Origin: Actinomycetota bacterium
GTDB lineage: Bacteria > Actinomycetota > Actinomycetes > Nanopelagicales > Nanopelagicaceae
Length of the DNA: 39,244 nt
Direction: 5' to 3'
Assembly: GCA_009702965.1 (NCBI GenBank)
Contig: WLHB01000010.1
Coordinates: 1-39,244 of the forward strand
Position 1 is the stretch's first letter, and the number at the start of each line of letters is the position of its first letter. Positions 1 through 39,244 of the stretch are shown here, one piece after another. A program made the translations under genes and the position numbers. The notes beneath the pieces were generated by a model that was not told the DNA's origin, ran no database searches, and saw nothing but the letters and a program-made list of their open reading frames with translations.

Positions 1-281
1 GGCACATACTTCATTGAAGTATTTATTTAGAGAATGACGCTAGAAATTTGCATGACTAGTTGAGCCATTCTCTGGCATTGACTTATGGCACGCTGTTGAG
101 TTCTCAAGGTACGGATGCGCACTGCGTCTTAGGATCTCTCCTATTTTTCAGGGCAGACTGCCAAACTTAGTGCATAGCGCTAGGCACGGTCAAACCGGCT
201 AGATAGGCATAAGTGAGGAAGTAATGCTGTACGGCCCCCTAATCACCTTACGGCTACCTTCGGGGTACGTTCCACAGCAAG
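1..281 (-). other. Pre-16S rRNA leader of an rRNA operon (16S gene lies beyond the left edge)
   Basis: On the minus strand, downstream of tyrS, 91-110 reads ACCTTGAGAACTCAACAGCG. This resembles the TTGAGAACTCAA element (boxA/antitermination region) found in actinobacterial pre-rRNA leaders just before 16S. Two inverted repeats lie further downstream: AGAGAATG (29-36) pairing with CATTCTCT (66-73), and an ATACTTCA/TGAAGTAT palindrome near 6-22. They are candidates for leader folding or RNase III processing. No mature 16S sequence is in the window, so the gene must start to the left. tyrS followed by rRNA is a known actinobacterial order. The whole 1-423 stretch holds no protein gene. Confidence 0.72.
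164..193 (-). promoter_or_regulatory. Possible second rRNA promoter (P2)
   Basis: The minus strand has TTGACC (188-193), an 18-base spacer and TAAGTT (164-169), about 60 nt upstream of the conserved leader element. Tandem promoters are common before rRNA operons. The -10 box is weaker than that of P1. Confidence 0.35.
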
Positions 282-288
282 GAGCGTA

Positions 289-317
289 ACTATAGGGCTG
301 ACCAGTCTGGGGGTCAA
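289..317 (-). promoter_or_regulatory. Strong promoter (P1) of the rRNA operon
   Basis: The minus strand has -35 TTGACC (312-317), a 17-base spacer and -10 TATAGT (289-294). This is the best sigma70/HrdB-like promoter in the window and it lies between tyrS and the conserved pre-rRNA leader element. Transcription would start near 281-283, giving a leader of more than 280 nt before 16S. The hexamers and spacing are read directly; rRNA promoter function is inferred from position. Confidence 0.75.
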
Positions 318-385
318 ATCGGGTCCATCGGATATGGCTCTCAGGGGATCAAAAACGCAAAAAGCAGAGAAATTGATAGTTTTGA

Positions 386-435
386 GCGTAAAAAGTGGCC
401 TTTTTTTGCCTAAAGGCGGAACTCTAGGAGAGTTC
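386..435 (-). terminator. Possible tyrS transcription end: two small inverted repeats
   Basis: GAACTC/GAGTTC (419-424 with 430-435) forms a 6-bp stem that contains the tyrS stop codon. A second A/T-rich repeat, AAAAAG/CTTTTT around loop positions 396-399 (within 386-409), follows 10 nt later. Neither is a classical GC-rich stem with a U-run, so termination is tentative. Read-through into the rRNA operon is possible. Confidence 0.3.
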
Positions 436-1689
436 TACGGCGGCTAGATCGCGCTTACCTTTTCGCAAAACTGCATATTTTCCGCATAAAAAGTGGCTTT
501 TCTCGAGGCGGAAATCCTCTCCCGAAATCTTCTCATTATTGAGATATGCGCCACCTTCTTTAACGATGCGGCGAGCAGCAGATTTGGAGTCAACTACCCC
601 TGCAGCTGCTAGTAGATCGACCCATGTGGGAATTTCATCCTTTGCCGAAATCTGAACACGAGGTAATTCACTTAAGGCACTCGCTAACGTTTTCTCATCG
701 AGTGAGTTGAGATCTCCTTGACCGAAGAGAGCCTTAGCGGCTTCTTCAACGCGTGCAGATGTTTGCTCGCCATGGATAAGAGTGGTGAGTTCACGAGCCA
801 AGGATCGATGTGCGTTGCGTGCTCCTGGATTCTCGTTATGTTCTTTCTCGAGCTCTTCAATCTCTTGGCGAGACTTAAATGAAAATACTTTCAAGAAATT
901 GATTACATCTTTATCGTCTGAATTCAACCAGTACTGGAAAAAGGCATACGGCGATGTCATCTCTGGATCTAACCAAACACTTCCACCTGCAGTCTTTCCA
1001 AATTTGGTTCCATCTGCTTTGGTAAGAAGTGGAACTGTAAAAGCGTGTCCACTCCCGCCTTCTACGCGACGAATTAAATCTAGACCAGCAACAATATTGC
1101 CCCACTGATCTGATCCCCCGAGTTGCAATGTGCACTTGTTGCGACGGTAAAGCTCAAGGTAATCAAATGCTTGTAGTACCTGATACGAAAATTCTGTATA
1201 TGAAATGCCACCTTCAAGACGGTTGGCTACAGAATCTTTTGAGAGCATTTGATTGACACTAAAGTGCTTACCGATATCTCGCAGAAATTCAATGGCAGAA
1301 AGTGGTGAAGTCCAATCAAGGTTATTTACGACAACAGCTGGATTCGCAGCCACTTTAAAGTCGAGAACTGAAGAAACTTGCAGCTTGATTCGATTGACCC
1401 ATTGCTCAACTATTTCGCTGCTATTAAGACTGCGCTCTTCATTACGACCGCTGGGATCGCCGACCAAGCCGGTGGCTCCCCCAACCAGTGCGATGGGATG
1501 GTGACCTGCCAATTGAAAGCGACGAAGAACAAGAAGGACTACGAGGTTACCCACATGGATACTCGGTGCAGTGGGATCAAAGCCAATGTAGAGCGTTATT
1601 GGCTTCTCTAGGGCTGTTGCAAGTTCCTTCTCATCGGTGGTCTGTGCAATAAGCCCACGCCAGCGCAGGTCATCAAGAAATTGACTCAT
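424..1689 (-). CDS. tyrS: Tyrosyl-tRNA synthetase
   Basis: Cytoplasmic class I aminoacyl-tRNA synthetase that attaches tyrosine to tRNA-Tyr using ATP. The 421-residue protein has the HIGH-type motif HVGN at residues 45-48, the tyrosine-site motif with GGSDQWGN near 191-198, the KMSKS-type loop as KFGKT at 229-233, and a C-terminal S4 RNA-binding domain from about residue 355. Length is normal for bacterial TyrRS. The ATG at 1689 overlaps the argH stop (ATGA), so tyrS is the last gene of the arg transcription unit and is probably translationally coupled to argH. An rRNA operon follows downstream. The product is clear from motifs. Confidence 0.97.
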   Translation of the reverse strand: MSQFLDDLRWRGLIAQTTDEKELATALEKPITLYIGFDPTAPSIHVGNLVVLLVLRRFQLAGHHPIALVGGATGLVGDPSGRNEERSLNSSEIVEQWVNRIKLQVSSVLDFKVAANPAVVVNNLDWTSPLSAIEFLRDIGKHFSVNQMLSKDSVANRLEGGISYTEFSYQVLQAFDYLELYRRNKCTLQLGGSDQWGNIVAGLDLIRRVEGGSGHAFTVPLLTKADGTKFGKTAGGSVWLDPEMTSPYAFFQYWLNSDDKDVINFLKVFSFKSRQEIEELEKEHNENPGARNAHRSLARELTTLIHGEQTSARVEEAAKALFGQGDLNSLDEKTLASALSELPRVQISAKDEIPTWVDLLAAAGVVDSKSAARRIVKEGGAYLNNEKISGEDFRLEKSHFLCGKYAVLRKGKRDLAAVELS

Positions 1690-3113
1690 GCGCTCATCAT
1701 GCCTGAAAAGGCCTTGGACTTGGCGGAGAAATTCGCTTCAAACGCGCTGACTTCACTCTTGAGAATAGCCAGTTGGCGACCAAGGGCGGCAGGGGCAGTT
1801 CCACCATAGGTAGTGCGCGAATTGAGGGCGCCCTCGACTGTGAGCACGCCACGGATCTCGGGAGTAAGTGAAGGATGGATAGCAGTGAACTGCGCATCTG
1901 AAATTTCATGAAGTTCGATCTGGTTCTTTTCAGCTAGTGCAACACACTTTCCAGCCGCTTCATGAGCCATCGCAAAAGGAATATGTGCGCGAACGAGAAA
2001 GTCTGCAATCTCTGTTGCTAATGAATATCCGGTGGGGGCTGACGCAGCCATCTTGTCACGATCGAATTCAGTCGTGGCGACCATTCCCGCTACTGCTGGC
2101 AGAACGAGTGCCAAAGTATCAAATGAATCGAAGAGCGGTTCTTTATCCTCCTGGAGGTCGCGATTGTAAGCAAAAGGTAGCCCCTTAAGCATGGTGAGAA
2201 CTCCTGTGAGATTTCCAACCAGTCTTCCAGCTTTTCCACGCGCTAGCTCTGCCATATCTGGATTCTTCTTCTGCGGCATGATCGACGAACCAGTGGAGTA
2301 AGAATCTGACACCTTCGCCCATCCGAATTCAGTAGTTGCCCAAATGCACCACTCTTCACCGATACGTGAGAGATGGACTCCAACCATTGAAATGATAAAG
2401 AGAGCCTCGGCAACGAAATCTCGATCCGAGACACCATCGATGCTATTTCCGGCACTCTTTTTAAAACCTAGCGCGGTTGCAGTCGCCTCTGGTGATAACG
2501 GTAGCGAAGATCCGGCAAGTGCTCCTGAACCTAACGGGCTGACCGAAGTTCTGATAAACCAATCATCAATACGATCTAGATCTCGATTCAGTGCATGTAC
2601 ATGTTTTGCAAGTTCGTGCCCAAAAAGCACAGGCTGCGCATGCTGCATATGAGTAAAGCCCACTGCAGGCGCATCAGAGTATTCCTCAGCTTTTGCCACA
2701 AGTGCTTGCTGTAAATGAATGATCTTTTCAGCTGTTGCAAGCATTGCATCCATTGCATAGAGACGAAGATCCGTCGCCACCTGATCATTGCGAGAACGAC
2801 CCGCGCGAAGTGATCCGCCAATCTCTCCCAACTTCTCTGTCAGGCCTCTCTCCAGTGCAGAATGAACATCCTCATCAGATTCGTTGTACCTAAAGGCACC
2901 CGTTGCAACCTCGTGGGTTAGCTCAAGCAGTGCCGCACGAATCTTCGCGGAGACCTCAGGGGTCAATAACCCAGATGACTCCAAGACAGCAAGGTGCGCC
3001 AGAGAGGAACGTAGGTCATATGGTGCAAGACGCCAATCGAAATTAACGCTACGTGAAAGTGCAAAAACAGCATCTGCTGGTTCCTCTGAAAATCTTCCGC
3101 CCCACAGTGACAT
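1686..3113 (-). CDS. argH: Argininosuccinate lyase
   Basis: Last step of arginine synthesis: cleaves argininosuccinate to arginine and fumarate, in the cytoplasm. The 475-residue protein begins MSLWGGRFSE, as is typical for the family. An upstream extension of 42 codons is open but would overlap argR and does not look like ArgH. The start at 3113 follows AGAAGG about 7 nt upstream and lies 4 nt after the argR stop. The fumarate lyase signature GSSIMPQKKNP is at residues 275-285 and the catalytic-His segment THMQHAQP at 154-161. The gene ends in an ATGA overlap with tyrS. argG, the usual partner, is not adjacent. Confidence 0.96.
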   Translation of the reverse strand: MSLWGGRFSEEPADAVFALSRSVNFDWRLAPYDLRSSLAHLAVLESSGLLTPEVSAKIRAALLELTHEVATGAFRYNESDEDVHSALERGLTEKLGEIGGSLRAGRSRNDQVATDLRLYAMDAMLATAEKIIHLQQALVAKAEEYSDAPAVGFTHMQHAQPVLFGHELAKHVHALNRDLDRIDDWFIRTSVSPLGSGALAGSSLPLSPEATATALGFKKSAGNSIDGVSDRDFVAEALFIISMVGVHLSRIGEEWCIWATTEFGWAKVSDSYSTGSSIMPQKKNPDMAELARGKAGRLVGNLTGVLTMLKGLPFAYNRDLQEDKEPLFDSFDTLALVLPAVAGMVATTEFDRDKMAASAPTGYSLATEIADFLVRAHIPFAMAHEAAGKCVALAEKNQIELHEISDAQFTAIHPSLTPEIRGVLTVEGALNSRTTYGGTAPAALGRQLAILKSEVSAFEANFSAKSKAFSGMMSA

Positions 3114-3117
3114 TGTT

Positions 3118-3612
3118 CTACCTTCTCTTCTTAGCTCTAGTTTTTCCTGCAAATACCAGAAGTTCGCGCGCAAGTGCACTACCGCCATTGGCGTTCTTTG
3201 ATACAACAAGGACAGTGTCGTCACCTGCAATTGTTCCAATGATTTCTTTTATTCCTGAATGATCAAGAGAACTAGCAAGTAATTGCGCACCTCCTGGTGG
3301 CGTGCGAACTACTGCAAGGTTTCCACTGGAATCAACGCTCAAAATCAATTCCTGTGGCAATGGCATAGATCGTGCAAGAGAGGCGTCGCTATCATCGGAG
3401 ATCGAATACACCATTTCGCCTTTGTGATTTCGCATGCGAACTGCCCCGATCTCTTCAATATCTCTACTAGCGGTGGCCTGAGTGACGGCATAACCAGCCT
3501 TTTTGAGAGCTTGCACTAGATCCTCCTGGCTATGGATTCGCCCAGAATTTATCGCTGCAATTGCTGCAGAACGACGTGCCGATACCGTATTAATCGCTTG
3601 AACTTTAGCCAT
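3118..3612 (-). CDS. argR: Arginine repressor ArgR
   Basis: Arginine-responsive DNA-binding regulator. The 164-residue protein starts MAKVQAINTV and has an N-terminal winged helix-turn-helix (about residues 5-70, with QATASRDIEEI as the recognition segment) and a C-terminal arginine-binding/hexamerisation domain with GTIAGDDT. The ATG at 3612 has AGAGG 6 nt upstream and overlaps argD by 8 nt. An in-frame TTG at 3618 is a less likely start. It sits inside the operon it probably controls. The best operator candidate is the inverted repeat before argC at 6614-6643. Confidence 0.95.
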   Translation of the reverse strand: MAKVQAINTVSARRSAAIAAINSGRIHSQEDLVQALKKAGYAVTQATASRDIEEIGAVRMRNHKGEMVYSISDDSDASLARSMPLPQELILSVDSSGNLAVVRTPPGGAQLLASSLDHSGIKEIIGTIAGDDTVLVVSKNANGGSALARELLVFAGKTRAKKRR

Positions 3613-4780
3613 GATCAACCTCTTTCAGAACTTTTTTGAAAGTTGTAATAAATTTATCAATCTGAGATGTTGTGACAATGAGTGGCGGAGCGATTCGAAT
3701 CGTTCTTTCGTTGGCTGCATTAACGATTACACCAGCGCCCAGCATCGCATTAGCAAGTTCCTTGGCTATAGGAGAGGACAACTCAATACCTAAAAGAAGT
3801 CCTCTTCCTCGAATGTCGGCAACTCCTGGCGTAGACGACAGGCCCTTCTTGATTTTTCTCTCAAATACTTTTGCAGATTGCATCAGCTTCTTATTTTCAA
3901 TGACATCAAGGACCGCATTTGCCGCAGCACATGCCACGGGATTTCCACCAAACGTTGTTCCATGGTCGCCAGGCTGTAGCAATTGGGCCGCTCTGCCATA
4001 AGCGATCGTGGCCCCCAGTGGTAATCCCCCACCAATGCCCTTTGCCAAGGTAACGACATCAGGGTGAACATTCTCGTGTTCGAAACCAAACCATTGGCCA
4101 GTTCTTCCGATACCGGTTTGAACGCAATCGAAGACTAAGAGCGCGCCAACACGATCGCAGATGGCTCGCAGTCCAGCCAAATAGCCATCCTCTGGAGTAA
4201 TCACTCCGGCTTCACCCATGATCGGTTCGACTATCACCATCGCTGTCTTCTTTGACACCGCGCGAGACATCGCCGATAGATCTCCGTATGGAACGTGAGA
4301 AATTCCTTTGAGTAAAGGTGTGAATGGTTCGCGCTTTGATGGCTGGCCGGTCATAGATAGAGCACCCATCGTGCGACCATGAAAAGATCCCTGTGTTGCA
4401 ACGATGCGAGATCTTCCGGTACGCCGTGAGATTTTAAGCGCCGCTTCATTTGCTTCTGCACCGGAGTTACAGAAAAAGACACGAGCGTTGGAATCGCCTG
4501 TCATTTTCTGCAAGCGAGAGGCGAGCAGAAGGCCTTGCGGATGTGCAAAGAAATTGCTGACATGAGCAAGGGTTGAGATCTGCTTTGTCACCGCCTTGGT
4601 TACAGCAGGGTGCGCATGACCGAGAACATTTGTCGCGATACCCGCAAGAAAATCTAAGTAAGTCCTACCTTGATCATCTGTGAGAACGCACCCTTTGCCG
4701 CTTACAAAAGTGCGTGACGGAGTTCCATAATTGGTCATCATGACGTCGTCCCACGTCAAGACTGCGCTCTGTTTTCTCAT
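3605..4780 (-). CDS. argD: Acetylornithine aminotransferase
   Basis: PLP enzyme that converts N-acetylglutamate semialdehyde to N-acetylornithine with glutamate as amino donor. The 391-residue class III aminotransferase has PLP-binding NSGAEANE at 105-112, GSFHGRT at 131-137, the glutamate gate in GEAGV at 189-193, and the Schiff-base lysine in TLAKGIGGG at K247. The motif normally written D-E-V-Q-T-G reads D-C-V-Q-T-G here (Cys219, codon TGC at 4124-4126), which departs from the class III signature. The ATG overlaps the argB stop (ATGA), and the 3' end overlaps argR. Function is probably intact; the Cys substitution is the oddity. Confidence 0.95.
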   Translation of the reverse strand: MRKQSAVLTWDDVMMTNYGTPSRTFVSGKGCVLTDDQGRTYLDFLAGIATNVLGHAHPAVTKAVTKQISTLAHVSNFFAHPQGLLLASRLQKMTGDSNARVFFCNSGAEANEAALKISRRTGRSRIVATQGSFHGRTMGALSMTGQPSKREPFTPLLKGISHVPYGDLSAMSRAVSKKTAMVIVEPIMGEAGVITPEDGYLAGLRAICDRVGALLVFDCVQTGIGRTGQWFGFEHENVHPDVVTLAKGIGGGLPLGATIAYGRAAQLLQPGDHGTTFGGNPVACAAANAVLDVIENKKLMQSAKVFERKIKKGLSSTPGVADIRGRGLLLGIELSSPIAKELANAMLGAGVIVNAANERTIRIAPPLIVTTSQIDKFITTFKKVLKEVDHG

Positions 4781-5565
4781 ACGCTGACCAACGTTCCACC
4801 AGTATTTTCTAACGCTAAAGCGAAGGCCTCGGGATCTCTACCATCGATGATTCTGACAGCACGAGCTCCGCCATCAATGGCTTCTAAGCAGGCAGCAACT
4901 TTCGGTGACATTCCATCTGCAAAGGAATCCTTGATGCTAAATAATTCGTCACGGGAAATTGATGAGATAAGTGATCCACGATCTGGCCAGTTGCGATATA
5001 TACCTGGCACATCTGTCATGACTATAAGCGCCATCGCATCAAGTGCGCCCGCAATCGCAGCAGCTACTAGGTCTCCATTTACATTAAGCGCACCAGTTTC
5101 ATCGCTGTTTGACGCTACAGGTGAAACAACCGGAACCTTTCCCTGCTCTAACAACGAAAGAATAGGAGCGATATCAACGGCGGTGATTCGACCAACGAAT
5201 CCGAGATCAACCGAAGTACCGTCGACCAAACGAGTCAAAGTTTCGGCTTTGATGATTGTGCGCCCAGAAAGAGATTCAGCTGGGATTGAATGAGCGATCA
5301 GCGCCGCTGCCACTGCAGGACCCACCTGCCTAGCAAGCACTTCTTCGGCTACCTCAAGGGTGGCCGAATCTGTATAGCGAAATCCACCGATGAAGCGCGG
5401 CGTTATTCCACGGGCAACGAGTTCAGCGTTGACCTGCGGTGCACCTCCGTGGACGACTACAACACTCAAATTCTTTGCAAGGGCTTGGCTCAGCGCTTTC
5501 GCGAAAAGGCCCGAGTCATCAGACATAGCGTGACCGCCATACTTCACAACGAGTGTCGTACTCAT
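4777..5565 (-). CDS. argB: N-acetylglutamate kinase, short form
   Basis: Phosphorylates N-acetylglutamate, the second step of arginine synthesis. The 262-residue amino-acid kinase fold has the N-terminal KYGGHAM loop (K8, usually KYGGNAM), HGGAPQVN at 39-46 (usually HGGGPQ), and substrate-site GFRYTD at 61-66. It lacks the N-terminal helix of arginine-inhibited NAG kinases and ends in NTGGTLVSV rather than the IFTDxGxGT type of tail seen in inhibited enzymes. Length and termini are more like the arginine-insensitive E. coli enzyme. The start at 5565 overlaps the argC stop (ATGA). No argJ lies between argC and argB. Confidence 0.95.
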   Translation of the reverse strand: MSTTLVVKYGGHAMSDDSGLFAKALSQALAKNLSVVVVHGGAPQVNAELVARGITPRFIGGFRYTDSATLEVAEEVLARQVGPAVAAALIAHSIPAESLSGRTIIKAETLTRLVDGTSVDLGFVGRITAVDIAPILSLLEQGKVPVVSPVASNSDETGALNVNGDLVAAAIAGALDAMALIVMTDVPGIYRNWPDRGSLISSISRDELFSIKDSFADGMSPKVAACLEAIDGGARAVRIIDGRDPEAFALALENTGGTLVSV

Positions 5566-6590
5566 ATTCCAATTCCTTGAACGCTCAACCCCGCAGTGGC
5601 ATCAAGGCCACACATTATGTTCGCGTTTTGAACCGCTTGACCAGCAGCACCTTTGCCCAGATTATCAATTGCAATACTGACTATTGCGCGCTGAGTGTGG
5701 CTATCTACTGCAACTTGAAGGTGCGCAGAATTGCTTCCATACACCGAATGAGTGGCAGGCATTTCACCTTCAGGTAGCACTGAGAGGAAGTGTTGATCTT
5801 CGTAATAGCGAGAAAAGTGGTTGCGCAGCTCGTCGGAGGTAATGAGGTGATCGAGCTTGACCGTGATTGTTGCAAGTATTCCTCGCACCATTGGTGCAAG
5901 CATTGGAGTAAATGAAATTCGCACATCTTTGCCTGTCGCCTGCGAAACACATTGCTCAATCTCAGGAGTGTGCTGATGCACTCCCCCAAATTTATAGGAT
6001 GACATTGAGCCCATGATTGCACTCGCGAGAAGGTTACTTTTTACCGAACGTCCCGCACCCGATGTTCCAGATGCAGCGACCACGACCACATCTGTCAGAT
6101 CTGCAAAGTGAGCAAGAGGTGTAATTGCTAGAGCGGCAGCGGTGGCGTAACACCCTGGGTTAGCAATCTTCTCTGCTTCCTTGATCTTGGCAAACTGTCC
6201 TTTGATTTCTGGCAGGCCATAGACCCACTGGCCAGCATGCTTCCCACCGTAATACGTTGCCCACGCGGTTGGATCTTCCAGCCTGAAGTCAGCACCAATA
6301 TCCACAAATTTCATCATTGGTTTTGTAGCGACGATAGCTTCTACTGCAGCTGCAGATTCACCATGCGGAAGTGCGAGGAAAACAAGATCGCAGTCAATGA
6401 AAAGCTCTGGCGAAAACGGAGAGAAACGTTGACTGCTATACGAACCAAGGTGTGGATGCAAAGATGTGATCAGCTCCCCCGCATTCGAATGAGCTGTAAT
6501 TGCAACGGTAGAGAAGGTTGGATGCTCCGAGAGAATGCGCAGCAATTCACCCCCGGCATATCCGCTCGCCCCAACAACACCAATTTTCAT
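5562..6590 (-). CDS. argC: N-acetyl-gamma-glutamyl-phosphate reductase
   Basis: NADPH-dependent reduction of N-acetylglutamyl phosphate to the semialdehyde. The 342-residue protein begins MKIGVVGASGYAGGELLR with a GxxGYxG Rossmann motif, and the catalytic cysteine lies in NPGCYAT. The ATG at 6590 is preferred to a reading frame opening 12 codons upstream because homologs start here and a -10 hexamer, TAGACT, lies 7 nt before it; there is no Shine-Dalgarno site. It heads the argC-argB-argD-argR-argH-tyrS unit, which has lost argJ, argF and argG relative to common actinobacterial arg clusters. It is probably repressed by ArgR through the inverted repeat upstream. Confidence 0.96.
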   Translation of the reverse strand: MKIGVVGASGYAGGELLRILSEHPTFSTVAITAHSNAGELITSLHPHLGSYSSQRFSPFSPELFIDCDLVFLALPHGESAAAVEAIVATKPMMKFVDIGADFRLEDPTAWATYYGGKHAGQWVYGLPEIKGQFAKIKEAEKIANPGCYATAAALAITPLAHFADLTDVVVVAASGTSGAGRSVKSNLLASAIMGSMSSYKFGGVHQHTPEIEQCVSQATGKDVRISFTPMLAPMVRGILATITVKLDHLITSDELRNHFSRYYEDQHFLSVLPEGEMPATHSVYGSNSAHLQVAVDSHTQRAIVSIAIDNLGKGAAGQAVQNANIMCGLDATAGLSVQGIGI

Positions 6591-6597
6591 GGAAATG

Positions 6598-6626
6598 AGT
6601 CTATCAGAGGATCTATAATTATGCAA
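6598..6626 (-). promoter_or_regulatory. argC promoter, predicted to give a leaderless mRNA
   Basis: The minus strand has -35 TTGCAT (6621-6626), a 17-base spacer and -10 TAGACT (6598-6603). The argC ATG begins 7 nt after the -10, so transcription should start at or next to the start codon. The -35 lies inside the inverted repeat annotated as the operator. Confidence 0.6.
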
Positions 6627-6643
6627 TCATCTGCATATTTATA
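6614..6643. promoter_or_regulatory. Candidate ArgR operator (ARG box) before argC
   Basis: A near-perfect inverted repeat: TATAATTATGCA (6614-6625), spacer ATCATC, TGCATATTTATA (6632-6643), with 11 of 12 arm positions matching. The A/T-rich arms with TGCAT cores look like ARG boxes in general form. It overlaps the argC -35 hexamer and the pheT stop codon. Binding by the local ArgR is inferred, not shown. Confidence 0.55.
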
Positions 6644-9095
6644 CAGTACGGAGAACTGCCCCCGTGGCTTTCGCAGCTGCTGCAACGGCTGACTCACGCA
6701 TCGCAGCGACTTCTGGTCCCGTAAGAGTTCGATCAGGGGCACGAAACACGAGCGAAAACGCCAGAGAAATCTTGCCATCGCCTAGCTTGTCGTAGCGATC
6801 AAAGAGTCTGATTGATTCGAGAAGATCCCCCGCGCCAGCACGTAGCGCGGCTTCAACATCCCCTGCCGCCACCTTTTCATTAACGATGAGGGCTACATCT
6901 TGAAGGGCTGCAGGCATAGTTCCGACAGTTGTAGGTCGCACACGTGGAGAATCAGGTAAAGCACTCAACGCAACTGCGAAGGCGGCACTTCGTGCGGGTA
7001 AGCCATACTTGGCGATAATTCTTGGATGTAATTCTCCGGCGTGAGCAACGGGCTTACCATCAACGATGAGCTCTGCACAACGACCTGGATGCCATGGCGC
7101 GAATTCGCTGCGCGCAATTGACCACTGAAGATGACATAGATCGAGAATATCTGAAGCTGCGGCAATCGCATCCTGCCACCCGTACGAACGAGCAGCTCCT
7201 TGCCAATCTTCATTCTCAACTTTACCTACGAGCAAACCCGCCACATGAAAGCCTTGTGGAGGAACACTGGCATAAATCTCGTCAATCACTTGTGAGGATG
7301 GACGAAGTCCAATCTCAGGAAATTTACCATCAGTGAGTTTCTGAGAGCTTCTAAATATTGAGCCCATCTCAAAGATTGCAAAGTCCTGTGCTCCGCGTGA
7401 GATATTTCGAGCTGCGACTTCAATCAGACCAGGCACTAGGTGTACTCGCATCAAAGGGAACTCTTCTGACATCGGATTTGCAATCTTGTAAGTCGCAGCT
7501 CTTTCACCAACAAAGCCCATAAAATCGATCGTCTCTTGATTGGTAAATGGGAAGGTCTGCACCTCTGCCAGTCCTCGAGCAGCCAACATGGTTGCAACCG
7601 CACGACGTCGTTTCTGGGTAGATGTTAATGATGCGTGAACAGGTCGTGGAGGAAGCACAGATGGAATGGCGTCATAACCGATCATGCGCGCTACTTCTTC
7701 TGCTAAATCCGCAGGTGTTAATAGATCCCAGCGCCACGATGGTGGATCAACTTCAAAGTTCTTCTCATCAACATCACACCCAACAGCGCGAAGAAGTTCG
7801 GCAATCTTTGCCGGTGCAATCTCCAAGCCAAGAATGCGAGAGATGTATGCGGGATCAAGCATCAAGAGAGGTGCATAACGTGGTGCGCCATCCACCACGG
7901 TAGATACATGCTCTGCCGAACTATGTTCGGTGAGGAGTTGCACAAAACGCGCTGAGGCAAACTCTGCCAGAGACGGATCAACGCTACGTTCGAGGCGACG
8001 AGATGCCTCAGACGATAACTTGTGTCGACGTGAATTCTTTGCGATACATACAGGATCAAAACGAACAGCTTCGAGCGCGATTTCAGTTGTGGTCTCTGAA
8101 ATTTCAGAGAATGCGCCACCCATTGTTCCTGCCAAAGCAAGAGGTTGTTCATCGTCACAGACCATCAAATCATCTGGATGTAACTGTCGTATCTGGCCAT
8201 CTAAAGTGGTGAACGGTTGCGCCTTACCTGCGCGCTTAATTGTGAGGCCACCTTTGATTTTTGCTTTATCAAATGCGTGAAGTGGCTGTCCGAGTTCGAG
8301 CATCACGTAGTTGGTGATATCAACAACTAGTGAGATTGAACGCATTCCCATTTTCTCAATTCGGCGACGCATCCAAAGTGGAGTTGTAGCCCTAGGATCA
8401 AAATTGGTGAGGGTGCGCAGATAGAAAACGGACGCCGTCGATGGGTCGGCTATTTTTGCAGTGACACCTTTACCAGTTTCGGCAAATGTCAGATTTCGAA
8501 GAGCGTCAACTGGATCCGTAAATTTCAGATTAAGTGATGCCGCGATTTCACGTGCAAGACCACGAATACTAAGAGCGTAGCCGCGATCTGGATTGATTGA
8601 AACGTCAAAGATGACATCGTTAATCATCAGCCCTTCAATAGCATCATCGCCAATCTTCACTGTTCCTTGAGCAAAGGTCATGATTCCTGAATGATCATCA
8701 CCAAGACCGAGCTCGCGGGCCGAACAAATCATTCCATTTGATGTTTTTCCATATGTCTCACGAGCGGCAATTGCGAAATCACCTGGAAGTACGGCACCTG
8801 GAAGCGCTGCAACAATAAGGTCTCCCACAGCAAAATTGGTAGCCCCACAAATAACATAACGTGTCGCCGCCTCGCCACAATCAAGACCGACATATCGAAC
8901 TGGCTTCTTAAACTCAGTCAACTCTTCAATGGTCAGAACTTTTGCAAAGACCAGTGGCCCTGTGAGATCTGACCCCTGCTTAATTACTTCTTCTACTTCA
9001 AATCCAACACGAATGAGCCCATCTGAGATCTCTTCGGCGGTGATTGAATCTGGGATCTCTACAAACTCTTTAATCCATGACAAAGGTGCGCGCAT
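6639..9095 (-). CDS. pheT: Phenylalanyl-tRNA synthetase beta subunit
   Basis: Beta chain of the alpha2beta2 enzyme that charges tRNA-Phe, involved in tRNA binding and editing. The 818-residue protein has the N-terminal PheT fold (MRAPLSWIKEFV), an EMAP/OB-type tRNA-binding domain at about 40-150, the B3/B4 editing region at about 210-375, B5 at about 400-470, the catalytic-like core, and a C-terminal ferredoxin-fold anticodon-binding domain from about 725. Length is normal. The ATG follows the pheS stop directly (TAAATG), so the two are translated together. Its stop codon lies in the candidate ArgR operator of argC. Confidence 0.97.
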   Translation of the reverse strand: MRAPLSWIKEFVEIPDSITAEEISDGLIRVGFEVEEVIKQGSDLTGPLVFAKVLTIEELTEFKKPVRYVGLDCGEAATRYVICGATNFAVGDLIVAALPGAVLPGDFAIAARETYGKTSNGMICSARELGLGDDHSGIMTFAQGTVKIGDDAIEGLMINDVIFDVSINPDRGYALSIRGLAREIAASLNLKFTDPVDALRNLTFAETGKGVTAKIADPSTASVFYLRTLTNFDPRATTPLWMRRRIEKMGMRSISLVVDITNYVMLELGQPLHAFDKAKIKGGLTIKRAGKAQPFTTLDGQIRQLHPDDLMVCDDEQPLALAGTMGGAFSEISETTTEIALEAVRFDPVCIAKNSRRHKLSSEASRRLERSVDPSLAEFASARFVQLLTEHSSAEHVSTVVDGAPRYAPLLMLDPAYISRILGLEIAPAKIAELLRAVGCDVDEKNFEVDPPSWRWDLLTPADLAEEVARMIGYDAIPSVLPPRPVHASLTSTQKRRRAVATMLAARGLAEVQTFPFTNQETIDFMGFVGERAATYKIANPMSEEFPLMRVHLVPGLIEVAARNISRGAQDFAIFEMGSIFRSSQKLTDGKFPEIGLRPSSQVIDEIYASVPPQGFHVAGLLVGKVENEDWQGAARSYGWQDAIAAASDILDLCHLQWSIARSEFAPWHPGRCAELIVDGKPVAHAGELHPRIIAKYGLPARSAAFAVALSALPDSPRVRPTTVGTMPAALQDVALIVNEKVAAGDVEAALRAGAGDLLESIRLFDRYDKLGDGKISLAFSLVFRAPDRTLTGPEVAAMRESAVAAAAKATGAVLRTV

Positions 9096-10103
9096 TTAGA
9101 GTCCGACTCCAAACTGGCGAGTAAAGCGAAGATCGCCTTCGACAATGTCGTGCATGTCGGTAATTCCGTGGCGAACCATAAGAGTTCGCTCGAGGCCCAT
9201 ACCAAATGCGAAACCAGAGTAAATATCTGTATCGATGCCGCACGTGGCAAGAACGCGTGGGTTCACCATTCCACAGCCGCCCCATTCAATCCATCGACCA
9301 TTGAAGAAGATATCCACCTCAGCGCTTGGCTCAGTAAAGGGGAAGAAAGAAGGACGAAGACGTGTTGTTACATCAGCGCCAAACATATGACGAGCGAAGT
9401 TATCGAGAGTGCCTTTGAGGTGCGCCATCGTGATGCCCTTGTCAATGACTAAACCCTCTACCTGATGAAAGACAGGTGAGTGTGTTGCATCGAGCTCATC
9501 TGCTCTAAAGGTGCGTCCGGGACAGATCACATAAATAGGTGGATCGTTTTGCAACATTGTGCGAATTTGAACTGGAGAAGTGTGGGTGCGAAGCACCAAT
9601 CCAGATTCAACCGGCTCAATAAAGAATGTGTCTTGCATGGTGCGCGCTGGATGATCAGCCGGAATGTTGAGCGCATCAAAGTTCAACCATCCGGACTCAA
9701 GCTCTGGTCCCTCTGCGACCGAAAAACCCTGCTCAATAAAGAAATCTGAGATCTCATTTTTGATAATTGTGATCGGATGTAATCCGCCCTTGTGCGAACG
9801 AGAAGCTGGAAGAGTGATATCAACTACCTCATCACGCAACACTCTTTCATCTTGTTCGCGCTCCAACGCCGCCGTTGCACGCTCAAGAGCAGCGGCGATG
9901 GATGCTTTTGCTTCTCCGATGATCTTGCCTACCGATGCTTTCTGATTTGCAGGAAGCGAACCAAGTGAGCGACTAGCAAGAGCAATCGGAGATTTGTCGC
10001 CCGCATGCGCTAGGCGGGCTTCTTTCAGTGATTCAAGATCTGCCGCGGCAGAGAAAGCTTCACCAGCTGCTTTTACCCATGCGGAAACCTCTGCCTCATT
10101 CAT
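9096..10103 (-). CDS. pheS: Phenylalanyl-tRNA synthetase alpha subunit
   Basis: Catalytic alpha chain of phenylalanyl-tRNA synthetase. The 335-residue class II synthetase has an N-terminal coiled-coil arm (about 1-90), GGLHP before motif 1, motif 2 near FRADELDATHSPVFHQ, and motif 3 as GMGLERTLM near the C-terminus. The gene lies 9 nt after the methyltransferase stop. It has no Shine-Dalgarno site; instead TAGAAT ends 6 nt before the ATG, and GGTTA/TAACC (10106-10118) makes a small hairpin there. It may therefore have its own promoter as well as read-through from the infC operon. Confidence 0.97.
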   Translation of the reverse strand: MNEAEVSAWVKAAGEAFSAAADLESLKEARLAHAGDKSPIALASRSLGSLPANQKASVGKIIGEAKASIAAALERATAALEREQDERVLRDEVVDITLPASRSHKGGLHPITIIKNEISDFFIEQGFSVAEGPELESGWLNFDALNIPADHPARTMQDTFFIEPVESGLVLRTHTSPVQIRTMLQNDPPIYVICPGRTFRADELDATHSPVFHQVEGLVIDKGITMAHLKGTLDNFARHMFGADVTTRLRPSFFPFTEPSAEVDIFFNGRWIEWGGCGMVNPRVLATCGIDTDIYSGFAFGMGLERTLMVRHGITDMHDIVEGDLRFTRQFGVGL

Positions 10104-10112
10104 GGGGTTATT

Positions 10113-10898
10113 CTAACCGTGAGAAGGCTGAGAAAGCGTGAACATTACTACCGAAGCCGCAGCTGAGAGATTCAAGCTCTCCGCCTGTCCTGACATAGGG
10201 ATTGCAACAGTTCGTGCGTTTATTGCAAGTTGCTCTGTGCTAGTTCCAGCACCTTCATTTCCGAAGATTGCGATGCATGGTCCTGTTGCACGGAAGTTAA
10301 CAATCGATTCGCTAGCGTGGGATGAGAGAACGATGCACTCGGGGTTGCCAAGTTGAGGGAGCACTTCCCTAAGTTCGAGCGACTCAAAGACTGGAATATG
10401 CCATAACGATCCAGCGGTTGATCGAACTACTTTCGGAGAATACATATCTACGCTACCCGGTGAGGTAATCACCGCTCTTGCGCCAAAGGCATCTGCTGAT
10501 CTAAGAATTGTTCCTGCATTACCTGGATCTTGAATACGATCGAGATAGATCACAAATGATTCTTCTGTCATCGATAGATCTGCTAATGAGTGAGACGGAA
10601 TCGAGCAGACCATTAGAATTCCCTGCGGTGTCACCGTTGATGCCATCGCCTGCATGACCGCATCACTTACTTCAACAACATTAACTTCTGAAGTGTCTAG
10701 TTCTGCGATTCGAGTCAGGCCCGCGGGGCTTAAGTAAAGAGTTTCTATGCCGGGACCGCGTTGCGAGGAGAGCGCTTCGCGAAGAGGCTGAATCCCCTCT
10801 GCTACGAAGAGACCTGAATCGCTTCGCTCTTTACTCCCCCGAGAACCAATAAGAGCCTTCACTCGCCCAACATGGGGCGAGTGAAGACTCTCAATCAT
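10113..10898 (-). CDS. TrmH/SpoU-family (SPOUT) rRNA methyltransferase
   Basis: S-adenosylmethionine-dependent RNA 2'-O-methyltransferase, probably acting on 23S rRNA. The 261-residue protein has an N-terminal substrate-binding domain (about 1-100, LFVAEG at 30-35) and a SPOUT knot with motif 1 DPGNAGTILRSADAFGA at 124-140, motif 2 IFGNEGAG at 211-218 and motif 3 IPMSGQAESLNLSAA at 233-247. A gene of this kind (often called tsnR or spoU) commonly lies between rplT and pheS in actinobacteria, which matches. The exact methylated nucleotide cannot be read from sequence. No Shine-Dalgarno is obvious before the ATG. Confidence 0.9.
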   Translation of the reverse strand: MIESLHSPHVGRVKALIGSRGSKERSDSGLFVAEGIQPLREALSSQRGPGIETLYLSPAGLTRIAELDTSEVNVVEVSDAVMQAMASTVTPQGILMVCSIPSHSLADLSMTEESFVIYLDRIQDPGNAGTILRSADAFGARAVITSPGSVDMYSPKVVRSTAGSLWHIPVFESLELREVLPQLGNPECIVLSSHASESIVNFRATGPCIAIFGNEGAGTSTEQLAINARTVAIPMSGQAESLNLSAAASVVMFTLSQPSHG

Positions 10899-10922
10899 TG
10901 GATTGATTCTTACTTGTTCAGA

Positions 10923-11285
10923 TTACGCTGAGACAAGGCTCTTGCGAGCAAGGTCAACAAGAGTCTTAAAGGTTGCTGGATCATTTGTCGCGATATCTGA
11001 AAGTACGCGACGGTCAACTTCGATTCCTGCTGCCTTAAGTCCCTGGATGAAACGGTTGTAGGTCATTCCGTTTTCGCGGGATGCTGCATTAATACGCTGG
11101 ATCCAAAGCTGACGGAAGTCACCCTTCTTATCCTTGCGGTCGTTGAATGCATAAACCATAGAGTGCGTAACTTGCTCTTTCGCCTTTGTGAAAAGACGTG
11201 AACGTTGTCCGCGATAACCTGCGGCACGCTCAAGAGTTGTACGACGCTTCTTCGCTGCGTGGACACCACGTTTTACTCTTGCCAT
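10923..11285 (-). CDS. rplT: 50S ribosomal protein L20
   Basis: Primary 23S rRNA-binding protein needed for assembly of the large subunit. The 120-residue protein has the typical start [15 protein letters not shown], the conserved [10 protein letters not shown] segment and the [17 protein letters not shown]-type core. Length is normal. It sits 14 nt after rpmI with AAGGAG about 10 nt before its ATG. In many bacteria L20 represses its own operon by binding infC or rpmI leader RNA; whether this happens here is not visible. Confidence 0.98.
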
Positions 11286-11299
11286 TTAGCGCACTCTCC

Positions 11300-11497
11300 T
11301 TACTTCAAACCAAGCATGCGCTTGGCTGTCATTGTGACGGTTGGCTTTGCTGACTGCTCTTGGCTAAGACGACGAGTGACACGTGAAGACTTGCGCTCCA
11401 AAAGGTGGCGCTTTCCTGCACGCTCATGCATGATCTTTCCTGAACCTGTGACGCGGAAGGTTTTCTTCGCACCACTATGGGTTTTCATCTTTGGCAT
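11300..11497 (-). CDS. rpmI: 50S ribosomal protein L35
   Basis: Small basic large-subunit protein of 65 residues, beginning [20 protein letters not shown] and ending in the KRMLGL-type tail typical of L35. A clear AGGAG lies 6 nt upstream of the ATG. It sits between infC and rplT as in nearly all bacteria, 27 nt after the infC stop. Confidence 0.98.
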
Positions 11498-11524
11498 TGC
11501 TATCTCCTGTGCCTACTCGGTGTT

Positions 11525-12109
11525 CTACTTCTCTACTTCTAGCTTCGCTTTCTCAGCAGCTGCTCGAGCTGCCTTCTGTTCTGCAACTGCTTCGGTCTTC
11601 TTTTTCGTCGGACCCAATACCATCGTCATGTTTCGTCCCTCTTGCTTTGGGGCGAACTCAACGAAACCATGTTCTGTCACATCTTCTGCAAGACGCTGCA
11701 GTAACTTAAAGCCCATCTCAGGTCGAGTTTGCTCACGTCCACGAAACTTCATCGTGATCTTTACCTTGTCGCCACCCTTGAGGAACTTCTCGATTGCGTT
11801 CTTCTTCGTCTCGTAATCGTGAGATTCAATCTTTGGTGTCAATCGCACTTCCTTCACCACAATGTGGGTCTGGTTCTGACGAGCCTCTCGCGCCTTCTGT
11901 GCTGCTTCATACTTGAACTTTCCAAAGTCCATGATTTTGCAAACAGGTGGGTTGGCCTCTGGTGCGATCTCAACTAAGTCGAGTCCGATTTCATCGGCCA
12001 TTGCAAGCGCTACTTCGATATCTACTACTCCAACTTGCTCACCGGTGTAATTGATGAGACGAATTTGAGGTGTGCGGATTCGATCATTGATGCGCGGTTC
12101 AGTGGTGAT
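11525..12109 (-). CDS. infC: Translation initiation factor IF-3, probable ATC start
   Basis: Binds the 30S subunit and checks the start codon and initiator tRNA. From residue [12 protein letters not shown] the protein is about 194 residues, with the N-domain (to about 75), linker helix and C-domain ([18 protein letters not shown]) all typical, plus a charged Lys/Ala/Glu tail common in actinobacteria. No ATG, GTG or TTG lies at the conserved N-terminus. ATC (12107-12109) sits exactly where IF3 should start, 5 nt after AAGGAG (12115-12120). The frame stays open upstream to 12277, with an ATG at 12223, but that extension (with SLCGGF) looks unlike IF3 and has no Shine-Dalgarno. Rare start codons on infC support autoregulation in other bacteria. 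Confidence 0.93.
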
Positions 12110-12120
12110 TTCTGCTCCTT
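12107..12120 (-). promoter_or_regulatory. infC ribosome-binding site with ATC start
   Basis: AAGGAG at 12115-12120, a 5-nt spacer, then ATC at 12107-12109. This is among the best Shine-Dalgarno matches in the window, paired with a non-canonical codon at the conserved IF3 start. IF3 rejects non-canonical starts, so the arrangement would lower infC translation when IF3 is abundant. That role is known for AUU-type infC starts elsewhere and is inferred here. Confidence 0.65.
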
Positions 12121-12306
12121 CGTTTGGCTCTGCTTCTGTTGTAACGAAGCCGCCGCATAAGGACACCGCAGACAGTGAAGTGCGGGCAAGCCCACGGCTC
12201 AATGAGCCTTCTTCATCCGACATAACCAACACCCGCGTTGCGAGAGAGGTGGGAGCGGTGAGCTCCTCTTGCAGCAACTTTGCGTCACTGGTCTGGGGTA
12301 AGAGTA
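12121..12306 (-). promoter_or_regulatory. infC-rpmI-rplT leader with tandem hairpins
   Basis: The roughly 220-nt gap between the carboxypeptidase gene and infC is one of the longer non-coding stretches here. It contains two back-to-back inverted repeats, GCGGGC/GCCCAC (12182-12195) and GGCTC/GAGCC (12196-12208). A possible -10, TACTCT, lies at 12301-12306 without a good -35, implying a leader of about 185 nt. Leader control of this operon is common in bacteria; the ligand (IF3, L20 or none) cannot be told from sequence. Confidence 0.4.
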
Positions 12307-12331
12307 CCTGAGGGATGGCTCAATCTGGAAA

Positions 12332-13006
12332 TTAAGGGGCAGCCCGCTCGAGATCTACGCGGGCATCAGGGGCAAGGGCCGGACACCTCTCACCTGGAGC
12401 GATTACTGCCTCAAAATGCCACCACTCATTGGCATAGACCCGACATAGCCCAAAGCGCCAGCCATTTCTTTCAAGCCACATCGCTCCAGCAGGATCCATC
12501 GGGTAGTTCACATCAATGGCCAGGCCTTTCGGGTGGTGAGATGACTGCGGCGGTAAAACCCATTTCGCCGCCTCGGTCTCACTCCCCCTCAGTTGAACTT
12601 CACGATCGTAGAGAAATTTTTGACGTTCAAGAGATCTAAATCCTGAAGTGATCAGAAGTGCAACTCCATCGCGTGCAGCAAAGAGCTGTGCAGTGTTAAA
12701 GCGTTGCTGTAATCCTGGATGAATCTCTTCGACAATACCCGATGCGGTAGCACTCTCGGTTAAAGCTTGGTTTCCAAGAGAAAGGAAATCCGGAGGGCAT
12801 TGATCTTGTCGAGTTGAGTAGATCAAATATTCAGTCGTATCAAAACATTGAAGTGAAGGCGATAGCACTACTTCTTTTGGGGTATCGATGGCACTATCGG
12901 TTCTGCGATTAGCGAATGAGAAGAGAAGTCCTAGGAGAACAGGGAGAATTACTACAAGAGTAAAGAAGGTGTGCTCTCTATGCACCCATCGCATGAAGCC
13001 CGCCAT
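12332..13006 (-). CDS. Membrane-anchored D-alanyl-D-alanine carboxypeptidase (VanY/M15B)
   Basis: Zinc peptidase expected to trim D-Ala from peptidoglycan peptides outside the membrane. The 224-residue protein has one N-terminal transmembrane segment (about 14-31) and an M15 domain with SHHPKGLAID at 156-165, matching SxHxxGxAxD (H158 and D165 as zinc ligands), then E194 and H197 in NEWWHFE. Cysteines at 54, 70 and 188 could form disulfides outside the cell. The start overlaps the fabI end by 29 nt; a second ATG at 12994 would shorten the overlap. Its place downstream of fabG-fabI suggests co-transcription with lipid synthesis genes. Confidence 0.88.
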   Translation of the reverse strand: MAGFMRWVHREHTFFTLVVILPVLLGLLFSFANRRTDSAIDTPKEVVLSPSLQCFDTTEYLIYSTRQDQCPPDFLSLGNQALTESATASGIVEEIHPGLQQRFNTAQLFAARDGVALLITSGFRSLERQKFLYDREVQLRGSETEAAKWVLPPQSSHHPKGLAIDVNYPMDPAGAMWLERNGWRFGLCRVYANEWWHFEAVIAPGERCPALAPDARVDLERAAP

Positions 13007-13745
13007 CTACATGAACAATCTCACCGGTTGTCTTTGGAAACCAGTCGCTTAAAAGAGCTACTACTGCCTTCGCTGCCGGTTGAGGATCATTGACATCCCA
13101 CTCAAGCGGTGAACGGTCGTTCCAGACTTTTTCAAACTCATCAAAACCAGGGATCGACTTCGCAGCCATAGTACGAATAGGGCCTGCTGCGACTAAGTTC
13201 ACTCTAATGTTTTCACTTCCGAGATCGCGTGCTAAATAGCGAGAGGTAGATTCAAGAGCTGCCTTAGCGACCCCCATCCAGTCATACTTAGGCCAAGCCA
13301 CTGATGCATCAAAATCGAGTCCGACAATTGAAGCGCCACCAGTAAATGTTGGGCGGCAGGCAAGAGAAAGTGACTTGAGAGAATATGCCGATACTTCAAC
13401 CGCGGTAGCAACATCTTCCCAAGCGGTATTCAGAAAATTTCCACCAAGAGCAGCTTCGGGTGCAAAACCAATTGAATGCACTACTCCATCGAGATGTGGG
13501 ACGTGTTTTCTTATCTCATCAGCCAAACCGTCAAGGTGGGATTGATTAGTAACATCTAACTCAATAATGGGAGGCAGCTCTGGAAGTCGCCCAGCAATTC
13601 GCGTCGTAAGACTTAAGGCGCGACCAAATCCTGTGAGGATGACGCGTGCACCTTCTTCTTGGGCAATCTTTGCTACGTGAAACGCGATCGAACCATCGGT
13701 GAGTACCCCAGTTACTAAAATGTTCTTCCCTGAAAGAATTCCCAT
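12978..13745 (-). CDS. fabI: Enoyl-[acyl-carrier-protein] reductase, InhA type
   Basis: NADH-dependent last step of each fatty acid elongation round. The 255-residue short-chain dehydrogenase fold has LVTGVLTDGSIAFHVAK in place of the classical glycine-rich loop, as in FabI/InhA, SIGFAP at 91-96, DFDAS at 144-148, and the catalytic Tyr154-x6-Lys161 pair in KYDWMGVAK. The DFDAS and YxWMxVAK segments are closest to actinobacterial InhA. It begins 2 nt after the fabG stop, so the two reductases of the cycle are coupled, and its 3' end overlaps the carboxypeptidase gene. Confidence 0.95.
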   Translation of the reverse strand: MGILSGKNILVTGVLTDGSIAFHVAKIAQEEGARVILTGFGRALSLTTRIAGRLPELPPIIELDVTNQSHLDGLADEIRKHVPHLDGVVHSIGFAPEAALGGNFLNTAWEDVATAVEVSAYSLKSLSLACRPTFTGGASIVGLDFDASVAWPKYDWMGVAKAALESTSRYLARDLGSENIRVNLVAAGPIRTMAAKSIPGFDEFEKVWNDRSPLEWDVNDPQPAAKAVVALLSDWFPKTTGEIVHVDGGLHAMGA

Positions 13746-13747
13746 TG

Positions 13748-14467
13748 CTAGTGCCCCATTCCTAATCCCCCATCAACCGGGATAATTGCACCAGTAATGT
13801 AACCTGCTTTTTCTGAAGCGAGAAATGTAACAACTTCTGCGATCTCTTCAGCACTACAAAAACGCCCCAATGGAATTTGTTCTGCAATCTCATCGCGTCT
13901 CTTCACATCGAGAGCAGCGGTCATATCCGTTTCAACAAATCCAGGAGCAACAACATTTGCTGTTATTGAACGACTTCCTAATTCGCGCGCAAAAGATCGA
14001 GCCATACCGACAAGGCCTGCCTTACTTGCTGAGTAGTTCACCTGTCCTGGCGCACCGATAGATCCGACTACAGACCCGATAAAAATTAAGCGACCGCGTT
14101 TAGCCTTGAGTAAACCTTTTGTCGCGCGCTTTGCGACTCGAAAGGCGCCAGTGAGGTTGGCATCAATGACCGAGGTGAAATCCTCTTCGCTCATTCGCAG
14201 AACAAGAGTGTCCTGAGTGATACCGGCATTCATCACAATCACATCAGGAATTCCCCATTGGCTCTCAATTTGCGTGAAGGCGGCATCAACTGATTCTGTC
14301 GATGTCACATCCATGAGTACTGACTTAAAGCCATCAGGGGCTGTGCCAGTTCGATGAGTGATAACGACATCATGGCCATCAGCCTTGAGCGAGTGTGCGA
14401 TCGCTAGACCGATACCGCGGTTTCCGCCTGTGACTAAAGCAAGAGAGGACAAACCATGAGAAGGCAT
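13748..14467 (-). CDS. fabG: 3-oxoacyl-[acyl-carrier-protein] reductase
   Basis: NADPH-dependent reduction of 3-oxoacyl-ACP in fatty acid synthesis. The 239-residue short-chain dehydrogenase has the cofactor motif TGGNRGIG at 13-20, NAG at 80-82 and a catalytic Ser132, Tyr145 (YSASK) and Lys149. Pairing with an InhA-type fabI in the order fabG-fabI matches the mycobacterial mabA-inhA order. The ATG at 14467 has no Shine-Dalgarno site but TAAGTT (14474-14479) lies 6 nt upstream, so it probably starts a leaderless transcript, divergent from the DUF3099 gene. Confidence 0.94.
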   Translation of the reverse strand: MPSHGLSSLALVTGGNRGIGLAIAHSLKADGHDVVITHRTGTAPDGFKSVLMDVTSTESVDAAFTQIESQWGIPDVIVMNAGITQDTLVLRMSEEDFTSVIDANLTGAFRVAKRATKGLLKAKRGRLIFIGSVVGSIGAPGQVNYSASKAGLVGMARSFARELGSRSITANVVAPGFVETDMTAALDVKRRDEIAEQIPLGRFCSAEEIAEVVTFLASEKAGYITGAIIPVDGGLGMGH

Positions 14468-14473
14468 AGACGA

Positions 14474-14479
14474 AACTTA
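14474..14479 (-). promoter_or_regulatory. fabG -10 element (leaderless type)
   Basis: TAAGTT on the minus strand ends 6 nt before the fabG ATG and no Shine-Dalgarno sequence is present. No clear -35 hexamer is visible at 17 nt. The 80-nt divergent gap with DUF3099 must hold both promoters. Confidence 0.45.
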
Positions 14480-14534
14480 CAGCGCTACCTATGCGTAACC
14501 AGTATTTGGAGTCGCTTGGAGGGCAAGTCACCCC

Positions 14535-14540
14535 TAGGCT
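14535..14540 (+). promoter_or_regulatory. DUF3099 gene -10 element (leaderless type)
   Basis: TAGGCT ends 7 nt before the ATG at 14548, which sets this ATG as the start in preference to an upstream in-frame ATG at 14491. The same hexamer precedes ctaA at a similar distance. No strong -35 hexamer is seen. Confidence 0.5.
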
Positions 14541-14547
14541 TACCAGT

Positions 14548-14832
14548 ATGGATCGCGCCAAGCAGGGTAACGAAGAGGTCTTTGACGTCACTAGCGCGCC
14601 AAAGGCTCTCAGCCGTGATCTGGCAGGACGCCAACGTCGCTATCTGATTTCAATGATGATTCGTACTGTCTGTTTTATTCTCACTGTGATCCTGCCTAGT
14701 CCATATAGATGGTTCGCTCTTGTTGGAGCAGTGACACTTCCGTATATCGCAGTAGTGATTGCAAATGCTGGTCGCGAGACAATCACTCCAGGTGATGCAT
14801 TGCTCAATGAAAAGCCTCGCTCGCTTTCCTAA
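14548..14832 (+). CDS. DUF3099-family small membrane protein
   Basis: Function unknown. The 94-residue protein starts MDRAKQGNEEVFDVTSAPKA, followed by a basic patch (GRQRRYLIS) and two predicted transmembrane segments at about 33-49 and 53-72 with a short SPYRW turn between them, then a polar C-terminal tail. The TSAPxxLSxDxxxRQRRYLISMxIRT region fits the actinobacterial DUF3099 family as I know it. The start at 14548 is chosen because a -10 hexamer lies 7 nt upstream. It is followed at once by SURF1, so a link to membrane or cytochrome oxidase assembly is possible but only from position. A longer start at 14491 cannot be excluded. Confidence 0.8.
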   Translation: MDRAKQGNEEVFDVTSAPKALSRDLAGRQRRYLISMMIRTVCFILTVILPSPYRWFALVGAVTLPYIAVVIANAGRETITPGDALLNEKPRSLS

Positions 14833-14845
14833 CTACACTCTCTCT

Positions 14846-15580
14846 GTGATCAAGCCTCGTGAGCAGCGTCCCTTCCTAAAAACTTTCATCGCGCTCATTC
14901 TTATCGCTGGGTGCCTCTGGGCGTCTCAGTGGCAGTTTCACCGAGGTGAGGATCGAAAGGCGAAGAACGACACCATTGAGTTAAGAATTGCTCAACCCAT
15001 CGATGACTTAGAAAATCTGATCACTAATGTCGAGGCGAGCGAATGGAGAACAACGAGGGTTTCCGGAAGTTTTGACCCAGAGAACCAAATTCTTATTCGT
15101 AACAGATATTACGAAGGTAAATACGGTTATGGCGTCCTCACTAGATTTACTTCCGTTCAAGGAAAAACTATGTGGGTAGATCGAGGTTGGGTACAGGCTG
15201 GATCTAGCGCAACGGAGATCCCGAAGACGCCTGCAGTTCCACTCGGCGATGTTTCGATTGTTGCCAGGCTTCGACTTGATTCATCGCTTCCGACAGGTTC
15301 TTTCTTCGCTCTACCAACCAGCGGTGAGCAGGGACTTATTTCAAAACTGAACGCACAATCAGGGCTCACCTCTGAAAACTTTTATCTCGACCTGATTTCT
15401 GGATCTACTCCGGATTTGTCACCAACTACACCGACTCTTATTCCCACTCTCAGTGACGGGCCACACCTTGCATACGCTGTGCAATGGATTCTCTTTGCAG
15501 CTCTTGTCGTATATGGGCGTTACTTAATTCGAAAAATGGATTTAACGAGTGGTCAGGTCCTGACGACTGAAGAGGTCTGA
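14846..15580 (+). CDS. SURF1-family cytochrome oxidase assembly protein
   Basis: Membrane chaperone for assembly of cytochrome c oxidase, thought to help heme a insertion. About 244 residues: an N-terminal transmembrane segment (KTFIALILIAGCLWASQWQF), a large extracytoplasmic domain with the SURF1-type segments RNRYYEGKYGYGVLTRF and VDRGWV, and a second transmembrane segment near the C-terminus (YAVQWILFAALVVYGRYLI). The start is uncertain. GTG at 14846 follows TACACT by 6 nt and puts the membrane segment near the N-terminus; ATG at 14807 would overlap the DUF3099 gene by 26 nt. Its last 39 nt overlap the convergent ABC exporter gene. Confidence 0.87.
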   Translation: MIKPREQRPFLKTFIALILIAGCLWASQWQFHRGEDRKAKNDTIELRIAQPIDDLENLITNVEASEWRTTRVSGSFDPENQILIRNRYYEGKYGYGVLTRFTSVQGKTMWVDRGWVQAGSSATEIPKTPAVPLGDVSIVARLRLDSSLPTGSFFALPTSGEQGLISKLNAQSGLTSENFYLDLISGSTPDLSPTTPTLIPTLSDGPHLAYAVQWILFAALVVYGRYLIRKMDLTSGQVLTTEEV

Positions 15581-17407
15581 GTAAATCCCGCCAGCGCTGA
15601 TCAACTCTTCATGACGGCCCCGCTCGGCTACTCTTCCATCTTTAATCACAAGAATCTGATCCGCATCCATCACTGTGCTCAAGCGATGTGCGATGACAAT
15701 GCTTGTTCGTCCTTTGAGAGCGTTCTTCAAAGCGATCTGAACAAGGTCTTCATTCTCAGAGTCCAAGTGCGCAGTGGCCTCATCAAGTATCACCAGCGAT
15801 GGCGACTTGAGCAAAAGTCGTGCGATCGCAAGACGTTGCTTCTCTCCACCACTGAGGCGATGCCCGCGCTCTCCGACCATTGTTGATAAACCTTGTGGAA
15901 GTGAAGCGATGAGCGGCCAAATCTGAGCAGCGGTACAGGCGCTCTGCATCTCTTCCAGAGTGGCATCATGCTTTGCATACCTGAGGTTTTCTTCAATTGT
16001 CTCGTGGAAAAGATGCGCATCTTGCATCACGACGCCAATACTGTTTCTTAGACTCTCAAGTTCGTACTCTCTAATGTCATTTCCATTGATCTCAATCGAA
16101 CCGTCAGTCACATCGTAGAGACGTGGAATCAGCGCACTTATAGTTGTCTTTCCAGCCCCTGAGGGACCCACCAACGCGGTCATCGTTCCTGGTTCGACCG
16201 CAAACGATAAACCTTTGAGAATCTCCCCAGAGTCAACCACCTCACGAGTAGCTATTCCTTCTAGCGATGCAAGTGAGATTTCATCCGCCTTCGGATAAGA
16301 GAAGAAAACATTCTTGACCTCAACTCGTGGCTTAGATGCGGGCATATGAGGTGCATCAACCTTGCTCTCCACCATTGGCTTGAGATCAAGGACTTCAAAG
16401 ACTCGCTCGAATGAAACTAGCGCTGTCATCACATCAATTCGAATATTCGAGAGTGCGGTGAGAGGGCCGTAGAGTCGTGCCAAAAGTGCAGTGATCGCAA
16501 TCATGGTTCCTACTGTGATTGTTCCAGAAATAGCCAGATGTCCACCGATGCCGTATGCAAAGGCTGTCGCAATAGCAGCAACGCTAGTGAGAGCGATAAA
16601 GAAGAGACGATTGAGCAGGGCTAATTGAATTCCAATATCTGCAACCTTGCGCGCGCGTGAGCGGAAGAACTCTTTCTCGCTCGATTGTTTTCCGTATAGA
16701 GCAACGAGTAGCGCACCTGAAACGTTAAAGCGTTCTGTCATAGTGCTCGACATTTGAGCGTTTACTTCGAATGATTCGCGAGTCAGGGACTGAATCTTGC
16801 GCCCCACCCACTTTGTTGGCAAAAGAAAGAGTGGAAGTAAAGCCAGTGAGAAAAGCGTGATTTGCCACGAGAGGAAGAGCATTGCGATTGTCACCAGCGT
16901 CAGACTGATCACATTACTTACAATCCCAGAAAGGGTTGCAGTAAATGCTTGCTGTGCTCCCATCACATCGGAGTTGATTCGCGAGATCAACGCACCCGTC
17001 TGGGTGCGAGTGAAGAAGGCGATTGATTGTTTCTGTACATGAGCAAAGACTTCAGAGCGAAGGTCATAAATCAGACCTTCACCAATGCGAGCAGAGAACC
17101 ACCGGCCAATCACATTCATGATTGCATCAAGAATCGCGAGCAAACCAACGATGAGGGCCAAAGTTGTTACAAGCCCTGGATCCTTAGGTAAGACGCCATC
17201 GTCGATGAGCTTTCGCAGGAGAAGCGGTGTCGAAACGATAAGAAATGCATCAACAACAACTGTTGCTAAAAAGAAAATTAGATAACGTCGATAGGCACGA
17301 CCGTAGGAGAGAATCCGTTTGACTGTACCTGGCTTAAGTTTTCTCTCTTTGACCGAAGGATCTGCTGTGATTGACCTAAAGGTCATCCACATTGCGTGTT
17401 GGGACAC
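15542..17407 (-). CDS. ABC exporter half-transporter (fused membrane and ATPase domains)
   Basis: Exports an unknown substrate, probably as a homodimer since no partner gene is adjacent. The 621-residue protein has a six-helix type-1 exporter domain (about 35-330) and an ATPase domain with Walker A GPSGAGKTT (414-422), signature LSGGEKQRLAIARLL, Walker B LVILDEATAHLD and switch IAHRLST. Between the strand YPKADE and ILKGLSF lies an insert of about 20 residues (EISLASLEGIATREV), which I associate with an actinobacterial exporter subgroup. The GTG start at 17407 is 3 nt after the sufT stop; TACTGT lies 7 nt upstream. Its 3' end overlaps SURF1. Adjacency to the SUF operon does not prove an Fe-S role. 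Confidence 0.9.
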   Translation of the reverse strand: MSQHAMWMTFRSITADPSVKERKLKPGTVKRILSYGRAYRRYLIFFLATVVVDAFLIVSTPLLLRKLIDDGVLPKDPGLVTTLALIVGLLAILDAIMNVIGRWFSARIGEGLIYDLRSEVFAHVQKQSIAFFTRTQTGALISRINSDVMGAQQAFTATLSGIVSNVISLTLVTIAMLFLSWQITLFSLALLPLFLLPTKWVGRKIQSLTRESFEVNAQMSSTMTERFNVSGALLVALYGKQSSEKEFFRSRARKVADIGIQLALLNRLFFIALTSVAAIATAFAYGIGGHLAISGTITVGTMIAITALLARLYGPLTALSNIRIDVMTALVSFERVFEVLDLKPMVESKVDAPHMPASKPRVEVKNVFFSYPKADEISLASLEGIATREVVDSGEILKGLSFAVEPGTMTALVGPSGAGKTTISALIPRLYDVTDGSIEINGNDIREYELESLRNSIGVVMQDAHLFHETIEENLRYAKHDATLEEMQSACTAAQIWPLIASLPQGLSTMVGERGHRLSGGEKQRLAIARLLLKSPSLVILDEATAHLDSENEDLVQIALKNALKGRTSIVIAHRLSTVMDADQILVIKDGRVAERGRHEELISAGGIYSDLFSRQDLTTR

Positions 17408-17410
17408 GAG

Positions 17411-17722
17411 TTAAACAGTAAAGCCAAGAGCTCTTAACTGCTCACGACCATCATCAGAGATTTTATCCGGACCCCAAGGTGGCATCCATACCCAATTAAT
17501 TTTCACATCGCTAGTCAGTGGTGCCAACGCTTGACGAGTCTGATCTTCAATAACATCTTGAAGTGGGCAAGCAGCCGAGGTAAGCGTCATATTGAGAATT
17601 GCAATATTACTTTCATCAACCATTACATCGTAGATAAGTCCGAGGTCTACAACATTGATCCCGAGCTCAGGATCAACAACATCCTTCATAGCCTCGGTTA
17701 CATCTTCAACTTTTGCACTCAT
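17411..17722 (-). CDS. sufT: MIP18/DUF59 family iron-sulfur maturation factor (SufT-like)
   Basis: Small cytoplasmic protein thought to help transfer or mature Fe-S clusters on client proteins. The 103-residue DUF59 protein has DPELGINVVDLGLIY at 17-31 and the conserved cysteine segment TSAACPL. The final WxPPWGPDxISxxGRxxLRxxGF stretch is typical of SUF-linked actinobacterial members. The start has AAAGG 7 nt upstream. It is the last gene of the SUF operon, about 60 nt after sufU. Symbol given by analogy with SUF-linked DUF59 proteins. Confidence 0.88.
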   Translation of the reverse strand: MSAKVEDVTEAMKDVVDPELGINVVDLGLIYDVMVDESNIAILNMTLTSAACPLQDVIEDQTRQALAPLTSDVKINWVWMPPWGPDKISDDGREQLRALGFTV

Positions 17723-17782
17723 TGACTTACCTTTCCTCGGATTGGAATTCTATCCCTACTGGGTCGTTCTTGTGAGCCTTAC

Positions 17783-18220
17783 CTACTTGTTCGATGCCTG
17801 CATCGAGGCATCCTTTATCGCCATCCACCCCAGCAGGGCACACTTAATCCGCGCTGGATACTGTGAAACACCGGCCAGAGCGACAGCGTCTTCCAAAACT
17901 AGTTCATTACCGGATTTCTTACCCTTGCTCTGCATCAGATCCATAAACTCTTCAGTGATCGATTCAGAAACATCTAGAGTCTTTCCAACGAGAAGATCAC
18001 TCGCGATTGAGACGCTCGCCTGCGAGATTGAGCAACCGACCCCATCCCATGTAATTTTACTAATCACATTGCCTGTCAGAGTGATGTTGAGAGTGATCTC
18101 GTCACCACAGCTTGGATTGATGTGATGGACCTGAACATCATAATCTTTAGCTAAAGATTTATTGAGTGGGTTCTTGTAGTGATCAAGAATTACTTCTTGA
18201 TATAAGTTATCTAAGTTCAT
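17783..18220 (-). CDS. sufU: SUF system zinc-dependent sulfurtransferase SufU
   Basis: Accepts persulfide sulfur from SufS and passes it to the SufBCD scaffold. The 145-residue IscU-like protein has the conserved ligands C38 and D40 (NPSCGDE), C63 (GVGCSISQAS) and C127 (RIKCALLGW), plus the extra loop between the second and third cysteines that marks SufU from IscU. The start overlaps the sufS stop as ATGA, in keeping with the enzyme-acceptor partnership. Confidence 0.95.
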   Translation of the reverse strand: MNLDNLYQEVILDHYKNPLNKSLAKDYDVQVHHINPSCGDEITLNITLTGNVISKITWDGVGCSISQASVSIASDLLVGKTLDVSESITEEFMDLMQSKGKKSGNELVLEDAVALAGVSQYPARIKCALLGWMAIKDASMQASNK

Positions 18221-19464
18221 TGGCGGAAATATTTCATCGCAGAATGAATGCCGGTCATCAAGGCATCATTATCTTCAATAGTGTTGTACAGATAAAGCGA
18301 GGCACGCGTAGTTGCCGGTACTCCCAGCGAGCGAGTCAGTGGCCACGCGCAATGATGTCCAGTTCGCACAGCAATTCCCTGACTATCGAGGAATTGTCCA
18401 AGATCATGTGGATGAATTCCCTCAACTGTAAATGAGAGCGCTCCCCCACGGCTATCCATAGTGTGTGGACCTACCACTTTGATCTCTTCGACAGATAACA
18501 ATTTGGTAAGGAGATCAGAAGTCAGTACATGTTCGTGCGCTGCGATCGAATCCATACCGATCGCAGAGAGATAATCAACGGCAACACCAAGTCCAATAAC
18601 CTGAGCCATATTTGGCACTCCAGATTCAAATTTTGCTGGTGCTGGTGCCCACGTCGCTGACGTCATGGTGACATCTGCAATCATCGAACCACCGGTGAGA
18701 AACGGTGGAAGCTCTTCAAGGAGCTCACGGCGTCCCCACATAATCCCCACACCCGTTGGACCAACAGCCTTGTGGCCTGAGAAGGCAAGGAAATCGATCC
18801 CAAATTTCTTTACATCAACGCTCATGTGCGGCACTGATTGACATGCATCAAGGACCACAACTGCGCCTACATTGTGCGCTGCCTTAACTATCTCATCCAA
18901 AGGATTGATTGTTCCCAAAACATTAGATTGGTGAGTAAGTGCAACAACTTTGGTTGAAGCAGTGATGAGAGTTGGGATCTGAGAGAGATCTAATCGTCCT
19001 TCGGGCGTGACATCAAACCAGACCAACTCAGCCCCAGTGCGCGCTGCTAACTGCTGCCAAGGGATCAGGTTTGCGTGGTGCTCCATCTGCGAAACGAGAA
19101 TTCGATCTCCCGCTTTCAGGTGGAATCTATTCCCGCTCGCTGCATTACCCATCGCGTAAGCGATGAGATTAAGTGATTCAGTTGCACCTTTGGTGAAGAT
19201 GACCTCGTCAACTTCAGCGCCAAGGAAGCGTGCAATCTTTAGCCGTGCGCCTTCAAAAAGATCAGTCGCCTCTTCCGCGAGTTGATGAGCACCTCGGTGA
19301 ACTGCCGCATTATGAAGACGATAGAAATCCACCTCAGCGTCAATAACCACTTGAGGTTTTTGTGAAGTGGCACCGCTATCAAGATAGACAAGCCTCTTAC
19401 CGTCACGAATCGTCCGTGAGAAGATCGGAAAATCTTCGCGAATGACTAGTGGGTTAAAGGACAT
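18217..19464 (-). CDS. sufS: Cysteine desulfurase SufS
   Basis: PLP enzyme that takes sulfur from cysteine, giving alanine and an enzyme persulfide for Fe-S assembly. The 415-residue class V aminotransferase fold has TKGATESLN at 91-99, the Schiff-base lysine K232 in SGHKAVGPTG, and catalytic C372 in RTGHHCAWP, the short group II loop seen in SufS proteins. The gap to sufC is 17 nt and includes part of a 14-bp palindrome. It ends in an ATGA overlap with sufU. Confidence 0.97.
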   Translation of the reverse strand: MSFNPLVIREDFPIFSRTIRDGKRLVYLDSGATSQKPQVVIDAEVDFYRLHNAAVHRGAHQLAEEATDLFEGARLKIARFLGAEVDEVIFTKGATESLNLIAYAMGNAASGNRFHLKAGDRILVSQMEHHANLIPWQQLAARTGAELVWFDVTPEGRLDLSQIPTLITASTKVVALTHQSNVLGTINPLDEIVKAAHNVGAVVVLDACQSVPHMSVDVKKFGIDFLAFSGHKAVGPTGVGIMWGRRELLEELPPFLTGGSMIADVTMTSATWAPAPAKFESGVPNMAQVIGLGVAVDYLSAIGMDSIAAHEHVLTSDLLTKLLSVEEIKVVGPHTMDSRGGALSFTVEGIHPHDLGQFLDSQGIAVRTGHHCAWPLTRSLGVPATTRASLYLYNTIEDNDALMTGIHSAMKYFRQ

Positions 19465-19476
19465 CTCGATTGCGTA

Positions 19477-19490
19477 AACGCTTAAGCGTT
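19477..19490. repeat. 14-bp perfect palindrome at the sufC stop codon
   Basis: AACGCTTAAGCGTT is its own reverse complement and contains the sufC TAA (19482-19484). In RNA it can form a 5-bp stem with a UUAA loop between sufC and sufS. It may be chance, a weak processing element or a protein site. Confidence 0.5.
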
Positions 19491-20234
19491 GACGTACTCC
19501 TCATATCCTTGCGCCTCAAGTTTATCTGCCAACTCTGGGCCACCTTCTTCAACGATTTTTCCGTTAGCAAATACATGCACAAAATCTGGCTTAATGTACT
19601 TAAGGATGCGTGTGTAGTGAGTAATTAAGAGAACTCCGACATTGTTATTCTCTTTTGCTCGATTTACACCTTCAGAAACTACGCGCAGAGCATCAACATC
19701 CAACCCAGAATCAGTTTCATCAAGGATTGCGATCTTTGGCTTGAGAAGCTCAAGTTGCATGATCTCGTGGCGTTTCTTTTCTCCGCCGGAGAATCCTTCA
19801 TTGACATTTCTCGCTGCAAAGGATGGATCCATCTTGAGAGCTTCCATTGCACCCTTAACTTCTCCTACCCACTCGCGAAGTTTTGGAGCTTCTCCACGAA
19901 GTGCTGTGGCTGCAGTGCGAAGAAAGTTTGAGACAGATACTCCGGGTACCTCGACTGGATATTGCATTGCTAAGAAAAGACCAGCCTTAGCACGCTCATC
20001 TACTGACATCTCTAGAACATCTGCACCATCGAGAGTTACTGTTCCGCCAGTGATTGTGTATTTTGGATGACCAGCGATCGAATATGCGAGAGTTGATTTC
20101 CCGGAACCGTTAGGACCCATGATCGCGTGCGTCTCTCCAGATTTGATCGTGAGGTCTACGCCCTTCAAGATCTCAACGTCTCCACCTTCAGTGGTTACGC
20201 TTACCTTTAATCCGCGAATTTCAAGTGTGCTCAT
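19482..20234 (-). CDS. sufC: SUF scaffold ATPase SufC
   Basis: ABC-type ATPase that works with SufB and SufD in the cytoplasm to build Fe-S clusters. The 250-residue protein has Walker A GPNGSGKST at 40-48, the SufC-specific signature SGGEKKRHEIMQL and Walker B KIAILDETDSGLD, with no membrane domain. A GGGGA lies 5 nt before the ATG and the gap to the Rieske gene is 12 nt. Confidence 0.97.
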   Translation of the reverse strand: MSTLEIRGLKVSVTTEGGDVEILKGVDLTIKSGETHAIMGPNGSGKSTLAYSIAGHPKYTITGGTVTLDGADVLEMSVDERAKAGLFLAMQYPVEVPGVSVSNFLRTAATALRGEAPKLREWVGEVKGAMEALKMDPSFAARNVNEGFSGGEKKRHEIMQLELLKPKIAILDETDSGLDVDALRVVSEGVNRAKENNNVGVLLITHYTRILKYIKPDFVHVFANGKIVEEGGPELADKLEAQGYEEYVNA

Positions 20235-20246
20235 CTTTGTCCCCGA

Positions 20247-20543
20247 TTAGATTTCCACTGTGACGGAGTCTCCGTCAACATGTATGCCGTAAGTCTTAAG
20301 CGGTGCAACCGCTGGTGGTGTGAGTGCTTCACCCGTGCGTAGATCAAATTCTGCGCCATGTAGCCAGCATTCAATTTTGAATCCGGATACATCGCCCTCT
20401 GAAAGAGATGCATCAGAATGAGAGCATGTGTCATCGATAGCGAAAACTTCTTCGCCGACGCGAGTAACACAGATGGTTTTCCCATCTTTCTCAATTTTGA
20501 CTGGCTTGCCTTCAACTAAGGTAGCTAACGAGAGATCAGCCAT
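20247..20543 (-). CDS. Rieske-type [2Fe-2S] ferredoxin in the SUF operon
   Basis: Small cytoplasmic electron carrier of 98 residues. The cluster ligands are C40-x-H42 (CSHS) and C59-x2-H62 (CWLHG), the standard Rieske pattern, and the protein resembles ferredoxin components of aromatic dioxygenases or NirD. A Rieske gene between sufD and sufC recurs in actinobacterial SUF operons, which suggests a role in electron supply to cluster assembly rather than in ring oxidation. The ATG at 20543 overlaps the sufD stop; an in-frame ATG three codons upstream is possible. Confidence 0.9.
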   Translation of the reverse strand: MADLSLATLVEGKPVKIEKDGKTICVTRVGEEVFAIDDTCSHSDASLSEGDVSGFKIECWLHGAEFDLRTGEALTPPAVAPLKTYGIHVDGDSVTVEI

Positions 20544-21636
20544 TGATGGCACCAGCCTTTGCTAGCTCATCATCGATGCGCGCCATGATGCGATCCTCAA
20601 TTACCTGATCTTTGATCTGCGAGACGATCTCTGTGAAGAAGCCACGTACAACTAGTCGGCGTGCATCAGCGCTACTAATTCCACGAGACATGAGATAGAA
20701 AAGTTGCTCGTCATCGAAACGACCAGTGGTGCTCGCATGGCCTGCGCCAACGATCTCCCCTGTCTCAATCTCAAGGTTGGGAACAGAATCTGCTCGCGCG
20801 CCATCAGATAGTAGAAGATTTCTATTCAACTCATACGTATCTGTTCCTTCGGCCGCTGCGCGAATAAATACATCGCCGATCCAAACGGTATGAGCATCTT
20901 GCCCTGCGAGAGCGCCTTTGTAATTCACCCGAGATTTAGCCTGCGGTACGAGGTGATCAACGAACATACGGTGCTCAAAGAACTGACCTTCGGTTGCAAA
21001 GTACACACCAAGTAGTTCAGTACTTGCACCGCTTCCAGCAAACTCGACTGTAGGTAGAAGGCGTACGAGCGAACCACCCACTGTGACGACAATTGAATTG
21101 AATGTCCCATCGCGCTCTACCACTGCGTGGTGATGAGCGGCATGAACTGATGATGAACCCCACTCTTGAAGTGAGATAAAGGTCAGGTGCGCGCCTGCTC
21201 CCACTCGAATTTCAAGGTCTTCTCCGAGGCGCAGATCTCCAGAATTTTCAAAGATAACTGTGGCTTTTGAATTCGGTTCCAGAACGATCTGAACTCGAGC
21301 GAACTCAACAGATTGCAGATCTCGCATCGATCGAGAGAAATGAATTGGTTCGTTGATCTCAGTGTTCTGAGAAACAGTTAATCGTTGTACCGATCCAGAG
21401 AAGGCACGAATTCTCTGCACAATCGCATCATTACTCATCGTGAAAGCCTCCGCCTCCACTTTTTCAAAGCTAACTCCAGAAGGCAACGCTCCTGTGAGCT
21501 TCAATGAATCAAGTAATGAGGCGACAGCAGTGCCATCGTGCATACCCGCCAGGCGCTTGAGAGGGGTGAAACGCCACGCCTCTTCACGTCCCTGCGGAGT
21601 ATGTATCTCCAAAAGATTAGATTGCAGTGCAGTCAT
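20536..21636 (-). CDS. sufD: SUF scaffold protein SufD
   Basis: Partner of SufB in the SufBCD scaffold, linked to iron entry. The 366-residue protein has a variable N-terminal domain with the GREEAWRFTPLKRL segment, a right-handed beta-helix core, and the C-terminal segment [30 protein letters not shown], which is shared with SufB. The start overlaps the sufB stop by one base (TAATG), implying coupling. Confidence 0.96.
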   Translation of the reverse strand: MTALQSNLLEIHTPQGREEAWRFTPLKRLAGMHDGTAVASLLDSLKLTGALPSGVSFEKVEAEAFTMSNDAIVQRIRAFSGSVQRLTVSQNTEINEPIHFSRSMRDLQSVEFARVQIVLEPNSKATVIFENSGDLRLGEDLEIRVGAGAHLTFISLQEWGSSSVHAAHHHAVVERDGTFNSIVVTVGGSLVRLLPTVEFAGSGASTELLGVYFATEGQFFEHRMFVDHLVPQAKSRVNYKGALAGQDAHTVWIGDVFIRAAAEGTDTYELNRNLLLSDGARADSVPNLEIETGEIVGAGHASTTGRFDDEQLFYLMSRGISSADARRLVVRGFFTEIVSQIKDQVIEDRIMARIDDELAKAGAING

Positions 21637-23045
21637 TACCCAACTGCCCCTTCCATCTGAAGTTCGATAAGGCGGTTGAGCTCGAGTGCGTACTCCATAG
21701 GTAATTCGCGTGCAATTGGTTCAATGAATCCACGAACAATCATCGCCATCGCTTCATCCTCGTTAAGTCCACGAGACATCAAGTAGAAGAGTTGGTCATC
21801 GCTAATCTTTGAGACCGTCGCTTCGTGACCCATCGAGACATCATCTTCACGAATATCTACATATGGATATGTATCAGAACGCGAGATGCTATCGACAAGG
21901 AGCGCGTCACATTTAACGGTACTCGCTGAATGGTGAGCACCCTCTTGGACCTGAACAAGTCCTCTGTAGGAAGTTCTGCCACCACCGCGAGCGACAGATT
22001 TAGAAATCACTGAGGAAGATGTGTACGGAGCAGCATGAACCATCTTCGCGCCAGAATCTTGATGCTGACCAGGTCCAGCGAATGCAAGAGAGAGTGTTTC
22101 CCCCTTCGCATGTGGGCCCATGAGTAGAACTGCTGGGTACTTCATGGTGACCTTTGAGCCAATATTTCCATCGACCCATTCCATTGTTGCGCCTTCAGCA
22201 CAGGTCGCACGTTTTGTAACAAGGTTGTACACGTTATTCGACCAGTTTTGAATCGTTGTGTAGCGAACGCGTGCACCCTTCTTCACAATGATTTCGACAA
22301 CGGCTGAGTGTAAAGAATCTGATTTATAGATTGGAGCAGTACAACCTTCAACGTAGTGAATATATGAATCTTCGTCAGCGATGATCAGCGTGCGCTCAAA
22401 CTGGCCCATATTCTCTGTGTTAATTCGGAAGTATGCCTGCAATGGAATATCTACGTGGACGCCCTTTGGAACGTAGATAAATGAACCGCCGGACCAGACA
22501 GATGTGTTCAGTGCCGCGAATTTATTATCACCAACAGGAATAACTGTTCCGAAGTATTCACGGAAGAGTTCAGGGTGCTCACGAAGCGCTGTATCGGTAT
22601 CGAGGAATAGCACCCCAAGTTTTTCAAGGTCTTCTCTGATGGAGTGATACACAACCTCAGACTCGTACTGTGCCGCTACTCCTGAAACAAGGCGCTGCTT
22701 TTCTGCCTCTGGGATTCCGAGTCGATCGTAAGTATTCTTAATGTCATCTGGAAGGTCATCCCACGTTGTTGCTTGCTTCTCTGTTGAACGCACGAAGTAT
22801 TTGATGGTGTCGAAGAAGATTCCTGAGAGATCGCTACCCCACGATGGCATCGGCTTCTTCTCAAAGAGTGAAAGTCCCTTGAGTCGTAGATCGAGCATCC
22901 ACTCTGGCTCATTCTTCTTCGCTGAAATGTCGCGAACTACATCTTCGTTGATTCCGCGTTTTGCTGTTGCACCGGCATCGGTCTTATCAGCCCAACCGTA
23001 TTCATAATTTCCAAGGCCATCGAGTTCTGGATGTGCTGTTGTCAT
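21636..23045 (-). CDS. sufB: SUF scaffold protein SufB
   Basis: Main scaffold of the SUF system on which new Fe-S clusters form. The 469-residue protein has the highly conserved SufB core, including [23 protein letters not shown]-type sequence, the EGCTAP cysteine segment and the [22 protein letters not shown] region, and ends in the shared SufB/SufD tail ([12 protein letters not shown]). AAAGG lies 7 nt before the ATG, 2 nt past the sufR stop. Confidence 0.98.
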
Positions 23046-23047
23046 GA

Positions 23048-23734
23048 TTATGCCTTTCCAGCGGTAGTTGTGAGTTGAGGAATATAAGTAGTACAGACTC
23101 CATCGCCATGAGCGATGGTTGCTAAACGTTGAACATGGGTACCAAGCAGGCGTGAGAATGCTTGTGTTTCTGCTTCGCAGAGTTGGGGATAGGCCGCTGC
23201 TACGTGGGCAATAGGACAGTGATGCTGACAGATCTCTTCACCAGATCCACGTGCTTCAACACTCGCTGCGTACCCTTGTTCGGTAAGAAAATCTGCAAGA
23301 GCGGCGACCGTATCTTCCTTGTCACTCCCCATATTCACATGCTGTGAAAAATACTCGGTTGCTTTAGCTTCGATCTCTTGCGCTCTCGATTCTGCAAATG
23401 CGGCAACTAAGTGATCACCTGAATGTGTCGCCATAAATTTAAGCGCAGATACCGCAAGATCGTCATAGGTATGTTCAAACTTTGCACGACCAACATCGGT
23501 CATGAGAAAGACTTTTGATGGGCGTCCTCGACCGCGAATCGAGGAATCTCTAGGATCGCGCGCCTCGAGAATGCCATCGGCAACGAGAAGGTCGAGATGA
23601 CGTCGTATTCCAGCGGGGGTCAACGCCAGCGCTTGGCTTAAGGTTGAAGCGGTAGCCGGACCATGCTCAAGAATGAGGCGGGCGATCGCATCCCTTGTGG
23701 GTAGATCATCGCTCTGGCTATCTCCGAATTTCAC
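23048..23734 (-). CDS. sufR: SufR, iron-sulfur sensing repressor of the SUF operon
   Basis: Transcription regulator that senses Fe-S status through its own cluster. The 228-residue protein has an N-terminal winged helix-turn-helix (about 12-85, with [12 protein letters not shown] as the recognition region and a GRGRPSKV wing) and C-terminal cysteines C169, C173, C186 and C214, able to hold a cluster. The start is GTG at 23734, preceded by TACATT (23741-23746) at 6 nt and no Shine-Dalgarno, so the operon mRNA is probably leaderless. As first gene of the operon and divergent from ctaA, it is placed for autoregulation. Confidence 0.93.
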
Positions 23735-23740
23735 AACACG

Positions 23741-23746
23741 AATGTA
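23741..23746 (-). promoter_or_regulatory. sufR operon -10 element (leaderless type)
   Basis: TACATT on the minus strand ends 6 nt before the sufR GTG. It sits in the centre of a short ACGA/TCGT inverted repeat (23739-23751) that could be part of a repressor site, but four-base arms are weak evidence. No good -35 is seen at 17 nt, which is common for activator- or repressor-controlled promoters. Confidence 0.4.
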
Positions 23747-23792
23747 TCGTAATTAACTCCCTCCTTCTACTCGAACACACGCCCTCCTGGAA

Positions 23793-23798
23793 TAGGCT
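23793..23798 (+). promoter_or_regulatory. ctaA -10 element (leaderless type)
   Basis: TAGGCT ends 6 nt before the ctaA ATG at 23805, with no Shine-Dalgarno between. A weak -35-like CTCGAA lies 17 nt upstream (23770-23775). The same TAGGCT hexamer precedes the DUF3099 gene. Confidence 0.5.
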
Positions 23799-23804
23799 AG
23801 CGAT

Positions 23805-24674
23805 ATGCGTATTCGTACCGCTCTCTACGGAATTCTCCTCTTCCTTCAGGGCGCTCTGGTGATTACCGGCGGCGCTGTGCGACTTACCGGCTCAGGCCTC
23901 GGATGTCCCACATGGCCTGAATGTTCTGAGGGCTCCTTCGTACCTGTATCAACGCAGATTGAACCTGAGCATCAGGTATGGATTGAGTTTGGCAATCGTC
24001 TTCTCACGTTCGCACTCCTTATTGCAGCGCTAGCCGTAGTGATTGAAGTTCTTAAGACTCGAAGGAAAGATTTACGTTTGTTAGCAGCAGGACAGCTTCT
24101 TGGAATTCTTGCGCAAGGCGTGCTTGGTGGAATCACGGTTCTCACCGATCTCAATCCTTTCGCTGTAGCTGGACATCTACTCCTGTCGATGGTCTTGATT
24201 GCCGGGGCAGCATCACTTTACTCACGTCGATCTGGACCCCTCACAAGAACACCAATCAAGGAAACTTCTCTCCGAATTATCTCTGGTGCGCATGTTGCTA
24301 TTTCGTTTCTTGTTTTAATTCTTGGAACTTTCGTTACAGGTAGTGGGCCACATGCAGGCGATGAGTTGGCACCACGTTTTGATCTTGACATCCGAAATAT
24401 CACCGTGCTTCATACCGATGCCGTGATATTTCTTCTCGGTCTTACTATCGCTTATCTTGTGCTCCCAACAGTGTCGACCACGACAAAACGTGCACTGGTG
24501 ATATTCCTAGGCATCTCACTCGGTCAAGGGACGATCGGTTACATTCAGTACTTCACTGGTGTTCCAGAAATCTTGGTGGCCTTTCACTTACTCGGAGCAG
24601 TCATTTTCTGGATTGCTGCGTGGCGAGTACGTCTTACAGTTGTTCGTGTGCCAAAGAGTCGGAAGGTGAGTTAA
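23805..24674 (+). CDS. ctaA: Heme A synthase
   Basis: Membrane enzyme that oxidises heme O to heme A for cytochrome oxidase. The 289-residue protein has about eight transmembrane segments, the extracytoplasmic cysteine pair C34 and C40 in GLGCPTWPEC, and conserved histidines H124 (AGHLLLS), H203 (LHTDAV) and H261 (AFHLLGA). The position matching His60 of the Bacillus subtilis ExxHR motif is Asn64 (EFGNRLL). The start is chosen from the -10 hexamer 6 nt upstream. It is followed directly by tkt; the heme O synthase gene ctaB, often found here in actinobacteria, is absent from the window. Confidence 0.93.
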   Translation: MRIRTALYGILLFLQGALVITGGAVRLTGSGLGCPTWPECSEGSFVPVSTQIEPEHQVWIEFGNRLLTFALLIAALAVVIEVLKTRRKDLRLLAAGQLLGILAQGVLGGITVLTDLNPFAVAGHLLLSMVLIAGAASLYSRRSGPLTRTPIKETSLRIISGAHVAISFLVLILGTFVTGSGPHAGDELAPRFDLDIRNITVLHTDAVIFLLGLTIAYLVLPTVSTTTKRALVIFLGISLGQGTIGYIQYFTGVPEILVAFHLLGAVIFWIAAWRVRLTVVRVPKSRKVS

Positions 24675-26723
24675 ATGAAAAACATGTCAGAGTGGAACCA
24701 GCTTGATGACAGAGCAGTGGCCCTAGCTCGTGCACTGGCGATGGATGCGGTGCAGAAAGTCGGTAATGGCCACCCAGGGACTGCAATGTCTCTGGCACCA
24801 GTGGCTTACGCACTCTTTCAACGCCACCTGATTCATGATCCTTCTGATCCCCATTGGTTAGGTCGTGATCGCTTTATTCTCTCTTGCGGCCATTCCTCTA
24901 TGACGCTCTACACACAACTTTTCTTCAGTGGTTACGGTCTTACGATGAAAGATCTTCAGGAATTTCGCACACATGGTTCGCTCACTCCTGGACATCCTGA
25001 GTACGGACATACCGATGGTGTAGAGATGACAACTGGCCCACTCGGTGCCGGAGTTGCCACAGCTGTTGGATTTGCAATGGCTGCACGATATGAGCGCGGA
25101 TTGCTTGATCCAGAGACACCTGCAGGTCAATCACTCTTCGATCACTCAATCTGGGTCATCTGCTCTGATGGAGATTTGCAGGAGGGCGTAAGTGCTGAAG
25201 CCTCCTCATTGGCGGGAACGCAAGAGCTCGGTAATCTCAATGTGATCTATGACGATAATCGAATCTCAATCGAAGGTGATACTCACCTAGCGTTTACCGA
25301 AGATGTTTCAGCGCGTTACCGGGCATATGGATGGAGTGTCATTGAAGTCGATACTCTGGCTGACGGAAATGTAGATCTGCCTGCACTCGATCAAGCGATG
25401 CGTGAAGCCAAACGTGATACAGATCGACCAACTCTTATCCGCATGAAGTCTGTCATTGCATGGCCTGCACCGAAGTTGCGCAATACAGCCAAATCTCATG
25501 GTTCAGCGCTAGGTGATGCTGAGATTGAGGCGACGAAGGTTCTTCTCGGTTTAGATCCTCAAGAAAAGTTTGCGATGCCAGAAGATGTTCTCAGCCATAT
25601 CCGCCTTGTTAAGGAGCGCGGGGCCTCTCTTCGCAGAGAGTGGGATACACGATTTGATCTCTGGAAGAAGAGTAATCCCGCCAAAGCGCAACTGCTCGCA
25701 CGTCTTGCGCAACGCGATTTACCTCAAGGCTGGGAAGAGGTACTCCCCCAGTTCGAATCTGGAAAAGATATGTCAACCCGCGCCGCTTCAGGAAAAGTTA
25801 TCAATGCGATAGCAACTGTCCTACCTGAGTTTTGGGGTGGCTCTTCTGATTTAGCCGAGAGCAACAACACAACCATTGAAGGCGGAAAATCATTCCTTCC
25901 GTCATCAAGTGCGATGAGCGAAGTAAGTCCATACGGACGAGTGATTCACTTCGGAATTCGTGAGCATGCGATGGGTTCAATCCTTAACGGCATCACTCTG
26001 CATGGACTATCGCGGACATTCGGTGGAACATTTGCCGTCTTTAGCGATTACATGCGACCTTCGGTTCGTCTTGCGTCACTGATGAATATTCCAACAACAT
26101 TCGTCTGGACACATGATTCGATCGGTCTCGGAGAAGATGGGCCAACTCATCAGCCGATTGAACATCTGGCATCCCTTCGTGCGATTCCTGGTTTTGCTGT
26201 CGTCAGACCGGCAGATGCCAATGAAGTGGCGCAAGCGTGGAAATCAATTCTTCTTCGTAACAAACCGGTTGGAATTCTTCTCTCTCGCCAGAATCTGCCT
26301 GTCTTCGAACGCACCGCCACCAATAGTGCGCAGTTAGTGGAGAAAGGTGCATACACGCTTGTTGCTGCGCCGAGAGATCCTGAAGTAGTTCTCATTGCAA
26401 CAGGATCTGAGGTGAGTGTCGCCGTTGCTAGTGCCGTGATACTTAACGCGAAGGGAATCTCAACATCAGTGGTGAGCGCTCCTTGTCTCGAGTGGTTTGC
26501 AGTCGAAAGTAAGTCCTACCAAGAGTCAGTCATTCCAAAGAGCGCGCTGCGCGTGAGTATTGAGGCTGGCGTTTCCGTGGGCTGGCGCGAATATGTCGGT
26601 GACTCTGGGGTAGTTATTAGCCTTGATCACTATGGCGCATCTGCTTCAGCTGGAGAACTCTTCACAGAGTTCGGATTCACCGCTGAAAATGTTGTAGCCA
26701 AGGTTTTGGAAGCTCGTGCATGA
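24675..26723 (+). CDS. tkt: Transketolase
   Basis: Thiamine-diphosphate enzyme moving two-carbon units in the non-oxidative pentose phosphate pathway. The 682-residue protein has GNGHPGTAMS near the N-terminus, the cofactor motif GDGDLQEGVSAEASSLAG near residue 165, the pyrimidine domain with FGIREHAMG, and a C-terminal transketolase domain. Length is normal. The first ATG follows the ctaA stop directly, with GGAAGG 8 nt upstream inside ctaA, so the two genes share a transcript. A second ATG three codons later has no such site. Confidence 0.97.
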   Translation: MKNMSEWNQLDDRAVALARALAMDAVQKVGNGHPGTAMSLAPVAYALFQRHLIHDPSDPHWLGRDRFILSCGHSSMTLYTQLFFSGYGLTMKDLQEFRTHGSLTPGHPEYGHTDGVEMTTGPLGAGVATAVGFAMAARYERGLLDPETPAGQSLFDHSIWVICSDGDLQEGVSAEASSLAGTQELGNLNVIYDDNRISIEGDTHLAFTEDVSARYRAYGWSVIEVDTLADGNVDLPALDQAMREAKRDTDRPTLIRMKSVIAWPAPKLRNTAKSHGSALGDAEIEATKVLLGLDPQEKFAMPEDVLSHIRLVKERGASLRREWDTRFDLWKKSNPAKAQLLARLAQRDLPQGWEEVLPQFESGKDMSTRAASGKVINAIATVLPEFWGGSSDLAESNNTTIEGGKSFLPSSSAMSEVSPYGRVIHFGIREHAMGSILNGITLHGLSRTFGGTFAVFSDYMRPSVRLASLMNIPTTFVWTHDSIGLGEDGPTHQPIEHLASLRAIPGFAVVRPADANEVAQAWKSILLRNKPVGILLSRQNLPVFERTATNSAQLVEKGAYTLVAAPRDPEVVLIATGSEVSVAVASAVILNAKGISTSVVSAPCLEWFAVESKSYQESVIPKSALRVSIEAGVSVGWREYVGDSGVVISLDHYGASASAGELFTEFGFTAENVVAKVLEARA

Positions 26724-27805
26724 AAGCGCAAGAGATCTATGCAGCCGGAACCTCGATCTGGCTAGATGACTTATCGCGTTCAAAGCTTGTGGGGAGCGAT
26801 CCTCTAAGTCTATCGGTGCGTATCGCCCATGATGGCGTTCGTGGAGTTACAACTAACCCAAGTATCTTTGCCGGAGCAATCACTGGTGCTGCCGATTATG
26901 CAGATGATATTTCGGCATTTTCAGGAGACGATGTTGACGCCCTTGTTCAAAAACTCACTACTGATGATGTTCGGATGGCATGTGATCTCTTTCTAGATCT
27001 CTATAAAACAAGTAACGGTATCGATGGTCGAGTAAGCATCGAGGTTGATCCGCGTCTGGCACGTAACACCGCAGAGACAATCGTTGAGGGTATAGCGCTT
27101 CACGCCATAGTTGATCGACCAAATGTGATGATTAAAGTTCCGGCCACACCTGAAGGGCTCCCCGCCATCACAGCACTGATCGCACGAGGTATCAGCGTTA
27201 ACGTCACTCTCATCTTTTCATTGAAACGCTACGAAGAAGTGATTGATGCATTTACTCAAGGCATCTCACTCGCATCAGAGCAGGGTCGCGATCTCTCAAC
27301 TATTCACTCGGTGGCATCCTTTTTCATCTCACGCATAGATTCAGCGGTTGATAAAGAGTTGAAGGCTATTGGAAATGATTCGCTTCTTGGAAAGATTGCA
27401 CTCGCCAACGCCCATTGTGCCTACGATCTCTTTCAGGAGAAATTTGGTAGCGCACAGTGGAAAGAGTTGGCAGAGCGCGGTGCTCAGATGCAGCGCCCTT
27501 TGTGGGCTTCAACTGGCGTCAAAGATCCTTCATATCCTGACACGCTCTACGTTGATCAACTCATTGCTCCGCATACAGTGAACACGATGCCTCCATCAAC
27601 GCTAGCTGCAGTTCTCGATCACAGCGTTATTGCAGGCGATGCGATTACACCTCAGATTGCCACCGCTCGTAAACATCTCGCTGATTTACAGGCTGCTGGA
27701 ATCTCACTCGATTCAATTACGCAAGCACTTGAAGAAGATGGTGTACAGAAATTTGCACAAGCCTGGACAGATCTTCTCGAATCAGTTCGCAAGGAGATGC
27801 GCTAG
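26720..27805 (+). CDS. tal: Transaldolase
   Basis: Transfers dihydroxyacetone units between sugar phosphates in the non-oxidative pentose phosphate pathway. The 361-residue protein has TTNPSIF at 44-50 and the Schiff-base lysine K139 in NVMIKVPATPEG. Its length and sequence style (IWLDDLSR near the N-terminus) fit the actinobacterial/cyanobacterial type. The start overlaps the tkt stop (ATGA), and its stop abuts the pgi start (TAGATG). Together with pgi it matches the two halves of the fused transaldolase/glucose-6-phosphate isomerase known in some bacteria. Confidence 0.96.
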   Translation: MKAQEIYAAGTSIWLDDLSRSKLVGSDPLSLSVRIAHDGVRGVTTNPSIFAGAITGAADYADDISAFSGDDVDALVQKLTTDDVRMACDLFLDLYKTSNGIDGRVSIEVDPRLARNTAETIVEGIALHAIVDRPNVMIKVPATPEGLPAITALIARGISVNVTLIFSLKRYEEVIDAFTQGISLASEQGRDLSTIHSVASFFISRIDSAVDKELKAIGNDSLLGKIALANAHCAYDLFQEKFGSAQWKELAERGAQMQRPLWASTGVKDPSYPDTLYVDQLIAPHTVNTMPPSTLAAVLDHSVIAGDAITPQIATARKHLADLQAAGISLDSITQALEEDGVQKFAQAWTDLLESVRKEMR

Positions 27806-29341
27806 ATGCAGATCTCGGGGTCAGCACTTGCTCGGGTAGATCGATCCAGTGCTCTCTATCAAAAACTTGAAGGTGCCCACAGAAGAATTGCCCTCAAAGA
27901 TCCAACGATTTGGGGAGCAGAGGCTGCAGTAGAAGCGGCCGTACGATTGAATTGGGTTGATCTTCCAGAATCATCACGCACACTTCTCCCAGAAATTGAT
28001 GCACTCGTCGCCCGTTTTCCACATATCAAACGAGTTGTTCTTGCAGGAATGGGTGGCTCATCACTTGCACCAGAAGTAATTGCACAGAGCTTTAAGAAAA
28101 ACCTCTTCATTCTTGATTCAACAGATCCTCAGTATTTTGCGCATGCACTTACTAAGGATCTTTCCTCTACGCTTCTCATCGTCTCGTCCAAATCTGGTTC
28201 AACCATAGAGACATCATCAGCACGTGCAATATTTACTGCAGCATTTCAGGATCAAGGGCTCGATCTTGCATCACACATGGTGATCATCACAGATCCGGGA
28301 TCACCGCTTGATCTTCAAGCGCGCGGCCAAGGTTTGGCTGTTATAAATGCTGACCCTCATGTTGGTGGACGCTTCAGCGCATTAACCGCCTTCGGATTAG
28401 TGCCAACTGCTTTCACTGGCGTAGATGTGTCGGTGCTCCTTGATCAAGCAAGTGATATGAAGGCCGAATTTCTGCACGATAGTCATGCCATCATTGATGT
28501 TGCTTCACTTCTGATTACCGAAAGTTCGCAATACATCGCCTTTGTTGATCAAGGCTCTGGTCTCAATGGACTCTCTGACTGGATCGAGCAACTGATCGCT
28601 GAATCAACTGGCAAGTCAGGTGTCGGACGACTTCCTATCGCTGTCGATGATGTGACTAGCGGTGCGGTAGGTGGTGCTTTCAGAGTCTCCTACAGTGAAG
28701 GTGATGCGGACCTTGTTGCTGTTGGAAGTTTGGGCGAACACTTTATCTTTTGGGAATGGGTAACCGCCTTACTGGGATCCGCTCTTGATATCGATCCATT
28801 TAATCAACCGAATGTGACAGAGGCTAAGAACGCCACATCGCAGCTGCTCAAGGATTGGAACGGGACACTCCCCCAATTCACTGCTGACTATATCGATGAC
28901 AATGTCGCTATCTTCGGTGAAGATAAATCACTTCATCAATCACTTCTTTCATTCTTGGCAACAGTTCCCGAAGATGGCTACATCTCAATACACGCGTATC
29001 TTGATCGCAAGGATGATGCGAGTGTGCGAGAACTTCAAAATGTTCTTTCAAAGAAAACCGGCAAGCCAGTTACCTTTGGTTGGGGTCCACGCTTTCTCCA
29101 CTCAACGGGTCAGTTTCATAAAGGTGGCCAACAAAATGGAGCTTTTCTTCAGATAACAGGCGCGTGCACCAATGATCTTGATATTCCTGGCGAGAAGTTC
29201 ACGCTTCGGACTCTGCTGATGGCACAGGCACTGGGAGATCACGCAGCTCTACAGAAAAGAAAATTCCCGCTTCTGCGACTTCATCTAGAAGATCGTTCGG
29301 CGGGAATTCTGCAATTGTTAACGGTTGCCCGTTCTCTTTAA
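27806..29341 (+). CDS. pgi: Glucose-6-phosphate isomerase
   Basis: Interconverts glucose-6-phosphate and fructose-6-phosphate, linking glycolysis and the pentose phosphate genes upstream. The 511-residue protein has sugar-isomerase domains with GMGGSSLAPEV, SKSGSTIET, the isomerase signature region GGRFSALTAFG and the C-terminal STGQFHKGG segment. The sequence style is that of the isomerase half of Tal-Pgi fusions rather than E. coli Pgi. It begins at the base after the tal stop, and ends 1 nt from the end of the convergent rbpA, leaving no room for a dedicated terminator. Confidence 0.95.
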   Translation: MQISGSALARVDRSSALYQKLEGAHRRIALKDPTIWGAEAAVEAAVRLNWVDLPESSRTLLPEIDALVARFPHIKRVVLAGMGGSSLAPEVIAQSFKKNLFILDSTDPQYFAHALTKDLSSTLLIVSSKSGSTIETSSARAIFTAAFQDQGLDLASHMVIITDPGSPLDLQARGQGLAVINADPHVGGRFSALTAFGLVPTAFTGVDVSVLLDQASDMKAEFLHDSHAIIDVASLLITESSQYIAFVDQGSGLNGLSDWIEQLIAESTGKSGVGRLPIAVDDVTSGAVGGAFRVSYSEGDADLVAVGSLGEHFIFWEWVTALLGSALDIDPFNQPNVTEAKNATSQLLKDWNGTLPQFTADYIDDNVAIFGEDKSLHQSLLSFLATVPEDGYISIHAYLDRKDDASVRELQNVLSKKTGKPVTFGWGPRFLHSTGQFHKGGQQNGAFLQITGACTNDLDIPGEKFTLRTLLMAQALGDHAALQKRKFPLLRLHLEDRSAGILQLLTVARSL

Positions 29342-29342
29342 A

Positions 29343-29678
29343 TTATTCGTCTCCACGCAATTTCTTCAGTGCATCTTCAAGAATCTTCGCACCCTCGGTA
29401 TCAGTGCGGCGCTCTTTGACGTAAGCAAGGTGAGTCTTGTACGGAACATTAACAACAGCAGTTGGCGGTTTATTTTTATCGCGCCCTGCTGGTAGTCCAC
29501 ACTTTGGGCAATCCCATTGCTCAGGGATAACAACTGTCTCTTCTACAGCAAATGATGGACGTACTTCATGACCATTGCCGCACCAGTATGAAACGGTTGC
29601 GCGTTCGATCTGATCTCCACGCTCGGCTTCACCCATTGGGCCAGCGCCGACACGACTTCCACGGATTGCACTTGCCAT
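29343..29678 (-). CDS. rbpA: RNA polymerase-binding protein RbpA
   Basis: Actinobacterial activator that binds RNA polymerase and the primary sigma factor and stabilises open promoter complexes. The 111-residue protein starts MASAIRGSRVGAGPMGEAERG (disordered tail), followed by a zinc-binding core with C33, H37, C57 and C60 (WCGNGHE, WDCPKCG) and a C-terminal sigma-interaction segment (PYKTHLAYVKERR). It is the last gene after secG, with AAGGG 8 nt before the ATG. This gene is a good marker of Actinobacteria. Confidence 0.96.
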   Translation of the reverse strand: MASAIRGSRVGAGPMGEAERGDQIERATVSYWCGNGHEVRPSFAVEETVVIPEQWDCPKCGLPAGRDKNKPPTAVVNVPYKTHLAYVKERRTDTEGAKILEDALKKLRGDE

Positions 29679-29682
29679 CGTC

Positions 29683-29913
29683 TTATCCCTTCAAGACTAA
29701 TGAGAGAGCAACAACGGCTGCAAACCAGAGTCCGCCGACAACAATGGTGAGGCGATCAAGATTGCGCTCAACTACTGATGAGCCTCCATAGTTTGAAGAG
29801 ACTCCGCCACCAAAGAGATCTGAAAGCCCCGCGCCTTTTCCTTTATGGAGAAGGACGAGAAGGATCATGATTACGCTCATTAGGATCAGAAAGATCGAAA
29901 GTCCGAGGGCCAT
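29683..29913 (-). CDS. secG: Preprotein translocase subunit SecG
   Basis: Small membrane subunit of the SecYEG channel. The 76-residue protein has two transmembrane segments (about 3-21 and 52-74) around a cytoplasmic loop with the SecG-type KGKGAGLSDLFGGG stretch. AAGGAG lies 8 nt before the ATG. It follows tpiA by 74 nt and precedes rbpA by 4 nt, an order common in actinobacteria. Confidence 0.95.
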   Translation of the reverse strand: MALGLSIFLILMSVIMILLVLLHKGKGAGLSDLFGGGVSSNYGGSSVVERNLDRLTIVVGGLWFAAVVALSLVLKG

Positions 29914-29987
29914 ATGCCGTGCTCCTTACATCGTAGAAGGGAAGGATACTAGATTAATCGAGGCGTTGAGCCCGCAAACCGTCGCTG

Positions 29988-30767
29988 CTAGAGGGCTTCC
30001 TGCGCGTAGAACTTGGCGATCTTCGCAAGTTCCTCTGGGTCAAGGCTGGCTCCTCCGATGAGTGCACCGTCAACATCGCTCTGCTTCATTATCTCAACGA
30101 TATTTGAGGACTTCACTGAGCCACCGTAAAGAATTCGCATACCCCCGGCAATCTCCGGTGAACCAATTACTCCCACCTCTTCACGAATTGCAGCACAGAC
30201 TTCTTGAGCATCGTCTGGTGTTGCAGTCTTACCTGTTCCAATCGCCCACACTGGCTCATATGCAATCACTATCTTCTTCAACTCTGGCTTGGTGAATCCC
30301 TCAAGGCCTGCACGTACCTGACGAATCACATGTGAGACATGGGCGCCAGATTCACGGATAGATAGTTCTTCGCCCACACAGAAAATTGGAATGAGATCAT
30401 GAGAGAGCGCGGCACGTATTTTCTTATTGATAAGCGTGTCATCTTCCTTGTGAATAGCACGGCGCTCTGAATGCCCAATAACTACGAAGGTGCACCCTAG
30501 CTTTGCCAGCATTGAACCTGAGATGTCGCCTGTGAATGCGCCACCATTTTCAGGAGAGAGATCTTGTGCGCCGTAGAGCAAGCGGAGGCGATCACCATCA
30601 ATAAGCGTTTGAATTGAACGAATATCTGTAAAGGGAGGCAGGATTGCAATATCAACTGCGTCATAGTCTTTATCCGAGAGTGAATAGACGAGCTTCTGTG
30701 CAACTGCAATCGCCTCAAGATGATTGAGGTTCATCTTCCAGTTACCCGCCATGAGTGGCTTGCGCAT
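29988..30767 (-). CDS. tpiA: Triosephosphate isomerase
   Basis: Interconverts glyceraldehyde-3-phosphate and dihydroxyacetone phosphate. The 259-residue barrel enzyme has K11 (AGNWKMN), H99 (VIGHSERR) and E171 ([11 protein letters not shown]), the full catalytic set, and GGSVKSSN in the phosphate-binding region. The ATG at 30767 is chosen because AAGGAG lies 6 nt upstream; an ATG two codons earlier directly abuts the same site and is too close. Third gene of gap-pgk-tpiA. Confidence 0.97.
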
Positions 30768-30805
30768 ATTCATCTCCTTCGAAGTGGTTGAAAGTTACAG
30801 CAAGA

Positions 30806-31989
30806 TTAAAGATCTAGCGCCTTAAGTCCAGGCAATTCTTTGCCTTCAAGATACTCAAGCGATGCTCCACCACCGGTTGAAATATATCCAAAATCGATAT
30901 CAGCGAATCCCAGCGCTCTTACTGCTGCAGCTGAGTCTCCGCCACCGACGACCGAAATTCCAGATACCTGAGAGAGCGCTTGGGCTACAACTTTGGTTCC
31001 GTGTGCGAAATTCGGAAATTCAAAGACTCCCATAGGACCATTCCAAAAGACGGTCTCGCACGATGTGATGGCTGCGGCAAAGGCCTTTGCAGAATCAGGA
31101 CCTATATCAAGTCCCATCTGATCCGCAGGAATCGCATCAGCGGTCACCAACGTTGGCGGAGAGTCGATAGAGAATTCTGGAGCAATGACAATATCTGTTG
31201 GCAGGATTAACTTCACTCCTTGCTGTTTAGCCTTTTCAATTAATTCTCTTACTGTTGGTATGAGATCGTCTTCAACAAGTGATTTCCCGATTTGATGTCC
31301 CTGTGCTGCGAGAAATGTGAAGACCATTCCTCCACCAATTGCCATCACATCGACCTTGTTAAGAAGGTTAGAAATTACGCCAATTTTATCTGAGACTTTC
31401 GCACCTCCAAGAACTACTCCATAGGGGCGAACCGGATCTATGGTGAGTTTTTTGAGTACATCAACTTCAGCACTTACGAGAAGACCTGCTGCATGAGGGA
31501 GAATTTTTGGCAGGTCATAGACCGAGGCGTGTTTGCGGTGAACTGCTCCGAAACCATCACCGACATAGAAATCTGCCAGTGAGGCTAGGTACTCAGCAAA
31601 TGCTTGACGGTCAGATTCATCCTTTGATGTTTCGGCAGGTGAGAAGCGAATATTTTCAAGAAGAAGAAGTTCGCCTGCAACAAGATTCTTTGCTGCAGAT
31701 GAAACGTCGACCCCTTGAACTGAGCCTGGAAAAAGCACCGGTTGAGCAAGTAATTCGCTCAGACGGTGAGCAACAGGGGCAAGGGATAGTTCTGCCTTCA
31801 CTTCACCCTTAGGTCTACCAAGGTGGGCGGCAATAACAACACTTGCCCCGACAGAAAGCAGGTACTTGATTGTAGGAAGCGAAGCCTTTATTCGACCATC
31901 GTCAGTGATTACTCCGTTTTTCAACGGAACATTGAGATCACAGCGAAGAAAGACTCGCTTCCCAGCAAGATTGCTCTCTTTCAATTGCA

Positions 31990-31990
<1 letters not shown>
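30806..31990 (-). CDS. pgk: Phosphoglycerate kinase
   Basis: Makes ATP from 1,3-bisphosphoglycerate and ADP in glycolysis. The 394-residue protein has the substrate-binding signature [12 protein letters not shown] near the N-terminus, the hinge region with [11 protein letters not shown] and the nucleotide-site GGGDSAAAV near the C-terminus. Length is normal. The start shares one base with the gap stop (TAATG), so it is translationally coupled to gap. Confidence 0.98.
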
Positions 31991-33090
<1,100 letters not shown>

Positions 33091-34071
33091 CTACTCGCCG
33101 AGCAAGTCCGGTGATAAACCAGCCTCAGTATCAGGAATTCCTAACTCTGAAGCCCGCTTATCAGCCATCGCAAGTAATCTGCGAATTCGCCCAGCGATCG
33201 CATCTTTTGTCATGGGTGGTGTTGCAAGAGAACCTAACTCTTCCAAACTTGCTTGACCGTGACTAATTCGTAATTCGCCAGCCTCTTTTAGATGATCTGG
33301 AATTTCAGGACCGAGAATCTCCATTGCACGTTGGACGCGTGCTGCAGCGGCAACTGCTGCACGTGCTGATCGGCGAAGATTTGCATCATCAAAATTTGCA
33401 AGGCGATTTGCCGTTGCGCGAACTTCACGACGCATACGTCGCTCTTCCCAAGCGAGAACACTTTCATGAGCACCAAGTCGTGTGAGTAATACTCCGATTG
33501 CATCACCGTCACGAATAACAACGCGATCGACCCCACGTACTTCGCGCGCCTTTGCAGCAATTCCTAAACGTCGCGCGGCTCCAACAAGTGCTAACGCCGC
33601 CTCAGGTCCTGGACAAGTAATTTCAAGTGATGATGAACGGCCCGGCTCTGTAAGCGAACCGTGTGCGATAAAGGCACCACGCCACGCCGCCTCTGCATCG
33701 CAGATATTGGCCGAAACAACTTGCGGTGGAAGACCACGAATAGGTCGACCGTTTCCATCGATCAGACCAGTCTGACGAGCTAACGCATCACCTGCTTCAA
33801 TGACGCGAACAACGTAACGAGACCCTTTGCGAAGTCCGCTCGAAGAGAGAACTGCTAAATCACTGTCATGGCCGTAAATATCGGCAATATCTTTCTTGAG
33901 TCGTCTAGCGCTCTGGGAAGTATCGAGTTCAACCTCAATAACCACCTTGCCCGCGGCAATGTGAAGCCCACCGGCAAAGCGAAGCAGTGATGAAACCTCA
34001 GCCTTGCGACAGCATGGGCGAGTTACTGAGAGACGACTGAGCTCATCTTTTACTGCTGCTGTCATAGCCAT
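33091..34071 (-). CDS. whiA: WhiA-family DNA-binding regulator
   Basis: Conserved regulator of cell division and (in Streptomyces) sporulation genes. The 326-residue protein starts [14 protein letters not shown] and has two degenerate LAGLIDADG homing-endonuclease-like repeats (about 1-215) and a C-terminal helix-turn-helix (about 240-310, with [10 protein letters not shown] and the [15 protein letters not shown] segment). The start 4 nt after the yvcK stop is the family-typical one; the frame is open 10 codons further up inside yvcK. rapZ-yvcK-whiA is the usual order in Gram-positives. In a non-sporulating cell a division role is the better guess. Confidence 0.95.
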
Positions 34072-34075
34072 GGGG

Positions 34076-35026
34076 CTATCCAACCAAAGTTTTCCCGGCA
34101 ATGTGTGCGAAAAGAGAGGTCAATTTTTTCGTATCGTGATGGTTGGCACTTCCTTGAAGTCGAAGGTCGCCGACCAACAACTCTCCACCTTGGGTTGAAA
34201 CTTTCTCTCCAAGAAGTTCGGCCGCTTGAGGATCCTGAACGAGAGAAGTATCAGCAACAACAAAATCAAATGAGAGTTCTGGAGCCAATTTCGCAACCGC
34301 TGCAATGTGATCAAGGGCGCTACGTCCTGAAAATTCACCAGTGTGCACATCATCAAGGTTAAGTAAGAGGATTTTCTTCGCTGGAGAATTACTGAGTGCG
34401 ATAACTTGTTCAGGCACGAGCAGATGAGGAAGAACGCTAGAGATCCATGATCCTGGTCCCATCGTGATCCAATCGGCTTGAGCGATTGCTGCCAGCGCTT
34501 CTGGTCTTGCCTTGGGATTCTCAGGGATTAATTTCACAGATTCAAAACGACCAGTGGTAGTGGCTACCTCTTTCTGTCCACGGACTGTTTTCTTCTCTCC
34601 TTGATCGAGAAAAATTGCTTCTATGTCGAGTGGTTCTCCTGCCATCGGAAGTACTCGACCTACAACTTTAAGTAAGGCGCCCACTCGATCTAAACCTTCA
34701 ATCGGATCTTCATCACGATCCCAGAGAGCTGCAAGAAGTAAGTTGCCGACAGCATGGCCATCTAGTGGCCCATCACTTGTAAAGCGGTACTGCATGATCT
34801 CAGCCCAACTTCTACCCCATTCGTCATCCGAACAGAGGGCAGCCAGTGCCATACGCAGATCACCAGGAGGGAAGATCGGAAATTCTTCGCGCAATCTTCC
34901 GCTTGAACCGCCATTGTCAGCCACGGTAACGATCGCGGTGATTTCTGAAGTCAGAGAGCGCAAAGAAGTAAGTGTTGCAAAGAGACCGTGCCCTCCGCCG
35001 AGGGCGACAACGCGTGGAGATGACAT
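34076..35026 (-). CDS. yvcK: YvcK-family uridylate-sugar binding protein (gluconeogenesis factor)
   Basis: Cytoplasmic protein of the CofD/YvcK fold, involved in carbon use and cell-wall homeostasis (CuvA in mycobacteria). The 316-residue protein has the N-terminal [10 protein letters not shown] loop, [14 protein letters not shown] at about 34-47 and [12 protein letters not shown] at about 53-64, all conserved in the family. It sits 3 nt after rapZ and 4 nt before whiA. Confidence 0.93.
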
Positions 35027-35029
35027 GAG

Positions 35030-35899
35030 TTACTCGCGGCCAACATCTCTATGGGTGGCATGGGCAGATATCTCAACCGTTGATGAGTATTCACTAAGTT
35101 GTCGAGCAATTTCTCGCGCGACAGAAACGCTGCGATGTTTGCCACCAGTGCATCCAACGGCAATTGTCACAAAGCGCTTACCTTCACGGAGATAGCCCGG
35201 AACCATCTGCATAACAACTGACACGTAGCTCTTAATGAACTCTTCGACGCCATCACTTGCAAGTACCGTAGAAAAGACTTTCTCGTCGAGTCCAGTAAGT
35301 GGTCGTAGCTCTGGCACCCAGTGTGGATTGGGAATAAATCGTGCATCGAGAAGCAAGTCCGCATCAACCGGGATTCCATATTTGAATCCAAAGGAGAGCA
35401 CATTGATTCGTATGGCGCTGAGTGATCCTGGTGAGAATATCTCGGCGATACGTTTCTCCAGCTGGTGCACATTTAAGTTGCTCGAATCAATGACAATGTC
35501 AGCCTGGGCACGGAGTTCATCAAGCTTGGTTCGTTCGCGGGCAATACCATCAACGATTCGATCATTTGCCTGCAAGGGATGTGGTCGACGAGTGGATTCA
35601 AAGCGAGCCACCAATACTTGATCGCTGGCATCAAGAAAGAGGGTTCTGAATGGAACCTTCTTCTCACGCAACGTGTTCAGAGATGCACTCAGATCATCAA
35701 AGAATTTACCTCCACGCACATCGACGACGACTGCAACTGATGCGAAATCTGATCCACCGGTCTGTGAAGCTAGTTCGGGCAGAATTGCAGGTGGCAGATT
35801 GTCTACGACATACCAACCTAGATCTTCAAGTGCGTGCGCTACCGTCGATCTACCGGCACCGGACATTCCGGTAAGAATCAAGAGTTCGCGTGTACTCAT
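35030..35899 (-). CDS. rapZ: RapZ-family nucleotide-binding protein
   Basis: P-loop protein; in E. coli it guides RNase E to GlmZ, whereas in Gram-positives its role is less clear. The 289-residue protein has Walker A GMSGAGRST at 11-19, DNLPP at about 33-37 and the C-terminal domain with SFGFKYGIP, RFIPNPHW and IGCTGGKHRS-type sequence (here VGCTGGKHRSV). A CAGACT hexamer lies 6 nt before the ATG and there is no Shine-Dalgarno, so an own promoter is possible. Gap to uvrC is 38 nt. Confidence 0.93.
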   Translation of the reverse strand: MSTRELLILTGMSGAGRSTVAHALEDLGWYVVDNLPPAILPELASQTGGSDFASVAVVVDVRGGKFFDDLSASLNTLREKKVPFRTLFLDASDQVLVARFESTRRPHPLQANDRIVDGIARERTKLDELRAQADIVIDSSNLNVHQLEKRIAEIFSPGSLSAIRINVLSFGFKYGIPVDADLLLDARFIPNPHWVPELRPLTGLDEKVFSTVLASDGVEEFIKSYVSVVMQMVPGYLREGKRFVTIAVGCTGGKHRSVSVAREIARQLSEYSSTVEISAHATHRDVGRE

Positions 35900-35937
35900 G
35901 GGAACAGTCTGCCATCAACGTCAACTACCTAACACCC

Positions 35938-37866
35938 TTACTTGTCGAGAATCTCACCCGTCTGCATATCTACCCCGCCAATAACGGCGCTCTCCCCCAT
36001 ATGTGAGAGGTGGTTCCAAATAATCGATGCAATTTTCTCGCCGATTCCTGGCGTTGCCGCAATCTCTGCCACAGAAGCCTTGCGAATAGCACCAACAGAA
36101 CCGAAACGATCTAAGAGGGCGGCTCGCCTAATGTGACCTAGCTGTTCGATCTCATCTAAAACAGATTCCAACATCACCTTTGATCGACGTGATCGGTGGA
36201 AGGTTACTGCGAAGCGATGTGCTTCATCGCGTATGCGTTGCAGCAGATACATTCCCTCACTTGTGCGAGGAAGGATAAGTGGATCCTGGCTATGTGGAAG
36301 CCATACTTCTTCAAGACGCTTAGCTAAACCACAGAGAGCAATATCGGTGACACCGAGCTCTTCGAGTGCACGCGTTGCAGCTGCGACTTGTGGCGCACCG
36401 CCATCGACAACAATGAGTTGCGGTGGATAGGAGAATTTGCCTAATCGCCCGCCAGATTCATTAACCTCGCTTTGATCAACCTTTCGATCTGCCAGCAATC
36501 TCTTAAGTCGTCGCGTGATTACTTGATGCATGGCGCGAGTGTCATCCGTCGCTTCGGTGGTATCAATAATGAATCGGCGATACTCGCTCTTCTTTGCAAT
36601 GCCGTCTTCAAAGACAACCATCGAGGCAACAACAGTTGTGCCTGAAATATTTGAGATATCAAAACACTCAATACGTAGTGGCGTACGTGGAAGTTCAAGG
36701 ATTTCTTCTAGTTCGATAAGCGCTTTACCAGAGACGGCTGCATCGTTGGCTCGCTTACTCAGGAATTGGATCAACGCATAATGAGCGTTTCTATCGACGG
36801 TATCAAGGAGTTCTACCTTTTCACCGCGCTGTGGAACTTTGATCGTGACCTTATGTCCGGCAAGTGAACTCAGCCATAATGTGAGAGCTTGGCTATCTGT
36901 GGGTTCGTGATTCATATGAATAATTGATGGAATTTCCGTTGCACCATCTCCGTAGATCGAGAAGAGAAGTGATGCCCATTGATCTTCGCCTTCGAGCGTT
37001 CTCTCTTGATCAACAATCCATGAACGTGAACCCTTGATCGATCCTCTGCGCACCATGAATATTGAACCAGCAGCATGGAAGCCCTCTTCATGAATGGCAA
37101 TGAAATCCCCATCCAGATCGTCAGAGAGATTTCCTTGCGTTGATTTCTGTGCCTTTTCAAAAGATTCAATCTGGTCACGAAGGCGAGCTGCTCGCTCAAA
37201 CTCTTCTCGTGATGCTGCCAACTCCATTTCGTGGCGCATTGTTGGGAGCAGATCTTCCATTCCAGACTCCATGAAATCGTTGAGCTTGACGGCGATCTCT
37301 TTATGTTCCTCTGGGCTCACCCAACCGACACACGGCGCCGCGCACTTTCCAATATCCCCCAAAAGGCATTGTCGTTTTGACCGCTGCGCTCTCTGAAAGT
37401 TTCCAACGCTGCACGATCTCACCGGAAAGACTTTAAGTAGAACTTCATAGGTATTACGAAGGGCCCATGCATTTGTATACGGTCCAAAATACTTAAGACC
37501 TGGACGCTTCTCCTTGCGGGTAATAAAAATACGTGGATACTCATCTTCAAGTGAAATCGCCAGGTAGGGATAAGACTTATCGTCTTTGAATTGCACGTTA
37601 TAGGTCGGGTGGTACTGCTTAATCCATGAGAACTCTAAAGCCAGCGCTTCTAATTCAGTCTTAACAATCGTCCAATCGACCCGAACCGCCTCGTGAACCA
37701 TCCGATATGTTTTCTGAGCAAGGTTTGAACCAAAGTAAGAACTCAAGCGATTCTTAAGGTTCTTAGCCTTTCCAACGTAGATCACCTTGTCACTTTTATT
37801 GTAGAAACGGTAAACACCGGGATCTTCAGGGATCTCCGGTGGGCGATACGAGGCTGGATCTGCCAT
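35938..37866 (-). CDS. uvrC: UvrABC system endonuclease subunit UvrC
   Basis: Makes both incisions around DNA damage in nucleotide excision repair. The 642-residue protein has an N-terminal GIY-YIG nuclease domain (PGVYRF at 16-21, VIYVGKAKNLKNR at 28-40), four cysteines C152, C167, C175 and C179 placed like the cluster-binding set in UvrC, a UVR helix for UvrB contact at about 205-235, an RNase H-like nuclease domain with FDISN and VVDGG, and a C-terminal helix-hairpin-helix pair. It starts 2 nt after the uvrA stop. Confidence 0.97.
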   Translation of the reverse strand: MADPASYRPPEIPEDPGVYRFYNKSDKVIYVGKAKNLKNRLSSYFGSNLAQKTYRMVHEAVRVDWTIVKTELEALALEFSWIKQYHPTYNVQFKDDKSYPYLAISLEDEYPRIFITRKEKRPGLKYFGPYTNAWALRNTYEVLLKVFPVRSCSVGNFQRAQRSKRQCLLGDIGKCAAPCVGWVSPEEHKEIAVKLNDFMESGMEDLLPTMRHEMELAASREEFERAARLRDQIESFEKAQKSTQGNLSDDLDGDFIAIHEEGFHAAGSIFMVRRGSIKGSRSWIVDQERTLEGEDQWASLLFSIYGDGATEIPSIIHMNHEPTDSQALTLWLSSLAGHKVTIKVPQRGEKVELLDTVDRNAHYALIQFLSKRANDAAVSGKALIELEEILELPRTPLRIECFDISNISGTTVVASMVVFEDGIAKKSEYRRFIIDTTEATDDTRAMHQVITRRLKRLLADRKVDQSEVNESGGRLGKFSYPPQLIVVDGGAPQVAAATRALEELGVTDIALCGLAKRLEEVWLPHSQDPLILPRTSEGMYLLQRIRDEAHRFAVTFHRSRRSKVMLESVLDEIEQLGHIRRAALLDRFGSVGAIRKASVAEIAATPGIGEKIASIIWNHLSHMGESAVIGGVDMQTGEILDK

Positions 37867-37868
37867 CG

Positions 37869-39244
37869 CTACTTCTTCTTCGCTGCGGGCTTCTTAACCG
37901 AACGGTTGTTCTCAAGAATTTCACGTAAGAACTGACCTGTGTAACTCTCTTTAACGGATGCAACATGCTCTGGAGTTCCGACAGCAACAACCATCCCGCC
38001 CCTAAATCCGCCTTCGGGACCCATATCAATAACCCAGTCGGCACACTTAATGACATCGAGATTATGTTCAATCACTATGACAGTATTTCCTGAATCAACA
38101 AGGCGACTGAGGACTCCTAATAGTTTGTTCACATCTTCAAAGTGAAGCCCTGTCGTTGGCTCATCGAGAACGTAGATAGTTCGCCCAGTTGAGCGACGCT
38201 GGAGTTCGGTGGCAAGTTTTACTCGTTGTGCCTCTCCACCGGAAAGAGTTGGAGCAGATTGACCCAATCGAACATATCCAAGACCCACATCACAGAGGGT
38301 TTTTAAATAGCGTGCGATCGTTGGAACAGATTCAAAGAATTCGTGAGCGATCTCAATAGGCATATCGAGAACCTCGGCGATTGTTTTACCCTTGTAATGC
38401 ACTTCGAGAGTCTCGCGGTTGTAGCGCGCGCCGTGACAGATTTCGCAGGGGACATAAACATCGGGTAGAAAGTTCATTTCGATAGTGATCGTGCCATCAC
38501 CCGTGCAGTTCTCGCAGCGACCGCCCTTAACGTTAAAGCTAAAGCGTCCTTGCTGATAGCCGCGAATCTTTGCTTCTGTGGTCTCTGAAAACAAGAAGCG
38601 GATTTTGTCAAAGACGCCCGTGTATGTGGCCGGATTAGAGCGCGGTGTACGTCCAATCGGGGATTGATCAACGTGAACTACTTTATCGAGTTGGTCAATC
38701 CCAGTAATAGTCTTGTGGCGACCTGGAACGATGCGCGCACCGTTGAGTTTATTTGCAAGAGTTGAGTACAAGATGTCGTTGACCAGCGTTGATTTACCCG
38801 AACCACTCACACCTGTCACTGCTACAAAAGTTCCAAGCGGAATTGAGACCTCAACATCTTTGAGGTTGTTCTCCTTCGCGCCTTTAATAACGATCTGGCG
38901 CTTTGGATCTATCTTCCTACGGCTCTTTGGAATCTCAATTGCACGACGACCCGATAGGTATGCACCAGTGATTGATTCCTTAGATGCAATCAGCTCTTCA
39001 TAGGACCCTGACACGACAACTCTTCCACCATGTTCGCCGGCTCCGGGACCGATGTCGACAACCCAATCTGCAGTACGAATTGTCTCTTCATCATGTTCAA
39101 CAACAATAAGTGTGTTTCCAAGATCTCGAAGTCGTGTGAGAGTTTCGATGAGTCGTCGGTTATCACGCTGATGGAGACCAATGCTCGGTTCATCAAGTAC
39201 ATAGAGAACTCCCACAAGTCCAGAACCGATCTGGGTAGCAAGAC
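37869..39244 (-). CDS. uvrA: UvrABC system ATPase subunit UvrA, C-terminal part
   Basis: Damage-sensing ABC ATPase of nucleotide excision repair. Only the last roughly 457 residues lie in the window; the frame stays open to the right edge, where [20 protein letters not shown] continues the first ATPase domain, so the gene is cut by the window and not truncated in the genome. Visible are Walker [11 protein letters not shown], the zinc-finger cysteines CENCTGDG and CEICHGAR, signature [12 protein letters not shown] and Walker [11 protein letters not shown] of the second ATPase domain. The C-terminus ends in a Lys-rich KKPAAKKK tail. Confidence 0.97.

Follow-up and report, generated by a model that had tools for sequence, protein, structure and literature searches.

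Several ArgR operators and leaderless promoters have been described that resemble the site analysed here. The argC operator of Streptomyces clavuligerus was footprinted and comprises two 18-nt ARG boxes lying 2 bp apart, and Streptomyces ArgR is reported to have bound 24 fragments, with arginine genes located at several places (PMC3293853). Operators of Escherichia coli ArgR are likewise described as two 18-bp ARG boxes, 3 bp apart in general and 2 bp apart at argR, and at the arginine genes of E. coli the ArgR sites are reported to overlap the promoter (PMC6640053). For leaderless genes of Actinobacteria, a TAnnnT some 12 bp upstream of the start codon is described (PMC3160421, PMC3898074), and mapping in Mycobacterium tuberculosis gave no −35 consensus (PMC3898074). 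Among the matches listed, a search of one literature collection returned no paper joining ArgR, Nanopelagic- and arginine. The same collection, with the terms tried, gave nothing on leaderless genes in Planktophila or acI Actinobacteria, and nothing about an ARG-box operator that contains a stop codon or shifts in register steps.

Here, we analysed a 39,244-nt stretch of a genome of the family Nanopelagicaceae (contig WLHB01000010.1; called the window below), in which an operator of the known ArgR kind appears to precede argC. The mechanism that it suggests is a textbook one; its fine structure, the sharing of letters between operator and promoter, and its 10-bp registers are the part for the specialist.

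The argC gene run and its two-box operator

The minus strand of the window carries, in this order, pheS, pheT, argC, argB, argD, argR, argH and tyrS, and the gap between pheT and argC is 48 bases long. The features are as follows, all on the minus strand.

6639–9095, minus strand: pheT, the upstream gene (Pfam)
6639–6641, minus strand: pheT stop codon TAA, within the left ARG box
6632–6645, minus strand: left, promoter-distal ARG box core, TGTATAAATATGCA, one mismatch to TGCATwwwwATGCA
6612–6625, minus strand: right, promoter-proximal ARG box core, TGCATAATTATAGA, two mismatches to TGCATwwwwATGCA
6621–6626, minus strand: predicted −35 element TTGCAT, whose final five bases lie in the right box
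6598–6603, minus strand: predicted −10 element TAGACT, preceded by TGA (the extended −10 form TGn)
5562–6590, minus strand: argC (Pfam), head of the presumably controlled run, start assigned by translation (ATG at 6590–6588)
4777–5565, minus strand: argB, amino acid kinase family
3605–4780, minus strand: argD, class III aminotransferase
3118–3618, minus strand: argR, the presumed repressor (PF01316 and PF02863)
1686–3239, minus strand: argH, its frame as listed starting within argR
424–1689, minus strand: tyrS, sharing 4 bases with the end of argH

The true argH start is probably downstream of the listed one, and the open frame of argR starts with TTG, its third codon being an ATG that is likely the true start. 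The final gene possibly within the run is tyrS. The argR of the window is the single PF01316 match in its own genome and encodes both a DNA-binding and an arginine-binding domain, and the protein best resembles a solved arginine repressor (entries 3ere, 3fhz, 3laj and 3lap; E 9.2e-30). Wherever both genes were found, argR and argC lay on the same strand (57/57 loci).

Some features of the run are recorded here as separate observations. No argJ lies between argC and argB (window 4777–6590), and an ArgJ search of the own genome, which is 76% complete, gave no match; the other 12 genomes of the genus that were searched all matched. Among 91 loci, argC adjoins argB in 24 and is separated from it by a gene-sized gap in 67. 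One argC match, that of L028 (G007:C34:5120-6115), contains a single in-frame TGA, perhaps through an assembly error or because the gene is broken.

The original prediction had described a 12+6+12 inverted repeat at 6614–6643 that covers both the pheT stop and the −35 TTGCAT, with the −10 TAGACT placed 7 nt from the argC ATG, and each of these positions agrees with the sequence. The repeat has 12-nt arms (6614–6625 and 6632–6643) of 92% complementarity around a 6-nt spacer, the stop TAA (read from 6641 to 6639) falls within it, and the right box contains five bases of the −35 element. At up to three mismatches the repeat pattern occurs once in the window and in none of 100 dinucleotide shuffles. 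The interpretation given there held in part, the assignment as an ArgR-type operator being among the supported points. The single inverted repeat as described missed the outer half-sites, being the same pair shortened by two bases on either side; the conserved unit is 6612–6645, made up of two 14-mer cores that fit TGCATwwwwATGCA at 13/14 and 12/14 positions, with centres 20 bp apart. The two-box score of this unit was 25 of 28, compared with 19 for the second-best place in the window and 22 for the best of 300 mononucleotide shuffles. We thus find ARG-box palindromes at a centre spacing of 20 bp, positioned before an arginine gene and overlapping a predicted promoter. On this pattern the site is a tandem ARG-box operator for ArgR, to which the repressor would bind.

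In its two boxes with centres 20 bp apart, its position before argC and the presence of argR in the cluster, the site is like the argCJBDR operon of S. clavuligerus and S. coelicolor, as far as that operon is described (PMC3293853). The pair also shares with the reported E. coli operators the overlap with a promoter (PMC6640053), at a centre spacing of 20 bp as opposed to 21 bp (20 bp at argR) in E. coli.

Conservation of the operator among relatives

Upstream regions of argC were collected from genomes of relatives and from named contigs. Of these, 108 were usable and, with 8 duplicates merged, 100 were distinct; L001 (no argC), L030 (start not aligned) and L032 (contig beginning inside argC) were left out. 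In a search allowing spacings of 17–24 bp, the pair was spaced at 20 bp in 98/100 regions and at 21 bp in one (L097). The remaining region, L031, belongs to a genome more remote within the class and has no convincing pair; it was kept among the 100. The boxes are conserved above what lies between and around them, as had been anticipated for the repeat arms. In the main register (76 regions) they carry 1.60 and 1.37 bits per column, against 0.54 for the inner spacer, a value mostly due to one T (1.8 bits), and 0.50 and 0.41 for the flanks. In a second register (20 regions) the boxes reach 1.64 and 1.76 bits per column, against 0.01 for the spacer.

Some of the contigs are titled Bifidobacterium breve or Streptomycetaceae (L036, L041, L042, L056 and L099; L032, L059, L068 and L095), yet their argC genes closely resemble those of Planktophila-like records. 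Those present on the ArgC tree group with these records, and their titles look wrong.

A close match, with at most three mismatches over both boxes, was found in 45 of 61 genomes of the genus, at one place in each, and a reversed control pattern had no match in those genomes. All 45 matches sit before argC, 36 by reading of the locus and 9 by coordinates. Among the remaining 16 genomes, all nine with an argC start have a weaker pair (24–25 of 28), six have no argC match and one has the argC end only. The pair reaches beyond the family as well: 19 genomes from other families of the class were tried with spacings of 20 and 21 bp, and in 18 of them the top-scoring pair near argC had the 20-bp spacing. 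In 17/19 its score was equalled by no more than 6 of 500 mononucleotide shuffles, L182 and L193 being not convincing. No ArgR match was obtained in 12 of the 61 genomes of the genus; six of these carry the operator, and in all six the contig ends before the place where argR is expected, about 4.1 kb past the argC start.

The overlap of the operator with the upstream gene is common among the 99 operator-bearing regions without being required. In 69/99 the left box contains the pheT stop, which follows a last codon GCA in 66 and GTA in 3 (GTA in the window); in 28/99 the stop comes 3–31 nt before the box, and its position is missing for L034 and misplaced for L111.

Predicted leaderless promoter and operator registers

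In the window, TTGCAT and TAGACT are separated by 17 nt, and TAGACT starts at −13 relative to the argC ATG. The placement of this −10 for a leaderless argC is borne out among relatives, since TAnnnT stands 6–7 nt before the ATG, starting at −13 or −12, in 97/100 regions as compared with 61/3500 control places. This is the placement described for leaderless genes of Actinobacteria (PMC3160421, PMC3898074), and argC transcription is likely leaderless, with a 5′ end predicted at or near the start codon.

The −35 calls for closer reading. TTGCAT agrees with TTGACA at 3/6 positions and is thus a weak −35 by textbook standards, and a simple promoter scan did not list the TTGCAT/TAGACT promoter. TTG nevertheless lies 16–19 nt before the −10 in 75/76 regions of the main register, with a complete TTGCAT in 63/76. 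The T preceding the right box is present in 75/76 regions of the main register versus 8/20 of the second (Fisher p 2.4e-9, uncorrected for kinship), where that place does not fall at −35. Actinobacterial TAnnnT promoters are reported to have little or no −35; by contrast, TTG is conserved at this place in the main register, yet its letters are shared with the operator.

As an observation apart, the scan listed a match resembling a promoter in the opposite orientation (window 6590–6619, plus strand: TGGAAA, 18 nt, TATAAT, 10/12). Its TATAAT is built from letters of the right box, and it would read antisense into pheT.

The distance from the centre of the right box to the ATG falls into a few registers. 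Among the 98 regions with 20-bp spacing (L097, at 21 bp, and L031 left out), it is 8 nt in 2 regions, 18 nt in 20, 26–29 nt in 75 and 38 nt in one. TGCA-like units recur every 10 bp along the pair, and every register sets one of them at −35. Immediately before the unit so placed stands a T for unit 3 (74/75), unit 1 (2/2) and unit 4 (1/1), and the base before unit 4 is A in the other 97 regions. Because a T is found at the −35 place in three of the four registers, whichever operator unit falls there, reading TTGCAT as the −35 is supported. In the second register (centre at 18 nt), A precedes unit 2 in 20/20 regions and TTG is absent at −35; TGn before the −10 is found in 20/20 of its regions, compared with 11/76 of the main register, and the TG of the second register is also part of the box. 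The two regions whose right-box centre lies 8 nt from the ATG scored no TAnnnT, and the promoter was read there as TTGCAT, 17 nt and CATAAT, both elements being drawn from box letters. Six changes are needed to place the five register labels (the row without a pair counting as one) on the ArgC tree, with four the minimum possible, indicating few independent register shifts.

Reach and proposed action of the repressor

No second box pair was found in the own genome (76% complete). We examined other arginine loci as well. A search for argG found it in 11/13 genomes. Ten argG loci (L153–L162, one of them from the own genome; L163–L166 were outside the scan) had no ARG-box pair, nor had two loci of the carbamoyltransferase family, L167 and L168, both from the own genome. 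They were counted so because their best scores, 17–19 of 28, do not exceed that of the runner-up place in the window (19). Apart from argC, the own genome has single boxes with at most two mismatches at nine places, of which eight are within frames of at least 100 aa. Counting both strands, there are 17 single-box matches (4 at argC) versus 5 for the reversed control. The nine places away from argC were set aside as chance, though the reversed control gave fewer matches. Streptomyces ArgR is reported to have many more sites (PMC3293853), in contrast to the one close two-box match per genome here. From these sequence searches ArgR looks like an apparent one-operator repressor in the genus; single or weaker boxes may escape such a search, and carbamoyl-phosphate synthase genes lay outside the scan.

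Two side observations belong to these loci. The one of the nine single boxes outside a frame of at least 100 aa is an ARG-box-like 14-mer with two mismatches (L122, G000:C47:1002-1015). In six argG loci lacking an ARG-box pair, that of the own genome included (L153–L158; about 1435–1465 in L158), TAGACT stands 6–7 nt before the ATG, a leaderless-type placement resembling that of argC.

We put at about 0.9 the probability that the site is the operator-promoter of an argC-argB-argD-argR-argH(-tyrS) run, at which arginine-loaded ArgR on two boxes blocks initiation at a leaderless promoter. The sequence and its conservation give the two boxes with their position and spacing, the conserved −10, the T at −35, which tracks the promoter rather than the box, and the stop codon in the box. 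We infer that ArgR binds and does so in dependence on arginine, where the transcript starts, that the genes of the run are co-transcribed and that repression acts through a block of initiation. Arginine-loaded ArgR would bind the two ARG boxes, centred 20 bp apart, and would bar RNA polymerase from the −35, most of which is in the right box; the transcript would start at or beside the argC ATG. Falling arginine would release ArgR and let the run be transcribed. As argR stands in the same gene run as argC, in keeping with its predicted place in the controlled unit, it would regulate itself, and its transcription would close a feedback loop. Added arginine is reported to repress the arginine genes of S. 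coelicolor little, though they are ArgR-controlled (PMC3293853), so that strong arginine control may be absent here too.

The ARG half-site is TGAAT in E. coli and TGCAT here. This difference, together with the six operator-bearing genomes of the genus that lack an ArgR match, might point to another transcription factor. Those contigs end early, however, and the two-box geometry equals that of the footprinted Streptomyces operator as reported (PMC3293853); with argR in the same run and the site confined to the region before argC in all 45 matched genomes, a factor other than ArgR is very improbable. Even less probable is that the repeat acts in RNA, as a hairpin, an attenuator or a terminator of pheT. 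The window repeat can form an RNA fold, but the fold is no better than those of shuffles (z 0.03; 99/200 fold at least equally well), and a transcript starting at the ATG would exclude the operator from argC RNA. Full complementarity in the middle of the boxes (39/98 regions) is also less frequent than direct-repeat identity (55/98), which suits tandem protein sites. An RNA hairpin, terminator or RNA switch was rejected as a candidate on this fold and on the scan for terminators, which listed no terminator-like site between pheT and argC. Since such a site is absent from the 48-base gap, read-through from pheT into argC is possible, and the operator overlaps the end of pheT in most regions. 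ArgR might then, besides blocking initiation, act as a roadblock to polymerase coming from pheT, as the original prediction had it. In E. coli, however, ArgR over carP2 is reported to fail to halt polymerase that started 67 bp upstream, and the study concludes that it is not an efficient roadblock (PMC6640053); the claim is thus unsupported, and such a role seems unlikely.

Elsewhere in the window, a terminator-like hairpin of 19 pairs (10850–10893, minus strand) lies within the first codons of a SpoU-type methylase frame (10113–10898) and just past a 120-aa frame (10923–11285), maybe a ribosomal protein gene. A terminator and the coding start of the methylase frame may overlap there.

The register steps of about 10 bp fit either a repressor acting from one helix face or the plain need for a TGCA at −35. 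The latter explanation, in which the spacing is unrelated to the helix face and reflects keeping one of four TGCA units at −35, gains from the T that precedes the TGCA at that place in three of four registers. Against it, the 20-region register without TTG at −35 still keeps the 10-bp step, E. coli ArgR is reported to occupy one helix face (PMC6640053), and the independent register shifts are few; it stands a little short of even odds. We propose, tentatively and with no greater confidence, that the ARG-box pair forms a lattice in which four TGCA half-sites recur every 10 bp and share letters with the promoter. This lattice may have shifted its place several times, by about 10 bp at each step, a different half-site serving as the −35 in three registers and an extended −10 substituting in the fourth, with ArgR reduced to a one-operator repressor of its own run.

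For the small-genome freshwater actinobacteria, these regions offer a natural series of letter sharing between operator and promoter, with four registers and a −35 that can be traced through them. They also present an apparent minimal ArgR circuit, in which one operator would feed back on argR.
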